DNA from: Bdellovibrio sp. ZAP7
Lineage (GTDB): Bacteria > Bdellovibrionota > UBA1018 > CAIMNF01
NCBI GenBank assembly: GCA_945874535.1
Contig: CAMCGZ010000014.1
Location: 1-64,000, forward strand
Direction: 5' to 3'
Length of the DNA: 64,000 nt
The translations under genes and the position numbers were made by a program. The notes under the pieces are model-generated. The model had not been told where the DNA came from. It did not search any database and saw only the letters and a program-made list of their open reading frames with translations. Shown in pieces: positions 1 through 64,000 of the stretch. How positions within the stretch are numbered: position 1 is the stretch's first letter; every line of letters begins with the position of its first letter.

Positions 1-180
1 TGAGCCTGGAATTCTCTTCTTCAAGTGACTTCAGTTTCCTGACATCAGAAACCTCCATGCCCTGATACTTCTTCTTCCAATGGTAGTAGGTGGGTTCGCT
101 GACGCCCATCTCGCGGCAAAGTTCCTTGACGGTCAGACCGCTATCGACCAACCTCAACCTGAATGGCCCATGCGCCAACG
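1..180 (-). pseudogene. IS3-family OrfA transposase fragment (cut by window edge)
   Basis: Read on the minus strand, this stretch encodes a helix-turn-helix segment typical of IS3-family OrfA: VKELCREMGVSEPTYYHWKK, then a QGM and a leucine-zipper-like start (KLKSLEEENSRL) running off the window. The frame stays open upstream (towards 180 and beyond), but no normal OrfA N-terminus or start codon precedes the helix. It therefore looks like a 5'-truncated remnant. The part outside the window could change that verdict. It is a different OrfA from the remnant at 968-1316. Confidence 0.7.
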
Positions 181-206
181 CTAGGAAATCAATTTGAGAA
201 GATTTC

Positions 207-641
207 TCAATTTTGATGTGAAAAAAGTGAGTTATTTGTGATCACTTTCTTAGCACCCGAACGACATTTTTCGAAATTTTCTTTTGCCTTACCAATTTCT
301 TCGTAGTTAAGTACATCTTCGGATAGCAGCTCTTCAAGTTTTTCAATCTGATTACCGCAAGCCTGCTTCTTGGATTGTAACGCTTCAAAAACTTTCTGAG
401 CATCACCATTAGCCAGAGAAACTGTAACGCGAACTCTATCAACGCATTTAAAATAGATTTTTTTAGCAGCATCAATCGCTTCTAAATTTAGAGACGATTC
501 TGATAGTAGTTGTTCAAGTACAAATTTCTCATTCTGACATGAAAAACCTTGGGCCCCTAGTTCAGATGCGATCTTGTGAGGGTTTCCTGCAAAAGCTGTA
601 AGTGAAGTTAAAGCGAGTAGACCCATCATAATTTTTTTCAT
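207..641 (-). CDS. Small secreted protein with two identical-spaced cysteine hairpins
   Basis: 144 residues with a clear Sec signal peptide (MKKIMMGLLALTSLTAFA, probable cleavage after residue 18). The mature part holds an internal duplication: C35-C66 and C95-C126 are both 31 residues apart and 60 residues out of phase. Each pair encloses a similar LEQLLSE/LEELLSE helix, an LN-E-I turn and an AKK/AKEN helix ending in KC, suggesting two disulfide-closed helical hairpins. A GAGGAAT-like ribosome site precedes the ATG at 641. No family is recognised. The gene is distinctly more AT-rich than the rest of the window and lies between two IS3 remnants, so recent acquisition is likely. Confidence 0.75.
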   Translation of the reverse strand: MKKIMMGLLALTSLTAFAGNPHKIASELGAQGFSCQNEKFVLEQLLSESSLNLEAIDAAKKIYFKCVDRVRVTVSLANGDAQKVFEALQSKKQACGNQIEKLEELLSEDVLNYEEIGKAKENFEKCRSGAKKVITNNSLFSHQN

Positions 642-967
642 AAATATTCCTCGAGCTTTCGCTCATTTTACTAATGCTTTCCGAGCACCTAACGCCACGA
701 GCCCTTCGTGTTTTGATCCAGCCGGAATCACGGGTTATAGCTCGATTTGTCATTATGCAATCGCAATCTAGCACGCTGCATTAACTTACGCAAGACCATT
801 CCTCTGAACACGTAATTTCTTCAAAATCACGGGATTAAACTCCAATTTAAAATTAGAAATTTTTTGAAGCAAGTGTCTCAACTACAGAGAAATGAGACAT
901 ATTTTTTGACGATTTTTTCGAATTTAGGTGATTTTTATAATTAAAAACAAGTACTTGACGTGCCTCA
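642..967. other. AT-rich spacer without a recognisable gene
   Basis: About 325 bases of strongly AT-rich DNA with A/T runs around 850-950, unlike the GC-rich neighbourhood. It must hold the promoter of the minus-strand gene at 207-641. I see no convincing coding frame, RNA gene or long inverted repeat. It is best read as foreign spacer DNA left between insertion-sequence fragments. Confidence 0.5.
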
Positions 968-1316
968 TTATTTTCCTGAAACAATTGTTCCCCAATCTCT
1001 AACGTGAGACGCTTCGGGAAATCGACCAGACCTCGTTGGGTCTGGATCCTTTCTGAGGCGCGAGTATACCCTCGGCAAGCCCCAGCGGGGACGCTGAGAG
1101 GTGAGCTCCTTCAAGGCAGTCCTGAGCTCGGTCGATTCCTGCTTTTTACCTTCGTAATCAAATGTGGAACGGGCGAGACCCACAGTACTACAGGCCCGAG
1201 ACATAGATCGTCTGCATGTGAACCCCGAGCTCCCGGCAGAGGTCTTTCGGGTTCATTCCGGCTTCCAGCCGCTTGATTGCCTCGATGATCTGTTCTTCGG
1301 TGAGTCGCTTCTTCAT
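968..1316 (-). mobile_element. Internally deleted IS3-family remnant (OrfA head joined to OrfB fragment)
   Basis: From an ATG at 1316 the minus strand reads a typical IS3 OrfA start (MKKRLTEEQIIEAIKRLEAG, then NPKDLCRELGVHMQTIYV) and stops after about 40 residues. A second frame beginning at 1204 reads an OrfB segment (SRACSTVGLARSTFDYEG, then ELRTALKELTSQRPRWGLPR). It loses similarity after RLRKD and ends at 968. The rest of OrfA and the OrfB N-terminus are missing at the junction, and the OrfB integrase core (DDE) is absent. The element cannot encode a working transposase. The segment just upstream of 1316 may still be IS left-end sequence. Confidence 0.7.
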
Positions 1317-1433
1317 GGGTCACTCCTTTGCCCAGTTCAGGGCATGTTAACGCAGCGTGACTCATCAATCAAACTTCACAGTTTTTTGGGGTAATCCTGG
1401 GCCTCGCCCAGAGGGCTAACCTGCGGTTTGTGC

Positions 1434-1456
1434 AAAAATGCCTTCCTGGCATTTTT
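1434..1456. terminator. Bidirectional terminator-like hairpin
   Basis: A perfect 9-bp inverted repeat, AAAAATGCC, loop TTCCT, GGCATTTTT. A and T runs at both ends make it U-rich on either transcript. It could act as a second terminator for minus-strand transcription coming from the tRNA-Ser gene, or shield the insertion-sequence remnant. Confidence 0.5.
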
Positions 1457-1531
1457 ATCGAACTCTCGGTTCGCGGTGGCATTGAGGCCCCCGCTCACGC
1501 GATATTTCTCAATTCCCCCTCGCCGCAAACT

Positions 1532-1569
1532 AAGAAAGGCCCCCGGGCAGATGCCCGGAAGCCTTTCTT
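1532..1569 (-). terminator. Terminator hairpin downstream of tRNA-Ser
   Basis: A long stem-loop with arms AAGAAAGGC and GCCTTTCTT enclosing a G/C-rich CCGGGCA / TGCCCGG inner stem, starting 4 bases beyond the CCA end of the tRNA on the minus strand. The position and strength fit a rho-independent terminator for the tRNA transcript. Confidence 0.7.
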
Positions 1570-1572
1570 AAA

Positions 1573-1662
1573 TGGCGGAGAGAGAGAGATTCGAACTCTC
1601 GAGGGATGTTACTCCCTGCACCCTTAGCAAGGGTGTGGTTTCGGCCACTCACCCATCTCTCC
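1573..1662 (-). tRNA. tRNA-Ser(GCT)
   Basis: The minus strand folds into a class II (long variable arm) tRNA: acceptor GGAGAGA/TCTCTCC, anticodon stem CACCC/GGGTG around loop TTGCTAA (anticodon GCT, serine), extra arm GGGAGTAACATCCC, T arm GAGAGTTCGAATCTC, and an encoded CCA (bases 1573-1575). It reads AGC/AGU codons. Confidence 0.96.
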
Positions 1663-1794
1663 GCAGCCGTAGGGGCAAGGTATCAAAGCTTTGAGAAGCG
1701 CGCAAAAGCAAATTTCAAAGGGTTGTGGCGCCGCGTTAGCAATGGGGTGGCTTGTGAGGTTGCATGGGGCTTTTCCCTCCCGTAACATGGGGAG

Positions 1795-2421
1795 ATGTTA
1801 AAAACTCTTCCTGTCCTTGCCTGTTTTTCCCTGTTTTTTATGAGCCCATTGGCCATGGCCGCGTCGTCGAAATGGTGTCTCGATCCGGCATCGGTTCAGG
1901 TGGTCTGGACCGCGTTCAAGACCACTCAGAAAATCGGGGTGAACGGGAATTTCACTGCACTCAAAGTTTCAGCCCCAGAGAAGGGGGCCAAATCCCTTGG
2001 CCAACTGTTGAATGCGCTCAAAGCCGAAATCAAACTCGAAGGGGCATCTTCACTCTCAACGGGTAACCCCGGGCGCGATCAGACCCTGTTTGATCACTTC
2101 TTCAAATACCTGAAAGGCCCCGTCCAGATCCAAGGCCAGGTTCGAAACGCGGAAGGTACCGATAAAAAAGGGGAGTTGATGCTTCACCTGAACATGAACG
2201 GAAAAAAGAAGGCTGTGCCCATGACCTGGTCCCGAACTGCAGAGGGTGCCTTCACCGCTCAGGGTTCACTCGACGTCCTCGATTTCGGCTTGAAGACCGC
2301 GTTCGATGATTTGCACAAGACCTGCGAAGCTCTCCACACCGGTCCGGATGGGGTTTCCAAGACCTGGTCCGAGGTAGCGCTTAAGATCCAGGCCAAGCTC
2401 ATTCCGGGTTGCGGCAAGTGA
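1795..2421 (+). CDS. Secreted YceI-like protein
   Basis: 208 residues with a Sec signal peptide (residues 1-22, ending PLAMA). The mature start (VVWTAFKTTQKIGVNGNF) is the typical first strand of a YceI-family beta-barrel, a lipocalin-like fold that binds isoprenoid-type lipids in the periplasm. Two or three Cys lie near the ends (C28, C178, C206). The ATG has a GGGGAG purine stretch directly abutting it, a poor spacing. It is the first gene of a plus-strand run reaching 7901 and overlaps the next gene by GTGA. The family call is fairly firm; the ligand is unknown. Confidence 0.7.
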   Translation: MLKTLPVLACFSLFFMSPLAMAASSKWCLDPASVQVVWTAFKTTQKIGVNGNFTALKVSAPEKGAKSLGQLLNALKAEIKLEGASSLSTGNPGRDQTLFDHFFKYLKGPVQIQGQVRNAEGTDKKGELMLHLNMNGKKKAVPMTWSRTAEGAFTAQGSLDVLDFGLKTAFDDLHKTCEALHTGPDGVSKTWSEVALKIQAKLIPGCGK

Positions 2422-3317
2422 TCGCATCCTTTTCGCTCCTTCATCCCGCTGAATTGGAAGCCCTCCCTCCCGAACTGACCCTGTTTCTTTTTCCGGTAGG
2501 GGGCCTCGAGCAGCATGGTCCCCATTTGCCGATGGGAGTGAAGCTCCTTCAGGCGGAGGAGTTCTCCAAGACCCTTGCAACCGAGCTCGCACGAAAACTC
2601 CCGAATTGGCATTTCATATTGATGCCCCTCTTGCCCTTGACGGTCGATACCCACACCTCGCGCATGGCCCTGCCGGTCAGAGCCCACGTGGTCCGGGATG
2701 CCTTGGTCGATCAGGCCGAGCAATTAAAGCGTCTCGGTTTCCGGAATTTTGCCAGCGTCAGTTCCCATTTGACTCCGCGTCAGCTCACGGCACTCGAGGA
2801 TGCCGCCCGCCTGGTGACCTCCGGATGGTTCGGTGGTGGGAGTGCGCAGATGGTTTCGGTTTCGAGCGCACTCATCGACTCTTCCGAACTCTGGAATTCT
2901 CCGGTTCTATCCCTGCCTAAGGAGCACGGTGGTTCGAGGGATACGGGATTCATGTTGGATCATCATCCCGAGTCGGTCTCGTCCGCTCAGACCACGCTGG
3001 CTGATATCCCGGCTCCGAAAGCCTCGCCCTCGCGCTTGATCCGGTTTTTCAAGCACGAAGTCGATGGGTACTGGGGGGCGCCTTCAGCTGCGAGTGCGGC
3101 CGATGGCAAGCGATACGGGTCGGCGGATGCGGAATCTTTGTCCACCCGGTTGCTCCCCTGGCTCGAGCGATCCGAAGGTAAAAAGCAGTTTCTTTCGGCG
3201 TATGGCCGGTTTCCTGTGAATGGCAGCTTTTTCAAGGCGTATCTCCTGGCGGCGATTTTCTTCGTGGTCATGACTTTCTGGGTCCTCTGGAGCATGAAAG
3301 ATGTATTCGAGCCTTAA
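2418..3317 (+). CDS. Creatininase-family-like membrane-anchored protein, metal site degenerate
   Basis: About 299 residues from the GTG at 2418, which overlaps the YceI stop as GTGA; a TTG at 2409 is an alternative. The N-terminus shows the creatininase signature (LFLFPVGGLEQHGPHLPMG), keeping the Glu and His metal ligands. The usual Asp after HLPLGTD is replaced (HLPMGVK), and the second metal motif GHGGN is replaced by SSHLTPRQ. A C-terminal segment (AYLLAAIFFVVMTFWVLWSM) looks like a membrane helix, which ordinary creatinine amidohydrolases lack. It may be a scaffold or a changed hydrolase rather than a normal amidohydrolase. The substrate is unknown. Confidence 0.6.
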   Translation: MIASFSLLHPAELEALPPELTLFLFPVGGLEQHGPHLPMGVKLLQAEEFSKTLATELARKLPNWHFILMPLLPLTVDTHTSRMALPVRAHVVRDALVDQAEQLKRLGFRNFASVSSHLTPRQLTALEDAARLVTSGWFGGGSAQMVSVSSALIDSSELWNSPVLSLPKEHGGSRDTGFMLDHHPESVSSAQTTLADIPAPKASPSRLIRFFKHEVDGYWGAPSAASAADGKRYGSADAESLSTRLLPWLERSEGKKQFLSAYGRFPVNGSFFKAYLLAAIFFVVMTFWVLWSMKDVFEP

Positions 3318-4065
3318 GTCCTTACTGGGGGCACTCCTCATTTCGACGGTATTGTCCTGTTCCACCCCTCCGAAGCCGAAGACGCTCACCTTGAAGGAAC
3401 AAATCGAGGTGGATACGGCCCGTGCCCGCAACCTCATGAGTGAATTCATCGACCGGGTCGAGTTCCGCCAATGGGACCGTGCCGGACTTTTTTTCATGCG
3501 GATCGCAGAATCCCTTTCCAAAGAGGCGCAGGATTTTCCGATGCAAAGCCTCCGTGTCCGGGTTCATGTGGCGCAGCCACCTGCCGGAGAGGGGAGCTAT
3601 GCCTTTCCGGGAGCCCTCATCTCGCTTCCCGATACCTGGGTCCGGAGTGTCGATTATGAAAACGAGTTGGCTGCGGTGATCGCTTATCAAATGGCCCATC
3701 TCGTTCGTCGGAGTCTCGCCATTCACGTCGAAGAACAAGCACTCAGTCCTGTACCGCTCCCTCCGGTTCTTTTCGGGTCGGGAAGTGTGTTCGAGTTCCA
3801 TCGTGAAGAACGGTCTTCTGCAATACGTCTTGCGGTCAGAATGCTTTACGGGGCCGGGTATGACACCCGCGGTATGGCGTCAATTTTTCAGCGGGCCCCC
3901 GGGCTGTTCGGAAATCCCGATTCCGCATCCTTCAAAAAGGAAGTAGACTTCAATATCAAGGAGGCTCAGCGAGCTTCGAGTGAGCTGCTTCCTGCGATCA
4001 AACCGGTGGTCAGGAGTCCGGAGTTCATCCGGTTCAAAAAGGACCTGGAGCGGATGAAGTCATGA
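3301..4065 (+). CDS. Lipoprotein resembling M48 peptidase with lost zinc site
   Basis: 254 residues. The signal peptide ends in a lipobox with Cys20 (STVLSC), so it should be membrane-tethered. The layout follows M48 metallopeptidases: a strand with AFPGALISLPD (family: NAF-GG-I-V--GL), a helix ELAAVIAYQMAHLVRR where HExxH should be, and a downstream REERSSAIRLAVRMLYGAGYD matching the YSR-EADRLGV segment. The HExxH becomes YQMAH and the third ligand Glu is replaced by Ser/Ala, so zinc catalysis should be lost. The start overlaps the previous gene by 17 bases and the stop overlaps AmgK as ATGA. Confidence 0.65.
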   Translation: MYSSLKSLLGALLISTVLSCSTPPKPKTLTLKEQIEVDTARARNLMSEFIDRVEFRQWDRAGLFFMRIAESLSKEAQDFPMQSLRVRVHVAQPPAGEGSYAFPGALISLPDTWVRSVDYENELAAVIAYQMAHLVRRSLAIHVEEQALSPVPLPPVLFGSGSVFEFHREERSSAIRLAVRMLYGAGYDTRGMASIFQRAPGLFGNPDSASFKKEVDFNIKEAQRASSELLPAIKPVVRSPEFIRFKKDLERMKS

Positions 4066-5132
4066 AATTCAAAGGAGTGATTCAAGCGATGGAAGCCAGA
4101 ATCGTTGAAGAGCAGGGAATGGAGAGCTTTGTCGAGCGGACCGGTGGCGTTTTATCCATCGAGAAAATGCCCGGCGATGCGAGTACCCGCAAGTACTACC
4201 GGATTCGTGCTCTCGACGAGAACCAAGTCCCCCGTGATTGGGTGATGATGGTCATGGAGTCCTTTGAAGAGAAGGGGAAGAATATCCCATTCCTCGCGAT
4301 TCAACGCCACTTGAGTCAGGCAGGGGTCGATGTTCCTCAAGTGATGGATTTCGAGCCTCGGAACGGATTCATTCTGCTCGAGGATCTGGGTGACACCACA
4401 CTCTTGAGAAGGCTTCAGGAGGTTGCAGGTCAGGACGAGGAGCGCGCCTTGTTCGAAAAGGCGATCGACGCTCTCGTCACGCTTCACACCCGTACCGGTC
4501 CCGCGCATTCGGATGACGAGATCACCGGCGCGATAGACGGATTCGGTCTCCGCTTTGATCAGGAAAAACTCATGTGGGAAGTGAACTTCACCATCGAGCA
4601 TTTTTACCAGAAGCACCTTCAGCGCGAGTTCAAGGAACAGGATTATCGGATTCTGCAGGATGGCTTCAGCCGGATTTGTAGCGAACTTGCAGCAGAACCC
4701 ACCGTTTTCACTCATCGGGATTACCATAGCCGGAATGTCATGGTGTCGCCCGAGGGGCGATTTGTGATGATCGACTTCCAGGATGCACGGATGGGGCCAT
4801 GCTATTACGATCTCGCTTCACTGCTTCGTGACAGCTACTACCAGCTCGATGAAAATCAGATCAAGCGCTTGACCGGTTATTACTACGCACGAATGAAGGA
4901 AGCAGGGGCCGATCTCGGGGATCCGGAACGTTTTCAGCGTCTTTTCGACCTGATGTCGGTTCAGAGGAACTTCAAGGCGATTGGCAGTTTCGCATCTTTT
5001 TTGAACCGGCGCGGAAATCCTGCTTACCTGAAGTTCATCGGCAACACCTTTGAGAACATTCGCAGAAATCTGCTGAAGTATCCCGAGTTCCGCGAATTGC
5101 GCGAGGTTCTGTATCACTACTACTATTTCTAG
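4062..5132 (+). CDS. amgK: AmgK-like cell-wall sugar kinase
   Basis: 356 residues of the aminoglycoside-phosphotransferase fold. A phosphate-loop-like N-lobe (GDASTRKYYR) and an EDLGDTTLL hinge lead to the catalytic loop HRDYHSRN (H218, D220, N225) and the metal-binding DFQDAR (D238). The length, the FYQKHL segment and the following MurU-like gene match N-acetylmuramate/N-acetylglucosamine anomeric kinases (AmgK). These feed recycled MurNAc directly into UDP-MurNAc and bypass MurA. It is cytoplasmic, with an ATGA overlap with the preceding lipoprotein. The generic family is firm; the sugar specificity rests on the neighbour. Confidence 0.8.
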   Translation: MKFKGVIQAMEARIVEEQGMESFVERTGGVLSIEKMPGDASTRKYYRIRALDENQVPRDWVMMVMESFEEKGKNIPFLAIQRHLSQAGVDVPQVMDFEPRNGFILLEDLGDTTLLRRLQEVAGQDEERALFEKAIDALVTLHTRTGPAHSDDEITGAIDGFGLRFDQEKLMWEVNFTIEHFYQKHLQREFKEQDYRILQDGFSRICSELAAEPTVFTHRDYHSRNVMVSPEGRFVMIDFQDARMGPCYYDLASLLRDSYYQLDENQIKRLTGYYYARMKEAGADLGDPERFQRLFDLMSVQRNFKAIGSFASFLNRRGNPAYLKFIGNTFENIRRNLLKYPEFRELREVLYHYYYF

Positions 5133-5136
5133 TGCG

Positions 5137-5988
5137 GTGGTGCTCGGCGCGGGCCTCGGCACCCGACTGAAACCTTTCACGGATCGTTTGCCGAAGCCGC
5201 TTCTTCCGGTGCTCGGTATTCCGTGCATCGAATTCGCTCTCCGGAGCCTGGCTGATGCCGGAGTCCGGGATCTGGTGGTGAATGTGCATGCCCATGCCGA
5301 TCAGCTGGAAACCTGGCTTCAGGGGAATGTACCCCCCGGGATGAGAATGGCCATCAGTGATGAGCGGCGGCTCCTTCTCGGGAGTGCCGGGGGCTTCCGT
5401 CAGGCTTTGGATCTTCTCCCGGGGCAACGGTTTTTCTCCATGAATGCCGATGTGATTCACTTCACCTCCTTGGACGCTTTGGCGTGCGCTCACGACCGGG
5501 CACATCAGACGCACGGTGTTTGGATGACTCTGGTTCTGAATCGTGGTCGTGCACTCAAGGGAGTGGAGGGGGCTTATCGTGAGATCCTCGTGGACGAGTC
5601 TTCCGGGTTGATCACCGGATTCGGTGAAAAAAAATCTAGGGTCCCGTTTTATTCAGGAACAGCAGTGTTTGAGAAAACGGCTTTTTCAGCGCTCAATTCC
5701 GGCGTTCCGGCCGAGTTCGTCCCGGAAGTGCTCGAACCTGCGATTCGGCTGGGGAAGGTTGCGTTTCTCTACGCAGAGGATCTTTGGATCGATATCGGCA
5801 GTCCGGAGCTTTGGGTCAAGGCCCAAGAACACCTGCGTCAGGCAGCTCTTTCGGATCGGATTCCGGGAGCCCTGCAAACCCGTTTGCGTCATGCCGATCC
5901 CACCTGTGGGGGCCGATTCGACCTTGGCAAAAACCGGATCCGGATGGACGATATCGAGTATGAGATTGCGGGTATTCGGGGTTCCTAG
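5137..5988 (+). CDS. murU: MurU-like nucleotidyltransferase
   Basis: 283 residues. The N-terminus is a nucleotidyltransferase GT-A signature (LGAGLGTRLKPFTDRLPKPL), with a later FFSMNADVIH metal/sugar motif and DIGSPELW near the end. Beside AmgK it most likely converts MurNAc-1-phosphate plus UTP to UDP-MurNAc. The start is uncertain: GTG at 5137 puts the motif almost at residue 2, whereas relatives have a few residues before it. An upstream non-ATG start overlapping amgK is possible. The stop overlaps the next gene by 29 bases. Confidence 0.8.
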   Translation: MVLGAGLGTRLKPFTDRLPKPLLPVLGIPCIEFALRSLADAGVRDLVVNVHAHADQLETWLQGNVPPGMRMAISDERRLLLGSAGGFRQALDLLPGQRFFSMNADVIHFTSLDALACAHDRAHQTHGVWMTLVLNRGRALKGVEGAYREILVDESSGLITGFGEKKSRVPFYSGTAVFEKTAFSALNSGVPAEFVPEVLEPAIRLGKVAFLYAEDLWIDIGSPELWVKAQEHLRQAALSDRIPGALQTRLRHADPTCGGRFDLGKNRIRMDDIEYEIAGIRGS

Positions 5989-6649
5989 ACTGCTGCTGAC
6001 TGTTTACGGTCTGTTTCCTCTGCTCGTGTGGTGCGGATTTCATGTGCCCTCTGTCGTTTATCGCCGTGAGGACGCGTGGTGGGCCACAGGTCTCGGGCTT
6101 TTGTTTTGCGTGAGCTTCATTTTTTTCTTCAGAAGAGGTGGATTCTGGATCCGCTATGTCTGGGCCGGTTTGGCATTGATGGAATTGCTCTGGGAGATTG
6201 TTCCAGCAGTCTCGGAGCGGGACTTTGCCTCCATCGGAGGGATTCTGGGCGCACTCCTTCTCGGAGTGGCTATGGCCATCTGGCTCGAACGTAAAGTCGA
6301 TTCCGCTTCATTGAACCCGGGTGCGCTTTGGTTCGAGGGGGATTTAAAGTCGATTCCGAGGGTCCGGGCCCGGGTCCGTTCAGGGGAGGTCTGGCTTCCG
6401 GCAAGGATTCGCAGAATCGACGAAAGGGGTCTCTTTCTATTGCAAGAATCCACCTCAGGAGTCCGCGCCGGACAGTCCCTCGAATTCGAGCTCGAGCATG
6501 AGGGGCAGAGAGTCAGCGGTGAGGGAAGAGTGGTCGCATTTTTTCTGGATGCCTTACCCGGATTGGGCCTTCAGTTTTTCCCTAAAGACCTTTATCATTT
6601 TCAACAGTACACGGCTGTGGTCAGACGTCTGAGAGGAGAGGGCCTGTGA
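5960..6649 (+). CDS. Membrane protein with C-terminal PilZ-like domain
   Basis: About 229 residues from the ATG at 5960. Three to four hydrophobic segments cover residues 8-110 (LLLTVYGLFPLLVWCGF, WATGLGLLFCVSFIFFF, ILGALLLGVAMAIWL). A soluble C-terminal part (RVRARV---PARIRRIDERGLFLL---GQSLEFEL---VVAFFLDALPGLGLQF) has the strand pattern of a PilZ domain, including the GxGxxF-type end. The RxxxR c-di-GMP motif is only partly visible, so nucleotide binding is uncertain. It overlaps MurU at its start and the next gene by GTGA. Confidence 0.55.
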   Translation: MRLRVFGVPRLLLTVYGLFPLLVWCGFHVPSVVYRREDAWWATGLGLLFCVSFIFFFRRGGFWIRYVWAGLALMELLWEIVPAVSERDFASIGGILGALLLGVAMAIWLERKVDSASLNPGALWFEGDLKSIPRVRARVRSGEVWLPARIRRIDERGLFLLQESTSGVRAGQSLEFELEHEGQRVSGEGRVVAFFLDALPGLGLQFFPKDLYHFQQYTAVVRRLRGEGL

Positions 6650-7125
6650 GATTCCCGGGTTGGATTCGCAGTAGGAACGGTTGGGGCGCTTTGATGTTGC
6701 TCCTCCTGGCGACCGCATGCACCCGCGATACTGAAGAATCGACCCCGATTCGAACCCTCGAGCGTTATGTCAGGACCAGCTTCCAAGCCACAGGGATTCA
6801 AGATAAGCGGGTGATGGAGAGTCTTTTGACCGGGGACACCCGGTCCAGGCTCGAGGCCTGGAATGATGAGCAGTTCCAACGTGCTTTTGTCGAGCAAAAG
6901 AAGACTTTCAAAGAACTGAAGATTCTCGAAAACCGCAAAGTCTCACCTCAGGAAGTGATTCTGGTTTACGAGCTTTCCTATCAGCAGGGTCCCCAGGATA
7001 AAGGGGTGCGCATCACCCAACGCAAACTCGGGACCTTGGTCCGTGAACAGTCGGATTGGAAAATCAAAGAAGTGCGGAGTATCCGCGAATCGATCGAATA
7101 CCTCGAAGAGTTGAGTCTTCCGTGA
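6646..7125 (+). CDS. Small lipoprotein, NTF2-like fold possible
   Basis: 159 residues starting at a GTG within a GTGA overlap. A Lys/Arg-rich start and hydrophobic stretch end in LLATAC (Cys25), a lipobox. The remainder (ERYVRTSFQATGIQDKRVMESLLTG ... VILVYELSYQ ... WKIKEVRSI) resembles small lipoproteins of the DUF4878/NTF2-like kind, which carry one helix pair and a curved sheet. No enzymatic motif is seen. Confidence 0.6.
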   Translation: MRFPGWIRSRNGWGALMLLLLATACTRDTEESTPIRTLERYVRTSFQATGIQDKRVMESLLTGDTRSRLEAWNDEQFQRAFVEQKKTFKELKILENRKVSPQEVILVYELSYQQGPQDKGVRITQRKLGTLVREQSDWKIKEVRSIRESIEYLEELSLP

Positions 7126-7664
7126 CGCGGATGCTGTTGATCCTGATTGTGTTTTTTTCAGCTCCCTTCCTGTTGGTCGGAGTTTCTTTGCGGTCGTGGC
7201 CAGTTGCGTTAACGGGGATCCTTCTTGCCTGCTCTTATTTGTTTGTGGTCATGACGAGCGGATTCTCTGAATTCGTCGCTGATCTGAGAGCGCAGCACGT
7301 GGATGATTCCCTGGATCACCGGTTGAACCGGCTTTGGGATCAGGCGGGTCCCGGGAAGCTCAAGGCGAGATTTTGGATCTATCCATCCCCCATGATCGAG
7401 TTCAAAATTTGGGCGCAGGACGAGCAAAAGGTCGAGATTCTTTTCAGCCGCGGTCTGATTCAAATGGCGACCGATTCCGGTTTGAAGGCGGCGTTCCAGA
7501 GTATCGGTGAAAAACGGATTTCCGAGGTCAGACTCCAAAATCGCCTTCATGCCCTCATGACGCGCCTCGAACGGATGAAGGGCCCGAAAGAAGATTATCG
7601 GTATTGGTTTCTTTCGTTTTGGCTCTATCCTCTTGAGCGCCTCCTGAATATTGCTAAGATCTGA
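7122..7664 (+). CDS. Membrane protein of unknown function
   Basis: About 180 residues from a GTG at 7122 overlapping the previous stop (GTGA); an ATG at 7131 is an alternative. Two N-terminal membrane helices (residues 4-45) are followed by a soluble part containing RFWIYPSPMIEFKIW...VEILFSRGLI. That part faintly recalls the strand pair before the HExxH helix of M48 peptidases, but no HExxH follows. It ends with an amphipathic region rich in Trp/Tyr. The function is not recognised. Confidence 0.6.
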   Translation: MTRMLLILIVFFSAPFLLVGVSLRSWPVALTGILLACSYLFVVMTSGFSEFVADLRAQHVDDSLDHRLNRLWDQAGPGKLKARFWIYPSPMIEFKIWAQDEQKVEILFSRGLIQMATDSGLKAAFQSIGEKRISEVRLQNRLHALMTRLERMKGPKEDYRYWFLSFWLYPLERLLNIAKI

Positions 7665-7667
7665 GGT

Positions 7668-7901
7668 ATGCTTCCGAAACTCGATTTGACCACCTTTTTT
7701 CTCTCTGTTTCCCAGGCGGCCATGCAGTCCATGGATGAACCGGGCAGGGATCTGGAAATGGCCCGACACAATATCGATTTGCTCGAACTCCTTCAGGATA
7801 AAACAAAGGGTAACCGCACTCCTGAAGAGGACCAACTCCTCGAGCACCTCCTGTTTCAGCTTCGGATGACTTACGTAAAATCGGACCAAAGACCTTCCTG
7901 A
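7668..7901 (+). CDS. DUF1844 family protein
   Basis: 77 residues matching the DUF1844 pattern closely: a TTFFLSVSQAAMQSMDE start, then ARHNIDLLELLQDKTKGN, EEDQLLEHLLFQLRMTYV. These are small, mostly helical proteins of unknown function common in deltaproteobacteria and their relatives. It sits 3 bases after the previous stop, its ribosome site overlapping that stop, and closes the 1795-7901 run. Confidence 0.8.
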   Translation: MLPKLDLTTFFLSVSQAAMQSMDEPGRDLEMARHNIDLLELLQDKTKGNRTPEEDQLLEHLLFQLRMTYVKSDQRPS

Positions 7902-7929
7902 ACTTCACATACAGAAAGTAGAGCCTTTC

Positions 7930-9252
7930 ATGGAAAACAAAATCACTTTGCAAAAAGACGGTCGGACACGTGAAAGTGTTCTCGAGGAATTGAAACAGCT
8001 TCACCAGCAGGACACGAAGTGGCACGAGGGTCGCGCCTTCAGTCTCGTTTATCATGAGAGTGACGAGCACACCGAATTCTTGAAACAGGTGTACACCATG
8101 TATTTCCATGAGAATGGCCTGAATCCCGGCGCGTTTCCTTCGATCCGCAAGTACGAGGCGGAAGTGGTGTCCATGGCCGCTCGTCTGCTCGGCGGGAGTG
8201 ACCGGGCTGCCGGAACCATGACCTCGGGGGGCTCCGAGAGTATCATGATGGCCATCAAGACCCATCGCGATTGGGCGTTCGCCACCAAAGGAATCCGTAA
8301 TCCAGAGATGATCGCACCCCTGACGGTGCATCCTGCCTTCGATAAAGCCGCTCATTATTTCGGTGTGAAGTTGATCAAAGCCGGATTGGATTCCGGACAG
8401 CGTGTGGACCTTGAGCAAGTGAAATCACTGATCCGCCCTGAGACCATTCTCCTGGTGGGCTCCGCTCCTCAATATCCCCATGGGGTGATGGATCCGATCG
8501 CTGCATTGGCCGCTCTTGCTCATGACCATGGAATCGGCATGCACGTGGACGCCTGTGTGGGGGGCTTCATGCTCCCGTTCCTGAAGAAACTCGGTGTCGA
8601 GGTTCCGCCCTTCGATTTCTCGGTGGAGGGGGTGACCTCCATGTCGGCTGATTTACACAAGTATGGTTTTGCTGCCAAAGGCGCGTCGATTGTTCTGTAT
8701 CGCGATCAGGAGCTGAGAAGGTTCCAGTTTTTTGTGAGCAAGGATTGGCCGGGCGGACTTTTCGCTTCACCATCGGTCACAGGAACCCGTCCCGCTGGAT
8801 CCATTGCTGCCGCATGGGCAACCCTGAGCACTCTGGGTGAAGACGGGTACCTTCGCATTTACCGGGATCTTCTCGAAACCATGAAGCGCTATCGTGCTGG
8901 GGTTGAAAAGGCCGGATTTCGCATTGTGGGTGATCCGGTGGGGACCGTGTTGTCTTACGAGTCCCCTTCAGTCAATATCCACGTGATTGCCGATTTGATG
9001 GAAAAACGAGGCTGGTTTGTGGACCGTCAGATGAATCCTGATTCCATTCATCTGACCATCACTCCCGCAAATGCTCCGGTGGTCGACCGCTATTGCAGTG
9101 ACTTGGCCGAAAGCGCCGAATACGCCCGGACGCATCCCGAACTGGGTGGCGAAGGAATGGCTGCCATGTATGGGATGGTGGCAAAATTGCCGGACCCGAC
9201 ACAGATCCACCAATTCCTCTATCATTACATGGATCAACGCTACCAGACCTGA
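7930..9252 (+). CDS. PLP-dependent lyase/decarboxylase, sphingosine-1-phosphate lyase type
   Basis: 440 residues of the group II decarboxylase fold. Visible marks are GTMTSGGSESIMMAIK (cofactor phosphate site), HPAFDKAAHYFG, HVDACVGGFMLPF and the PLP lysine in SADLHKYGFAAKG. The DACVGGF and HKYGFAAKG blocks are those of sphingosine-1-phosphate lyases rather than glutamate decarboxylases. The N-terminal membrane anchor of eukaryotic enzymes is absent, so it should be cytosolic or host/prey-acting. A long-chain base phosphate is a plausible substrate. Other bacterial members act on amino acids. Confidence 0.75.
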   Translation: MENKITLQKDGRTRESVLEELKQLHQQDTKWHEGRAFSLVYHESDEHTEFLKQVYTMYFHENGLNPGAFPSIRKYEAEVVSMAARLLGGSDRAAGTMTSGGSESIMMAIKTHRDWAFATKGIRNPEMIAPLTVHPAFDKAAHYFGVKLIKAGLDSGQRVDLEQVKSLIRPETILLVGSAPQYPHGVMDPIAALAALAHDHGIGMHVDACVGGFMLPFLKKLGVEVPPFDFSVEGVTSMSADLHKYGFAAKGASIVLYRDQELRRFQFFVSKDWPGGLFASPSVTGTRPAGSIAAAWATLSTLGEDGYLRIYRDLLETMKRYRAGVEKAGFRIVGDPVGTVLSYESPSVNIHVIADLMEKRGWFVDRQMNPDSIHLTITPANAPVVDRYCSDLAESAEYARTHPELGGEGMAAMYGMVAKLPDPTQIHQFLYHYMDQRYQT

Positions 9253-9269
9253 TCCGGATTCCGCCCGGG

Positions 9270-9298
9270 CTTGACTTCGATCTCTGCGTGTCCATTAA
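9270..9298 (+). promoter_or_regulatory. Heat-shock (sigma-32-like) promoter candidate for clpB
   Basis: CTTGAC at 9270-9275 is separated by 15 bases from TCCATTAA at 9291-9298. This compares well with the sigma-32 pattern CTTGAAA / CCCCATNT. It lies 17 bases before the clpB start codon, which has a GGAGG ribosome site at 9305-9309. The untranslated leader would be very short. The position in front of a classic heat-shock gene supports the reading. Confidence 0.45.
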
Positions 9299-9315
9299 CA
9301 AAGCGGAGGGACGAT

Positions 9316-11904
9316 ATGAGCCAGAAATTCACGACTTCAATGATGAATGCACTGCAGGCCGCCCAAAGTGAGGCACACCAGCGGGAGCATCAGCAGTTGA
9401 CGGCCGAACATGTCCTCTTTGCACTCATTGCTGGTGAAGGGGAGGATGAGCAAGCTCTGCCACGTCTTCTGGAGTTGGCCGGTGTCACCTTGCCTGCCAT
9501 GAAGGCAGCGCTTGAGACCCGCCTCAAAGGGATCCCCAAGGTTCTGACCTCGACAGGTCAGCTTTATCCAACCCCTGAACTTCAAAAGCTCCTGGCCCTC
9601 ACCGAAGGGGAGGCCAAGAAGTGGGGTGACGAGTATATCGCTCCCGAACATTTCATTCTCGCGCATTTTCAAGGAAGTGTCTCGGCCTTCGAATCAGCAC
9701 GCATCATCCGGGATCTGGGTCTGAAAGAGTCCCGATTCCGGGATGTCCTGAAGCAGGTCCGCGGAAACTCGCGCATCCAGGACGAGAATCCCGAGGGTAA
9801 AATGAACGTCCTGAAAAAATACTGCAGGGATCTGACCGCTTTGGCACGTGATCAAAAACTGGATCCTGTGATCGGTCGGGACGAGGAGATCCGTCGGGTG
9901 ATGCAAGTCCTTTCCCGGCGGACCAAGAACAACCCGGTACTCATCGGTGAACCGGGAGTCGGGAAGACAGCCATCGCAGAGGGCCTCGCTCTCCGCATTT
10001 CGACGGGTGATATTCCGGAGAGTTTGAAGGAAAAAAGGATCCTCGTGCTCGATCTCGGGGCTCTGATCGCCGGGGCCAAATTCAGAGGGGAATTCGAGGA
10101 GCGTCTGAAGGGTGTGTTGAAGGAGGTCACCGGCGCAAAAGGAGAGATCATCCTTTTTATCGATGAGATTCACACTCTGGTAGGGGCGGGCGCAACCGAG
10201 GGGGCCATGGATGCTGCCAATCTCCTGAAACCAGCCCTATCGAGGGGAGAACTCCACTGCATCGGAGCCACCACGCTCGATGAGTATCGCAAGTACATTG
10301 AGAAGGACGCAGCACTCGAGCGCCGATTCCAACCCATTCAGGTGGAAGAACCGTCCGTAGAAGCCACGGTCTCGATCTTGAGGGGGCTTCGTGAGCGCTA
10401 CGAGGTTCATCACGGGGTCACCATCCGTGACGCCGCCTTGGTCGCCGCAGCGACACTCTCCCACCGTTACATCACCGACCGGTTTCTTCCCGATAAAGCG
10501 ATCGACTTGGTGGATGAAGCCGGGTCAAAAACCCGGATCGAGTTGGACTCGAGACCCGAAAAGATCGATCAAATCGAGCGGAGACAGATTCAGCTCGAGG
10601 TAGAACGACAAGCGTTGAAGAAAGAGCCCGACCCGGCATCGAAAAACCGTCTGGACACTGTAGAAAAGGAGCTCGCCCAGCTGAAAGAAGAGTCCCAGGG
10701 TTTGAAAGCCGTTTGGGAGAGCGAGAAGAAGATCGTCGATCAGGTGAAGCAACTCAAGGAGCAGATCGAGCAGACCAAGCTCGCTTCAGAATCAGCCGAG
10801 CGCAGGGGAGAACTCGAAAAGGCCGCAGAGCTCCGCTATGGAAAACTCACCGCTCTCCAGAAGGAGTTCGAAGAAGCCACACGCGGGGATGGCGGGCGGA
10901 AATCCGGCACTCTTTTGCGGCAGGAGGTGACCGAAGAGGACATCGCCGAAATCGTGTCGAAGCGAACGGGAGTCCCAGTAGCCCGGATGGTCGAAAGTGA
11001 GGGGGTCAAACTCGTTCAAATGGAAGATCGCCTAGCCGGTCGGGTGGTGGGCCAGAAGTCGGCACTCGCTGCTGTGGCCAATGCGGTGAGGCGTTCGCGC
11101 GCCGGATTGCGTGAACCCCATCGCCCGATCGGGAGCTTTTTGTTTCTCGGGCCGACCGGGGTCGGTAAGACTGAAACCGCGAAGGCTCTGGCTGAATTCC
11201 TGTTCGACAGTGAGAGCGCGATGATCCGGGTGGACATGAGCGAGTACATGGAGAAACATTCGGTGGCTCGCTTGATTGGAGCCCCTCCGGGCTATGTCGG
11301 ATACGAAGAAGGGGGGACGCTGACCGAGTCGGTACGTCGGAAGCCCTACTCCGTGATTCTGCTCGATGAGATCGAGAAAGCCCATCCGGATGTTTTCAAT
11401 GTTTTTCTCCAGGTTCTCGACGATGGTCGGATCACGGATGGTCAGGGTCGGACCGTGAACTTCAGTAATACCCTCATCATCATGACCTCCAATCTCGGCA
11501 GCCAGATCATTCTCGGAGAGAAAAATCCTGTCATTCGTGACTCCAAGATCCAGGAAGCCATCCGGGCTCACTTGAAGCCGGAATTTGTGAATCGGATCGA
11601 TGAAATGGTGATCTTCGATCAGCTCGGACGTGAGGACCTTGCGCACATCCTCGGTCTCTATCTCTCCCGGCTCAATGCCCAACTCAAGGAGAGGGATCTT
11701 AGTCTCGAACTGACCGGAGCTGCCGAAGGCCGATTGCTCGAAGAGGGGTATGATCCCGATTTCGGTGCCCGTCCGATGAAGCGGGTATTCCAGAGAAGGA
11801 TTCAGGACAAGCTGGCGCTCGAAATGCTGCGGGGCGGGTTTCAGGCGGGGCAGATCATCCGGATGGATTTCGACTCCAAGAGGGAGGAGTTTTATCTGGC
11901 TTGA
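9316..11904 (+). CDS. clpB: ClpB disaggregase
   Basis: 862 residues from the ATG at 9316, chosen for its GGAGG ribosome site; an upstream TTG at 9271 lacks one. Domains in order: N-domain ([20 protein letters not shown]), first AAA with GEPGVGKT near residue 212 and a [10 protein letters not shown] Walker B, a coiled M-domain (roughly 410-520), and second AAA with GPTGVGKT near 613, LLDEIEKAH and the GYVGYEEGG pore loop. The length is normal for ClpB. It resolubilises aggregated proteins with DnaK. The end overlaps the convergent FAD oxidase gene by 13 bases. Confidence 0.97.
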
Positions 11905-13292
11905 TCGAAGATCTTCCCGGGATTCAGCAATCCGAGGGGATCGAACCCCTGCTTGATTCCGCGCATGAGCTCGATTTCGGCCTGACTCCTCGAAAACCCG
12001 ATCGCATGCTTTTTCAGAAGACCGATTCCGTGTTCGGCTGAAATCGATCCCCCGTATTTTTCCAGTGTGCGGAACAGTTGAAAATCGGAATTCTTGGCCG
12101 TTTCACGGAAGACATCGGCAGTCATGTCACCTGGCTTCCTGATGAAAATGTGCAGATTACCGTCCCCGATGTGCCCGAAGAAGAACACTTGGAATCCCGG
12201 AAGTGTGGATGCATAGCGCTCCTCGATTTCCGTGTAAAACTCACCTAAAGTGCGGACCGGGACTGAGACATCCTCTTGATGAACCAGGTGTCCTGTCAGG
12301 ATCGCTTCCGCCACCCCCTCGCGGTAATGCCAGAGTCGCTTTTTCTCGGCATCATTCCGGGCCATGATTCCATCGAGCGCAAGCCCACTCTCGAAGATTC
12401 CGTTCAATCCATCCTCCGACTCGCTGTCGGGGGTATTCTCCAGCTCCATCAAAGCGTACACCTTGGCCGGAGAGCTGACGGGTAGGGGGTCTCCCGAGAG
12501 GGCCAGCACCTCGGTGAGTGAAGCGTGGTCGAGGCATTCGAACGCACTCAGGCCCGGAAACCGGGCTCGGGCGTAGTCGAAGAGTCCGAGCAGTTGTTTG
12601 AAGTCTTCGAGGGCGAAGAAGAATAAAGATGTGGTCTTCGGAAGGGGACAGAGTTTGAGTGTGGCCTCTGTGATCACTCCGAGTGTGCCCTCGCTCCCGG
12701 TCAGTAGCTGCCTGAAGTCGTATCCGGTATTGTTTTTCTCAAGATCCCGGTTGAAGCGATGGACCGTGCCATCCATCGAGACTGCAGTCAGGCCGAGGAC
12801 CCAGTTCCGGGTATTCCCGTAACGGATCACCCGGATTCCACCGGCATTGGTGGCGATGTTTCCTCCAACGGTGGACGATCCTTTGGATGCGAAATCGACA
12901 GGCCAGGTGAGCCCGTGGGGGGAACAGTGCTCGTGCACCGCCTGAGTGATGGCGCCAGCCTCCACCTGGAGGGTCAGTGAGCCGGTGTGAATCTCACCGA
13001 TACGGCTCATTTGAGCAGTCGATAGGATCACCTCACCCCGGGTGGCTACAGCTCCACCCGAAAGACCGGTTCTCCCACCCGAAGGAACCACCGGGATACG
13101 ATGCTGTTGAGCCAGTGAAAGAACCTTTGAAACTTCATCGGTACTTCTGGGAAAAATAACCGCGGAAGCGTTCGGTGTGAGAGTGCGACTCCAGTCTTGA
13201 GCGTAGTACTCACACTCGCTCGCATCACGAGTGAATCGTGAGGTGGGAAGTTGTGATGCGAGCTCAGTCAAGAAACTGTCGATTTTTTCCAT
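11892..13292 (-). CDS. FAD-linked 2-hydroxyacid oxidase/dehydrogenase (GlcD/D2HGDH-like)
   Basis: 466 residues. The PCMH-type FAD domain appears as VPVVPSGGRTGLSGGAV (about residue 69) and GGNIATNAGG. The C-terminal vanillyl-alcohol-oxidase-type lobe has HIGDGNLHIFI, ISAEHGIGLLKK and a DPLGLLNPGKIF end. This architecture is shared by D-lactate, glycolate (GlcD) and D-2-hydroxyglutarate dehydrogenases. The substrate cannot be set from sequence alone. No GlcE/GlcF partners are adjacent, which favours a single-subunit D-lactate or D-2-hydroxyglutarate enzyme. Confidence 0.85.
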   Translation of the reverse strand: MEKIDSFLTELASQLPTSRFTRDASECEYYAQDWSRTLTPNASAVIFPRSTDEVSKVLSLAQQHRIPVVPSGGRTGLSGGAVATRGEVILSTAQMSRIGEIHTGSLTLQVEAGAITQAVHEHCSPHGLTWPVDFASKGSSTVGGNIATNAGGIRVIRYGNTRNWVLGLTAVSMDGTVHRFNRDLEKNNTGYDFRQLLTGSEGTLGVITEATLKLCPLPKTTSLFFFALEDFKQLLGLFDYARARFPGLSAFECLDHASLTEVLALSGDPLPVSSPAKVYALMELENTPDSESEDGLNGIFESGLALDGIMARNDAEKKRLWHYREGVAEAILTGHLVHQEDVSVPVRTLGEFYTEIEERYASTLPGFQVFFFGHIGDGNLHIFIRKPGDMTADVFRETAKNSDFQLFRTLEKYGGSISAEHGIGLLKKHAIGFSRSQAEIELMRGIKQGFDPLGLLNPGKIFDQAR

Positions 13293-13549
13293 TGAGAACA
13301 GAATGCACTCGGCTTGGCAAGGGGGTCAAGGCGGTTTCCCGGTCAAGATCTAAATTTGCATTATTGAATAAATTTACGTAAACTTGGAAATGAAGCTTCG
13401 CACGATGTCGGATGTGACAACGCATCCAAAACAGCGAGTGAAGAGTTGTGGTCAACTAAACCTGGCATGGGGAATGCGAGGGAGAGTCTGCAAAACAGGA
13501 TCAACAGGGAAGTTGCAACGATTCTGGATGAGCAGCAAGGAGAAGGAAA

Positions 13550-13867
13550 ATGGAAATCACCGAAGTGAAGGTTTTTCCCGTGAACGAAGAGAAGCTGAAG
13601 GCTTACGTGACCATCGTTCTTGACCAATGTTTTGTGGTCAGGGATTTGAAGATCATCAATGGCGCCACAGGACTCTTTGTCGCGATGCCGAGTAAAAAGA
13701 GATCGGATGGATCCTACAAGGATGTAGCCCACCCTCTGAACAAGGCCACCCGGATGCACATGGAGAAGAAGATTCTCGAAGCTTATCTCGCCGAGATTAA
13801 GCGGGGCGTCGGACACTCTGGTATGCCTGAGGACGACGGATTCCAGGAACGCGCCGGGAACGAATAA
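13550..13867 (+). CDS. spoVG: SpoVG family regulator
   Basis: 105 residues opening with MEITEVKVFPVNEEKLKAYV and containing GLFVAMPSKKRSDGSYKDVAHP, the SpoVG hallmark. SpoVG is a small site-specific nucleic-acid-binding protein in Firmicutes and spirochaetes, and it also occurs in Bdellovibrio-like and other non-sporulating bacteria. An AAGGAGAAGG ribosome site precedes the ATG. The 257-base upstream region contains the palindrome TTTACGTAAA at 13371-13380, but no promoter I can call with confidence. Confidence 0.93.
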   Translation: MEITEVKVFPVNEEKLKAYVTIVLDQCFVVRDLKIINGATGLFVAMPSKKRSDGSYKDVAHPLNKATRMHMEKKILEAYLAEIKRGVGHSGMPEDDGFQERAGNE

Positions 13868-13961
13868 GTTTTATCAGTTTTCAGGTTTTTACTACCCGAG
13901 TCATTCTTGCGTGACCGATTTTGCTGTGTTAGCACTAGATCATCCGCAATCGTTATTCTGT

Positions 13962-14036
13962 TGGGGTGTCGGCAAGTGGTAAGCTAGCGGATTTTGATTC
14001 CGCCATTCCTAGGTTCGAATCCTAGCACCCCAACCA
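13962..14036 (+). tRNA. tRNA-Gln(TTG)
   Basis: A cloverleaf with acceptor TGGGGTG/CACCCCA, anticodon stem GCGGA/TCCGC around TTTTGAT (anticodon TTG, glutamine), T arm CTAGGTTCGAATCCTAG and an encoded CCA at 14034-14036. The T1-A72 weak first pair is the usual tRNA-Gln feature. Confidence 0.96.
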
Positions 14037-14077
14037 TTTTCTTTTTCAAATTCCGTAATATCTCAATGGAGTGAGTT

Positions 14078-14572
14078 TTGAAAGTGATCTACTCGTTTAC
14101 CTTGGCTGTTCTGATGTTCTTTTCATTCGATGCGGGGGCTACTACCGGTGGGTGTGTGAACGTGAATAACGTTCCGAGTCCGACCAGTGCCACTTCGGCA
14201 GCTTTCCTTTTTTGTCAGACATCGGGCTTCAATGGTTCGGTACCTTGCAATGCCAATACCGGTGTGTGTACTTGGAATCCGGTCTTGTACCATCAGAACT
14301 ACTGCAACGGGTCGAATTTGGTTTCCGTTTTTGAGAGCAATTGTCCAAACGGTTATTCACAAGTTGTTTATCCATCCGGTGTACCGGTGAATCCGAAGTT
14401 CAAGTGTTGCAGGAAAGGTGGACCGACTCCCACTTCAACGCCCAGCCCGACTCCGACTTCCGGTGCAGGCAAGTGCTGCAATCCAGGTGGCAATCCCGTT
14501 CCTCCGATGACCGGATCCACAGATCAGTGTAAGGGTAGCTTGGCCAAGCCCATTGGTGGAATGCGGAGATAA
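14078..14572 (+). CDS. Secreted cysteine-rich protein with Pro/Thr linker
   Basis: 164 residues starting at a TTG behind a GGAG ribosome site. The signal peptide covers residues 1-21 (ending DAGA). The mature part has a Cys-rich domain with paired Cys (KCCRKG), then a PTPTSTPSPTPTS linker, then a second KCC motif and a further Cys. About 12 Cys suggest a disulfide-stabilised extracellular or surface protein. No family is recognised. A strong terminator follows. Confidence 0.65.
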   Translation: MKVIYSFTLAVLMFFSFDAGATTGGCVNVNNVPSPTSATSAAFLFCQTSGFNGSVPCNANTGVCTWNPVLYHQNYCNGSNLVSVFESNCPNGYSQVVYPSGVPVNPKFKCCRKGGPTPTSTPSPTPTSGAGKCCNPGGNPVPPMTGSTDQCKGSLAKPIGGMRR

Positions 14573-14596
14573 ACTTCCCGTTCAAATAGCCATTTC

Positions 14597-14633
14597 AATT
14601 CGGGCTCTCTGGTTCAGGGAGCCCGAATTTTTT
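14597..14633. terminator. Shared terminator between convergent genes
   Basis: Stem arms AATTCGGGCTCTCTG and CAGGGAGCCCGAATT (one mismatch) followed by a TTTTTT run on the plus strand, and preceded by A-rich sequence for the minus strand. It ends the cysteine-rich gene at 14572 and touches the stop of the convergent membrane-protein gene at 14632. Confidence 0.85.
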
Positions 14634-15609
14634 ATCCTGCTTTTGGGTCGGTTCCGGTGTCTTTTTCTCTGACAACGAATGTGCCGGTATTCCGGATCGC
14701 CCGCTCGATCTTGTCGAGAGCGAGGTTCATGGCTTTGATTTCGGTGAGTCCCGGATCTCCCGAGCGGAGCGAGATCCTTGCCGATAGGTTCCCTTCCAGG
14801 AAGAGTCTGAGCTGGCGCCGGATGGCGTAAGAGGCCATGTAGGTTTTACGTGAAAACTTGGCTCCGGCGATGCATGAAGTGAGGGTCACGAGGATGGTGA
14901 ACGTCCACCCGATGTTTTCTGAAATGCTGAACTGAAAGTCAAAAAAGCTCGCTGCATTCACGGTCTTGATCTGGGTCATTTGCGAGGTCAAGATCACGAT
15001 TTTCGAGTTAGCATGCCAGAAGATCATCATGCAAAGTGCAGAATAGTAAGCGGCGAGGCCGCCTGCGATGACGGCAAACTGGACTTGGTCGAGGAGGTAG
15101 ACGCGGATTCCTTTGGGCCACAGAGATAGAAGCTTGGTCCTGAGGTCCTGATACCGTTCGGAATCTCCCTCTTGTTTTCGGATCGAAAGTAAGTGAATGA
15201 AGTCTTCGGCACTGTCCTGGAGCGGACCGAGTTGGCGGGGTTTCTGGAACTGGAGGGTCTCGGCGAATTGCTCGAGCTCTTTTCTGAACTTCGAGAAGTA
15301 GTGTTCTTGGGAGACACCGAAAATACCTGCAATGGCCGCATTGGCGAGGATTCCCATGAGAATCAGTGCAGGGAAGAATCCATCATAAGAAAAGGCCTCT
15401 CTCATGATGTCCGACCGGATCAGGTCGTTTTTCAACATGTGATTCGCTTCCATGAAGGCGATATCCATGCGGATCGTGTAGGCGGTCAGGAGCACCACTC
15501 CGACGAGGGCACTGAGTGAGAGCATTGCCAAGGTCAGAGCGAATCGAGCGTAAGCCTTGACCCGGTCATCCAGCTGGAGCCGGATTTCGCGGAGTGTTTT
15601 CAGCATCAT
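14632..15609 (-). CDS. Four-helix membrane protein with HAMP-like tail
   Basis: 325 residues. Hydrophobic segments lie near residues 24-45, 80-102, 175-200 and 233-255. A long cytoplasmic loop between helices 2 and 3 is rich in Glu/Arg. The tail after the last helix (RLFLEGNLSARISLRSGDPGLTEIKAMNLALDKIERAIRN) has the P/R-LR-GD-E spacing of a HAMP linker, but no kinase, cyclase or methyl-accepting domain follows. It may be a signalling adaptor or a truncated receptor. No close family is recognised. Confidence 0.55.
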   Translation of the reverse strand: MMLKTLREIRLQLDDRVKAYARFALTLAMLSLSALVGVVLLTAYTIRMDIAFMEANHMLKNDLIRSDIMREAFSYDGFFPALILMGILANAAIAGIFGVSQEHYFSKFRKELEQFAETLQFQKPRQLGPLQDSAEDFIHLLSIRKQEGDSERYQDLRTKLLSLWPKGIRVYLLDQVQFAVIAGGLAAYYSALCMMIFWHANSKIVILTSQMTQIKTVNAASFFDFQFSISENIGWTFTILVTLTSCIAGAKFSRKTYMASYAIRRQLRLFLEGNLSARISLRSGDPGLTEIKAMNLALDKIERAIRNTGTFVVREKDTGTDPKAG

Positions 15610-15682
15610 GATATTTCACAGTTTAGTCGATTCGATGAATCGAGTTAATGTGTCATCCATGACAGTTAGGAAGTTTCTGTCA

Positions 15683-16846
15683 TCAAGGCGTTTTTCCAGA
15701 AGCTCCTCTGCCCGGGAGGCGATCCAAGCTGTTGGCTGACGTCCGGAGCAGGTTCTGTCTGACTCGGCTGCTGGACCGGTGGTGGAGTTGGTCCGGGCTC
15801 AGGTCCGAGTCCACGGTCAGGACTCCTGTCTCGAGGTTGGATAGACGGTTTCCACGCATCCGGATTTTGGTACTGTGTACCCAGATACCGAGATCCCCTC
15901 CCTGCAGGGTGTTTCGTGTGATGCGGGCAGGTGAAGCAGAAGTGAGTGAAATGGCCGTGTTGGAGCTGTCCACGATGTTCTCGTCACATTCGATCGTATA
16001 GGGACGCAGGATGATCCGATCCGGAAGGACCAGAGGTGTGACATAGATCGCAGTGGATGACCAGATTCCCGAGTAACTGAATAGACCTTCGAATGCGTTG
16101 TTCTCGATTCGTGCGTCAATCGGTGAACTTCCACCATCTTGAAGGCCCCCGATCTGAATTCCATTTTGGTTCTGAATCATCGCACCGGAGCCCCGGATCC
16201 GGTTGTTTGAAATGATCAAGTTGAGTGAGGAGGATTTCTGGAGGTCGGAAATCGAGTTTTGGATGAAAATACCATTGCTCTCGAAGTCCTCGATGAGGTT
16301 TTCTTCGATGCGGATCAGTCCCTCTTTTCCGGGGCCTGTGCGACGGTGGATGTGAATGCCCGAAACCTCCCAATCGCTCCGTTGCTCGGAGTGCCGGATG
16401 CGGACAATGCGGTTCCGGATCAAAGTTCCCCTGCTGTTGATGAGTTGGATTCCGGTCAGTCCTGTGGCCCAGGGGTCATCCGCTCGGTTTCTTCCATCAA
16501 TCGAAAGGCCTTCGATCCGGACGTTCGAACCCACCGCTTGCAAAATCGGGTGGAGTGTAGAGTGGGGCAGTGTGGTCCAGGGATAGTCGGGAGCCTCGAG
16601 GGTGGCGCCGGGAGTTCCGACCAGGGTGAGCTTCCGGTTCACGATCCGGACAGCTTCCCTGCAAATGCCCCCGACCCGGAGCGTGTCCCCATCTTTGGCG
16701 CGATCAATGGCGAGTTGAAGGGGTGCCCCGCCGGAGCCACAGTCCACCTCATGGGTTCGGGCCAGCGCAGGGACTCCCGGGCCGGCAATTGAGGCAAAGA
16801 GTCCCAAGAGGCGTAGGGTGGGGACCAGGTGTAGTGGTTTAAGCAT
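15683..16846 (-). CDS. Secreted right-handed beta-helix protein
   Basis: 387 residues with a signal peptide ending near ALA-RT (residue 30). The LQLAIDRAKDGDTLRVGGIC start is the standard N-cap of pectate-lyase-like parallel beta-helices. Repeats of IRIEENLIEDFESNGIFIQN type with Asn ladders follow (ISNNRIRGSG, IENNAFEGL, ITRNTLQGG). Such proteins bind or cleave polysaccharides (NosD/poly-G lyase types). No lyase active site can be assigned by eye. An AAGGAG ribosome site precedes the ATG. Confidence 0.75.
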   Translation of the reverse strand: MLKPLHLVPTLRLLGLFASIAGPGVPALARTHEVDCGSGGAPLQLAIDRAKDGDTLRVGGICREAVRIVNRKLTLVGTPGATLEAPDYPWTTLPHSTLHPILQAVGSNVRIEGLSIDGRNRADDPWATGLTGIQLINSRGTLIRNRIVRIRHSEQRSDWEVSGIHIHRRTGPGKEGLIRIEENLIEDFESNGIFIQNSISDLQKSSSLNLIISNNRIRGSGAMIQNQNGIQIGGLQDGGSSPIDARIENNAFEGLFSYSGIWSSTAIYVTPLVLPDRIILRPYTIECDENIVDSSNTAISLTSASPARITRNTLQGGDLGIWVHSTKIRMRGNRLSNLETGVLTVDSDLSPDQLHHRSSSRVRQNLLRTSANSLDRLPGRGASGKTP

Positions 16847-16935
16847 TTGTAATCTCCTTGGATTTTAGTTCTCAGGATTGGATTCATCGCAAGGCTTGTG
16901 CCAGAGCATCAAAGGAGTTGCACCCTGAGTCAGGA

Positions 16936-18015
16936 ATGATAAGGTCGGGGCGGATGTTTTGGGGATGGAGAGGCAGTTGGTTCGCCGTAATGATTGCGTT
17001 CGGGATGATCAGTCCAGCGTTCGCGATTCCCGTTGGTTTCAACCAAGCCTGGTTCAAAAGTGATTACGGAAAGCAGTACCTCGATGGGGCTTTTGATCCG
17101 GTCGAGGTGAATCGGATTTTCAAACTGGCAAAATCGGGGGGCGCCGATCAGGTCCGGCTCTGGTTATTCGAAACCACCAATTACCCGATGTTGATTTGGA
17201 GCCCGGAGGGGCGCATCACCGGGATTCGCGAGGATTATGTTCGGAATGTGGTCAGGATGCTCGGGATCGCCCGTGAGAACGGTATCCGGATCTACATGAC
17301 CTTGCTCGATCCGCAGGTTTACCGGCCTGACAAAACCGATCAGGACCATGCTCGCTTCAAATGGATCGTGAATTCAACCGGGGGGAGGGAATTCCATCAA
17401 GCCGCGTTGGGCCCACTGCTTCGAACGATCCATGAGGCTGGTTTCTCCGATCGGATTTCCCGCATTGATCTTGCCAACGAAATGGATGCCGCAGTCAATC
17501 GCTTCGCATTCGAGGGAGGGTGGAACGGAGCCTCGAAGTTTTTGTGCGATTGGCGCGCTTTCATTCACTCCCAGGCGGGTTTTGAGTCCACTCCGGTCAG
17601 TGCATCGCTCCGACTGCATCCCTTGTTGATGTTGCCGGGTTCCTTGTTCGAGCGGAAGGGATCCATGGCCTGTGCCGATTTTTTCGACTTCCACTCCTAC
17701 GCGGATCGCGGACGGATTCACCGGTGTGATGAAATCAGGAAGTACTCCAGTGCGGGAGAAAAAGCCGTCATTCTGGGTGAGTTCGGTCAGGCTTATTTCA
17801 CGCATTGCTACAGTGATGAACTTCAGTTCCGGAATACGAGGGCCTATATTGAATCCGCAAATGCTTGCGGATTCAAAGAGGCACTGGCCTGGAGATTGTC
17901 GGATATCCGCGAGGGTGAGAATCCCGAAGCGAGATACTCCTTTGAAGCTTTCGGGACCACCCGTCCGGCATTCGACCTGATCCGTGCCGAGAACGGCCGA
18001 TCTTCAAGGCCCTGA
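16936..18015 (+). CDS. Secreted GH-A clan glycoside hydrolase-like protein
   Basis: About 359 residues from an ATG at 16936 (an upstream frame start at 16858 lacks signal-peptide logic). The signal peptide ends PAFA (residue 30). TIM-barrel marks are VRLWLFET, RIYMTLLDP, a DLANEMDA acid/base Glu at residue 182 and VILGEFGQ with nucleophile Glu282. These match retaining GH5/GH-A cellulase- or mannanase-like enzymes. The divergent beta-helix gene upstream supports a role on polysaccharide or peptidoglycan-linked glycans. It overlaps the convergent giant gene by 12 bases. Confidence 0.7.
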   Translation: MIRSGRMFWGWRGSWFAVMIAFGMISPAFAIPVGFNQAWFKSDYGKQYLDGAFDPVEVNRIFKLAKSGGADQVRLWLFETTNYPMLIWSPEGRITGIREDYVRNVVRMLGIARENGIRIYMTLLDPQVYRPDKTDQDHARFKWIVNSTGGREFHQAALGPLLRTIHEAGFSDRISRIDLANEMDAAVNRFAFEGGWNGASKFLCDWRAFIHSQAGFESTPVSASLRLHPLLMLPGSLFERKGSMACADFFDFHSYADRGRIHRCDEIRKYSSAGEKAVILGEFGQAYFTHCYSDELQFRNTRAYIESANACGFKEALAWRLSDIREGENPEARYSFEAFGTTRPAFDLIRAENGRSSRP

Positions 18016-21000
18016 TTGGCCTCCCACTGCCCGGAGAACATCGAGAAAGACATTGCATTCGGTGAGTGATCTTCCTCTGGCTAGTTGTCGTTCCTTCAGC
18101 TTCTTTAGAAACGAAAGAGTGTCGGCACCGGGGTCCACTTGCTTCAGAACGGCCTCGGCAAATTCTGGACTTTCGCCCCCGAACAGTTCCAGCATGGCCC
18201 GGTTCTCTGGATTGTAGTCCAAGGCATATCCCCAGCCTTCACGCAATTCCAGGATTTCGTATCTCATATCGAGATAAATCTTCGAACGAACCGGATCAGG
18301 CAGTTTTTTGAACGCAGCGCGGACCCGGCCTTGCGCCACTCCCGATTTCTCCTCGGTGAGGAGTTCCTTGAATCGGGACAACAGACGCCCGCGGGCTTCA
18401 TCCACGTGATTGAAGTCCGCTTTCGAAAGTTCCGGATGGCTCATGATTTTTTCCATCAGCTGAGTCCCGGACTCGCGTGATCCGCTGGCAGAGATCAGGG
18501 TTTCGAGATCCTGGATCGATACGTCTCCGAGAGATTCGAATACCTGTTTCACAACGGCAGGGTCGGTAGCTCCCATCATGGAGGAGGCATGGAGGATTCT
18601 CGATTCCCGGGACAACGGCAGTCGGGAGTAAATCTCACCGTAGGTTTTTTGGAGATCCTTCGGAAGTTTAGGATCAGCGAGGTCCGCTCCCACATACTTC
18701 ATCAGGCTCTGGGCCTGCTCCTCGGGGAGTGTGGAAATCCAACGGGCTTCCTGATCCCTGAGGCTCTGTACGAATGTGGGATCTTTAGCTCGGACATTCT
18801 TCAAATCCCGGGCCATCAGGACTCTCTCGTAGGGGGGAATTTCCAGGAGGTCTTCCAGTTTCATCGTTCTCAGTTTTTGCTGATAACGCTTTAGGTATTC
18901 CTGAGCACCCTGACTGAGACGGGGGTAAGGCGACTCCGCCAAGTACTGCATGGCTCGTTTTCCGCTGGGTCCCAGCTCATCCTGAATCGATTCCATGGCC
19001 AAAAACGAGACCACGGGGTCATGGGTCAGACTTCCCACAGCAAAGGTCGTTGCTGAGTGGTATGCGTGGGTCCCGATTTTTGCGGACTTGAGCTGATGGG
19101 TAGCCGAATAACGGTACAGCTGTTTTTTAATGGACTCGTCGTACAATCCTTCTGCAAGACGGGAGAAGTCTTCCGCACTTTTGTACTTCAGGTCGAGGGC
19201 CCGGGCAGCGCCCTTGATTTGATCCTTGGAAAGGCCCCATGGATAGGACTCAAACAGGCTTTTTGCCATTTCTCCGACCTTTTTCCTCTGGCTTGCGTTG
19301 AGCTTCAATTCGGAAAGATCGCCCAGCAACTCGGCTTTTCTCGGAATCTCCAGATGATCGAATCGGTTCTGGATGAACTGCAAGGTTTCCTTCGGGTGAT
19401 TTTGATGCTGATAGGCCAGGAGTTCCTTCCGGATCACGGGGTCCGGATTCCGCTCGATCGCCGCAAGGGTGAGTGAGTATTTTCCGGAACGATCCGCACG
19501 TTCGGCCAGCCAGCGAGCAAATTCCCGATCCCGGGTGTTCTCCAGGTAGAGTTGGAAGGTCTGGTCCAACAGGGGAATCGACTGTGGGCGGCTCAAAATC
19601 AGGTCCAGTTTCTTGGAGAGGGCCTGGCGTTCAGCGAGTGGAATCTTCGGGTTCCTCGACCGATCGTAGGCAGCCTTCAAGTAGAGTGGCAGGTCAGGGG
19701 CCTGGATCTTTTCGATATCTCGAAACGCTTTCGGGAATGATTCATCGAGGAGACTGGCAGCGAACTTCCTTTCGGCTTCACTTGAATTCAGGAAGCCCGT
19801 GAGCATATTCTTGATTCCGTCCTTGTCATTCCTGGCAATGGCCCCTTTCAAGAAGGCATTCCTGACTTTTTCGTCGGGGTGCTTCATCAGGTCGCTCAAT
19901 GCGTTATGGGAGGCAGCAGTGCCCCCGGTGAGCTCCTTCTGAGCGAAATAGGCGGACTTCAGTTCAGAGGGGCGACTGTACCTTTGGACGGCGGTGGACC
20001 AGTATCGGCTCAACGGTTCAATGGCACCCGGTGGGAGTTTACCCGGATCCATGCTGCGGGAAAAGTCAGACAATCTTTTCAGACTCTTGGTTTCATCCAG
20101 GACTGAAGCGAGGTCTGCACTTTTAAAGAGAGAGGCTTTTCTGGGATCATCCAGCTTCATCAGTTCCTCTAGCACCGGCCCGGAAATTTCGGGATCCGGG
20201 TAGAAGGCGAGTTGTCTTACGAGGGCAGCGGCGATCTCGTCGTCTCCGTGCTTGAGCAATGCATGGGCGACAAACCTGGATCTTTCGCTGCTTTGCTTCA
20301 ATTTTTTTGAATTGAAGAAGTGGGAGAGAGAATCCTCATCCTGGGGGTCGAATCGATTCAAACTCCAAGACGACATTCTTGAGACGATGTCCGAGGTCAT
20401 CCGTTCGAGATCTTCGGGCTTCAACTTTTTGGAGTGGATTCGGAGCAGATCCAGTGCTTCCAAAGGTTCCAGGGCAGCAAGTTGCCTTTCATTGAACGCT
20501 TCGAGAATTTCAGTGCGAGTCGGCAGGTTCCGGGTGGTGAGATTGACCCGCTCGATGGAACCCGCTTCTTCCCTCAGCACCTCGGCTCGTGCAGCGGCAC
20601 TCCGCCTGAGATCGAACAATTTTTGGGACTCTTGATCTACCGTTCCCGTCCATCGGAACTCTTCGGCGCGCAGGGACTGTGTTGCCGGTCGTTCACTGAC
20701 TGCAGGACTCCAGTTTTCTGTTTTCGGAAACAGAGCCATTTTTTCTGAATAAGGGACATGGCTCTTGGAGGTTCTCCAGTCTTCCGTGATTCTCAAACCG
20801 TCATACAGGTAACCCCTGTATTCCTCCGGGTTGAGTCCGAGCTGGGCAGTGAGTTTGGCTAATCCTTCTTCTGCTTTTTTGGGATTCTTCGCCCAGTTCT
20901 CATAATTGACATCTTGGGCCATTCCGCTCAGTGGGGCGGTGTCGTCCAAGGCATAGTCGATCATTGAGCGAACCAGCTTGATTTGCGATTCAGCCTCGGA

Positions 21001-23547
21001 GGGTGTTCTGGGGGCGCCAAAGAGACGGAACTCGGCCTTCCTGATCTTTGGGTCGACGTTGAAGGTTTTCCTCCATGGGTCGTTCTTGAGATCGAAGTCC
21101 GCTGTCAGGTATTCCGGTGGGATGATGTCCTGGAAATAGGCCGAGACGTCGAGTTGGGTGTATTTTGTTTTTCTTCCGAGGCGGGTATTGAAGAACTTCT
21201 CATCGTAAAGGAGCTTCTTCAGTTCTGACTCGGTCCCATTGAAGTCTTTGAGTTTGTTGAGAAGATTCTTAGAAACCGTATGAGGCTCAGCTGACGCGAG
21301 TCGTCCCGGATGTTGGTAAAGCATTCCGATGGTCGCCCGGTTCTCGAGAAACACTGAAAGGAACCTTGCCATGGCCTTCGGACGCCCTTCGAATACAGCG
21401 AGGTCCACATTGATGTGGCCCCCTCCCATGGCGAATGAGGGTTTCATCCCTTTGGCTTCAAATGCTTCGAAGACCGCTCCCACTTTATTGGACTCGGGAT
21501 TGAACTTAGGAGTCACGACCTCGATGTGCCCGCCGCGGATGGATGGTTCGATCAATTTTCCGTTCTTGTCGTAATCACGTCCGACCCCGTCCCACTCGAC
21601 GCGCCATTTCTGGCTGTTCTGGTCTCTGAATTCATACGCGATCACCATGGAGTGTCCGTGGCCGGGGTCAGCGAGTGAGGTGATCGGGGTTTTTTTCCCT
21701 CCGTTCATCCTTTGGGCCAGGTCGTTCGCAAGGTCTTCGATGACCTTTTTCTTCTCTTCGACACTGAGATCCGACTGTGTCGCAATCCATGTTTTCTTAC
21801 CTGTTTCAGGAAGGGGATATTCGCTCAGGACGACTTTGGTTCTCGTCGGGAATCGCGCGGTGTATTCGATCCCGAGATCCACCTTGTTCACATCCACGCC
21901 TTTCGGATTCTTTGAGTTGAATCCTCCGAATTCCGGATTCTGAGAGTAGGAGGGAGGCTTTGGTTTCAAGTAGGTTTCGATGTCCCTCTTCAAGTCACTC
22001 GATGAAACCCAGGTTTTCAAGTGTGCTCGGATCCCGTCGAGATCCGGGTTTTTCATTGCTGCCAGGTTTTTCACGAAAGATTGGGTGAGTTTCTTGAGCT
22101 CCTCTTTTTTTGCAGCGGAAACATAGGGGCTTTTTTCCCAGTTCCAAAAGGGAAGCCAGAATTCCTGCTGGAGTTTCCGGGTTTGCTCGTATCCACCCTT
22201 CATTTTGGACATTTCTACGGATTGGATATTTGCAATCGCCTGTTTCACCTCGAGGTCATTCAGGCCGAAGCGTTTAGCGAGGTCACCTTTTTCAAATTTG
22301 TGAAGTTCGTACTCAGCATTGCCCAGGTCGTCGAATTCGGCTGCAGCATAACGTGAGATCAAACAAGACTGGAGAAAACGACGGTTCTTATCCAACTTGG
22401 TTCCCGCCCGTTGCTCGAGATTGAAAGAGGGGACCCCGTCCACTTGGAAACGATTGCGTTCCAGGCGCAATACACCCCGGCCTGTTTCGTGTTGTTTGAG
22501 ATAATCCGTGTCTTGCAGGTCCTTGAAGTCGGCAATTTCGATTCCTGTACCGCCTTCGATACCGGATAAAACTGTATGAGCCTGCATGTTCTGATAAATG
22601 TCGGCCAGTTTGTTTCGGACTTTCTGGTCGGCTTCGCTGTTGGATGCCAGATTCTTGTATTCGGGAAATACAATCCATTGGTGTCCGGGCGCTTCAAATA
22701 GAACTCCTTGGTTTGAAAGGGTCTTCCTGTACCAGGAGATCATTTCTTCGAATTCTCCGTAAGAGCGTTGGGGTTTGAAGTTCATTTCCCAACCTACTGA
22801 AGTCCCATGAGCATCGGTCAGGAATCGCTCGGCATCCCCGAAATGAGGTTTCCAGTTTTTGTATTCGGCTTTTTTGTTGTAATTTCCCTTACCCCAGTTG
22901 TCTTTTCCGCTCATTCCTGTGAATTGCCCGTTAAACATTTTAGAGCGGGTGGATTGGTTCAGGAAGCTGAATGGCCTGTCTTCGGTGAGGCCTAACCAGG
23001 AATCGAAGTCTTTTTTCACTTCCGAATAGGGGATGGAATTGTAGTCCTTGCTTTGGAAGGGTTTCAGATCAATCGGTTTCTGTTTACCGGCGGCATCCAC
23101 GACCGTTGTCTTGCTCCGATAGCGTCCCTTGGCCCAGCCATCCATCAGGTCACGGACAAATTCTTCCTGCTTCGACTCATCCAGGGTTTCGATCAGTTTT
23201 TTAAACTCCCCGGATTCGGGTCCCATTACGCGTGTGATACGTGAGGATGAGCCCTCTTTTTCGCCGCCGAACATGAAGACTTGTTCAGTCCCGACCACGG
23301 TGATCGGTTTTTTTTCGAAGGTTATCGAGCTCTCCATCAGGTCGGACCACACCCCCCAGGCGCTGCGCTGGGCATCCTTGGGCATGGTGAACTCGGTACT
23401 CGGTAGGGGAGTCTTTGTCTTGGGTTGAACTGTCCTCTCGGTTCGTGGCGTGACTACGAGTTGAGGACCCTGGGCATGAACCAAGGTGGCGCCCAGAGTA
23501 AGGATTGAACCGAGAATGGCCGTCGATAAGATGGATTTGAAGTGCAT
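18004..23547 (-). CDS. Giant exported protein with amidoligase-like domain and helical repeats
   Basis: 1847 residues with a Sec signal peptide (LGATLVHAQ, cleavage near residue 25). Residues about 555-870 match the putative amidoligase/glutamine-synthetase-like layout: DLGIEYTARF, VEWDGVGRD, RGGHIEVVTP, AMGGGHINVDL (about 706-716) and a late AEFRLFGAPRT. Residues 245-400 look like a degenerate second copy (VGWEMNF ... GHQWIVFP ... FNLEQRAGTK). From about 1000 to the end it is almost all helical, with HEAT/ARM-like repeats. It is 51 bases downstream of a protein-glutaminase-like gene. An ATP-dependent ligase outside the cytoplasm would be unusual. The domain call comes from motifs only. Confidence 0.6.
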   Translation of the reverse strand: MHFKSILSTAILGSILTLGATLVHAQGPQLVVTPRTERTVQPKTKTPLPSTEFTMPKDAQRSAWGVWSDLMESSITFEKKPITVVGTEQVFMFGGEKEGSSSRITRVMGPESGEFKKLIETLDESKQEEFVRDLMDGWAKGRYRSKTTVVDAAGKQKPIDLKPFQSKDYNSIPYSEVKKDFDSWLGLTEDRPFSFLNQSTRSKMFNGQFTGMSGKDNWGKGNYNKKAEYKNWKPHFGDAERFLTDAHGTSVGWEMNFKPQRSYGEFEEMISWYRKTLSNQGVLFEAPGHQWIVFPEYKNLASNSEADQKVRNKLADIYQNMQAHTVLSGIEGGTGIEIADFKDLQDTDYLKQHETGRGVLRLERNRFQVDGVPSFNLEQRAGTKLDKNRRFLQSCLISRYAAAEFDDLGNAEYELHKFEKGDLAKRFGLNDLEVKQAIANIQSVEMSKMKGGYEQTRKLQQEFWLPFWNWEKSPYVSAAKKEELKKLTQSFVKNLAAMKNPDLDGIRAHLKTWVSSSDLKRDIETYLKPKPPSYSQNPEFGGFNSKNPKGVDVNKVDLGIEYTARFPTRTKVVLSEYPLPETGKKTWIATQSDLSVEEKKKVIEDLANDLAQRMNGGKKTPITSLADPGHGHSMVIAYEFRDQNSQKWRVEWDGVGRDYDKNGKLIEPSIRGGHIEVVTPKFNPESNKVGAVFEAFEAKGMKPSFAMGGGHINVDLAVFEGRPKAMARFLSVFLENRATIGMLYQHPGRLASAEPHTVSKNLLNKLKDFNGTESELKKLLYDEKFFNTRLGRKTKYTQLDVSAYFQDIIPPEYLTADFDLKNDPWRKTFNVDPKIRKAEFRLFGAPRTPSEAESQIKLVRSMIDYALDDTAPLSGMAQDVNYENWAKNPKKAEEGLAKLTAQLGLNPEEYRGYLYDGLRITEDWRTSKSHVPYSEKMALFPKTENWSPAVSERPATQSLRAEEFRWTGTVDQESQKLFDLRRSAAARAEVLREEAGSIERVNLTTRNLPTRTEILEAFNERQLAALEPLEALDLLRIHSKKLKPEDLERMTSDIVSRMSSWSLNRFDPQDEDSLSHFFNSKKLKQSSERSRFVAHALLKHGDDEIAAALVRQLAFYPDPEISGPVLEELMKLDDPRKASLFKSADLASVLDETKSLKRLSDFSRSMDPGKLPPGAIEPLSRYWSTAVQRYSRPSELKSAYFAQKELTGGTAASHNALSDLMKHPDEKVRNAFLKGAIARNDKDGIKNMLTGFLNSSEAERKFAASLLDESFPKAFRDIEKIQAPDLPLYLKAAYDRSRNPKIPLAERQALSKKLDLILSRPQSIPLLDQTFQLYLENTRDREFARWLAERADRSGKYSLTLAAIERNPDPVIRKELLAYQHQNHPKETLQFIQNRFDHLEIPRKAELLGDLSELKLNASQRKKVGEMAKSLFESYPWGLSKDQIKGAARALDLKYKSAEDFSRLAEGLYDESIKKQLYRYSATHQLKSAKIGTHAYHSATTFAVGSLTHDPVVSFLAMESIQDELGPSGKRAMQYLAESPYPRLSQGAQEYLKRYQQKLRTMKLEDLLEIPPYERVLMARDLKNVRAKDPTFVQSLRDQEARWISTLPEEQAQSLMKYVGADLADPKLPKDLQKTYGEIYSRLPLSRESRILHASSMMGATDPAVVKQVFESLGDVSIQDLETLISASGSRESGTQLMEKIMSHPELSKADFNHVDEARGRLLSRFKELLTEEKSGVAQGRVRAAFKKLPDPVRSKIYLDMRYEILELREGWGYALDYNPENRAMLELFGGESPEFAEAVLKQVDPGADTLSFLKKLKERQLARGRSLTECNVFLDVLRAVGGQSGP

Positions 23548-23598
23548 CGATCTCTGATCGGTTCAGGATCGATTCCAATCAAGTTTTCTGAGGGGCCG

Positions 23599-24363
23599 TC
23601 AGTGCGTTGACGATTTCCAGAATGCCTGGCGGTAGGCCGTTTCGATGTCGAATTCTTCGAAGCGTTCCTTCACCGGAGCGCCGTTGTCTACAGCTTCAAG
23701 ATCCTTCGGTTGCCACATGTACATCGGAGCCATCATGAAGTAGCAGTATTCGGTGTGGGGAAGCGATGCGTATTCTGAATAACGTGAGACTTTTTTACAT
23801 GGGGTTTTTGGTTTGATGAAGTCATCGGACCAAGCTTTGAGGGAGACCGGGCGGTCGAAGAATCCCGGATCCATGACGCGCTCCTCCGACCCCTGGGCGG
23901 TTTTGACCCGAGTGAGGGGTGCCGTATGAAACCACCATCGGTAGTGGTATTCCCTGATGTAGCGGGATGAGAAAAACATGAAGACCTTCTCCGATCGGAT
24001 GCCCAGGTCGCGATTGGCTTCAAAAGCCCAGATATGTGCCCGATTGTAGCATTGAGCGCGGTAGCGAGTTCTTCGATTCATGGATTTGAACCATCGGTTC
24101 ATCTGGGATTCGTCTAATGTGTCCGCTTCGTACACGGTTTCGGAGTCCGACGACTGAAAGATGGAGTGATCCGGTTCAGACTGTTGAAGTAGTCGACGGA
24201 TGGAATCCTCCCGGCCGGCTGGGACCTCCTTAACCGTGCCGTCGGACAAATAGACCAAAGGGATCTCTCCGGGCATGGCGTCTAAGGCCACGATGGAAGT
24301 TGCAGTCGGGCTGGCTTGTGCGGGGGAGTGAAGGACAAAGAGAGCAAGGATGTGAAACAACAT
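23599..24363 (-). CDS. Secreted protein-glutaminase-like cysteine deamidase
   Basis: 254 residues with a signal peptide (HSPAQA, to about residue 17). The core matches bacterial protein glutaminases: AQCYNRAHIWAFEANRDLGI with Cys105, YRWWFHTAPL with His146 and ERVMDPGFFDRPVSLKAW with Asp165, a complete Cys-His-Asp triad in the right order. Family members deamidate protein glutamine side chains after secretion. It is the middle gene of a minus-strand set: 38 bases after the upstream gene and 51 before the giant amidoligase-like gene. The fold call is good; substrates are unknown. Confidence 0.75.
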   Translation of the reverse strand: MLFHILALFVLHSPAQASPTATSIVALDAMPGEIPLVYLSDGTVKEVPAGREDSIRRLLQQSEPDHSIFQSSDSETVYEADTLDESQMNRWFKSMNRRTRYRAQCYNRAHIWAFEANRDLGIRSEKVFMFFSSRYIREYHYRWWFHTAPLTRVKTAQGSEERVMDPGFFDRPVSLKAWSDDFIKPKTPCKKVSRYSEYASLPHTEYCYFMMAPMYMWQPKDLEAVDNGAPVKERFEEFDIETAYRQAFWKSSTH

Positions 24364-24401
24364 GCCCCCCTGTTAGCAAAATGCGTGCTAAGACGGCGAG
24401 G

Positions 24402-25475
24402 TCAGGGTTCCGAGCTGGGAGCGCGCTTCCGGTTCGGATTGTGGATCATGAACTTCATCCCGACGCTGTTTCCCATGAATCCGAGATTGTACTCTTGTGT
24501 TCCGTCCATGAACCCGTGCTTCATGTGATAGAGTCCGAGTTTGTTCTCGTAGAAAAGACCGAAGCGTTCGTTCGGGGAGTTGAACTCGAGGCGATTGGTC
24601 ACGTTTCCACCGAAGCCTTGAATTTGCATCCGGTCGGTATTGCCATCGAACTCCCACCATTCTCCCTGCTTCACCGCTTGAGTCACGCATGCTCCCGCCA
24701 TCACTCCTGTCGCGATCGATGGAGTGTAAACGAGCGATCCGGCTTTTCCGCTCGCGAGGGTGAAGCGTTTTCCCGCACCGACCGTGAATTCCATTTGTTT
24801 GTGAGTGCAGCGATTCTGTACGATTTTGCTCTCTCCCGGTGTGTGCACATAACCGTAAAATGGTGTGTTCACGGCTTGCATCCGGTCGATGGCCACGCCA
24901 TCGATAGTGCCGGTCATTTGCTTGATCTGACCGTCTTTCTGGAGGTATTTGGGATGAAACGCAGACAAAAAGAACTCGGTTCCGTTCTTTTCGATGCTGA
25001 CCGTGAAAGTATTGGTAGGTTCGTCGATCATCTGAAAGGGATTGTTCCCTTCTTTCTTCCAGGTTTCCGGGGAAAAGAATTCGCGTGAGCTCCGCTCCGC
25101 CCATTCGTAGTCCTGAATCGAGACTTGGTAACGGGAGGAGTCGATCTTCAGGTCGGAGTTGAAGTAAGTGGTGAAAGAGTGGCTGGCGTACAAACGGACT
25201 TTCCATTTGTCACCAGTGGCTTTGACGGGGGAAGGCGAAGGAATCGCTTCGGCACAGGAAGGAACGGCATTCAGTTTGCCTGTTGCGGGCAGGATGTTTT
25301 CTGCTGTGATTTTTGCACGAGTTTCGAGCCAAACCTCGCAAAATCCATCGTCTATGACGATCCAGGGCTGGGAGGGAGCAGCCTCACGGCAGATCGAGTC
25401 AAGATCCGTACCGGTTGGAGTCTGGGTTTGAGCGAAAGCTGAGAGCGATAATAGAAGAGTGAAGAATGAGACCAT
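24402..25475 (-). CDS. Exported protein, possible outer-membrane beta-barrel
   Basis: 357 residues with a signal peptide (MVSFFTLLLSLSAFA). After a Pro-rich stretch the sequence alternates polar and hydrophobic residues in strands (KWKVRLYASHSFTTYFNS, YQVSIQDYEWAERSSREFF, TFTVSIEKNGTEFFLSAFHP, RLEFNSPNERFGLFYENKLGLY) with many aromatics, as in outer-membrane barrels. It ends in Asn/Arg/Lys rather than a C-terminal Phe, so a barrel is not certain. It leads the glutaminase/amidoligase-like gene set. No family is named. Confidence 0.5.
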   Translation of the reverse strand: MVSFFTLLLSLSAFAQTQTPTGTDLDSICREAAPSQPWIVIDDGFCEVWLETRAKITAENILPATGKLNAVPSCAEAIPSPSPVKATGDKWKVRLYASHSFTTYFNSDLKIDSSRYQVSIQDYEWAERSSREFFSPETWKKEGNNPFQMIDEPTNTFTVSIEKNGTEFFLSAFHPKYLQKDGQIKQMTGTIDGVAIDRMQAVNTPFYGYVHTPGESKIVQNRCTHKQMEFTVGAGKRFTLASGKAGSLVYTPSIATGVMAGACVTQAVKQGEWWEFDGNTDRMQIQGFGGNVTNRLEFNSPNERFGLFYENKLGLYHMKHGFMDGTQEYNLGFMGNSVGMKFMIHNPNRKRAPSSEP

Positions 25476-25533
25476 GCCTGAATCTTGTCGGTCGATTGGC
25501 CTTCAGAATGTAGAACCGCGGGAAAAAAACTGA

Positions 25534-26706
25534 TCAGCGTGTCATTTGCAACACGGTCAAGCCATCCCGGCCTGCAATTCGGGTCAAGCGGCCCGGACCT
25601 CTCCATCCGATTAAAAAATCACGGTAACTGCGGTCATGGGCGATGATGTGAGCGCCTCCCGAAGAGGTCAGGAGGGAGTGCATCCGCGAGAGATCATCCG
25701 ACACCGCTAAAGCTCCGATGGAGGGCGAGACCTCGTAAGTGATCAGATCGAAGGATTCGGGATCGAGAGGAAGCTCCTCCAAACCGGGCGACTCGAGGAC
25801 TTTTACGGAAGACGTCGGGAACCGGGACTCCAGGTTGCGAAGGGTGAAGCGCGCTCCCAGGAGATCCCGGTCAAAGGTGATGACCTCAGCCTCGGGCCAG
25901 CGCTTGTGGCAAAGCAGAGGCAGAGCGCCATAGGCGCTCTTGACGCAGAGGATACGACCCGGGTTGGAATTGCGGGGAAGAGTCTCTAAAAACAGGGGCA
26001 GAATGGATCGAAGACGTTTTGGGTCGTCACCCCCTAAATCGAAGGGACGGTCGAAGGGGATCCCTTCGATCTCGACCCTGTCCCTGAGATAAAGATCGGC
26101 ATCCGGGGAGGAAGAGGCGCGATCGGATTGAGTCAGGCCGAGGATCAGGTGTCGTGGACCGGAGGCGAGCTGATCCAACTTCAGGCCTGTGGATTCCGCG
26201 GTGGATTCCAGCAAGGGAAGCAGATCCCGGATGATCACCATCCGGAGCTCACCCCCCGGTTTCAGGAGGCCGTTTCCCCCTTCCAACAGCATTCTCATGA
26301 ATGGAGGACCGATCCGGGCCGGGACATTGCAAAGAATCCAGTCAAATTTTTGGCCGGGCTCAATGGAGTCAAACCCCAGGCTTCCGATGCAACGCACATT
26401 CGGCAATCGATTGCGCTCAGCATTCTTCGCGGCCCACTTGACTGCCAACAGATCGCGATCGACGAGAAGGGCTTCGGCCCCGGGGTGGAGCCGCGCTATG
26501 GGCAATCCCAGCGCCCCGTATCCACACCCGAGGTCGAGGAAACGATCAGGTGCCCCGCCGGGAAGGTGATCCAGGAGAAGCCGGGTTCCGTCGTCGATCC
26601 ACTGAGTGGAGAAGACATCATGTGGAATATCATAATCGAGGCGCTGACCTTTCCATTCGAAAGATAGCGATGATTTCTTCCAGGGGTCCGGCTTAGCGGT
26701 GTTCAT
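25534..26706 (-). CDS. RsmC/RlmG-like SAM methyltransferase with duplicated domain
   Basis: 390 residues. The first Rossmann domain has a strong SAM motif (FLDLGCGYGALGLPIA, about residue 56) and FDWILCNVPARIG where RNA/DNA N-methyltransferases carry NPPF. The second half repeats the fold with a weaker motif (GRILCVKSAYGALPLL ... VITFDRDLLGARFTLRN). RsmC/RlmG rRNA guanine methyltransferases also pair an active and an inactive copy. In those the catalytic domain is C-terminal, whereas here the better SAM site is N-terminal and the NPPF is altered. The substrate is therefore open. Confidence 0.7.
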   Translation of the reverse strand: MNTAKPDPWKKSSLSFEWKGQRLDYDIPHDVFSTQWIDDGTRLLLDHLPGGAPDRFLDLGCGYGALGLPIARLHPGAEALLVDRDLLAVKWAAKNAERNRLPNVRCIGSLGFDSIEPGQKFDWILCNVPARIGPPFMRMLLEGGNGLLKPGGELRMVIIRDLLPLLESTAESTGLKLDQLASGPRHLILGLTQSDRASSSPDADLYLRDRVEIEGIPFDRPFDLGGDDPKRLRSILPLFLETLPRNSNPGRILCVKSAYGALPLLCHKRWPEAEVITFDRDLLGARFTLRNLESRFPTSSVKVLESPGLEELPLDPESFDLITYEVSPSIGALAVSDDLSRMHSLLTSSGGAHIIAHDRSYRDFLIGWRGPGRLTRIAGRDGLTVLQMTR

Positions 26707-26735
26707 CCGTTCTCCATGATATATAATGCTGAGCT

Positions 26736-27593
26736 ATGAACCCAAGCTTTCTTTTTTTGCTGATGCCCCTCCTTTTGAATGATGCAAGTGCCGCGATTCC
26801 GGATGCGAAGGTGCTGACCGATTGCCGTGCTTCTAAGGAATTCATCACGCTTCATGCATACTTGAAGAAAGATCCCGATGATCGGCTTCAAGACCCGGAG
26901 GCGATCGAGATCGCAAAAAAAGCGGTTCAAGGGTGTTCGGGTGCGGCCCAGCGATTCATTCGGGTGTCAAAAACCCTCGGGATCGCGGGTGTCAGCCGGA
27001 AAAATCGAATGACCGGTGCCCTGGATTTCGCTCTCCGGGATGAAGCAACCACCGAGGCCTTCATCGCGGTATTCCGGGCGGCCAGTGCCTCTGATGTGCT
27101 CGACTTGGACCTCGATGCTTCTTTGGAGCTCGCAAGATCCTTGTCTGTCGAATTCAAAGGAGATCCGGCCCAAGCACTCCGGGATTTCGAGCAGATCTTA
27201 AAGTGGTGTTCGGACGCGACACGGTCCGGACTGAGTCGGAAGGACTGCGGCAATTTCGCAGCCGGAATCGCACGATCAGGCGAAGGTCGGAAAGAAAAGG
27301 TCTCCCAGGCTTGGATCGATCTGTTTGATTACCTGACGTCATCATCCGGTCCGGGGCTGACGACGGGTGAAGCAAGAGATTTGGCCCGTGAAATGGCTCC
27401 TCACGGCCCCGGAGCATGGAAAGACTTCTCTGCCGCTTACGAATACGCATTGGGAGCCAAGGGGCTCGGATTCACTCGTGATCAGAGCATCGAGCTTGCA
27501 AAGGTACTGGTGAGTCTCAAGCCGCAAGAAGCGCTCAAAAACGGAGAGACAGGGATACGCCCGGAGACAAAGAAAGTCCGTTCGGGTCACTGA
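26736..27593 (+). CDS. Secreted helical protein of unknown function
   Basis: 285 residues with a signal peptide (MNPSFLFLLMPLLLNDASA). The mature part is helical and repetitive: AxxIAKKAVQGCSGA, FIAVFRAASASDVLDLDLDASLELARSLS, GLSRKDCGNFAAGIARSG, GLTTGEARDLAREMA, GFTRDQSIELAKVLV. Each unit has a G-x-[ST]-x-x-x-[AS]-x-x-[LIF]-A pattern, suggesting tandem short helical hairpins. Its last 59 bases overlap the convergent gene that begins at 28275, so the C-terminus is unusual. No family is recognised. Confidence 0.55.
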   Translation: MNPSFLFLLMPLLLNDASAAIPDAKVLTDCRASKEFITLHAYLKKDPDDRLQDPEAIEIAKKAVQGCSGAAQRFIRVSKTLGIAGVSRKNRMTGALDFALRDEATTEAFIAVFRAASASDVLDLDLDASLELARSLSVEFKGDPAQALRDFEQILKWCSDATRSGLSRKDCGNFAAGIARSGEGRKEKVSQAWIDLFDYLTSSSGPGLTTGEARDLAREMAPHGPGAWKDFSAAYEYALGAKGLGFTRDQSIELAKVLVSLKPQEALKNGETGIRPETKKVRSGH

Positions 27594-28275
27594 GCAAGGT
27601 CGGTCCGGCGACAGGCGCGTATATCCTTCTTTTGTACTCTTCCTGGAGAGCCTCGGTTTCTTCCCAGCGGTGCTTGAAAATCAGCGGAGTGAGTGATGCT
27701 ACCGCGGATATTCCAGCCAATGCGTTGCTGAAGCCATCGGGTTTGCCGGCGCTTCCCATCAGTGCCGAAACGGCAAGGTTACTCACCACAGAAAGCCACT
27801 TCATTCTTCTGGCGACCTTGGCAGCTCTCCGGATGCTTTCCTCTGCCATCCTTTCGCGGGTCAGGAGGTCGCGCGTGGACTTACCGGTGTTTTTCGAAAT
27901 TTCTTCAAGTCCCTTGCCGTAAGGGTCCAACGGGCGGATCCAAACAGTAGTTGCCACCCACCAAAGGGCGCCCACGCCCATTCCGATATAGGGTGCGGCC
28001 CCATTCAGGTCACTTTGAGAACCCGCCCTGGGACCATCAGCGAGTAATCCGGCTCCGGCTATGAAGGTCAGCGAAGCGGGGAAGAGGATATTGGCATGCG
28101 TTTTCAAGCCTTCAACACGGTCCGTCTCTTTTTGTTGCACCAGCCTGTCGCTGGCCAGGGGGACCACGGACAATTCGGGATAGTCAAATCCCGATTCTTT
28201 GGCTTGGCACCAATGGGCCGAAAGAAGAGAAATCAGAAGGAAAACCGAGTGGAATTGGGATTTGCGATTCTTCAT
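27535..28275 (-). CDS. Exported membrane protein of unknown function
   Basis: About 246 residues from an ATG at 28275 with AGGGG ahead of it; an ATG five codons further upstream is less likely. A signal peptide (FLLISLLSAHWCQA) is followed by two to three hydrophobic segments (ILFPASLTFIAGAGLLA, YIGMGVGALWWVATTVWI, LAVSALMGSAG) and a long charged helix rich in Arg/Glu. The end PNGLSLSPGVSLSLRF finishes in a strand with terminal Phe, as in outer-membrane proteins. The function is unknown. Confidence 0.55.
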   Translation of the reverse strand: MKNRKSQFHSVFLLISLLSAHWCQAKESGFDYPELSVVPLASDRLVQQKETDRVEGLKTHANILFPASLTFIAGAGLLADGPRAGSQSDLNGAAPYIGMGVGALWWVATTVWIRPLDPYGKGLEEISKNTGKSTRDLLTRERMAEESIRRAAKVARRMKWLSVVSNLAVSALMGSAGKPDGFSNALAGISAVASLTPLIFKHRWEETEALQEEYKRRIYAPVAGPTLLSDPNGLSLSPGVSLSLRF

Positions 28276-28319
28276 GTGTACCCCTATCATAACAGGCTGT
28301 CGGGGAAAGGTGCACGATT

Positions 28320-29279
28320 ATGAAATTGACACATTCGCTATTCGTTCCACTCTGGATCATGGGGTTCGCCACCGGAGTGTTGGCCTCGGATGCCCAAGTT
28401 GCAACCGTCGCACAGGTCGAGGGGAGGGCCCAGATCTTCACTCGGCCTTCGAAAAAGCTGGATCCCAAGGTGGCAGCCGATGATGGAGTGATTGCTTCGT
28501 TCGAAGGGGAATACTACCGGGTCAAGGATTTGAAAGCATCGGACCGGGTGGAAAACGGGAACGTGGTCCGAACCCTTCCCGGAGCCAAGGTGAAAGTCAT
28601 TTACGACAATGGCGATCAGATTTATGTCGGACCCGGATCCTCTTACCGCATTTCATGGAAGGGTGAGGTCAAAACGGTGCCGGAGATCCGTTTGGCTTAC
28701 GGTAGGATCAGGGGAGTCATTTCAAAAGAAGGGCCGCGGAAAAAAGTGATCATCCGCACCCGGTCGGCAGTCATGGGTGTGCGCGGAACAGACTTTTTCA
28801 TTTCGGATGAGGGGCAGGGTGAGACTTCGGTCTCGGTTCTCAGAGGAGCTGTCGAAGTGGCTCCGACCCGGGGAAAAGCCACTGTTGTTGAGACCGGTAT
28901 GACCGCAGAGGTTTTGACCAAGAGAGTCGAAATCCCGCTCAGAAAGATCTCCAAAGAGGATCTGGGTGAGATCCGCGTGGCCAGCTCTCTTCCTGTCAAT
29001 AAAGATCCGGCACAAGTGAGCCTGAAGGTTCTCGAACAGAAGGCCCTTGAGGTCACCTTGAAAGATATCCGGACTTACCAACCCGAGCTGCTGAAGGACA
29101 TTCCGCAGTCTTCCTCAGGACAAGTGGCGGTTGCCGACTTGAACGCCAAAGTCGTCGACATCGCTGCGGTCTCGGCCCCGTCCATTCCGAAAAGAAAAAG
29201 GCCGGGATTAGAAGAGTTGAAGAGTCCGGACGGAGTCGACTACTATGAAAAGTACTTCCAGGGTGGCGGCAGTCACTGA
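28320..29279 (+). CDS. Secreted FecR-domain protein
   Basis: 319 residues with a signal peptide (to about residue 22). The FecR-type fold is clear: GAKVKVIYDNGDQIYVGPGSSYRI, VKTVPEIRLAYGRIRGVIS, RTRSAVMGVRGTDFFI and TSVSVLRGAVEVAP. Unlike classic FecR it has no N-terminal cytoplasmic anti-sigma segment, so it is probably a periplasmic sensor or structural protein. It is followed after 22 bases by a receiver protein on the same strand. Confidence 0.85.
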   Translation: MKLTHSLFVPLWIMGFATGVLASDAQVATVAQVEGRAQIFTRPSKKLDPKVAADDGVIASFEGEYYRVKDLKASDRVENGNVVRTLPGAKVKVIYDNGDQIYVGPGSSYRISWKGEVKTVPEIRLAYGRIRGVISKEGPRKKVIIRTRSAVMGVRGTDFFISDEGQGETSVSVLRGAVEVAPTRGKATVVETGMTAEVLTKRVEIPLRKISKEDLGEIRVASSLPVNKDPAQVSLKVLEQKALEVTLKDIRTYQPELLKDIPQSSSGQVAVADLNAKVVDIAAVSAPSIPKRKRPGLEELKSPDGVDYYEKYFQGGGSH

Positions 29280-29301
29280 GTAGGCTTGGTCAGGAGTCAA
29301 C

Positions 29302-29895
29302 ATGAGCGATTTTGGTGATTTTGAAAGAATGATCGATGTCTCCGCCGGTGGCGAAACCGAGTTGCAAGGCAAGGTGTTCGTGGTCGATGACGAACCCGAG
29401 ATCGTTGAGATTCTCTCGGATCTTGTGGGATCACTGGGCTACAAGGTTACCGGATTTACCGATTCGAAGTCGATGCTGGATGCATTCCGTCTCGGAACCC
29501 CCGACCTCGTACTGACCGATCATAAGATGCCCGGGACAACGGGTCTTGAGCTTCTCGGGTTGGTCAGAAAGATCAATCCCGATGTTCCGGTGGTGATGAT
29601 CAGCGGTTATCTGGACCGGAAGGATTTGATTCAGGCCATTTCGGAAGGGGTCTTTGCAGTGATTGAAAAACCCTTCGATTCGGATCGGGTGCTTCAGGTG
29701 TGCAAGAACGCCGTTGCTTTTTCGCACGCGGCCAAGCTTCTGAGTCGCAGTCTGAACCTTCTGCTCTTCCATTGCGACGATATCCAGTCTTTTTTGGTTT
29801 CGCAGGGGAAGGGTGATCTGGCTCATACGGTCCATGCCGAAATCCAATACCTGGCAGAGCAGCGCCGGAAGCTTCAGAATATCGAGCGCGGTTGA
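29302..29895 (+). CDS. Single-domain response regulator with helical tail
   Basis: 197 residues. A receiver domain spans about 24-140 with acidic pair D29-D30, phospho-acceptor Asp73 (LVLTDHKMPG), Ser101 and Lys123 (IEKPF). No DNA-binding or enzymatic output follows. The 60-residue tail is helical. It may act by protein contact, and it converges head-on (10-base gap) with another receiver protein. A CAGGAG ribosome site fits the ATG. Confidence 0.85.
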   Translation: MSDFGDFERMIDVSAGGETELQGKVFVVDDEPEIVEILSDLVGSLGYKVTGFTDSKSMLDAFRLGTPDLVLTDHKMPGTTGLELLGLVRKINPDVPVVMISGYLDRKDLIQAISEGVFAVIEKPFDSDRVLQVCKNAVAFSHAAKLLSRSLNLLLFHCDDIQSFLVSQGKGDLAHTVHAEIQYLAEQRRKLQNIERG

Positions 29896-29904
29896 AGATC
29901 GGGC

Positions 29905-31260
29905 TCAGCCGGAGGAGAGCTTCTTCAGGTCTTCTGCGCTGATCCCCTTTAGAAAGTATTTTTCCCGCTCCGGCCATTTCCTCCGGGCCTGGTCTGCCAG
30001 TTCGAGTGCGGCGTCCTTGTAGCCTGCCAGAATCGAGCAATTGATCAATTTCTCGTAAACTGCCGGATGCTCGACGCCGTCCTTGAGGGCTGCGCGACCC
30101 CGGAACACCACATCTTTCATGTCCATCGACGGATCGAGGGTGAGAAATTGCGCGGCGAGGTGCTCTTTACTGCCGGGAGCGACTTTACCGAGACGGCCGA
30201 GAAAAGGATCCGTCTGTTCCAGTAGGCGGTATTCTGCCAGGGTTTCTATGATGTAAAGCAGGAATTGGGGACGCCCAGCCGAACTGATGGCGGCACTCTC
30301 GAACACTTCGATGGCTCTGGGAATGGTCTTTTGCCTAAGGAAGTGCCTTCCTGAGACCGCCAATGCCGAGCACATGTGACGGATCAAGTCTTCCGAGCGT
30401 TCGTCGATCTCGACAAAAATTTTATAAAAGGAATCCACATCCTGGAAGTTGTTGGTCAGGACCGAGAGACGCAATACGGTCGAAAGTCGCTTGGGATTCG
30501 CAGGAAAAAACTGGGACAGTTTTTTCATCACATCGTAGGCATCGGTGTAGCGCTTTTCGTTGTAGAGGAGATCGAAGAGACCGACCAGGCACTTGTAGTG
30601 GATCTGGTTGTAGGAGAGACCGTTCTGGTAGCTCCCTTCAGCGAGATCAAGAGCCTTCATCATGGCTTCCGCCTGGCCGTGATAAAAACAAGCCAGGGTC
30701 GGAGTATCATTCTGATCCATCGCAGCTTTGAATTTATCCAGTGCGGCGGGGTATTCTCCCTTGAATAGCAGCTCTTTACCCTCATCGATCAGTCGGAGGT
30801 ACAGATTGGGATGGAGCTTCACCTTGACTGCATTCATCAGGGCTTTCTTCATCGTATCGAGTGAGAAGGGCTTGATGATGAAAGTATCGACGTCCTCTTC
30901 GGCCGCCCTGGCCACAGTGGACTGGGAGGCGTTCGAAGTCACCAGGACGAACAGATTGTCCTTGATGCGCTCCTGCTCCTGAAGTGACTTCTGGACCTGG
31001 ATGAGGTCGAGGCTCGAGTCCTTGCCGATCATGAAGTCTGCGAAGATGACCTTGGTCTTGTTTTTTTTGAGTTCTTCGCGGGCTTCGTGGAGGGTGCCCA
31101 CTAGCGACATTTTGTGACGCTGGGCTCCGAATTTGCCCAGGCAGGAGGCGATATTGGTCCGCCCGCTCGAAATGGCATCGATGATCAGAATGTGGTTATT
31201 CGACAGGTAGTCTTTCAGGACCTGCTCGGCATCGATGTTGTCGGTGGGGTCCGCCATCAC
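29905..31260 (-). CDS. Receiver domain protein with TPR-like repeats
   Basis: 451 residues from a GTG in a GTGA overlap with the upstream gene. The N-terminal receiver has Asp75 (VIFADFMIGKDSSLDL) and IIKPF Lys, but only one acid in the usual pair (Asp28). After residue 150 there are TPR-like helical pairs (GEYPAALDKFKAAMDQNDTPTLACFYHGQAEAMM, KRYTDAYDVMKKLSQFFP, IPRAIEVFESAAIS). Receiver-TPR proteins of this kind occur in Bdellovibrio relatives. It pairs with the PilZ-like protein upstream and the MotA/MotB-PDZ genes. Confidence 0.75.
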   Translation of the reverse strand: MMADPTDNIDAEQVLKDYLSNNHILIIDAISSGRTNIASCLGKFGAQRHKMSLVGTLHEAREELKKNKTKVIFADFMIGKDSSLDLIQVQKSLQEQERIKDNLFVLVTSNASQSTVARAAEEDVDTFIIKPFSLDTMKKALMNAVKVKLHPNLYLRLIDEGKELLFKGEYPAALDKFKAAMDQNDTPTLACFYHGQAEAMMKALDLAEGSYQNGLSYNQIHYKCLVGLFDLLYNEKRYTDAYDVMKKLSQFFPANPKRLSTVLRLSVLTNNFQDVDSFYKIFVEIDERSEDLIRHMCSALAVSGRHFLRQKTIPRAIEVFESAAISSAGRPQFLLYIIETLAEYRLLEQTDPFLGRLGKVAPGSKEHLAAQFLTLDPSMDMKDVVFRGRAALKDGVEHPAVYEKLINCSILAGYKDAALELADQARRKWPEREKYFLKGISAEDLKKLSSG

Positions 31261-32843
31261 ATGCCCTTCGCTTTCTTGAAGAAGTCGAGGACTTCCGCCT
31301 GCCGATGCTCGATCGCCTCACGGATTTTCCCGACATTCTTGTGGGAGTCCGGATGCAGGGTGAGTTGGAAGACCCCCCTTCCGGATTCATCTTTCTGCAC
31401 CGAAGAAATCACACCGACTAATTTGAAGTCGAGAGCGGGACCGAGATTCTCCGAGCGAACCTCGAGCGCGACCGCTTCTTTCAGGTTGAGATCGGAGGGG
31501 CCGCCGAAGGTCAGGAGCGGAGATTCTTCCGAGTAGGAAAGCAGCTCGATGTCTTCACCTCGAAGTGTGGCGCGGAGACCGCAATCCCGCATGGCCTGCG
31601 CGCCGATCGGGAAGGTGAACTCTTCGGCCATTTCGGTCGGGGGCTTGTCCTTCGATTCTTTCTCTACTTCCGGATTGAGGTTGTTGTTCCACTCGGGACC
31701 TTCCGGTTTCTCCAGGTCATGTTGCTTCCAGGCAGGAGGGGGAATGTCGGCCGAATCGAGCCGATCGGTCCACGGAAGATTGGGTGGGGGGTCGAGCGTG
31801 ATGCTCATGTCCTGTTTTTCGAGTCGCTCCAATTCGAGGTAGTAATCCTGGTCGTAAGTTTCCTGGATTTTAGGAAAGGCCTCGATTGCCGCGGCGGAGT
31901 TGTCCGACATGTCGAGCACCCCTTCCTCGGTCTCGAAGAACCTGACCTCGAGCACTTTACCGTCCTCGATGAAGTAAAGTCCTGGAACCTCGCTGATGAA
32001 AGCCCAGCGATTCACGACCCAGCTGTATTCCGGTTTTTTTCCTACGAAGACCCAAATTGCCGGGGCGGGATTGAATTCATCACCGAATTTTCCGGGAGGT
32101 TCGCGCTGAACCCATTCCCAAGTGGTGTCCGCCTCGGGAAACAGCGAGGAGAATCTGGACGAGAGCTTCCATTTCCCGGAGGCCGGGCTGGGTCCGATCA
32201 ACTCGATCATCCAATTTCCCTTATACCGGCGAATGTAGGGACGTTTCCGGAATAACCAAAAATCATGCTTGGTGAGCAAGGGAGGCGAGAGACGGACTTG
32301 ATTTCCGAGATCCCTGAAATGGACCGGACCCTGTTTCTTCTTGGCTTGTGCCGATTCCGCATCCCACGCGGCGCGCTTCTGGGCTTTCTTCGCTTTCTCG
32401 ATGGATGCTTTGGCTGCAACATCACCCGCATGGAGTTCGGCGAGGTGACGCTTCAGTTTGTAGATGAAGCCCCGTGCTGGAATCTCATACTTGAGTACGG
32501 TGGCGCATCCCGATTTTTCAAGCACGGTCTCGATCTTGTCAGACATGACTTTGGCGAACACCATGACCACCAGTTTTTGCGAGGTGATCTGGGCTTGCAG
32601 GCGGGGCATCAGATTCAACAGGTTCAGTAGTTCTTCCCGGTCTGAAAAGTGAGCGACCAGAATCCCCTTCCGGCCGGATTCCGCCAGAGCGAAAAACTGA
32701 TCGATATCGCCTTGGTCGATCAGTTCTGCATCAGTGATGGAGTGAGGGTAGAGCTTCAGAAATTGGCCGTACGAATCCGGAAGCACTTTGGCTTTCAGGA
32801 TGAAGATGAAAGACTGGCTGTCGGGGGCCCGCTCCTGGGTCAT
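31257..32843 (-). CDS. Large cytoplasmic protein with receiver-like head and PilZ-like tail
   Basis: 528 residues. Residues 1-120 have the alternating fold of a receiver domain but no clear phospho-Asp (FIFILKAKVLPDSYGQFL ... GILVAHFSD ... VVMVFAKV ... TVLKYEIPARGF). A Lys/Ala linker and a middle region with many Trp follow. The last 120 residues (DCGLRATLRGEDIELLSYSEESPLLTFGG ... LKLVGVISSVQ type strands) resemble a PilZ domain. It overlaps the receiver-TPR gene by 4 bases. It may be a c-di-GMP-linked regulator, but nucleotide-binding arginines are not obvious. Confidence 0.6.
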   Translation of the reverse strand: MTQERAPDSQSFIFILKAKVLPDSYGQFLKLYPHSITDAELIDQGDIDQFFALAESGRKGILVAHFSDREELLNLLNLMPRLQAQITSQKLVVMVFAKVMSDKIETVLEKSGCATVLKYEIPARGFIYKLKRHLAELHAGDVAAKASIEKAKKAQKRAAWDAESAQAKKKQGPVHFRDLGNQVRLSPPLLTKHDFWLFRKRPYIRRYKGNWMIELIGPSPASGKWKLSSRFSSLFPEADTTWEWVQREPPGKFGDEFNPAPAIWVFVGKKPEYSWVVNRWAFISEVPGLYFIEDGKVLEVRFFETEEGVLDMSDNSAAAIEAFPKIQETYDQDYYLELERLEKQDMSITLDPPPNLPWTDRLDSADIPPPAWKQHDLEKPEGPEWNNNLNPEVEKESKDKPPTEMAEEFTFPIGAQAMRDCGLRATLRGEDIELLSYSEESPLLTFGGPSDLNLKEAVALEVRSENLGPALDFKLVGVISSVQKDESGRGVFQLTLHPDSHKNVGKIREAIEHRQAEVLDFFKKAKGM

Positions 32844-32916
32844 TGACTCAATTCTCTCTGAATTCGGACCTTTTTCTCAATCTAAATTGATCACGTTCTT
32901 GCGTCGCTTTTTTGAC

Positions 32917-33897
32917 TCAATGAAGTTGAGGGCGCACGATCCGGTAGGTGCGGGTCACCGGACTCCAGATCTCCATGAAGCCCGGGCTCTGCGAGCCGTT
33001 CAACAAGGTTTCGGGTGAGTCGACCGGAACCCCGTCCACCGAAACGATCACGTCATCCTTACCGGGCTCGGTACAGCTTGGACAGTGTTCGAGCACGAGT
33101 AGACCCTCGATATCGGAAGGAATGTAGCGCATGATCCGCTCCCGCATGCCAATCTTGCTCACCTTGATCCGTCCGTACAGAGTGATGACCGGGGCAGGAG
33201 GCTCGCTCTCCACCATTTTCCGGGCATCTTCCGAGGTCTGATCCAGCTTGACCACTGTCTCGGACCTGACCCCCCGTCGGCGGTATTGGACTTTGACCTC
33301 CTTCCCGATCGGAAAGCTTTTGAAGAGATCTCCTTTTTTTGTATCTTGCCCGTCCACGGTCTCGAGAATGTCTCCTGCGCGGAGCCCGGCCTGATCGCCC
33401 GGTCCACCGCGGGTGACATGAAGGATCATCATGTCCGAGTCCGAAGCTTGAAGTTCACTTTCCAGTGACCAGGGTACGGAAGTGAAGGTGACACAAATCC
33501 TGCAGGGGGTCCGGCTCAGCAAGCGGCCGCCAGTCGCCAGTTGTTTTTCGAGAACCTTGATTCTCTCCTCGAGAGTCTGTTCGCGCTCGGTCGGTCCGGG
33601 TTGAGGGGTGGCAGTCGGTTCCGGAGTGGGTACGGGCGTACTGACCGGAGTTTCCGCAAGAGAAGTTGAATCCTGAAGCGCATCCTTGATCTTGTCGAGA
33701 TGGTTGGCATCGGAGTACATCATCACAAAAAATCCGAAAAGGAGAGTCATCAGGTCGGCATAGGACACGAGCCAAAGCTCGTTATTGCCGCCTTCGTGCC
33801 CCTGTTCCTCGGAACCTTCATGCAGATGGTCGAGGATTCTACGAGTCACCGAATCTTCCGGGATATCGGGCTTTTTACTTTTGAAGGCGGGGTTCAT
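32917..33897 (-). CDS. MotB-like stator subunit with two PDZ domains
   Basis: 326 residues. Residues 38-61 are a MotB transmembrane helix with the proton-carrying aspartate (LVSYADLMTLLFGFFVM, Asp48). In place of the OmpA/MotB peptidoglycan-binding domain there is a Pro/Thr linker (about 82-105), a short coiled segment, a PDZ domain at about 155-218 (GGPGDQAGLRAGDILETVDG) and a second PDZ-like domain at about 244-322 (GKDDVIVSVDGVPVDSPETLL). It overlaps the motA-like gene by 4 bases. A PDZ could tether the stator to a partner protein instead of the cell wall. Confidence 0.8.
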   Translation of the reverse strand: MNPAFKSKKPDIPEDSVTRRILDHLHEGSEEQGHEGGNNELWLVSYADLMTLLFGFFVMMYSDANHLDKIKDALQDSTSLAETPVSTPVPTPEPTATPQPGPTEREQTLEERIKVLEKQLATGGRLLSRTPCRICVTFTSVPWSLESELQASDSDMMILHVTRGGPGDQAGLRAGDILETVDGQDTKKGDLFKSFPIGKEVKVQYRRRGVRSETVVKLDQTSEDARKMVESEPPAPVITLYGRIKVSKIGMRERIMRYIPSDIEGLLVLEHCPSCTEPGKDDVIVSVDGVPVDSPETLLNGSQSPGFMEIWSPVTRTYRIVRPQLH

Positions 33898-34706
33898 GCC
33901 CCCATCCTCGGATCCGGAAATTGATCGTGAAAGTGTCTCTCGATCTCATCCCACTCTTCTTGTTTTAGAAAGCTGACGAGTTTTTCCTTCAAGACCACCG
34001 GAGATTCCCGCCTTTGAATCAGCAGTAGCCCCTGGACCATGAGGTTCCGGGCTTCGAGGTCCTCAACCCCCAGGCGGTGGGCATAATCCGCAAGCGGGAG
34101 CAGGATGAGGTTGGCCACTCCGACACCCCAGAACGTCGCGACCATCGCAGTGGCCATGGCGGGTCCGAGTTGGTCCTTGCCGCCCGAGCCGAGTTGCGAC
34201 ATCAGTGTGATCATCCCGGCCGCAGCACCGAGGAGTCCGAATGCAGGAGGAAACTTGGCAATGGCTGCAAGTGCTTTGGCGTCTTCGAGGTAGGAGCGTT
34301 TGAATTGTCCGACCCGGAGTTCCAGGACCTCCTGGAGTTCGGCTCCGTCGAGATGACCCTCCCGAATCAAGTCGATGCCTTCGCTCAGAAACGGGTGGAT
34401 CCGGTCCGTGATCTGGACCCGCGACGCCCCGGACTTGAGAATGTAGGCGTGGGCCGAGATGAGGGTCTTCACCAGGTAAGATTTGGAGCGTTCTTTTCTG
34501 AGAAATGCACCTCTGATGAAAAAACGGGCGATTTCTCGAAGTCTGCCGGGAGGACTGGCAATCAAGGCTGCCGCCAAAGTCCCGAGTCCGACGATGATCA
34601 GGGCGTGAGTGTCGAAAAAGAGAGCCGGATTCGATGCCTGTCCGATTGCACCACGGGTCATGATCCAAGCCCCGAGTGTCAGCCCCAAAATCAGATTGAG
34701 ATTCAT
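33894..34706 (-). CDS. MotA-like stator subunit
   Basis: 270 residues with helices near 5-20, 33-52, 155-178 and 190-210. The MotA pattern appears in PPAFGLLGAAAGMITLMSQL and LGPAMATAMVATFWGVGVANLILLPLA, and the long cytoplasmic loop lies between helices 2 and 3. Four-base overlap with the downstream MotB/PDZ gene makes a two-gene stator unit. Flagellar motors normally have separate motAB genes, so this could drive flagella, gliding or another envelope process. Confidence 0.85.
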   Translation of the reverse strand: MNLNLILGLTLGAWIMTRGAIGQASNPALFFDTHALIIVGLGTLAAALIASPPGRLREIARFFIRGAFLRKERSKSYLVKTLISAHAYILKSGASRVQITDRIHPFLSEGIDLIREGHLDGAELQEVLELRVGQFKRSYLEDAKALAAIAKFPPAFGLLGAAAGMITLMSQLGSGGKDQLGPAMATAMVATFWGVGVANLILLPLADYAHRLGVEDLEARNLMVQGLLLIQRRESPVVLKEKLVSFLKQEEWDEIERHFHDQFPDPRMGA

Positions 34707-34842
34707 GAGTGCATCCCCTGTGTCGCCCCGCTGATTTCAGGATAGAATTGGAAACGCCTCGCGTCAAAAAGAATCAATGGATTGCCTCGAATGAACGAGT
34801 TCTCCATGACTTTCGTTGAATTTTTGCGGTCAGAAACGGACA

Positions 34843-35490
34843 ATGGGATTCATGCCGTATCGGGAAGAAATGCAGGTCCCCCGCGGGTACTCGGGCGGGG
34901 TTCATTTTCTGGGTACCACCGGAGCCAGTCTTCCTTTGGTGGTCTGGGGAGCTGTTCGCCTGAAGGGTGCAGGGCTCAGTGTTTCGACCGGGGAGTGGTG
35001 TTTCTGGACGATCGCCTTTCTTTTAATCGCTTCCGGGGTCGAGTATTCGGCTCATCGGTGGATCCTTCACCGGAGGCGCCCCGCTTTAGCGCACGCATTT
35101 GTGGAACACACCCTTCGGCACCACCGTTGGTTCGATGCCGGAGATATCGAGGCCCGTTCCGGTCGGGATTACCATCAAATCCTTTTTCCAGTCTGGGGGG
35201 TGGTGCTGATCCAATACGGACTCAATCTTCCGTTCTGCCTGATCCTTTCCCGATACGCGGGCGATTGGATCGGCGCCCTCGGCTTGTGCATCGGTGCAGG
35301 GTTTTTCTTTCTATACGAGGTCGTCCACGCTGTTTGTCATTTTCCGGCTACGCATCCGCTCTTCAAGTTCGGGATCATCCGTAAGATCCGTGAGCACCAT
35401 CGCCGTCACCACGAACCCGGTCTGATGGGGCACCGGAACTTCAATATCGTGGTGCCCGTTTGGGACTTCCTGCTCCGGACACGTGCTTGA
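34843..35490 (+). CDS. Fatty acid hydroxylase/sterol desaturase superfamily membrane protein
   Basis: About 215 residues from ATG 34843 (ATG 34852 and a TTG at 34816 are alternatives). Several membrane helices carry the superfamily's histidine clusters: HRWILH, HTLRHHRW, YEVVHAVCH and REHHRRHHEP. These bind a di-iron centre that inserts oxygen into lipids. The small size resembles bacterial carotenoid/fatty-acid hydroxylases. The substrate is unknown; lipid A, sphingolipid or fatty-acid 2-hydroxylation are possibilities. Confidence 0.75.
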   Translation: MGFMPYREEMQVPRGYSGGVHFLGTTGASLPLVVWGAVRLKGAGLSVSTGEWCFWTIAFLLIASGVEYSAHRWILHRRRPALAHAFVEHTLRHHRWFDAGDIEARSGRDYHQILFPVWGVVLIQYGLNLPFCLILSRYAGDWIGALGLCIGAGFFFLYEVVHAVCHFPATHPLFKFGIIRKIREHHRRHHEPGLMGHRNFNIVVPVWDFLLRTRA

Positions 35491-35543
35491 ATGCAGGTTG
35501 ATTTCAGCATCCGGACGGCGCATCATGGAAGGAGAACTCCACT

Positions 35544-36428
35544 ATGGCCAATCTGATCCAGATCACCGAAGTGTCTAAGGCGTATTATGGCAGAACGGTC
35601 CTCGAGAACGTTTCTCTCGGGATCAACGGAGGGCTGTTTTATGCACTTCTCGGAAAGAACGGGGCCGGTAAGTCCACCTTGATGAGGGTTTTGATGAGGC
35701 ACGAGGCTCCCGATTCCGGTGGAGGGCTCGCTTTCGGTATTCCGTTCTCGGGGAATGATCAATCGGTCAACCATCAGATCGGCTATGTCTCAGAAATGAT
35801 CGAGGTCCATTCCTTCCGGGACATCGGAACATTCTACAAGCAATACGGAAAGTTTTTCAGGTCCTGGGACCAGGCCTTGTTTGACAGTTTCATCCAGAGA
35901 TTCAAAGTGGATCCTTCGAAGCGCTTCCAGGAGCTCTCGCGTGGGCAGAAGATGCAAGTGGTGTTTTCGGCCGCAGTTGCTATTCAGCCGAAAGTGCTCT
36001 TTCTCGACGAGATCACCTCCGTACTCGATGCGAGTGCCCGAGCCTATGTCATGGATTACCTCGGTGGTTTCTGCAAGTCGGGTGGGGCGGTGGTCATGGC
36101 CACCAACCTGGTTTCAGAGGTCGAACGTTACGTCGATCACATCTGGTGGCTGGACAACCGGAGAATCCTGATCAACCAGGGAGTGAAGGAGCTCAAGAAC
36201 CAATACGTCAAGCTTAGGCGGACACTGGGGGAGGATCACCCCGTGTTTCACAAGCCCCACTGCATTTCGGTGGGAGTGAATTCGGACGGGTCTGAATCCT
36301 ATGTCATGGTGAAACAGAAGTTCGATGCGGCCAAACCGGAAAACGCGGAAGCTCTGTACGATCGTCGAGCACTCTCGGCCGAGGAGCTGTTCATCTATCT
36401 CACCCGGGATCGCGGGGTGATCACTTGA
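35544..36428 (+). CDS. ABC transporter ATP-binding protein
   Basis: 294 residues. Walker A GKNGAGKST lies at residues 37-45. The signature loop is ELSRGQ (Arg replacing the first Gly). The Walker B is VLFLDEITSVLD, where Ser replaces the usual Gly after T. The D-loop region VLDASA and the switch region KSGGAVVMATN lack a normal switch His, so hydrolysis may be slow or altered. It overlaps the permease gene by TTGA (two-gene exporter). Confidence 0.85.
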   Translation: MANLIQITEVSKAYYGRTVLENVSLGINGGLFYALLGKNGAGKSTLMRVLMRHEAPDSGGGLAFGIPFSGNDQSVNHQIGYVSEMIEVHSFRDIGTFYKQYGKFFRSWDQALFDSFIQRFKVDPSKRFQELSRGQKMQVVFSAAVAIQPKVLFLDEITSVLDASARAYVMDYLGGFCKSGGAVVMATNLVSEVERYVDHIWWLDNRRILINQGVKELKNQYVKLRRTLGEDHPVFHKPHCISVGVNSDGSESYVMVKQKFDAAKPENAEALYDRRALSAEELFIYLTRDRGVIT

Positions 36429-37978
36429 TCCGGCTCATCCTGTTTTTCATTCCGGACTTGCTCAGGACCGCCGGGCTGGCTCTGATTGGCGTGATCCTGA
36501 TATTGTTTGTCGGGTCCCGTCTCAATGTGGATCGGGAGCTGTTGGCGGCTCCGGGATTCGTCATCCTGATGCTCGGTTTCTCGGGCGGAGTCGGGCTTCA
36601 GAGGAATTCCAGTTGGATCAAGAGCATCCCCGTGAATCGCGCCAGTTTTATGCTGGGCACGCTTTGGGTCTCGGCGCTCCACTTGGCCTTGATGTCTTGT
36701 GTTTATGCGGTTTTTCTGATTGCGGGTAAAGCCTGGGTGCCTGATCTAGAAAAACAACTGGTACTGAATTCGTTTGCTTCCGGATTGTTGAAAGACCTGA
36801 GTGAGGGGGGGCCGTTCGGTGTCATGGTCCTTCAATTCATGGCGGCATTTTTTTTCATGTCGAGTTTCAGTCCTTTTGTGAACCGGCTGAAGTACGGTCA
36901 GTGGTTTGAATCCATTCCCATGAAGTGGAAGCTCGGGTATTTTTCGGCATTCATCGTTGCAGGGATAGTCATCACTGAGGTCGGATCATTTTTTGTCGGT
37001 TGCCTGTCGCTGCTCGGGCTGATGTGGTGGTCGATCCAGAATTCCATCCAACGGGAGTTGGCCTTGTATCCAGCCGCGAGAAATGCTGTGAGGGGATGCG
37101 TCCTTGCTGCGCTGATCATCCAGGGGGCTTTGGTTTACGGGTTGGCTCACCGCGATTTGAGAGGACCTGATGCCCGCCGTGCGTTCAACGCAAGTTGGAT
37201 TCTTGGGTCTTTGGGCCTACCGATTCCCGAGGAACGTTTGGTCCAGTTCATGAACGAAACGAAGGATTCCGGAATGATCATTGAAATGATCCAGTCCAAT
37301 CCGAAGATCCTGAGTCTCGTCAATCTCGAGGTTTGGCTGAAGTCCCGAAGCGATCCGAAGATGGTGATGGCGATCGAGGAGAAGTTGGATCCAGAAGGTT
37401 TGGAGAAGACCAAGATCGAAGAGTTGCTCCAGAAGTACGATGAGTTGAAGTTCGATCCGAGGCCCCAGCTTTATGTGAAACTGCTCCGATCGAAGGTGAA
37501 GTCCGAGGAGGCCAAGGATCTTCTGGCTTCCGAGAGCAAGCATACCCTCGCTTTCGGTATCCTCTTGTGCCGAATGTGGGTGGAGCAGACTTGCGTTCCA
37601 GGCCTGTTCGAACAGGTCAAGGTCCTTTCTGACAAGGATCCTTTTCAGCGGTACCTCTTGAATGAGATTTTGAAGACCCTCTCGGTCTTGAAAGGGGAGC
37701 ATCTCGGTCTTGATTTCTATACCGACGTCCGGTCCGAAAAATTCAAAGCCCTGGACTGGGTGGAGCCTGATTTGAATTGTCGGGATTGGGCCCAGACTCT
37801 CGGTCCCGGTCAGATTCAGACCCAAGATGAGGTATGTCGCTGGAATCACTGCATCCTGTCGGCTCTGAAGAAGGGCGGCTCAGAACAGGCCCGCTACTCG
37901 GCGGTGGGGTTTTTAGAGAAGCCCGCCCTGGACCGGGAACGGATGGTTTGGATCGCTTTGCTCAAAAAACTCCTTTGA
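36425..37978 (+). CDS. ABC-2-type permease with soluble C-terminal extension
   Basis: 517 residues starting at TTG in a TTGA overlap. Six or so membrane helices cover residues 1-245 (ILFFIPDLLRTAGLALIGVIL ... GALVYGLAH). A helical soluble tail of about 270 residues follows, with HEAT-like pairs (PKMVMAIEEKLDPEGLEKTKIEELLQKY, PQLYVKLLRSKVKSEEAKDLLA). Ordinary ABC-2 permeases lack such a tail. It could act as a periplasmic or cytoplasmic adaptor. The cargo is unknown. Confidence 0.65.
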   Translation: MIRLILFFIPDLLRTAGLALIGVILILFVGSRLNVDRELLAAPGFVILMLGFSGGVGLQRNSSWIKSIPVNRASFMLGTLWVSALHLALMSCVYAVFLIAGKAWVPDLEKQLVLNSFASGLLKDLSEGGPFGVMVLQFMAAFFFMSSFSPFVNRLKYGQWFESIPMKWKLGYFSAFIVAGIVITEVGSFFVGCLSLLGLMWWSIQNSIQRELALYPAARNAVRGCVLAALIIQGALVYGLAHRDLRGPDARRAFNASWILGSLGLPIPEERLVQFMNETKDSGMIIEMIQSNPKILSLVNLEVWLKSRSDPKMVMAIEEKLDPEGLEKTKIEELLQKYDELKFDPRPQLYVKLLRSKVKSEEAKDLLASESKHTLAFGILLCRMWVEQTCVPGLFEQVKVLSDKDPFQRYLLNEILKTLSVLKGEHLGLDFYTDVRSEKFKALDWVEPDLNCRDWAQTLGPGQIQTQDEVCRWNHCILSALKKGGSEQARYSAVGFLEKPALDRERMVWIALLKKLL

Positions 37979-38028
37979 TTACTGTGGGATCACTTTACTT
38001 TTGGGATACTGCCCGATACAACTGGCGC

Positions 38029-39156
38029 ATGATGACAATCCTCTTGTTTTCATTTGCCATGCTATTTCAATCACCGGCCCAAGCCGGGGACGCAGGGATT
38101 CCCGGGTATTGTCCTTCGGTCAATCTCTATGAGTCCGGGGGAAACCCCTTTGACCGCATGCCCATTTATGATCAGGGTGAGCTGAGCACTTGCTACGCTT
38201 ACACCGCTTCCCAGTTGATCGATTTCTGGCGTTTTAAAAACCAGCCCGAGGCGACTGATTTGACGTCACCCGTCTGGACCGCCCTCGTACATAAGGTCCG
38301 CATGCCCTTGCATTGGAATCCCGACAACCTCGATTTTTCAAGGATGGCATGGGTGTTCCGGAGTCTCGAAAAAGAGGGTATTTGTCGCGCGGATGTGGTG
38401 GATCGTGCCATCGATCGACTCAGGAACGGGAATCCGCGGATGCAGGAGCCGGATCTCATGGCACTCTTCCAGCAACTCTGGGATGAGTATCAGGAACAGT
38501 CTTCGATTTTAGGAATGAACCCCGGAGCTTATGAGATCGCTTATGCCAAGGTTTCTTCTCAGCCGTATTTTGTCAGCCGGATTGATCAGTCTTTGATCGA
38601 GAAGTTCCGGTTTATCGATGGACGATCCAAAGGGAAAAGGCTGGAGACCCTTCTGACCGAGGTTTTCAGCGAATGTTCAGGATCGAACCTCCTGCCCATG
38701 AATTTGCCCCGCTGGAAATCCATCGGACTCGGATTTGCATCAAACCGGAAGATCATTCGTAAGTTGAACGAGGTGCTCGAGCAAGGGAATCCTCTCGGGA
38801 TCGGCTATTGCTCGAACCTTCTCGATGAAGGTCACGGCTATCGCGCATTCAAAACTAAACCTCGTGTACTCGGACTCGCGCTCAGGCAAGAGAAGTGCGG
38901 GGCTCATTATTCCATCGTCGCTGGACAGCGTCCAAGTCACGATGGAAGTTGCGAATTCCTGATCCGGAACACTTACGGTACCGGATTCTGGACGGATCAT
39001 TTTTCTTGCATGTGCAAGAGTCGCGATCCTTCTGTTGCCGGGTACCAGGAATGCCGCGCCAGCGAAGCGGAGCGCAGCAATCAACAAGTGGTCGGTTGTT
39101 GGATCAGCGGGCAAGACCTCGCAAACAACACTTACGACCTGACTTGGTTTCAGTGA
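38029..39156 (+). CDS. Secreted papain-like (C1A) cysteine protease
   Basis: About 375 residues from ATG 38029, giving a clean signal peptide (residues 1-19, SPAQA). Papain active-site order is complete: oxyanion Gln49 (YDQG), nucleophile Cys55 (LSTCYAY), His293 (CGAHYSIVAG) and Asn314 (LIRNTYGTGFW). A long insertion separates Cys and His, and several extra Cys suggest disulfides. Possible roles are prey or host protein degradation or envelope processing. It lies just upstream of the large non-coding region. Confidence 0.85.
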   Translation: MMTILLFSFAMLFQSPAQAGDAGIPGYCPSVNLYESGGNPFDRMPIYDQGELSTCYAYTASQLIDFWRFKNQPEATDLTSPVWTALVHKVRMPLHWNPDNLDFSRMAWVFRSLEKEGICRADVVDRAIDRLRNGNPRMQEPDLMALFQQLWDEYQEQSSILGMNPGAYEIAYAKVSSQPYFVSRIDQSLIEKFRFIDGRSKGKRLETLLTEVFSECSGSNLLPMNLPRWKSIGLGFASNRKIIRKLNEVLEQGNPLGIGYCSNLLDEGHGYRAFKTKPRVLGLALRQEKCGAHYSIVAGQRPSHDGSCEFLIRNTYGTGFWTDHFSCMCKSRDPSVAGYQECRASEAERSNQQVVGCWISGQDLANNTYDLTWFQ

Positions 39157-39237
39157 GCCGGATCAGCCCGCGTTTTTCGGCTTTTGTCCGACTCTGCATG
39201 TAAGAGGACTCTCTTCCTCCATTTTAGTGAGCCTGTG

Positions 39238-39256
39238 GCTTGGCACGCGATCTGCA
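39238..39256 (+). promoter_or_regulatory. Sigma-54 (RpoN) promoter
   Basis: Bases 39240-39256 read TTGGCACGCGATCTGCA. This differs from the sigma-54 consensus TTGGCACG-N4-TTGCA by one base. The essential GG (39242-39243) and GC (39254-39255) are separated by exactly 10 bases. It lies about 80 bases beyond the protease stop and points into the structured RNA, predicting a start near 39267. No enhancer-binding site was identified. Confidence 0.75.
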
Positions 39257-39266
39257 CTCTATCCGG

Positions 39267-39990
39267 ATGTCGAGGATGGAGGTCCTCGATGGAGAAACAG
39301 CAGCGATGCTCGCTTCTCTTTCCTACGGGTTGAAGTCCCGGAGGCGGAATCGTCCGGTTGCCGCCTGAAGCACAGATCCGGAGAGCCCTCTGAGAAGGGG
39401 GTTTTTTGAGCAGGACCTGAAAAGTCCGGGGAATCGCATCCCCGGGCAGCAAAAGCCCCGGTTGGCACGAAAGTGCGCCTTGTTGAACCTGTCTACTCGA
39501 TGGTCGGAGCGAAACCATCGGGGGGAGATCCGCCGAGTCCGGGTGAAGCCGGATGAAGGCCAGTGTCTACGAATCCTTACTGGAAAATACGGATTCGAGA
39601 GGGTCGGATAGGGAAAAGGACTACGGGGGCTGGAGGAAAGGAAGTCAAAGCACGGAAGCACTCTCTTCTTTCCGACCCGGCTTGAGGTTGAAGGTCGGAG
39701 CCCGCGCAAGCGGTGAAGGAGTGTGGCAGATGAGGCCGATAAGTGCGCAAGCACGAGGGCCTCTGCAGTAGGTCGGATGAGGTCGGGTCCCGACTTCATC
39801 TCGGGGAGAAGGCAAACGGGTGTCTGGATTCTGTTTCCCTCAAGAAGGAACGGAACCGAAAGATCGCCCGGAAGACCTCTCTTGAAAAGGCCGACTGTTC
39901 AGCCGTATCGGGAAAAACCCCACGTACGGAATGAGTCAAACGGGAGTGGAAACGCCGGATCGGAAGGTTCGAAACGCGCCACTCCCGTCT
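39267..39990 (+). ncRNA. Large structured (ornate) non-coding RNA, undescribed
   Basis: Open frames here are short and carry no recognisable domain, but the plus strand is packed with perfect stems. They include TCGAGGA/TCCTCGA (39270-39289), AGGCGG/CCGCCT (39342-39366), CGGGGA/TCCCCG (39427-39444), CGATGGT/ACCATCG (39498-39520), TCCGG/CCGGA (39538-39553), CGAATCC/GGATTCG (39570-39597), long-range GGGTCGGA/TCCGACCC (39601-39678) and a GATGAGGTCGGG/CCCGACTTCATC arm (39776-39800). A 10-bp terminal stem ACGGGAGTGG/CCACTCCCGT (39940-39988) closes it. Three stems carry GNRA tetraloops: GCAC-GAAA-GTGC, CCGC-GCAA-GCGG and GTGC-GCAA-GCAC. The extent is set by the sigma-54 promoter and the final stem. 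The function is unknown. Confidence 0.7.
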
Positions 39991-39995
39991 CCATT

Positions 39996-41201
39996 TCAGG
40001 CTGGAGTACGGACGGTGGAAGGCGATCGGAAGAAGAAGGCCATCAACATCGTTCCCCCTGCAAAGCAAGCCCATGCCTCGAGCGACACATGACCGATCAA
40101 AAGCCCTGCGATAATGGGGGCGAATATCGATGCCATCGATGCCAAACTCTGTCCAACTCCGAAAATAGAACCCTGCTCTTTGGGACCGACCGCATGGGAC
40201 ATGAGAGCCGAAACCGAGGGGCGAATCAATCCTGAGCCAATCGAAGACAGAGTCGAAGCCAAGAGTGCCATGGGGACTGTCTGCACGAAGGCGTAAGTGG
40301 TGAACCCCAAGCCCTGCGCCAAGAAGCCGATCCTCGAGGTTCCCTTCTCTCCGAACTTCTTGATCAAAGTACTGATGATCCAGCTCCGGACTCCGATTCC
40401 GAGGAGTCCGAGATAGGCGTAAAGGTAACCGACTTCCTTGGGTCCGAAAGGGGCGCCGTTCCAGGTCAGACGCCTCTCGGCGAACAGGGCGAAGCAAGAG
40501 ATGTGAGCCGAGAACGACAAGTTGAAAAAGAAGAACTGGAGCAGCAGGGGACGAACTTCGACCTGGCGGAGATAACTGAAGAGTGGCTTGAAGTCGAATG
40601 CGTGAGAGAGTTCCCCGAGACCGATCTTGAACGGCTTTTTTTCCTCATGCACTTGCTTGGCGTCCTGAAAGAAAGCAAGTGTCGAGAGGATGCTCAAGAA
40701 TGACAGGACCGCAGCTCCCCAGGCGGGTGCCTGATGTCCGAAGTGGGAGAGCAGTGCCGAAATGGCAGGACCGACGAAAAATCCGAGTCCGAAGGAAACG
40801 CCGATGAGCGAGAAAGCCTTTGCACGTTCCTGGGGTTTGGTGATGTCCGAAATGGCCGCTTGAGCCACTGTGATGTTTCCGGCCGTGATGCCATCCATGA
40901 TCCGGGCCAGATAAACCATCCAAAGTGAATTGGATAACGCGAGAATGATGAACCCGACACAGGTTCCGATCTGGCTCAGGATCAATACTGGCTTTCGGCC
41001 CATGCTGTCCGACATCCGTCCGAGCACCGGGCCCGCCAAGAACTGACAGAATGAGAAGGAGGTCAGGATGAGTCCGACCTGGGTGGGCGTCGCACCGAAT
41101 TGTTCGGCGTAAAACGGGAGATAGGGAAGCACCAGAGTGAAAGCGAGGATATCGACAAAAACGATGAAAAAAATCGCGAGAAGAGGCCTCGACCGGAGCA
41201 T
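39996..41201 (-). CDS. MFS drug/metabolite exporter (TetA-like)
   Basis: 401 residues with about 12 helices. The N-half has the major facilitator loop GRMSDSMGRKPVLILS (motif A) between helices 2 and 3, and the ARIMDGITAGNITVAQAAISD block typical of TetA/multidrug exporters (DHA1). It converges with the structured RNA, its stop lying 6 bases past the RNA's terminal stem. The substrate is unknown. Confidence 0.85.
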   Translation of the reverse strand: MLRSRPLLAIFFIVFVDILAFTLVLPYLPFYAEQFGATPTQVGLILTSFSFCQFLAGPVLGRMSDSMGRKPVLILSQIGTCVGFIILALSNSLWMVYLARIMDGITAGNITVAQAAISDITKPQERAKAFSLIGVSFGLGFFVGPAISALLSHFGHQAPAWGAAVLSFLSILSTLAFFQDAKQVHEEKKPFKIGLGELSHAFDFKPLFSYLRQVEVRPLLLQFFFFNLSFSAHISCFALFAERRLTWNGAPFGPKEVGYLYAYLGLLGIGVRSWIISTLIKKFGEKGTSRIGFLAQGLGFTTYAFVQTVPMALLASTLSSIGSGLIRPSVSALMSHAVGPKEQGSIFGVGQSLASMASIFAPIIAGLLIGHVSLEAWACFAGGTMLMAFFFRSPSTVRTPA

Positions 41202-41248
41202 GGAAACAGTATGATTCGGTCTATCGGAAATGTCACTTCAGAAGCGGT

Positions 41249-41935
41249 TCAGGTGTAGCGTCGAATCACGCCGATCAGAATGCCCTGGATCTCGAAGCGA
41301 TCATCGGATGAGACCCGGATGACCGGATAAGCCGGATTCGCGGGGTGGAGTTCAATCCCGGACGCGGTCGGGTGGTAACGTTTCAATGTGGCTTCACCGT
41401 TGTGGAGTGCGGCAACGGTCTCACCGGATCGGGCACGGCTCGCTCGTTTGAGAATCACCCAGTCTCCCGGGTGGATTCCGTCGTCGATCATGGAGTCGCC
41501 CCGGACGGTCAGAACGAAGGTGTCTTCCTTGCGAACCGAGGGCCCTCCGGGAGTGGCGAACAATTGGAGGGGGATCTTGATCTCCCTTGGGTCGGGAAAA
41601 ACCTCGATCGGGTAACCGGCTGCAATCGATCCAAGCAGGGGGACGGAGTCCACTCCCTCACTCTCCTCGGAAGCCCGCGTCGGGGCCGCTTGAATGGCCG
41701 ATAAGAGCTTTTTGGAACGCGCAGTCCATTGAAGCGCCCGGCTTCCGCGGCTTTCTCCGCGTTTTAGGTAGCCCTTCTTCTCGAGCGCTTCAATGTGCTG
41801 CTGTATGGTTGCGGGAGAGGAGAGCCCCAGGCCCAAAGCGATTTCCCTGCGTGAAGGCATCGTCTGATGCGAACGGAGGTATTCCTCGATCCATTCGAGG
41901 ATCTGTTTCTGCTTGGGGGTTAGAAAACTTTCCAT
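41249..41935 (-). CDS. lexA: LexA SOS repressor
   Basis: 228 residues. An N-terminal winged helix (LTPKQKQILEWIEEYLRSH, then PSRREIALGLGLSSPATIQQHI) is followed by a linker, the self-cleavage site Ala106-Gly107 (GSIAAGYP), the catalytic Ser148 (VRGDSMIDDGI) and Lys185 (EATLKRY). All catalytic parts are intact. It represses SOS genes until RecA filaments trigger cleavage. A direct-repeat operator lies 20 bases upstream of the start. Confidence 0.95.
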   Translation of the reverse strand: MESFLTPKQKQILEWIEEYLRSHQTMPSRREIALGLGLSSPATIQQHIEALEKKGYLKRGESRGSRALQWTARSKKLLSAIQAAPTRASEESEGVDSVPLLGSIAAGYPIEVFPDPREIKIPLQLFATPGGPSVRKEDTFVLTVRGDSMIDDGIHPGDWVILKRASRARSGETVAALHNGEATLKRYHPTASGIELHPANPAYPVIRVSSDDRFEIQGILIGVIRRYT

Positions 41936-41954
41936 ATCCGTGAATCAGATTACC

Positions 41955-41969
41955 GAACAAAAAGCGAAC
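41955..41969 (-). promoter_or_regulatory. LexA operator (GTTC-N7-GTTC)
   Basis: On the minus strand the region reads GTTCGCTTTTTGTTC, an exact GTTC-N7-GTTC direct repeat 20-34 bases before the lexA ATG. This is the alphaproteobacterial SOS box and implies autoregulation. The palindromic Bdellovibrio-type box (TTAC-N3-GTAA) is not seen here. Confidence 0.75.
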
Positions 41970-41977
41970 AATCAACT

Positions 41978-43528
41978 TCAATTTGAAGCATTTTGCAGCT
42001 TTGAATTCCGTTTTCCGTATCCAAAGTAGATCACGAAACCGATCGCAAGCCAGATGAAGAGTCGGCTCCACGTATCGTGTGGAAGCCCGGACATCACCCA
42101 CAGACAGGAGATCGCTCCGGCTGGACCGACAAACCAAAAGAGAGGAGCTTTGAACGGCCGCTCGATTTCGGGATGCTTGACCCGGAGAATCACCACTCCG
42201 AGACAGACCAGAACGAAGGCCAGCAGGGTTCCGATCGAGACCAGTTCTCCCACCAGGCTCATTGGCATGCAACCCGAGCACAGGGCTACGAAGACGGCGG
42301 TAACTACTGTGGCTTTATGGGGGGTTTGGAACTTCGAGTGGAGTTCCGCGAACCAAGGAAGCAGACCGTCTTTGGCCATGGAATAGAAAATCCGGGTCTG
42401 GCCGAGCATGAGCACCAGAATGACCGAGGTGAGTCCCATTAAGGCTCCGAACTTCACCGAGAAGGCGAGAGTTTTTTGAGCTCCGGTACTCCAACCTTTA
42501 AGAGCGACGATCCGGTCCACTCCCACGGCCACGGGATCCGGTACCGCGAGCTCTTTATAGGGCACCACGCCGGTCATCACGAGCGCCATGAGGATGTAAA
42601 TGGCGGTGCAAATGAAGAGCGAGGCCAGAATACCGATCGGAAGATCGCGCTGCGGGTTTTTGGCTTCCTGAGCGGTGGTGGAGACTGCGTCGAAACCAAT
42701 ATAGGCGAAAAAGACCACTCCCGCTCCGGTCAAGACGCCGGGCCATCCGTAACTCATAATGGACTGTCCATTGCGGGTTGATTCAGCCATGGCCGGAACC
42801 AGAGCGGCCAATCCTGTTGCCGCAGGATTCGCGTTCCAATTGATGGCATCGATCACACCCCATCCCAAGAAAATGAAGGACAAAATGATGGTGACCTTGA
42901 TGAAGACGATGATGTTGTTCAAGGAGGCGCTCTCACGGATTCCCTTGTAGAGAATTGCCCCGACGAAAAGGGAGATGAAGCTTGCCGGAAGATTCCAGAT
43001 TCCTGTTACGGATGAACCATCTGCCAGAATCACCGACTCCCAAGGACCCTTGGTGAAGCGCAAAACGATGTCGGTCATTTCGATCCCGAGCGTTTTGTGA
43101 AGCAAGGACACGAAATATCCGGACCAAGCCGCAGCCACGGTCACGGCACCGAAGGCATACTCGAGAATCAGGTCCCACCCGATGATCCATGCGATCAGTT
43201 CGCCCAAGGTGGCGTAAGAGTAGGCATAAGCCGATCCCGAAACCGGAACCATGGCGGCCATTTCTGCATAACAGAGCCCGGCGAAGGCGCACAGCACGCC
43301 ACCGATGACGAAGCTGAAAACAATCCCGGGGCCGGCATAGTTTGCTGCCGCCATTCCGGTGAGCGAAAAAATCCCGGCACCGATGATCCCGCCGATTCCC
43401 AGCAGGGTCAGGTTGAGAGCGCTCAAGTGTCTTTTCAGACCGCCGGATTGGGAGTGTTCACTCGCGTTCGGATCACCCGCATCCGCGATCAGTTTTTTCA
43501 GATCTTTTTTAATGAAAAGACTCGCCAT
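41978..43528 (-). CDS. APC-family amino acid permease
   Basis: 516 residues, about 12-14 helices. The first helix GIGGIIGAGIFSLTG, the AGLCYAEMAAMVPVSGSAYAYSY block and FFAYIGFDAVSTTAQEAKNPQRDLPIG are the signature of the cationic amino-acid transporter (CAT/YhdG) subgroup. It is probably an inner-membrane uptake carrier. It is divergent from, and paralogous to, the permease at 43604, with the 75-base gap holding both promoters. Confidence 0.9.
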   Translation of the reverse strand: MASLFIKKDLKKLIADAGDPNASEHSQSGGLKRHLSALNLTLLGIGGIIGAGIFSLTGMAAANYAGPGIVFSFVIGGVLCAFAGLCYAEMAAMVPVSGSAYAYSYATLGELIAWIIGWDLILEYAFGAVTVAAAWSGYFVSLLHKTLGIEMTDIVLRFTKGPWESVILADGSSVTGIWNLPASFISLFVGAILYKGIRESASLNNIIVFIKVTIILSFIFLGWGVIDAINWNANPAATGLAALVPAMAESTRNGQSIMSYGWPGVLTGAGVVFFAYIGFDAVSTTAQEAKNPQRDLPIGILASLFICTAIYILMALVMTGVVPYKELAVPDPVAVGVDRIVALKGWSTGAQKTLAFSVKFGALMGLTSVILVLMLGQTRIFYSMAKDGLLPWFAELHSKFQTPHKATVVTAVFVALCSGCMPMSLVGELVSIGTLLAFVLVCLGVVILRVKHPEIERPFKAPLFWFVGPAGAISCLWVMSGLPHDTWSRLFIWLAIGFVIYFGYGKRNSKLQNASN

Positions 43529-43603
43529 TCTTTATTTCTCCGTGGTTGTGGTCTAGACTAGGGTGCGTTCATCATTACCGCTTTAAGGGAGTGCGTCAAG
43601 TCC

Positions 43604-45358
43604 ATGATTTGGAAATCTTTATTTCGAACCAAGCCCATCGAACGCATCTTGCGGGAGGCATCGGAAATCCCGGAAGGACACGGCGCGCATGGAGGCGCTT
43701 CTCTCCGACGGACCCTTGGGGTGGTCGATCTGACTGCGCTCGGAATCGCAGCAGTCATCGGGGCGGGTATTTTCTCCACCATCGGTACGGCGGCATCGTC
43801 CGGTGGTCCTGCCACCGTGTTTCTGTTCATTTTCACGGCTATCGCCTGTGCGTTCTCGGCCTTCTGCTACGCCGAGTTCGCGTCGAGTATTCCGGTGGCC
43901 GGATCGGCCTACACTTACGCTTACGCCACCTTGGGCGAGCTGATCGCATGGATCATCGGATGGGATCTTCTGATGGAGTACGCCATCGGTAACATTGCGG
44001 TCGGCATTTCCTGGGGCGATTATTTCGGCTCCTTCTTATCCGGTTACGGTCTCCATATTCCGGATTACCTCACCTTGGATTTATTGACCGCTTCGCGCGG
44101 ATACGATCAGGTGAAGGCTTTGATCGATTCCGGTGTGGCCATGGCGGATCTGGCTGGCCGCGGAGTCACCCCCACGGCGCTTCGAGCATACCAGGCCTGG
44201 ATGGATGCTCCGAGGTGGCTCGGCATCCCTGTCATCCTTCATTTCCCTGCTTTTTTGGTCACTGTACTGGTGACCGCAATCGTTTATGTGGGGATTCAGG
44301 AGTCGAAAAGGATCGCCAACGCCATGGTGCTCGTCAAGATCGGGGTGTTGTTATTGGTGATCGGAGTGGGTGCGTTCTATGTCCGGCTCGAGAATTGGAC
44401 TCCCTTTGCACCCAATGGAGTGTCCGGGGTGTTGAAGGGTGTATCTGCGATCTTCTTCGCCTACATCGGTTTTGATGCGATTTCGACCACTGCCGAGGAA
44501 TGCAAGAATCCACAAAAGGATTTGCCACGGGCCATGATTTACTCCCTTGTCATCTGCACGGTTCTGTATGTACTGGTGGCCCTGGTGCTCACGGGGATGG
44601 TCCGATACGACCGCCTGGCGGTGGGTGATCCCCTTGCTTATGTGTTCGGGCCCGAGGGAGCCGCGGTGAATTGGATCTCCGGCATCATCTCGGTGAGTGC
44701 GATTGTGGCGCTGTTCACCGTGCTTCTGGTGTTTCAACTGGGCCAGCCCCGGATCTGGATGGCGATGAGCCGTGACGGGCTGCTTCCTCCGATCTTCTCG
44801 GCCATTCATCCCAAGTTCCAAACGCCTTGGTTCTCCACTCTGATGACCGGAGTTATCGTCGCAGTCCCCTGTATGTTCATGAATCTCACGGAAGTGACGG
44901 ATCTGACGTCGATCGGGACTTTGTCAGCGTTTGTTCTGGTTTGTGCCGGTGTATTGCGAATGGATCCGCACCGGCCTAAGGTTCCCGGAAGGTTTTACAC
45001 CCCGTATATCAACTCGAAGTGGATCTTTCCTGCAATGGTGCTCCTCACCGCCGTTTCTTCCTGGATCTGGAACCGCGATGGTATTGTTGAGTTCTTTTCG
45101 AACAACGGGCAGTGGGAGGTGTTCAAGCACCGGATTCCGATGGTGGTCTTCATGGTGTCCCTGGTGGGATTGTCGGTGCAGGCTTACCGGAAGTCCTGGT
45201 CACTCATCCCCTTGTTGGGATTGTCGAGTTGTGCTTATCTGATGACAGAGCTGGGATGGATCAATTGGGTCCGTTTCGGGATCTGGATGGTGATCGGACT
45301 TTCGATTTACTTCTTGTACGGTTATCGGAATTCGAAATGGAAAGGGGAGTCCCCATGA
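43604..45358 (+). CDS. APC-family amino acid permease, larger paralogue
   Basis: 584 residues sharing the CAT blocks of its neighbour (LGIAAVIGAGIFSTIGTAAS, YAEFASSIPVAGSAYTYAYATLGE, FFAYIGFDAISTTAEECKNPQKDLP). It has an extra insertion around residues 150-200 (YDQVKALIDSGVAMADLAGRG) between helices 4 and 5. It overlaps the following small gene by ATGA, so it leads the operon with the MoxR, VWA and DUF455/ATP-grasp genes. Confidence 0.88.
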   Translation: MIWKSLFRTKPIERILREASEIPEGHGAHGGASLRRTLGVVDLTALGIAAVIGAGIFSTIGTAASSGGPATVFLFIFTAIACAFSAFCYAEFASSIPVAGSAYTYAYATLGELIAWIIGWDLLMEYAIGNIAVGISWGDYFGSFLSGYGLHIPDYLTLDLLTASRGYDQVKALIDSGVAMADLAGRGVTPTALRAYQAWMDAPRWLGIPVILHFPAFLVTVLVTAIVYVGIQESKRIANAMVLVKIGVLLLVIGVGAFYVRLENWTPFAPNGVSGVLKGVSAIFFAYIGFDAISTTAEECKNPQKDLPRAMIYSLVICTVLYVLVALVLTGMVRYDRLAVGDPLAYVFGPEGAAVNWISGIISVSAIVALFTVLLVFQLGQPRIWMAMSRDGLLPPIFSAIHPKFQTPWFSTLMTGVIVAVPCMFMNLTEVTDLTSIGTLSAFVLVCAGVLRMDPHRPKVPGRFYTPYINSKWIFPAMVLLTAVSSWIWNRDGIVEFFSNNGQWEVFKHRIPMVVFMVSLVGLSVQAYRKSWSLIPLLGLSSCAYLMTELGWINWVRFGIWMVIGLSIYFLYGYRNSKWKGESP

Positions 45359-45528
45359 ATCAAGAAAAACCGAGCGAGCCGCAGAATCCTGCATCGGGAT
45401 CGAATAAGGATTCTTTCAATGTTCCCGTTCAGAAGAGCCCGTTGTTCCTTTTCGCCTTGCTTCAGATTCCCATTCTGATCCTGATGGTTCTGATGATTTG
45501 GTTCATGTACCAGACGCAATCGAGCTGA
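45355..45528 (+). CDS. Small single-helix membrane protein
   Basis: 57 residues beginning with an ATG in an ATGA overlap with the permease stop. A hydrophilic Ser/Pro/Asn-rich head (residues 1-26) is followed by one strongly hydrophobic helix (LFLFALLQIPILILMVLMIW) and a short tail. Translational coupling makes it a real gene. It may be an accessory subunit of the permease or an anchor for the AAA ATPase encoded 6 bases later. No family is recognised. Confidence 0.6.
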   Translation: MNQEKPSEPQNPASGSNKDSFNVPVQKSPLFLFALLQIPILILMVLMIWFMYQTQSS

Positions 45529-45534
45529 GGAACT

Positions 45535-46374
45535 GTGTTGAAGTTGATCGGAAGAAGCGTTGAAAAGAAGAGGATGGAGGTCCTGATCCGGGCCGGTCGC
45601 CACCTCTTGCTCGAGGGGTCGGTCGGAACAGGTAAGACCACGCTCGCGCTCGAGGTTTCGAGATCTCTCGGCCGTCCTGTATTCCGGGTGGACGGTGACG
45701 GGCGTTATACCGAGCAAAAACTGGTGGGTTCATTCGATCCGAAGTTGGTGCTCGAGCGCGGATTCGTTCGGGAGAGTTTTTTGCCCGGGCCGCTTTTCCA
45801 GGCCATGGAAGAGGGCGGTATCCTGTTGATGAACGAGCTCAACCGGATGCCGGAGATGGTGCAGAATGTCCTGCTTCCTGCTTTGGATGAGGGGCTGCTC
45901 CAGATTCCGGTGCTCGGTGCGATCCGGGCGCGTCCCGGATTCGCTGTCATCGCCACCCAGAACCCGCGTGAGTTTGTGGGGACTTCGGCACTCTCGGAGG
46001 CTTTGCTCGACCGCTTGGAATGGGTGGGTCTCGCTCCGATGAGCGAGGAAGAAGAACAATTGATTGTTTCCGAACACCTGGGCTCTTCTGTATCGCTTGG
46101 GCTGGTCCCTGAGTGCGTGGCACTCGTACGGATGACCCGGAGTCACGCGCGTGTGAAGCGCGGAGCCTCGGTGCGGGCATCGATCACCTTGGCACGAATC
46201 GTCGCTTCCACTGGGATCCGTTCGTCGGACGATCCTGAGTTCATTGCCGCCGCAAAGTCGGTGCTGGCAAACCGGATCGAGCTTCAAAGCGGTAAGTTCT
46301 CGAGTCTTCCATACTCCGAGCTCTTGGATGAATTGCTCCAGGAACTGCTGGAAGCCTTAAAAAAAAAATCCTGA
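45535..46374 (+). CDS. MoxR-type AAA+ ATPase
   Basis: 279 residues, GTG start with a GAGGA ribosome site. Walker A GSVGTGKT is at residues 28-35, with GGILLMNELNRMP as Walker B (Asn replacing the usual Asp before Glu), sensor 1 in VIATQNP and a lid domain after residue 180. MoxR ATPases work with VWA proteins to insert cofactors or assemble metalloenzymes. Here a VWA gene follows at once and a putative di-iron protein comes after it. The DE-to-NE change in Walker B is notable. Confidence 0.85.
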   Translation: MLKLIGRSVEKKRMEVLIRAGRHLLLEGSVGTGKTTLALEVSRSLGRPVFRVDGDGRYTEQKLVGSFDPKLVLERGFVRESFLPGPLFQAMEEGGILLMNELNRMPEMVQNVLLPALDEGLLQIPVLGAIRARPGFAVIATQNPREFVGTSALSEALLDRLEWVGLAPMSEEEEQLIVSEHLGSSVSLGLVPECVALVRMTRSHARVKRGASVRASITLARIVASTGIRSSDDPEFIAAAKSVLANRIELQSGKFSSLPYSELLDELLQELLEALKKKS

Positions 46375-46409
46375 TTCGTAGGCCTTCCGGACCGCCTGCC
46401 CCCGAGGGT

Positions 46410-47309
46410 GTGTTGGTGTTTCAGTCCGAGTCCTCGGTGGATGAGGATGAGGAGTCCGGACAGGGATCGGATGAGACTGGCGGGCGGCACACGGGCCAGA
46501 AAGACGACTGGGACCTGGCCATTCGATTCCGCGATATCCAAAGGTACGGATACCTCGACCCGAAAGAAAAACGGGACATGGGCGAGAAGGCGGTGAAATC
46601 CGTCATCGAACGAGCCCGTCAGAGTCTCGGACCGGTCCAGAAGCCTTACCGTTATCAATGGATGAATGCTATCGAGGTGGCCGGCTTGCAGGGGCGAAAT
46701 ATCCAGATCGAGCTGGATGTCGAGGAGACCTTGCTCGAGCAGATCGGCGCTGCCGGTCGGGAAACTCATCCCCGGTATCAGGTCCGGACCGAGAAAGACC
46801 ATGGTTTGGTATTGCTCCTGGACACCTCATTGTCGATGAAGGGCGAGAAACTCGCGCTTCTCGGGGTGACTGTGGCTGCGGTCTGCGAAAGTGTTCCTTC
46901 CGAGGCACTGTGTGTCCTCGGTTTCGATTCGCAGATCCACGTGATCAAAGATTTCGAAGAGACCGTCAGCCTGGAAGATGCTGTGGGAAGAACTCTGTCG
47001 ATTCCTCCCGGAGGTTTCACTCACATCGAACTCGGACTACGCGAGGCGCGTCAGAGGATCGAAAACAGCAAGCACCCGAGGGCGAGGGTGATCCTGGTCA
47101 GTGACGGTCGGTACACCGAGGGTGCCCACCCTCTCGATGAGGCGAGAAAACTGGGGGTCGTATTTCCGGTCAAGATCGGTAAAGATCCGGGTGGGCGCAC
47201 GGTGATGAAGGAACTCGGTGATTCGGGGATCGGTCGTTTTTCCGAAGTGAGAGAAATGACGGAGCTACCCGGATTCCTCCTGCGTGCCGTCAGGGATTGG
47301 GTGAGGTGA
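46410..47309 (+). CDS. VWA-domain partner of the MoxR ATPase
   Basis: 299 residues, GTG at 46410; upstream in-frame ATT/CTG codons near 46371-46374 could extend it. An acidic N-terminus leads into a VWA domain whose MIDAS is complete: DTSLS (Asp138, Ser140, Ser142), Thr204 (GGFTHIELGL) and a later Asp in VILVSDGRYTEG. It resembles the VWA partners of MoxR/CbbQ-type chaperones. It lies 35 bases after the ATPase gene and 4 before the DUF455/ATP-grasp gene. Confidence 0.85.
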   Translation: MLVFQSESSVDEDEESGQGSDETGGRHTGQKDDWDLAIRFRDIQRYGYLDPKEKRDMGEKAVKSVIERARQSLGPVQKPYRYQWMNAIEVAGLQGRNIQIELDVEETLLEQIGAAGRETHPRYQVRTEKDHGLVLLLDTSLSMKGEKLALLGVTVAAVCESVPSEALCVLGFDSQIHVIKDFEETVSLEDAVGRTLSIPPGGFTHIELGLREARQRIENSKHPRARVILVSDGRYTEGAHPLDEARKLGVVFPVKIGKDPGGRTVMKELGDSGIGRFSEVREMTELPGFLLRAVRDWVR

Positions 47310-47313
47310 GGAG

Positions 47314-49323
47314 ATGGAAAGCGGAGAGGACATCCTGCTCAGAATCCTTCGCGGCGGAACACTTGCCGACAAACTTTCAGGGTCCGGGTGTCGTTTTCAT
47401 GAAGTCGACTGGGAACGCTCGAGCCGAAATCCGGACTTGATCCCGGAGGTTCCGGCACGTGATGGATTGATGGCCGGTAATCCGGCCGATGAGTCAGGTT
47501 TCCCAAAGCTTTCGGAGCTGAGAAAGTCCCAATCCGCAAGAGGGCGGTTACTTCATTATTTCGCAAATCATGAGTTGCTCGCGATCGAGACGATGGCGCT
47601 CACTCTGCTCAAATTTCCTGATGCTCCCGTGGAGTTCAGACAAGGATTGTTCCGGACTTTGCAGGATGAGCAAAGGCACCTCCGGTCCTATATCGAAAGG
47701 ATGAATGCTTACGGAGTGGGGCTGGGTTCGGTTCCGCTCAATCTCTATTTCTGGCAGTCCCTGAAGTCGGTCCGGACTCCCCTTGAGTTTGTAGCCGGCA
47801 TGAGTCTCACCTTCGAGCAGGCCAATCTCGATTTCGCGCACGAGTTTTCGACTTTCTTCGAGCAGGAACTCGGAGACGACAGCACCGCTCAGCTGCTTCG
47901 CGAAGTCCATGATGATGAAGTCCGGCATGTGGCTCATGGATGGAAGTGGTTCCAGGCTTGGAAAAATCCGGCAGCCGGATCCGACTACGAAGCATACCAG
48001 GAGTCGCTCCGTTTTCCATTGACCCCGAGACGCGCTCGAGGGACACGCCTGTTTTCGGCGGACTCCCGTTCACAAGCCGGAATGAATCCGGATTTCATCC
48101 GGGAGATGAAGGTGGCCGGGGGATCCCGAGGTCAGGTTCCTGATTTGCATGTGTTCAATCCCGCCTGCGAGTGGGAGTGCACGGGGGGGCGGATCACTCC
48201 GGCGATGGAAAGAAAGATCGCCGATTTTGAACCCTTACTCGCCTGGCTGGGCAAGGAGGAGGATGTGATCCTTTCGGATTCCAAGCCGGATTTGTCATTC
48301 TTAGAGGGGGTTCATTCGATTCGGGGCATTCTTCCGGAATGGGTTTCTGAGATACGTCATCTGGACCGGGTTCCCGTGTTCCGGAATTTCCGGCCTTGGG
48401 GACATTCTCCCGCATCATTTGAGGTATTGGAATCCCTGGGCCCAAGACTCCAGGCCCCTCCACGGTTCGAACGTGGAATATTGAGTGATTGGTATTCAAA
48501 AGGGTTCTGGAAGCAGGAGCTCGGTACGCCCGGGAGAGTGATTCGGAACGATGCGGATCTCGCATCCTGGCGAAGAGGTTCAGGCGAACAATCGGGTGAG
48601 TGGATCCTGAAGAGTTTGACGGGTCTGAGCGGGAAGGGACATCAACGCCTGATCGACCCTCCGTACGAGCAGCTCAGACAACGCTTGCAGCGGAGCGGTC
48701 CATTTGTCATCGAACCCTTTTATGAAAAACTCGCTGATTTTTCCGTGCAGTATGAGTTGAGTGAATCCGGTGAGCTGAAGGAAGGTGAGCCCAGGATTTT
48801 TTTCACGGACTCGAATCGTTTTTCTTATCTCGGGTGTGGTCTGGGCTCGAAGGGGCTGCCTGAGGAGTCGGTTCTCGGGAACATACTCGCTGTCGAGTCT
48901 GAATGGCGACCACAGCACCATCGGGTTGCGGAGATCCTGCGAACGAAGGGATTTCACGGTAATTTCGGGATCGATTGTTTGTGGGCGAAAGCCGGAGATC
49001 GGGAAGGACGAGTCATTCCGGTCATCGAAGTCAACGTGCGGACCACGATGGGCAGGGTGGCTGTTGAGATCGAACGGGCCTTGCGCAAGCGATTCGGCAG
49101 AGCGGACGGTTACTGGTGTCTCGCCCCGGAGTCGGAATTGTCGGGATTCGGAGCTTCCAGTTTTGTCGAGATGGAATGCAAACTGAAGGAACGCTTCGGT
49201 GAAAGGCTGGTTTCCACCACTCCAGCCAATCAGGCGAGATCCACCTGGAGCTTTGCCCTTCTTACAGATCAAGATGGTGAAGCGGTCAGAAAGTTCTTAG
49301 GAGGAGCTTTCTTCGGGCTTTAA
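47314..49323 (+). CDS. DUF455 ferritin-like domain fused to an ATP-grasp domain
   Basis: 669 residues. Residues 75-220 form a DUF455 (ferritin-like, MiaE-type) four-helix bundle with a full di-iron ligand set: Glu92 (AIETM), Glu119/His122 (DEQRH), Glu168 (FEQAN) and Glu202/His205 (DEVRH). Residues about 390-600 form an ATP-grasp fold: Lys433 (WILKSLTG), a Gly-rich loop, Glu467, Asp554 (NFGIDCLW), Glu572 and Asn574 (IEVNVRT). It could hydroxylate a substrate and ligate it to an amine. The fusion and the MoxR-VWA context are unusual. The last 27 bases overlap the convergent yebC-like gene. Confidence 0.8.
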   Translation: MESGEDILLRILRGGTLADKLSGSGCRFHEVDWERSSRNPDLIPEVPARDGLMAGNPADESGFPKLSELRKSQSARGRLLHYFANHELLAIETMALTLLKFPDAPVEFRQGLFRTLQDEQRHLRSYIERMNAYGVGLGSVPLNLYFWQSLKSVRTPLEFVAGMSLTFEQANLDFAHEFSTFFEQELGDDSTAQLLREVHDDEVRHVAHGWKWFQAWKNPAAGSDYEAYQESLRFPLTPRRARGTRLFSADSRSQAGMNPDFIREMKVAGGSRGQVPDLHVFNPACEWECTGGRITPAMERKIADFEPLLAWLGKEEDVILSDSKPDLSFLEGVHSIRGILPEWVSEIRHLDRVPVFRNFRPWGHSPASFEVLESLGPRLQAPPRFERGILSDWYSKGFWKQELGTPGRVIRNDADLASWRRGSGEQSGEWILKSLTGLSGKGHQRLIDPPYEQLRQRLQRSGPFVIEPFYEKLADFSVQYELSESGELKEGEPRIFFTDSNRFSYLGCGLGSKGLPEESVLGNILAVESEWRPQHHRVAEILRTKGFHGNFGIDCLWAKAGDREGRVIPVIEVNVRTTMGRVAVEIERALRKRFGRADGYWCLAPESELSGFGASSFVEMECKLKERFGERLVSTTPANQARSTWSFALLTDQDGEAVRKFLGGAFFGL

Positions 49324-50040
49324 GGCCGCGTAAATCCGGTGCACATCGTCGTGATCGTCGATCTCGGACAGGAATTCACCGACTTCCTTCATTTGTTCCG
49401 GAGAAAGGTCGACCAGATTTTTGGCCAGGTAACTCAGTTCTGAATTGAGCACATTCCAGCCCAGAGTGCTCAGAGTCTTGCTGACGGAATCGAGCTCAGT
49501 CATGGCACAAAGGAAGCGGGCCAGAGAGCCACCCGCAGGTTGGCCTTCACCCGGCTTGATCATGAAAACCTCGTCAGCGCCCGCCTCGATGGCAGCTGTC
49601 TCGGCGTCCTGGCTCGCATCCGTGTGGTGGGCTTCGACCACACCCCTGCGATCGAACATCCAAGCGACCGATCCTGCCGATCCGAGTTGGCCCTTGCGGA
49701 ACTTGACGCGCATGTCGGCAGCTGTCCGATTCCGGTTCTCGGTCAGGCATTCAACGATCAGTGGAACCTGATGAGGAGCGAATCCCTCGTACAGGATCGT
49801 TTCATAAACAATGGGGTCATCCAAAAGACCGGCTCCACGTTTGATAGAGCGCTCAATCGTGTCTCTGGGGACCGAAGCTTTGCGAGCATCTTCAATCGCA
49901 CCCCGGAGTCGGAAGTTCGATGCGGGATCAGCTCCTCCGAGCTTCGCTGCTACGATGAGCTCCTTGGTCAATTTCCCGATGACTGCGCCTTTTTTAGCTG
50001 CTGCGGCCGCTTTTAACGGCGCTTTCCATTGTGCTCCCAT
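49297..50040 (-). CDS. YebC/PmpR-family protein
   Basis: About 247 residues from the ATG at 50040 (MGAQWKAP opening, characteristic of the family). Further marks are KLTKELIVAAKLGGADPASNFRLR, PRDTIERSIKRG and ETILYEGFAPHQVPLIVE. It acts in the cytosol as a DNA-binding regulator or, as shown for several members, a ribosome rescue/translation factor at poly-Pro-like stalls. The length is normal. Confidence 0.9.
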   Translation of the reverse strand: MGAQWKAPLKAAAAAKKGAVIGKLTKELIVAAKLGGADPASNFRLRGAIEDARKASVPRDTIERSIKRGAGLLDDPIVYETILYEGFAPHQVPLIVECLTENRNRTAADMRVKFRKGQLGSAGSVAWMFDRRGVVEAHHTDASQDAETAAIEAGADEVFMIKPGEGQPAGGSLARFLCAMTELDSVSKTLSTLGWNVLNSELSYLAKNLVDLSPEQMKEVGEFLSEIDDHDDVHRIYAALKPEESSS

Positions 50041-50091
50041 GCCCTCTCTTATCTCAGAGTCGGGCTGAAAACGCAAAGCATGCGACAGTGA

Positions 50092-50667
50092 TCAGATCGG
50101 TTCTTGACGGAGAGCGAGGAACCTGAAGGTCCGGAACTGAGCGAGTCCGGCGGTATACATGATTTTCCGGAGGGTGTCGTACATGACCTTTTGATCAGCC
50201 TGAATGGCGAGAACCCCGTCGAATGGAATGGGGTTGCCGGCGGAATCACGCAGGGGGAGTCGCTTGTGGTTTTCTTCGGCTGTCTGGCGGGCCTTGGTCA
50301 GGGCATCGAAGAGTTTCCAGATCTTCATGTTGCCCTCGGTCAAATCCTCTGCCGCGAAAGCATACGCAGCTGACTCGGGCGACTCAGGAGAGAGAGGCAC
50401 GAAGCTTACCACGGTCTTCCCGTCAAAGGTGATCCCGGCAGGAGTCACGATTAGGTGCAGACTGTCGCGGGGCATGTCCTGGCTTTTCGAGTAGGGAAGT
50501 TTGATCCCTTTGATGGTGGTAAACGAGTTGGTGCTCGTACTGTAGCTCTTCAGAAGGAAAACAAGAATGATGACAAGAATATCCATCATCGAAGTGAGCT
50601 GGAGGTCGAAATCCCGGTGGATGTTGCGGCGAGTGCGACGATTACGAATCGATTTCCTGATCGACAT
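50092..50667 (-). CDS. TolR/ExbD-family protein (second copy)
   Basis: 191 residues. An N-terminal positively charged stretch leads to a single helix with the proton-carrying Asp (LTSMMDILVIILVFLL), then a periplasmic domain (IKLPYSK ... LHLIVTPAGITFDGKTVVS ... VMYDTLRKIMYTAGLAQF). The gap to the upstream TolR gene is 3 bases. Two TolR-like partners for one TolQ-like protein recall the AglR/AglQ/AglS gliding motor. Confidence 0.85.
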   Translation of the reverse strand: MSIRKSIRNRRTRRNIHRDFDLQLTSMMDILVIILVFLLKSYSTSTNSFTTIKGIKLPYSKSQDMPRDSLHLIVTPAGITFDGKTVVSFVPLSPESPESAAYAFAAEDLTEGNMKIWKLFDALTKARQTAEENHKRLPLRDSAGNPIPFDGVLAIQADQKVMYDTLRKIMYTAGLAQFRTFRFLALRQEPI

Positions 50668-50670
50668 GCC

Positions 50671-51213
50671 TTATCCTCCGAGAATGTTCCCGAAAACGAC
50701 GTTCTGAAACAGGACCTTGAGTTGTTCGGGCACGCCGGCTGAATTCGGAGCTGAAATCACTCCATCGGTTTTCTCGATCGTCCGCGCGGCATCCATCACC
50801 TCGACCAGCGTCTCGTACGGGATGCTGCCTTTCGGCATGATGACAAGATTGTTCTCGCCCGGGAACTCACGTTTGATTTTGACTAGCTCATCGTGAACCA
50901 GGATCGCGTTCACTCTTCCATTCCCGGACTCCAGATGCGGAACGGTGACACTCTTGATCCGGTTGAAGGGGCTCCAGATCATCACGTCCCGCTCATTCAC
51001 CGTGACGGTGAGCTGAAGAGGCTTTTGCTCCTTCACTTCGGGAGCGGTCTCACTCCTGGCGGGCAGGGGGGTTTCAATCATATTGAGCGAAAGAAATGCC
51101 ATGGTGAACATGAGGAACGCGATCATCGTGACGAGCGCATCGAGCATGGGGACCAGATTGATCTGGACCTCCTGCGGCGGATGGCGGCGTCTGGATGAGG
51201 GACGTTTCAACAT
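50671..51213 (-). CDS. TolR/ExbD-family protein (first copy)
   Basis: 180 residues. Helix with Asp in QINLVPMLDALVTMIAFLM, then a periplasmic part with KREFPGENNLVIMPKGSIPYETLVEVMDAARTI, the TolR/ExbD pattern. It lies between the TolQ/ExbB-like gene (9-base gap) and the second TolR-like gene. Together they form a proton-driven inner-membrane motor. Confidence 0.85.
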   Translation of the reverse strand: MLKRPSSRRRHPPQEVQINLVPMLDALVTMIAFLMFTMAFLSLNMIETPLPARSETAPEVKEQKPLQLTVTVNERDVMIWSPFNRIKSVTVPHLESGNGRVNAILVHDELVKIKREFPGENNLVIMPKGSIPYETLVEVMDAARTIEKTDGVISAPNSAGVPEQLKVLFQNVVFGNILGG

Positions 51214-51222
51214 GGTTTCGGG

Positions 51223-51876
51223 TCACTTTTCCGAGGTGTGTTGTACTTTTCTGGCGGAGATCAGATCGAGCAGCTTCACGCTGTATTCATCGATATCGGA
51301 GACAATGGCGGACGCCCTGGAGGACAGAATGGCGTGGGCGACCATGGCCAGGATTGCGACCAGAAGACCGAAGGCGGTCGCATACATCGCCTCCGAGATC
51401 CCTGCCGAAAGAGCCTGTTGGCGTTGAGCAGGATCAACCATGTTAGCAATTGCGGAAAAGGAACCGATCAGACCGAGAATGGTGCCCAGGAGTCCGAAAA
51501 GGGTGGACAGGTTGGCGATCGTTGCGAGGAAGGGAAGGTTCCGCTCCACCTGGGGGATGACTTCGAGCGAGGCGGCATCGATCGCATTCTGGATCTGCTC
51601 CTCGGATCGGGAGGCGCGCATCAACCCTGCCTTCAGAACCTTGGGAAGAGCAGCGTCTTGCTTGGAATTGCAAACCCGGATGGCTCCGTCGAGGTCATTG
51701 TTGAGAATGTAGGTCTGGACTTCCGCCATGAAGGGTTTGCCCTTCACATAAAGGCTCCCGTAAAGGCGGACGGAGCGTTCGATGATGAATCCGACCGCGA
51801 AAACCAGGGCAGCCAGAATGAAGATGGCGGCAAAACCGGCGGTGGAAAGCAGTTTAACGATGTACAAAGTGTTCAT
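51223..51876 (-). CDS. TolQ/ExbB/MotA-family proton channel protein
   Basis: 217 residues with three helices: 12-33 (AGFAAIFILAALVFAVGFIIE), about 115-140 (PFLATIANLSTLFGLLGTILGLIGSF) and about 160-185 (AMYATAFGLLVAILAMVAHAIL). Glu/Asn/Thr and LLGTxxGLI blocks are the ExbB/TolQ hallmark. It is the first gene of a three-gene unit. A Tol-Pal, TonB-like or Agl-type gliding motor are all compatible. No Pal or TolB gene lies in the window. Confidence 0.87.
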   Translation of the reverse strand: MNTLYIVKLLSTAGFAAIFILAALVFAVGFIIERSVRLYGSLYVKGKPFMAEVQTYILNNDLDGAIRVCNSKQDAALPKVLKAGLMRASRSEEQIQNAIDAASLEVIPQVERNLPFLATIANLSTLFGLLGTILGLIGSFSAIANMVDPAQRQQALSAGISEAMYATAFGLLVAILAMVAHAILSSRASAIVSDIDEYSVKLLDLISARKVQHTSEK

Positions 51877-51966
51877 CCGGTGATTCTCCTCAAGGGGTAC
51901 ATAAAACTGTTCGGGGTTCCATGTCCATTCTAGGAGCTTGATCGGGAAAGGGCAAAGATAAAAGCT

Positions 51967-51999
51967 AAAAAGGACCGAGGCTTAGGCCCCGATCCTTTT
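51967..51999 (-). terminator. Terminator downstream of trxA
   Basis: The minus strand reads AAAAGGATCGGGGCCTAAGC followed by CTCGGTCCTTTTT, a stem-loop with arms AAAGGA/TCCTTT and a G/C-rich inner stem around CCTAAG. It lies 29 bases beyond the trxA stop. It separates trxA from the TolQ-like gene. Confidence 0.75.
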
Positions 52000-52027
52000 C
52001 TCAGAAGTTTGTGCGCATTGCGCTGTC

Positions 52028-52360
52028 TCAGAGGTGTTTCTGCATGACCGAGACAAAACTGTCTTTTGGCTGGTTTCCAACCAGTTGATCTACGATCTGT
52101 CCGCCCTTGAAAAACAGAATGGTCGGGATCCCGCGGATGTTGAATTTCTGCGCCGCACCAGGATGGTCGTCTACGTTCATTTTGTACACCTTCACCTTGC
52201 CTTCGAACTGGTCGGCCAGTGCGTCAATGGTGGGACCGAGGGCTTTACAGGGGCCGCACCATTCCGCCCAGAAATCCACCATGGTCAGGCCGGAGCTGCC
52301 CAGCACTTCGGTGTTAAAATTGTCGTCGGTCGCTACCAAAACATTTTTTGAATTCGCCAT
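52028..52360 (-). CDS. trxA: Thioredoxin
   Basis: 110 residues from the ATG at 52360. The redox motif WCGPC (Cys35, Cys38) sits in VDFWAEWCGPCKALGP, with the cis-Pro in RGIPTILFF and a GNQPKDSFVSVM end. It reduces protein disulfides together with thioredoxin reductase. The minus-strand frame continues upstream of 52360 but overlaps gmhA on the other strand, so the shorter start is preferred. Confidence 0.95.
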   Translation of the reverse strand: MANSKNVLVATDDNFNTEVLGSSGLTMVDFWAEWCGPCKALGPTIDALADQFEGKVKVYKMNVDDHPGAAQKFNIRGIPTILFFKGGQIVDQLVGNQPKDSFVSVMQKHL

Positions 52361-52408
52361 GTTTCTGTCGTAACACTGAAAGCTGAAAACTCCAAATAGA
52401 AGCACTCG

Positions 52409-53014
52409 ATGAAAGGGTCGAAAAAAACAATGGATTCCATCAGAGAATACATCCGTGGCACCTTCGAAGAGTCCATCCGGGCCAAACAGCGTTTTCTGGA
52501 TGAACACCTGGATTCCATCATCGAGGCTTGCCGGATCATTTCGGATTCGATCCGCAGTGGCGGGAAGCTCATGATTTGCGGAAACGGCGGTTCGGCGGCA
52601 GACGCCCAGCACATGGCAGCCGAGATGGTCGGCCGGATGTTGATCGAGAGGAACCCGCTCCCTGCACTGGCACTCACGACCGATACTTCGAACCTCACTG
52701 CGATTGCCAACGATTACTCCTACGATGTGATTTTCGAGAAGCAGGTTCTGGGTCTGGGCAGAGCCGGCGATGTTCTTCTGGCCATTTCCACTTCCGGAAA
52801 TTCAAAGAACGTGATCCAGGCGGTTGAAGCCGCCAAATCACGTGGTATCAAAGTGGTTTCCATGACCGGGGGAACGGGCGGGAAGCTCCGCGAGCTGTCA
52901 GATTTGAACCTGAATGTCGCGGGCGGGGCAAACTCGAGCCGGATCCAGGAAACCCATATTTTCATCGTCCATTCACTGGTCGATGTCATGGATCGCTTTT
53001 TCCTGAAGGCTTGA
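52409..53014 (+). CDS. gmhA: Sedoheptulose-7-phosphate isomerase (GmhA)
   Basis: 201 residues (ATG 52409; ATG 52430 is an alternative). SIS-domain phosphosugar isomerase with GNGGSAADAQHMAAEMVGRM, DTSNLTAIANDYSYDVIFEKQV and ISTSGNSKNVIQAVE. GmhA makes D-glycero-manno-heptose-7-phosphate for the LPS core, supporting a Gram-negative envelope. It overlaps the RDD gene by TTGA. Confidence 0.93.
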   Translation: MKGSKKTMDSIREYIRGTFEESIRAKQRFLDEHLDSIIEACRIISDSIRSGGKLMICGNGGSAADAQHMAAEMVGRMLIERNPLPALALTTDTSNLTAIANDYSYDVIFEKQVLGLGRAGDVLLAISTSGNSKNVIQAVEAAKSRGIKVVSMTGGTGGKLRELSDLNLNVAGGANSSRIQETHIFIVHSLVDVMDRFFLKA

Positions 53015-53445
53015 GTCGAACGGTGCCATACGCAAGTTTACAATCCCGACTGTTTGCGAAATTCATCGACCTCCTGATCGTGTTCATGCTCGGACGGGCG
53101 CTCGGTACTTCCGGTGCTGTTCTCGGCTTTATTTATTCGATTGTGGCGGATGGACTTCCGATTGAAAAAATGAAGGGACAGAGTCTCGGTAAGAAGTGGG
53201 TCGGAATCCGAGTGGTGGATCATGAGGGCCGGCCGGCCCGCCTCAGAACCTCGGTGATCCGCAATATCCCGGTAGGGTTCGTGACCTTTTTGATGATTGT
53301 TCCATTCTGGGGTTGGATCCTATCGGCCTTGGTCGGGATTCCACTGGGTTTGATCGAGCTTAGCTTGATAGCCCGGGCTGACCAGCATCAGCGTCTGGGT
53401 GATGTCATGGCAGACAGTCTAGTCCGGAAAGGTCCCCAATCTTGA
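53011..53445 (+). CDS. RDD-family membrane protein
   Basis: 144 residues, TTG start within the TTGA overlap. RDD-type layout: AKFIDLLIVFML helix, LGKKWVGIRVVDHEGRPARLRTSVIRNIP conserved loop, and a second pair of helices ending RLGDVMADSLV. The defining Arg-Asp-Asp becomes a K/F-Asp start (FAKFID). The function of RDD proteins is not well settled (transport or sodium/proton exchange). It overlaps polA by TTGA. Confidence 0.8.
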   Translation: MSRTVPYASLQSRLFAKFIDLLIVFMLGRALGTSGAVLGFIYSIVADGLPIEKMKGQSLGKKWVGIRVVDHEGRPARLRTSVIRNIPVGFVTFLMIVPFWGWILSALVGIPLGLIELSLIARADQHQRLGDVMADSLVRKGPQS

Positions 53446-56165
53446 ACGGTCAATACAATACACTTTACCTGGTCGACATCAGTTCTTTCATTTTCAGGGC
53501 CTTCTATGCAGTGAGAGAACTGACCGCTCCGGATGGCACTCCGGTGAATGCTGTTTACGGCGTGGCCACCATGCTCGGGCGCCTCATCGATGAGGCAGGG
53601 CCGCGATTTCTGGCAGTGGTTTACGACTCGAAGGAACCCTCATTCCGGAAAATACGGTACCCGGAATACAAGGCGAACCGCTCGGCTCCGCCGGACATGT
53701 TGATTCCGCAATTCGACCTGGTCGAGAAACTGATCGAAGTGATGGGAATCCCCTCCTTCCGACAGAGCGGGGTCGAGGCAGACGACCTGATCGCCACACT
53801 GAACCGTCAGTGGGTTGCAAGTGATGCACACCATCGGACTGTGATCGTTTCCGGGGATAAAGACCTGATGGCCCTGGTGAACTCGAAGACCCAGCTCTGG
53901 GATACGATGAAGGAAGTCCACTATACTCCTCATGAAGTCATGGAGAAGTTCGGTGTCGAGCCCGCCCAGGTCCGCGATTACCTGGCCATGGTGGGGGATT
54001 CTTCAGACAATATCCCGGGTATCACCGGAATCGGTCCCAAAGGGGCCGAACAGTTACTCAAAGAATTTCGGACACTCGAGGGGGTCATCGAAGCCGCGAA
54101 GCAGGGCCGAATCAAGGGCAAGAAGGGCGAGATGATCGTCGAGGGCGAGTCGACGGCGCTGCTCTCACAGGAACTTGCGACATTGAAAGAGGATGTCCCT
54201 CTCCATATTTCTCCGGAACAGGCGGCTTTCGAGTTCCGGGTTTCACGGCCCTTGCTCGATTTCGTCAAACACTACAATTTCCGCTCGCTCCTTTCGAAGT
54301 ATTCCTCGATCGGATCCGCCCAGGACGCCCCCTTGGAGGCTCCGACCGAAAACACACTCAAGCCCGGGTTTCACACGATCAGTACCGCCCAACAGTTACG
54401 TGATTTGGCGGTCAGGATCCGTGAGATAAAAAGATTCGCCTTCGACACCGAGACCACATCGCTCGATCCGCGTCGGGCCCGATTGGTCGGGATCGCCATC
54501 GCAGTGGATCCTGAAAACGGTTATTACATCCCTGTCGGGCATGAGCTTACTTTGGAGTCGAAGATCCCTCAGCTCGAACTCGAAGCGGTGCTCGGAGAAT
54601 TAAAACCCCTGCTTGAGGATCCTTCCATATTGAAGATCGGGCAGAATTTGAAGTACGACATCCGCGTGATGCGGACTCAGGGGGTGGATCTCCGGGGTAT
54701 CGAGGCCGATACCATGGTTGCTGCCTACGCTCTCGATTCGAGCGGTCGCCATAACCTCGACTTCCTTGCCAAGAAGTACCTCGGCTATGACATGAAGACC
54801 TACGAAGAGGTGACCGGAAAAGGAGCCTCTCAAATCGGATTCGAGCAGGTGTCTATCGAAGAGGCGACACGGTATTCAGCGGAAGATGCCTGGGCGGCAT
54901 TCCTGCTCTGGGAAAAACTGCGTTCCGAGGTCGCCCGTGCCGGAGTGGACCGTCTTTTCCGTGAGGTGGACCTGCCCATGGTCGGAGTGGTCTCCGATAT
55001 GGAAGATGCCGGGATCAAGGTGGATGTTCCGTTCCTTCGAAATCTCGAGCAAGAGTTCGAGAAGGAGCTGAGAACGATCGAGCAGAAGATCCTGTCTTAC
55101 TCGAAAAATCCTGGTTTGAATCTCAACTCTCCGAAACAGCTCGCCGGCTTCCTGTTCGAGGAATTGAAACTCCCGCCCCAGACCAAAACCAAGACCGGGT
55201 ATTCAACGGATGCGTCAGTTCTCGAGGCACTGGCTCCTCTTCATGAAGCTCCGCGCTTACTGCTGGAGTTCAGAGAGATTTCGAAACTGAAAGGGACCTA
55301 CGTGCAACCCCTCCAGGAACTTCGGGATCCGCAAGACAGCCGGATCCGGACCAGCTTCCATTTGACGGGGACCGCCACAGGTCGGCTATCCAGTTCGGAT
55401 CCGAATCTTCAGAACATACCGACACGGTCCAAACGGGGCCAACGGATCCGCGAGGCCTTTGTTGCGGAGGCGGGATCCCAGCTGATCTCGGCTGATTATT
55501 CCCAGATTGAACTCCGGATTCTTGCCCATTTGAGTGACGACCCGGTTCTTTGTGAGTCATTCCGCTCGGGTGAGGATGTTCATAGAAGGACGGCGAGCGG
55601 GATTTTCAAGAAGGACCCAGTATCGGTCACGGATGAGGAACGGGCTTTTGCAAAGGCCATCAACTTTGGTTTGATGTACGGAAAGACGGTTTTCGGTCTG
55701 GCCGAAGAGCTTCACATTCCGAGAGGTGAGGCCAAGGCCATGATCGAGAGCTATTTTCACCGCTATTCTGGTGTGAAGTCGTTTCTGGACTCACAGGTAG
55801 CCGCTGCCCATGCGGATGGTTTCGTGACCACTCTCCTGGGGCGGAAGCGGATGTTGCCTGAGATCCGATCCTCGAATGCCGCGGTGAGAGCCAATGCCGA
55901 GCGGATGGCCATGAACAGTCCGATTCAAGGAACCGCCTCCGATTTGATCAAGGTGGCCATGGTCCGCCTTCACCGTGAATTGAAGGACCGGGGTTTCCGG
56001 GCGAAGATTTTGCTTCAGGTGCATGATGAGTTGGTACTGGAGTGTCCGGAGGGGGAGCTCGATGCTGTGCAAGAGCTCGTTCGGATCACCATGGAGCAGG
56101 CGATCGAACTCAAGGTGCCCTTGATCGTGAATGTTTCGACAGGCACGCGTTGGTCGGAGCTCTGA
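53442..56165 (+). CDS. polA: DNA polymerase I
   Basis: 907 residues, TTG start (LNGQYNTLYLVDISSFIFRA). The N-terminal 5'-3' nuclease is intact (VSGDKDLMAL, GDSSDNIPGI). The 3'-5' exonuclease keeps its DxE (FAFDTETTSL, near residue 333), implying proofreading. The polymerase has motif A (SADYSQIELR, near 683), motif B (AFAKAINFGLMYG) and motif C (QVHDELVLE). The length is normal. It acts in repair and Okazaki fragment processing. Confidence 0.97.
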   Translation: MNGQYNTLYLVDISSFIFRAFYAVRELTAPDGTPVNAVYGVATMLGRLIDEAGPRFLAVVYDSKEPSFRKIRYPEYKANRSAPPDMLIPQFDLVEKLIEVMGIPSFRQSGVEADDLIATLNRQWVASDAHHRTVIVSGDKDLMALVNSKTQLWDTMKEVHYTPHEVMEKFGVEPAQVRDYLAMVGDSSDNIPGITGIGPKGAEQLLKEFRTLEGVIEAAKQGRIKGKKGEMIVEGESTALLSQELATLKEDVPLHISPEQAAFEFRVSRPLLDFVKHYNFRSLLSKYSSIGSAQDAPLEAPTENTLKPGFHTISTAQQLRDLAVRIREIKRFAFDTETTSLDPRRARLVGIAIAVDPENGYYIPVGHELTLESKIPQLELEAVLGELKPLLEDPSILKIGQNLKYDIRVMRTQGVDLRGIEADTMVAAYALDSSGRHNLDFLAKKYLGYDMKTYEEVTGKGASQIGFEQVSIEEATRYSAEDAWAAFLLWEKLRSEVARAGVDRLFREVDLPMVGVVSDMEDAGIKVDVPFLRNLEQEFEKELRTIEQKILSYSKNPGLNLNSPKQLAGFLFEELKLPPQTKTKTGYSTDASVLEALAPLHEAPRLLLEFREISKLKGTYVQPLQELRDPQDSRIRTSFHLTGTATGRLSSSDPNLQNIPTRSKRGQRIREAFVAEAGSQLISADYSQIELRILAHLSDDPVLCESFRSGEDVHRRTASGIFKKDPVSVTDEERAFAKAINFGLMYGKTVFGLAEELHIPRGEAKAMIESYFHRYSGVKSFLDSQVAAAHADGFVTTLLGRKRMLPEIRSSNAAVRANAERMAMNSPIQGTASDLIKVAMVRLHRELKDRGFRAKILLQVHDELVLECPEGELDAVQELVRITMEQAIELKVPLIVNVSTGTRWSEL

Positions 56166-56167
56166 TC

Positions 56168-57337
56168 ATGAGTCGACCGCTGCTGCGTAAACCGGGGATT
56201 TCTCCGGGAACTTTGTTGGATGCGGTGGAAGGGACAGCACCCTTTGTTTTTGGCGGCTCGAACCCACTGCCCGAAGGGGATGGACACGGCTACATCCGTA
56301 TTCTCCGGATGGCGAAGCAATCGTTGCCTGATGAACACGACCTTTGGGATTATTTCGATCTTTGTTTGAGCGCACACTTTGCGACCGTCGGGACCTTCGT
56401 TCCGACCGACGTGGACCTGGCCATCCGTCAAAAGCTTTGGAAAAGTGTCCAGGCGGAATCCACCTTTGATCCCCTCTGGAACCGCGTTTCCGAAATGGAG
56501 AGTTGGGACGAAACCGGGGTTTCGGCAAGGAGGGTCCGTACTCCTTCAGGGCTTAAATTGTCCGGCCACCAGGGGGAGTGGTTTTCGGTGGCCATGGGAG
56601 CCTACGGGTGTGCGCGCAAATCGAATCCTCACCGGATCGGAGAAATCCGTGAAAGGATCGAAGCAGTCTGGAAGCTTCAGGAGAGGGCGCTTCTCGAGTT
56701 GAGAGAGGCATTCGCGGAGAACCCCGGACCCGCAAGCATGAAAGACTATTTGTCCGGGGTGGCGGCGGTGGCGCACAATCTCGGAGATCTCGACCGGATG
56801 TTCGATGCATGGGAAATCGAAGATACCGACATCCTGAAGCGGCGGGTTTACCGTTCAGGTCATGAAGATGCCCGTGCTCCGAGGGGGATCTTCATCGAAG
56901 CTGGCCGGGTGTATGAAGCCATGCTGGCCAGTGAGAATCATCGGAATTTCGCACTCCGCGGTCCAAAGGGATTGAGAAGGTCCTCGAGATTTTTGCTGCC
57001 ATTCGGTTTGTTTCTCGACGACTGGGGCCGGACCCTGGTGAAAGAGGGGCGCCTCACGGGGCTATTGGGTGATGGCGATTTCCGCGAGATCATCGAGGCA
57101 TTGGTGCTCGGTTGGAAAAAGTTGAACCCGGTTTCGATCTATACTTCCCAAGGGTATTCACGGGCCTTGCTCGGCATGGCTTCCGGCCTGGGGTCCATCA
57201 AGGTGCTCGAGGATTACCTCCCTTCTGCAATCAAGAAGGAACTCTTCGAAGGAGGGCTCAAAACCTTGCTTTCTGTGGGGCAGGAGACTTTTGAAAAGAA
57301 GCAAATCACCCGATTGAAGGGCTTAGTCGGGTTCTGA
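56168..57337 (+). CDS. Conserved-looking cytosolic protein of unknown function
   Basis: About 389 residues from ATG 56168, 2 bases after the polA stop. It has no signal peptide or membrane helix. It is mainly helical with acidic and aromatic patches (DLWDYFDLCLSAHFATVGTFVPTD, SGHQGEWFSVAMGAYGCARKS, RRSSRFLLPFGLFLDDWGRTLVKEGRL). It looks globular and uniform rather than repetitive. No motif is recognised. Probable co-transcription with polA is its only functional clue. Confidence 0.6.
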   Translation: MSRPLLRKPGISPGTLLDAVEGTAPFVFGGSNPLPEGDGHGYIRILRMAKQSLPDEHDLWDYFDLCLSAHFATVGTFVPTDVDLAIRQKLWKSVQAESTFDPLWNRVSEMESWDETGVSARRVRTPSGLKLSGHQGEWFSVAMGAYGCARKSNPHRIGEIRERIEAVWKLQERALLELREAFAENPGPASMKDYLSGVAAVAHNLGDLDRMFDAWEIEDTDILKRRVYRSGHEDARAPRGIFIEAGRVYEAMLASENHRNFALRGPKGLRRSSRFLLPFGLFLDDWGRTLVKEGRLTGLLGDGDFREIIEALVLGWKKLNPVSIYTSQGYSRALLGMASGLGSIKVLEDYLPSAIKKELFEGGLKTLLSVGQETFEKKQITRLKGLVGF

Positions 57338-57338
57338 A

Positions 57339-60300
57339 TCAGTCGGGTGAGAATTCTATCGTTGGAATAGTGGGCTTCCTGACTGACTGGGAGATCCGAA
57401 TCTCATCCACCATACCATTCAAATATTTAGCGTTTCCGGTGCCGGAGTTTGGACCAAAGCCAATCCGTAGAGGAGCGGTAACGGTAGATGATAGAGCCAC
57501 CTTTCCTGCTCCGATCGTCCCGCTACCAACCTGAGTAGCACTCGTTGAGCCTGTTTTGTTATAGAAAAACGAGACCACTCCTTCTTCCCAAGTAACGGCA
57601 AAGTAATACCAAGTCGGATTTTTCGTCGACGTCGAGATGGTGATTTCACTCGAGGAGGCTTGAGCACCGGCAATGGTTCCCGTCTCGCTTCCTACAAAAT
57701 CGAGTTGATAGGTTGTTGTTTTTGTATTGGTGGATCTACGTATTCGGATTTCCCACCCGAAATCGGGGGATGCGGCTCCGGTTTTTGATACGAGGGTGTA
57801 ATATTGCCCGGAGCTGAGACTGCTCGATAGTCTGAAGAATCCTTCCACCGTCATTCGTTTTCGTCCAAGAGTATTGATCACTTCATTTGCTGGTGTTGAG
57901 TAGAATCGAGTCGAGCTGATTCTGAGGCTTTCCTTGCGCGAAGTGGGAAGGACACCGGAAGTGTCGATGGATAGAGATGCGGGCGTCGTTGACGGATTAC
58001 TCAGAGTTTGGTTAACTTGCTTGCCGAACAAGGATGAATCCACGAGGGTGGAGGTTTTGTTGAAATGGTAGAGGGCCAGGGTGTTGAATGAATTTTGAAC
58101 CCACGAATAGCTCACCCACGGACTGACATTGTTTGCTCCGTCTTTGACTTGAACTTTGAAGGTGTGCGGTCCGTTTGAAGCATTCAGGAATCGGTAGGTA
58201 TCAGTATTTGAATTTGTGGCAGCAGAGGCGATTGAACCTTGATCAACCAGGTAGCTGAAGGTCACATTCGATTCTGAAGACGAGACTACAAAGTCAGAAA
58301 TCATGTCCATTTGTGTTGAAGGAGGGAAAGCTACCAGCTTGACAGTTGGGGCTAAAGTATCCCGGATCCATTGGAATGCGGTCGGAGCTGAAACGACCCC
58401 ATTGATTGATTGCGTGATCGAATAGTTCCGTGTTCCGTCGCTCGTTGCCGTGACATCAAAAGTGAAACGGTTGTTGACACAGAGAATACTGCCTGTCGCT
58501 GCATTGCTGATGCTCACCATGTACCCAGACTGGCAAGACCCGATGATGGAGATCTGATTCTGATTGTTGAGCTCCGGGTTTTTGACAGGCGAGAGAATGA
58601 CAGGTTGAGGGACCGCACTGGAATCCCGGACCCACTGGATCGGGACCGGTGCCGAGATGTTCCCAGCTGCATCTTTCTGGTCCACCGTGAGATTGTAGGT
58701 GCCATCGGTGGCCTGATTCACGAGGGAGGAGAATTGTCCGTTTGTATCGCAATAATCAGTCGTGAGCAGGGTCGTTCCCAGTAAGATGCGGACACTGGTC
58801 AGGGGCTCACAGCTTCCCATGACCTTCAGAGAGCCGGGGGCGATGAACGGTTGCACCGGCGGGGAAGTTAAAATGGGCTTCGCAGGAGCCTGTGTATCTC
58901 GGATCCAGACGAATTCCGCTGAACTGGAACTGAAGGAAGTATTCGGGTTCATTTGCGTAAAATAGAACCTGAAGGCTCCGTCCACCGTTTTCTTGATCTC
59001 AAATTGGGCGTTGCCGTTTGCACAAACTGCAGTCAGGGGATCAGCAGGAGCTGCGGGTGGATTCAGAATCTCAGAGCCAGCCACATCTCCGGAGATCTGG
59101 ATCACTGCCGGATCGGGATTGATGTTTTGATCGCAGGTCGCTGAAATCACGATGGAATTGCCATTGGTCATCATCGGGTTGTCAGCTGGAACCAGGGTCG
59201 GAGTCTGGGGAGGGGTGGTATCCCGTTCCCAGGTGAAGTCCGTAATGGGAGATAAGTTTTCGGCCAGATCTTTTTGGAGCAGCTTGAACGAATAGCTTCC
59301 GTCGACGGTCTTTTGAAATACTAACTGAAAGGTTCCGGTTGGGGAGCACATGGATTCGGACGAATCAGTCCCGTCACTGATGAGAATTTTGAGGGTTGGT
59401 TCACAGGAACCTGAAAGTAATACCTCGTCATTTCCTGAGACGAAGGGATTGAAAGAAGGCGTGTCGATGACAAGCGCTTCCGGGCTCGTGGCATCCCGTC
59501 TCCAGACGACGCTAGCCAAGCCGGAGTCATTGCCTGCCAAGTCCCTTTGACCGATGAAAAAGGAATATGCCCCATCGACGACTTTGCTAACCACGAAATT
59601 GAAGGTACCCGCAGTGCAGGGGGTGCTGAAGCTGGCGTCCCCTGAGACTTGCACTTGAGCAGCCGTTTCACAGGTGCCGGAGATCATCAGGGAGTCGGCT
59701 TTGCTGATGAATTCCGTCCCCGTGGGCTGGTCCAGAACGGGAACTTCGGGAAGCACAGTATCGCGGGTCCAGGTGAGATCCGCCTGAGGTGAGGGGACAC
59801 CGCTCTGAGTGATTTGCCTGAGGCTGAACGGGTAGGTTCCATCCATTCCTTTTTGGACGGTGAATGCGAAGGATCCGTTCGTGCAAGTCTGAGAGAGGGT
59901 CGCAGCGCCATTCAGCTCGACGTTCGCTCCCGTCAGGCAATTTCCGTTGATCACTAGTGAGTTTTGATTGGTGACCGGATTCTGTAGGGTCGGCATCAGG
60001 ACTTGCGGGGCCGCTGGAACTTTTGAATCGCGGGTCCATTCCACTTGGACTGATGTAGAGGCGTTTCCAGCGGGGTCCACTTGCGAAATCGCAAAGGAAT
60101 AGGAGCCATCCGTTGTTTTCTTCACATTGAACGAGAAGGCCTGAGCGACACAAGTCAGGGAATCTTTTCCGTCACCACTCAGATCCACTTTTGCCCCGGT
60201 TTCGCAAGATCCCTTGATATCAAGCGAGTCAGAAGAGGAAAGGTGGGGTGAGGTGGAGGGGGCGAGGATCTGCGGTGCAGAAGGGGCCTGGCTGTCTCGG

Positions 60301-61487
60301 GTCCAGACAAAAAGAACCTCATCCGAAGCGTTCCCCGCGGAGTCACTCTGGCTGACGGAATAGGAGAAGGTGCCGTCTTTTCCCGGTGCGAGGTCAAATT
60401 GAAAGAATCCCCCCGAGCAAGATGACAGGAGTGACGCTGAACCGGTCAGCATCACGAGCGCCCCGGGCTCACACTCACCACGGAGTATAATGGAATTCTG
60501 ATTCGAGAGAAGCGGGTTCGAGTGGGAGGTGATTTTGGGTGAATAGGGAAGTGTGGAATCGTGTTTCCAAGTGTGTTGGACCGAAGGAGAGGTATTGCCC
60601 GCCAAGTCGGTTTGGAATATTTCGAAATTGAAAACACCGTCGAGATCGCGAACCACTTGGAAGGCATAGGATCCACTTAAGCAAGAAGTTTCTGCAGTCT
60701 CTGCTCCCCTGAGACTCACCACATCTCCCGCCTCACAAGTTCCTGAAAGAGTCAGGGATGCACTTCGGCTGACGGAAGGATTTTGTACCGGGTGATCGAG
60801 AGTCGGGGGCGTCGGGATTTGGGCGTCTCGGAACCAGAGAAAATCGGTTGCGCCAGAAAGAATTCCCAAGGGGTTCTTTTGACGGACGGAGAAACTATAC
60901 ACTCCGTCTGAAGACTTCAGGACGGTGATGGAAAAGGTACCGGAGGAACAGTCCACAGCCGTGTCCTGATCTCCCGAGAGTTCCACACGATTTCCTGGAA
61001 TGCAGGTACCATCCAAGACCAGCTGTGAGCTGGAAGTGTGGGCTGGACTCGAAGGAGACTGGATGATTGGAGTGGGAGGGAGGGAGCTGTCCCGCTTCCA
61101 GATGAGGGTCGCGGAACCAGTCACTTTTCCTGAGGAGTCATTTTGCTCGAACCGGGTCTCGAAACTACCATCGGCTGCCGCATTGAGTTCAAAAAGGAAA
61201 TGGCCCCCAGCACATCCAGTGGTCTGGGAGAAGGCACCGCTGGTCCGGATCATGGATCCCGAGCGACAAGTCCCCTGGACGGTCAAAGCGCCTTCGGAGG
61301 ACGTGTGGGGATTGGCGATCGGATGGGTGATCGAAAACGGAGTCAAATCCGAAGAAGTGGGTTTGGCGCCGCTGCCGGAAGGCTTTACCAAAACCTTCGA
61401 GAGGGAACTCATTCCTTTTTTTGAACAGGCCGCTCCACTGAATGCCAGCATCACCAGTGTCAAACCTGAAATCAAACGACCCAACAT
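57339..61487 (-). CDS. Giant repeat lipoprotein with LamG-like C-terminus
   Basis: 1382 residues from ATG 61487. The lipobox LAFSGAAC precedes a Ser/Lys linker. The bulk is about twelve Ig-like repeats of roughly 90 residues. Eleven end in a W-x-[RK]-[DH] boundary (LIWKRDSSLP, FLWFRDAQIP ...), and each carries two Cys, one after GTC/GSC and one before G-x-F. The twelfth unit lacks them. The final 230 residues (ALYHFNKTSTLVDSS ... KYLNGMVDEIRIS) are a LamG/concanavalin-like domain. It is likely a surface adhesin reaching out of the outer membrane. It is AT-richer near its C-terminus. Confidence 0.8.
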   Translation of the reverse strand: MLGRLISGLTLVMLAFSGAACSKKGMSSLSKVLVKPSGSGAKPTSSDLTPFSITHPIANPHTSSEGALTVQGTCRSGSMIRTSGAFSQTTGCAGGHFLFELNAAADGSFETRFEQNDSSGKVTGSATLIWKRDSSLPPTPIIQSPSSPAHTSSSQLVLDGTCIPGNRVELSGDQDTAVDCSSGTFSITVLKSSDGVYSFSVRQKNPLGILSGATDFLWFRDAQIPTPPTLDHPVQNPSVSRSASLTLSGTCEAGDVVSLRGAETAETSCLSGSYAFQVVRDLDGVFNFEIFQTDLAGNTSPSVQHTWKHDSTLPYSPKITSHSNPLLSNQNSIILRGECEPGALVMLTGSASLLSSCSGGFFQFDLAPGKDGTFSYSVSQSDSAGNASDEVLFVWTRDSQAPSAPQILAPSTSPHLSSSDSLDIKGSCETGAKVDLSGDGKDSLTCVAQAFSFNVKKTTDGSYSFAISQVDPAGNASTSVQVEWTRDSKVPAAPQVLMPTLQNPVTNQNSLVINGNCLTGANVELNGAATLSQTCTNGSFAFTVQKGMDGTYPFSLRQITQSGVPSPQADLTWTRDTVLPEVPVLDQPTGTEFISKADSLMISGTCETAAQVQVSGDASFSTPCTAGTFNFVVSKVVDGAYSFFIGQRDLAGNDSGLASVVWRRDATSPEALVIDTPSFNPFVSGNDEVLLSGSCEPTLKILISDGTDSSESMCSPTGTFQLVFQKTVDGSYSFKLLQKDLAENLSPITDFTWERDTTPPQTPTLVPADNPMMTNGNSIVISATCDQNINPDPAVIQISGDVAGSEILNPPAAPADPLTAVCANGNAQFEIKKTVDGAFRFYFTQMNPNTSFSSSSAEFVWIRDTQAPAKPILTSPPVQPFIAPGSLKVMGSCEPLTSVRILLGTTLLTTDYCDTNGQFSSLVNQATDGTYNLTVDQKDAAGNISAPVPIQWVRDSSAVPQPVILSPVKNPELNNQNQISIIGSCQSGYMVSISNAATGSILCVNNRFTFDVTATSDGTRNYSITQSINGVVSAPTAFQWIRDTLAPTVKLVAFPPSTQMDMISDFVVSSSESNVTFSYLVDQGSIASAATNSNTDTYRFLNASNGPHTFKVQVKDGANNVSPWVSYSWVQNSFNTLALYHFNKTSTLVDSSLFGKQVNQTLSNPSTTPASLSIDTSGVLPTSRKESLRISSTRFYSTPANEVINTLGRKRMTVEGFFRLSSSLSSGQYYTLVSKTGAASPDFGWEIRIRRSTNTKTTTYQLDFVGSETGTIAGAQASSSEITISTSTKNPTWYYFAVTWEEGVVSFFYNKTGSTSATQVGSGTIGAGKVALSSTVTAPLRIGFGPNSGTGNAKYLNGMVDEIRISQSVRKPTIPTIEFSPD

Positions 61488-61585
61488 CAATCCCCGCCCC
61501 CTTGAATGATCTTATCGGCGCAAACGCAGAAACTACAGAGTGTCACTGATGACACAGCTCAAGATTTCTCTGCAGCCTGAGGCAT

Positions 61586-63121
61586 TCAGGGCTTAAGTCT
61601 TGGAAAGTACAGGTTCCGCGGCTCGGGCGCCGGAACACAGTTGCGGGGGGGCTTCAGTTCCCGGTGGAGAGGGGTCAGTTCTCCTCGCTCGTTTTCAGGG
61701 ATAACCCTCGACAAAAGATGTTGATCGGCGAACCGAATCCGGGAGGGGAAGCGGGTCAGGATCCGATCCGTCAGGCAGGCACCCGGATCCCGGGAGGTCA
61801 GGACCACCCATTCCGGAGAACGCGATTCAATCAGTCGGATCGCCTCCTCGCAATCCCGGGCCTGGAGGATGTTCCGCCCGGTATAGAAGGACAATTCATA
61901 AATGGAATCCAGTGCCGTCCCGAAGGGTTGTCCGCCATCTATGAACAGGACATGGTCCTTGCAGGTTCCGTAAGATTGGATGAAGGGGTGAAATTTGCGA
62001 AGAGCCGGGAAACTTTCTGGTCCGAGCGCCAAGGGGAAGCAAACCAGAATCACGGGGATCCCGACTCCGAGCAGGAGAAATCCATTCCGGATTCTCTCAG
62101 AATGACGATCCAGGATGTCCCGGAAGGCCCCGCTCAGGATCAGAGCCAAAAACGGGAATACCGGTAAGAAGTACCAATAATGTTTGAAGCGGATGGAAGA
62201 TAGCACTGATTCGAGCACTAGAACTGCAATCAGAGGGAGGAGATAGGCCGAGGTCCTGGCTTTCCCGGACCGGTAGATCCGGAACAGTGCAAAGGGGACG
62301 AGCAGGATCCAAGGTAGATAATGCCTGAGGAGCAATTCCATTCCCCAGAGAGGGTTCACCGGTCCGGTGGCGCCACGCCCGCCCACAGCGGTTCCCCAGA
62401 CCTGGCGGGTCCAGTAATCCCGGACCAGATCCCAGCCCCCGAGCATTCCTGTGATTCCCCAAATCAGGAAACCGGTGAGAACCGCGACCACACCAGAAAA
62501 AAACCATTCTTTGTAGCGCGAGCGATTCCAATCGCGGGTGATCCATCCCGAAAGCAGGACGACCGGAAAAATCAGGTAAGCCACTGGGGACTTCATCCAA
62601 AGCCCGATTCCGGCCGCGATTCCGGCACGGATCGGAAACTTCTTCAGCCAGAACAAAAACGAAAGCAGGATGAAAAAGATCATCGGAGTGTCGAGGTGGA
62701 ATCGGGACCCGATGAGGACGAAATCGCGGGACATCAGCAGAATGAGTCCAGCGATCAGGCCCGTCACAGGGGAATACAACAGGCTCCCGATCGCGGCGGT
62801 CAGCATCACGGAGCCGGCTGAAAAAAGAGCCGGAAGGAGTCGGACCGACCAGGCGTCCGGACCGAGTGCCCGCATCACCCAGCCGACCAGGTAAAAGAGT
62901 GTGAAGGGGTGGTCATTGAATGTCGTGTCCGGTCGGTGATTGGTCACGAAGTTGGCCATCGGTAGGGCCGGTGCAATCCCATTTGAAGTCACTTCGAGTG
63001 CGAGGAGCGCGTGGGTGGTGGAGTCGAGGGCTTGGAGACTGGTCTCGTGGCTCTTACCGAGAAACACACATAAAGAAAGACCGAAGAGCGCCCATGCGGC
63101 GAGTGCCTGCCCCTTAAACAT
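61586..63121 (-). CDS. PMT/ArnT-type membrane glycosyltransferase
   Basis: 511 residues with about 10-12 helices. The first periplasmic loop carries the catalytic acids and the short HPF (TTFNDHPFTLFYLVGWV), followed by SVRLLPALFSAGSVMLTAA and FRHLDTPMIFFILLSFLFWLKK-type sequence (GT39/GT83, PMT_2 clan). A soluble C-terminal domain follows. Such enzymes move sugars from polyprenyl-phosphate to lipid A or proteins. The acceptor is unknown. The start overlaps the aminotransferase stop by 8 bases. Confidence 0.82.
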   Translation of the reverse strand: MFKGQALAAWALFGLSLCVFLGKSHETSLQALDSTTHALLALEVTSNGIAPALPMANFVTNHRPDTTFNDHPFTLFYLVGWVMRALGPDAWSVRLLPALFSAGSVMLTAAIGSLLYSPVTGLIAGLILLMSRDFVLIGSRFHLDTPMIFFILLSFLFWLKKFPIRAGIAAGIGLWMKSPVAYLIFPVVLLSGWITRDWNRSRYKEWFFSGVVAVLTGFLIWGITGMLGGWDLVRDYWTRQVWGTAVGGRGATGPVNPLWGMELLLRHYLPWILLVPFALFRIYRSGKARTSAYLLPLIAVLVLESVLSSIRFKHYWYFLPVFPFLALILSGAFRDILDRHSERIRNGFLLLGVGIPVILVCFPLALGPESFPALRKFHPFIQSYGTCKDHVLFIDGGQPFGTALDSIYELSFYTGRNILQARDCEEAIRLIESRSPEWVVLTSRDPGACLTDRILTRFPSRIRFADQHLLSRVIPENERGELTPLHRELKPPRNCVPAPEPRNLYFPRLKP

Positions 63122-64000
63122 GGACTTCCCGGACAGCCTGGGAGATCCGGTCCAAGCCGAGGATGAGCTCGCGATCCTCCGGCCAGCCGTATCCGATTCT
63201 CATGTGGCGGCGTTCTTGCTCGAACCAGTGTCCGGGACCGACATAGGTCTTGAATTTCCGGTTCAGGGTTTCATAAAAGCGCTCGATGTCGAGGGTCTTC
63301 CAGACAGATTCACGGAAGCGGGGGAATGCGACACATCCCCCGGTCGGCTCCACCCACTCCAGAGCATTTTGGTTCTCCATCCAGTTTTTGAGAATTTTGA
63401 AACGTCGGTCGAGGTCGCTCAGAAGCTTCGGAAGGTATTGGGCCTTCATTGAGAGGAATTGGAACGCGATCTCTTCGTCGAGTGCCGAACCGCAAATCTG
63501 GATTTGTTCTTTGGCGGCAAAAAAGCTTTCAAAGAGACGCGGATTCCGGGTCATCAGCCAGCCGATTCGAATCCCTGGAAGACCGTGGGTTTTTGAGAAG
63601 CTGGCCACACTGATCACATGATCCCCGAGGGTCGCCGCATAGGGGAGGACCCCCTCCCGGTTCATTTCGCGGTAAGTTTCGTCGACGAGCAGGAGACATC
63701 CTGCCTCCGCTGTGATCCGGGCCATTTCTCGGATTTCGTCAAAACTGGAGCAGACCCCGGTGGGATTGTGAGGCACAGTGATGCTCACCAGGCGCGTGGA
63801 AGGCAGGATCGAGGCCCGGATCCGATCCGGGTCGAGCCGGTACCCTTCCTCGAAGCTGAGATCGAGGAAGCGGATGTCGGCACCGATCGCGCGAGGAGTT
63901 TCGATATTGGTCGCGTAGTTCGGGCGGACCACCAGCAGTCCGTCGCCCTTGGACAGAATCGAAGTCGAAATGATGAAGAGGGCCTGTGCGGCTCCGGAAG
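63114..64000 (-). CDS. Class I/II aminotransferase (N-terminus outside window)
   Basis: The minus-strand frame stays open to 64000, so the true start lies beyond. Visible marks: PHNPTGVCSS, LLVDETYREM, the PLP lysine in SFSKTHGLPGIRIGW and the late MRIGYGWPEDRELILGLDRI. This is a fold-type I aminotransferase of the histidinol-phosphate/aspartate kind. The substrate cannot be assigned from the partial sequence. It runs in the same direction as, and overlaps, the PMT-like gene. Confidence 0.85.
   Translation of the reverse strand, partial: SGAAQALFIISTSILSKGDGLLVVRPNYATNIETPRAIGADIRFLDLSFEEGYRLDPDRIRASILPSTRLVSITVPHNPTGVCSSFDEIREMARITAEAGCLLLVDETYREMNREGVLPYAATLGDHVISVASFSKTHGLPGIRIGWLMTRNPRLFESFFAAKEQIQICGSALDEEIAFQFLSMKAQYLPKLLSDLDRRFKILKNWMENQNALEWVEPTGGCVAFPRFRESVWKTLDIERFYETLNRKFKTYVGPGHWFEQERRHMRIGYGWPEDRELILGLDRISQAVREVHV

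Follow-up and report, generated by a model that had tools for sequence, protein, structure and literature searches.

On the forward strand of the 64-kb window analysed here (the whole 64,000-nt stretch of DNA), positions 39241–39993 hold a conserved non-coding RNA gene together with its promoter, and the RNA of ~725 bases is almost certainly a derivative of a group II intron. It is likely to be a stand-alone RNA gene, and with good confidence we read it as a domesticated, free-standing group II RNA, driven by sigma-54 and probably serving as a stress scaffold or regulator, not as a splicing ribozyme.

The RNA is placed at 39266–39993, from a predicted +1 lying ~12 nt past the GC element of the promoter to the end of a terminal helix, with exact ends that we infer. 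Across 39266–39987 (722 nt) it is 91.7% identical to its counterpart in genus-mate G009 and 88.8% identical to that in G006, with no gap columns at all, while third codon positions of the adjoining MFS gene reach 55.9% and 46.6%, respectively, and the 84 nt 5′ of the promoter show just 51–55% identity to two genus-mates. Since the RNA is kept so much better than its neighbours, and without gaps, selection must act on the nucleotides themselves; the same gap-free, nucleotide-level conservation rules out a protein frame at the locus. The initial annotation had proposed a large structured non-coding RNA between stop codons at 39156 and 39996, with no convincing frame in between: both stops are correctly positioned, no frame is conserved against two genus-mates, and the missing frame and the compensatory changes described below bear the proposal out. 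The RNA strand has a minimum free energy of −328 kcal/mol (z = −6.05), a value equalled by none of 20 shuffles. For the upstream gene, named a protease, the stop at 39156 holds and the label is without any Pfam match; its 440-aa product and the 517-aa protein preceding it (36425–39156) are both Pfam-negative and both conserved in genus-mates. Elsewhere in the window, a tRNA gene (13962–14033) is the sole Rfam match at gathering score.

A sigma-54 promoter dedicated to the RNA, as had been suggested, is well supported. The −24/−12 element TGGCAC-N6-TGCA (GG-N10-GC; 39241–39256, forward strand) has a single match in the 64 kb versus 0.26 expected, and the site is present in 17/17 genus homologues, three of which have the form CGGYAY. 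Despite diverged surroundings, these homologues carry [TC]GG[CT]A[CT]-N6-[TA]GC[AT] 661–779 nt 5′ of domain V. Each of the 12 genus genomes also encodes RpoN, so that two marks of a sigma-54-dependent gene are present, a conserved −24/−12 element at the locus and RpoN in the genome. Outside the genus, 11 of the 12 members of families f11, f12, f18 and f22 with upstream sequence carry a sigma-54 site; the f9 members examined lack one and have sigma-70-like boxes there instead (by eye).

Consensus folding was performed without a group II template, separately for subgroups A (8 sequences), BC (6) and XY (3), and each arrived at an identical chain of six domains in group II order. Two-sided changes occur in 121 of the 212 pairs of subgroup A, where none of 500 shuffles scored as high on any of five measures and the paired fraction dropped from 95% to 39–47% in slid controls. 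Subgroup BC has two-sided changes in 70/169 pairs. All elements lie on the forward strand. A 5′ leader hairpin (39269–39290) has 8 pairs, 6 of them with two-sided changes, and is followed by the 5′ strand (39291–39296) of a terminal helix which joins both ends of the RNA in the consensus fold of two subgroups, albeit with weak covariation (one pair per subgroup); its 3′ strand (39988–39993) ends 2 nt short of the convergent MFS stop codon (39996). Between these strands come domain I (D1, 39304–39654), domain II (D2, 39655–39727, consensus fold plus covariation), domain III (D3, 39732–39763) with the D2/D3 joiner before it, a short domain IV (D4, 39765–39898) without reading frame, domain V (D5, 39899–39934) and domain VI (D6, 39942–39987), with D1, D3 and D4 likewise drawn from the consensus fold. 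Two stems pointed out previously change meaning in this fold. The ‘10-bp closing stem’ ahead of the convergent gene corresponds to domain VI. The 8-bp long-range pair 39601–39608/39671–39678 can be read in the letters but is not conserved, with 3–6 of 8 pairs left in distant homologues, and the conserved partner of 39671–39678 sits within domain II.

Group II ancestry emerges from two regions of the RNA. In its 5′ part, the Rfam model group-II-D1D4-4 (RF02003) matches the window at 39323–39472, inside domain I, with 27.8 bits (E = 4.5e-4), which is below the gathering score of 49; nine relatives score 57.1, 52.9, 50.9, 73.4, 58.9, 58.4, 57.1, 53.4 and 49.4 bits. In its 3′ part, domain V reads TCAGCCGTAT-CGGG-AAAAA-CCCC-AC-GTACGGAAT, and 36 members of the family have a D5 with a triad, a 6-bp helix, an AY bulge and an AAA-containing loop. 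A covariance model built from the D5–D6 sequences of the family alone also detects a bona fide maturase-bearing intron in genome G032. The domain V–VI model RF00029 has no match anywhere in the own genome (G000), which is consistent with a diverged D5. The likeness to the ornate large RNA classes seen in the initial annotation holds for size and structure, but the RNA is not an unrelated class, being a group II derivative by RF02003; kinship with OLE, GOLLD, ROOL or merRNA fails, as neither the first three nor the c-di-GMP riboswitch is matched by Rfam, whether across the window at the gathering threshold or across 39100–40100 at E ≤ 10.

Ordinary group II introns also turn up in the wider search. 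G032 (contig C115) harbours one with a canonical D5 located 3′ of a maturase C-terminus, and G144 harbours another, also with a canonical D5, in two identical copies; some matches of the phylum search are such introns (G032, G144 and probably G304). The introns of G032 and G144 are useful as positive controls; since they, too, have the 13-nt distal arm of D5, this arm was dropped as a family signature.

At the window locus the RNA departs from an ordinary intron in several respects. D5 retains the AGC triad and an AC bulge of 2 nt, but the triad faces AAU in place of GUU, leaving the A and G of AGC without their standard partners in register. The branch-point A is absent throughout the window lineage, the lower D6 stem being completely paired with no unpaired A on its 3′ strand. 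Intron boundaries of the GUGYG (5′) and AY (3′) type within a split gene are not seen: the 5′ intron motif GUGYG is replaced by GNAGCGA, no gene is interrupted, and the promoter lies immediately 5′ of domain I. A T-run comes after D6 in several members, for example CCACCTCCCGTTTTTTA in G004. The maturase X domain (GIIM) was found neither in the own genome nor in 11 genus-mates and is absent from 34 of the 40 searched genomes, which mostly carry the RNA; all 12 of the genus are among the 34. The one reverse transcriptase found in the own genome belongs to the UG/DRT (defence) type (G000:C34:1194–1838; L029:975–2213), and an overlapping membrane-protein frame comes after it; it was rejected as partner of the RNA, as its type is wrong and the two do not co-occur across the genus.

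These losses are unevenly distributed. AAC triads occur in three f9 members and UGC in the b copies, whereas f11, f12, f18 and part of f22 retain AGC opposite GUU, and f11 and f18 have a possible unpaired branch A in D6. Since canonical features persist in other families, the ancestor was probably canonical and decay confined to particular lineages; some f11 and f18 (and some f22) members may still be catalytic. With the maturase, the host gene and, in the window lineage, branch A all gone, ordinary splicing is unlikely at the window locus. More broadly, the fold persists through changes of the triad (AGC, AAC or UGC) and, in some lineages, without the branch A, which argues that splicing is not what drives conservation.

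A strict D5 signature scanned against 84,980 species returned ten loci, all labelled Bdellovibrionales, Oligoflexia, Pseudobacteriovorax or Proteobacteria, and none in viral contigs. A phylum survey with a D5 model from 24 sequences (369 genomes, cut-off 48 bits) found matches above the cut-off in 35 genomes, representing 19 genera and six families; weaker matches include real introns. In a tree of 36 members, sequences cluster mainly by family (disregarding the miscut rows G001c and G011c). The window locus beside MFS and LexA genes is common to G000, G009, G006 and G003 and, more loosely, to G011, G001 and G008. Judged by such shared loci, the RNA copies are vertically inherited.

Several genus genomes carry two or three copies at further fixed loci, beside Hsp20 (G002, G003) or erythromycin esterase/acyl-CoA carboxylase genes (b and c copies). 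The second, diverged copy of the own genome (G000:C5:28200–28326; L059:5273–6030) is situated between erythromycin-esterase and acyl-CoA carboxylase genes; it has a sigma-54-like site of its own, and its D5 shows a UGC triad. Identical copies in G099 contain the promoter and stop just past D6; because RNA-mediated copying would lose the promoter, they were more likely made by DNA duplication or gene conversion than via RNA. In the same genome, the two ends of a 12.4-kb contig (G099:C43:1–12455) carry identical 3′ parts of the RNA, inverted relative to each other, likely an inversion or gene-conversion site. Two contigs of a Pseudobacteriovorax MAG (L034, L041) start at one shared base within the RNA; the copy is identical in both and finishes with GGTTTA past D6, a recent duplication.

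Genes near the RNA often belong to stress responses. Hsp20 is immediately downstream in G217, G216, G190 and G003, and CBS-domain proteins are encoded nearby in G190, G116, G189 and G100. Further neighbours are a universal stress protein (G190), a BON protein (G222), Lon and a Crp-type regulator (G100), sigma-54 activators (G321, G116) and a trypsin/PDZ protease (G002). One locus (G190:C9:17400–19800; L150) has the one-strand order RNA, Hsp20, RNA, CBS gene, tandem copies thus flanking Hsp20. The window copy adjoins LexA and MFS genes, not Hsp20. Together with the sigma-54 promoter, these stress neighbours, noted at individual loci, point to probable membership of a stress regulon. At many loci the RNA lies just 5′ of a co-oriented gene, which is compatible with a leader or with an independent RNA; independent action is favoured at the window locus, since no co-oriented gene follows it, and at the Hsp20 loci the RNA could serve as a leader. 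A regulatory or scaffold function is only plausible, and we suggest it on the ground that decay has touched the branching and triad features but spared the fold and core.

In the scenario that would unite these features, the sigma-54 promoter fires a few dozen bases 5′ of domain I once an enhancer-binding protein senses stress, and the RNA accumulates. The transcript would adopt the six group II domains and stop at or shortly past domain VI, which in several relatives is a hairpin plus T-run. The intron-encoded reverse transcriptase/maturase, the host gene and, in the window lineage, the branch-point A have all been lost along the way, and the RNA may now contribute to a stress programme whose genes are often its neighbours, folded into a scaffold or regulator to which a host protein perhaps binds.

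An ORF-less group II intron that is still active, able to splice, hydrolyse or reverse-splice either by itself or with a maturase supplied in trans, is an unlikely explanation. The window D5 does retain AGC and the AY bulge, canonical triad pairing and a possible branch A survive in the families named above, and the identical copies of G099 and of G040 stop directly past D6, all of which speak for such an element. However, no maturase was found in the genome or genus to act in trans, a promoter abutting D1 leaves hardly any 5′ exon and no gene is interrupted, the window RNA itself has lost branch A and triad pairing, the G099 repeat units carry the promoter, and AAC and UGC triads occur elsewhere. 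Quite unlikely, too, is a very long 5′ leader that controls a stress gene further downstream in cis and uses D6 to terminate or attenuate transcription. A co-oriented gene does begin within ~40–130 nt in many relatives, encoding for instance Hsp20 (G217, G216, G190, G003), a CBS protein (G190, G189) or a sigma-54 activator (G321); but four genomes at the window locus have the convergent MFS gene with its stop codon almost abutting the RNA, with conservation intact, and the T-runs of several relatives would terminate transcription ahead of the next gene.

The features missing from the RNA (triad partner, branch A and ORF) are also those that a functionless, decaying relic would have shed, but we consider a relic highly improbable given 88–92% gap-free identity against 47–56% at third codon positions, compensatory changes in 121 pairs and a retained promoter. 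If the RNA belonged to an unrelated ornate class and its hairpin resembled D5 by chance, this would explain why the window on its own scores under Rfam gathering; that relatives are far above this threshold and that D1 (by Rfam) and D5 (by eye and model), two regions independent of each other, stand in the correct order make this reading the most improbable of all, close to negligible.

As a domesticated group II RNA, the family can be placed among known systems. It shares with the group II introns of RF02003 six ordered domains, a D1 core recognised by the model, and a D5 with triad and AY bulge (the triad facing AAU in the window lineage), but differs in having its own sigma-54 promoter, in lacking exons, frame, maturase and, in the window lineage, branch A, and in GNAGCGA standing for GUGYG. 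The ORF-less intron C.te.I1 of Clostridium tetani self-splices without an encoded protein or a related genomic maturase (PMC4424553); both absences recur here, while the present family is promoter-driven, intergenic and phylum-wide. The nearest non-coding derivatives, likewise large and devoid of an ORF, are the circularly permuted group II RNAs, which have the order D5-D6-D1-D2-D3-D4 and retain the bulged A of D6 (PMC8637638). The window RNA has the canonical domain order and has lost branch A; circular permutation was rejected, as D5–D6 do not precede D1 in the consensus fold. Bdellovibrio bacteriovorus, from the same broad bacterial group, produces merRNA, a 445-nt c-di-GMP riboswitch RNA, and APsRNA6 of 655 nt (PMC3627812); merRNA and the APsRNAs are also non-coding, some under a special promoter; merRNA differs from the window RNA in that the latter has no riboswitch match. 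OLE, GOLLD and ROOL are comparable in size and structural complexity, and unlike in that the window RNA does not match their Rfam models. In the journals covered by a literature search, no description of this RNA family was found.

The spliceosome and its RNAs are thought to descend from group II introns. In bacteria, group II derivatives that lack their protein are considered rare and short-lived (PMC4424553). Our analysis suggests that cells turned a former genomic parasite into an RNA gene, and on balance we lean towards a phylum-wide, host-domesticated group II family of sigma-54-controlled multi-copy RNA genes, which would be under selection while splicing features decay in several lineages and which, in predatory bacteria and related groups, would work in stress and in lifestyle switching as RNP scaffolds or as regulators. 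If true, a promoter-driven family kept across the phylum would offer a natural, living example of a host-recruited intron ribozyme, and the recruitment step would be directly testable by comparing the catalytic-looking members of f11 and f18 with the non-catalytic-looking members of the window lineage.
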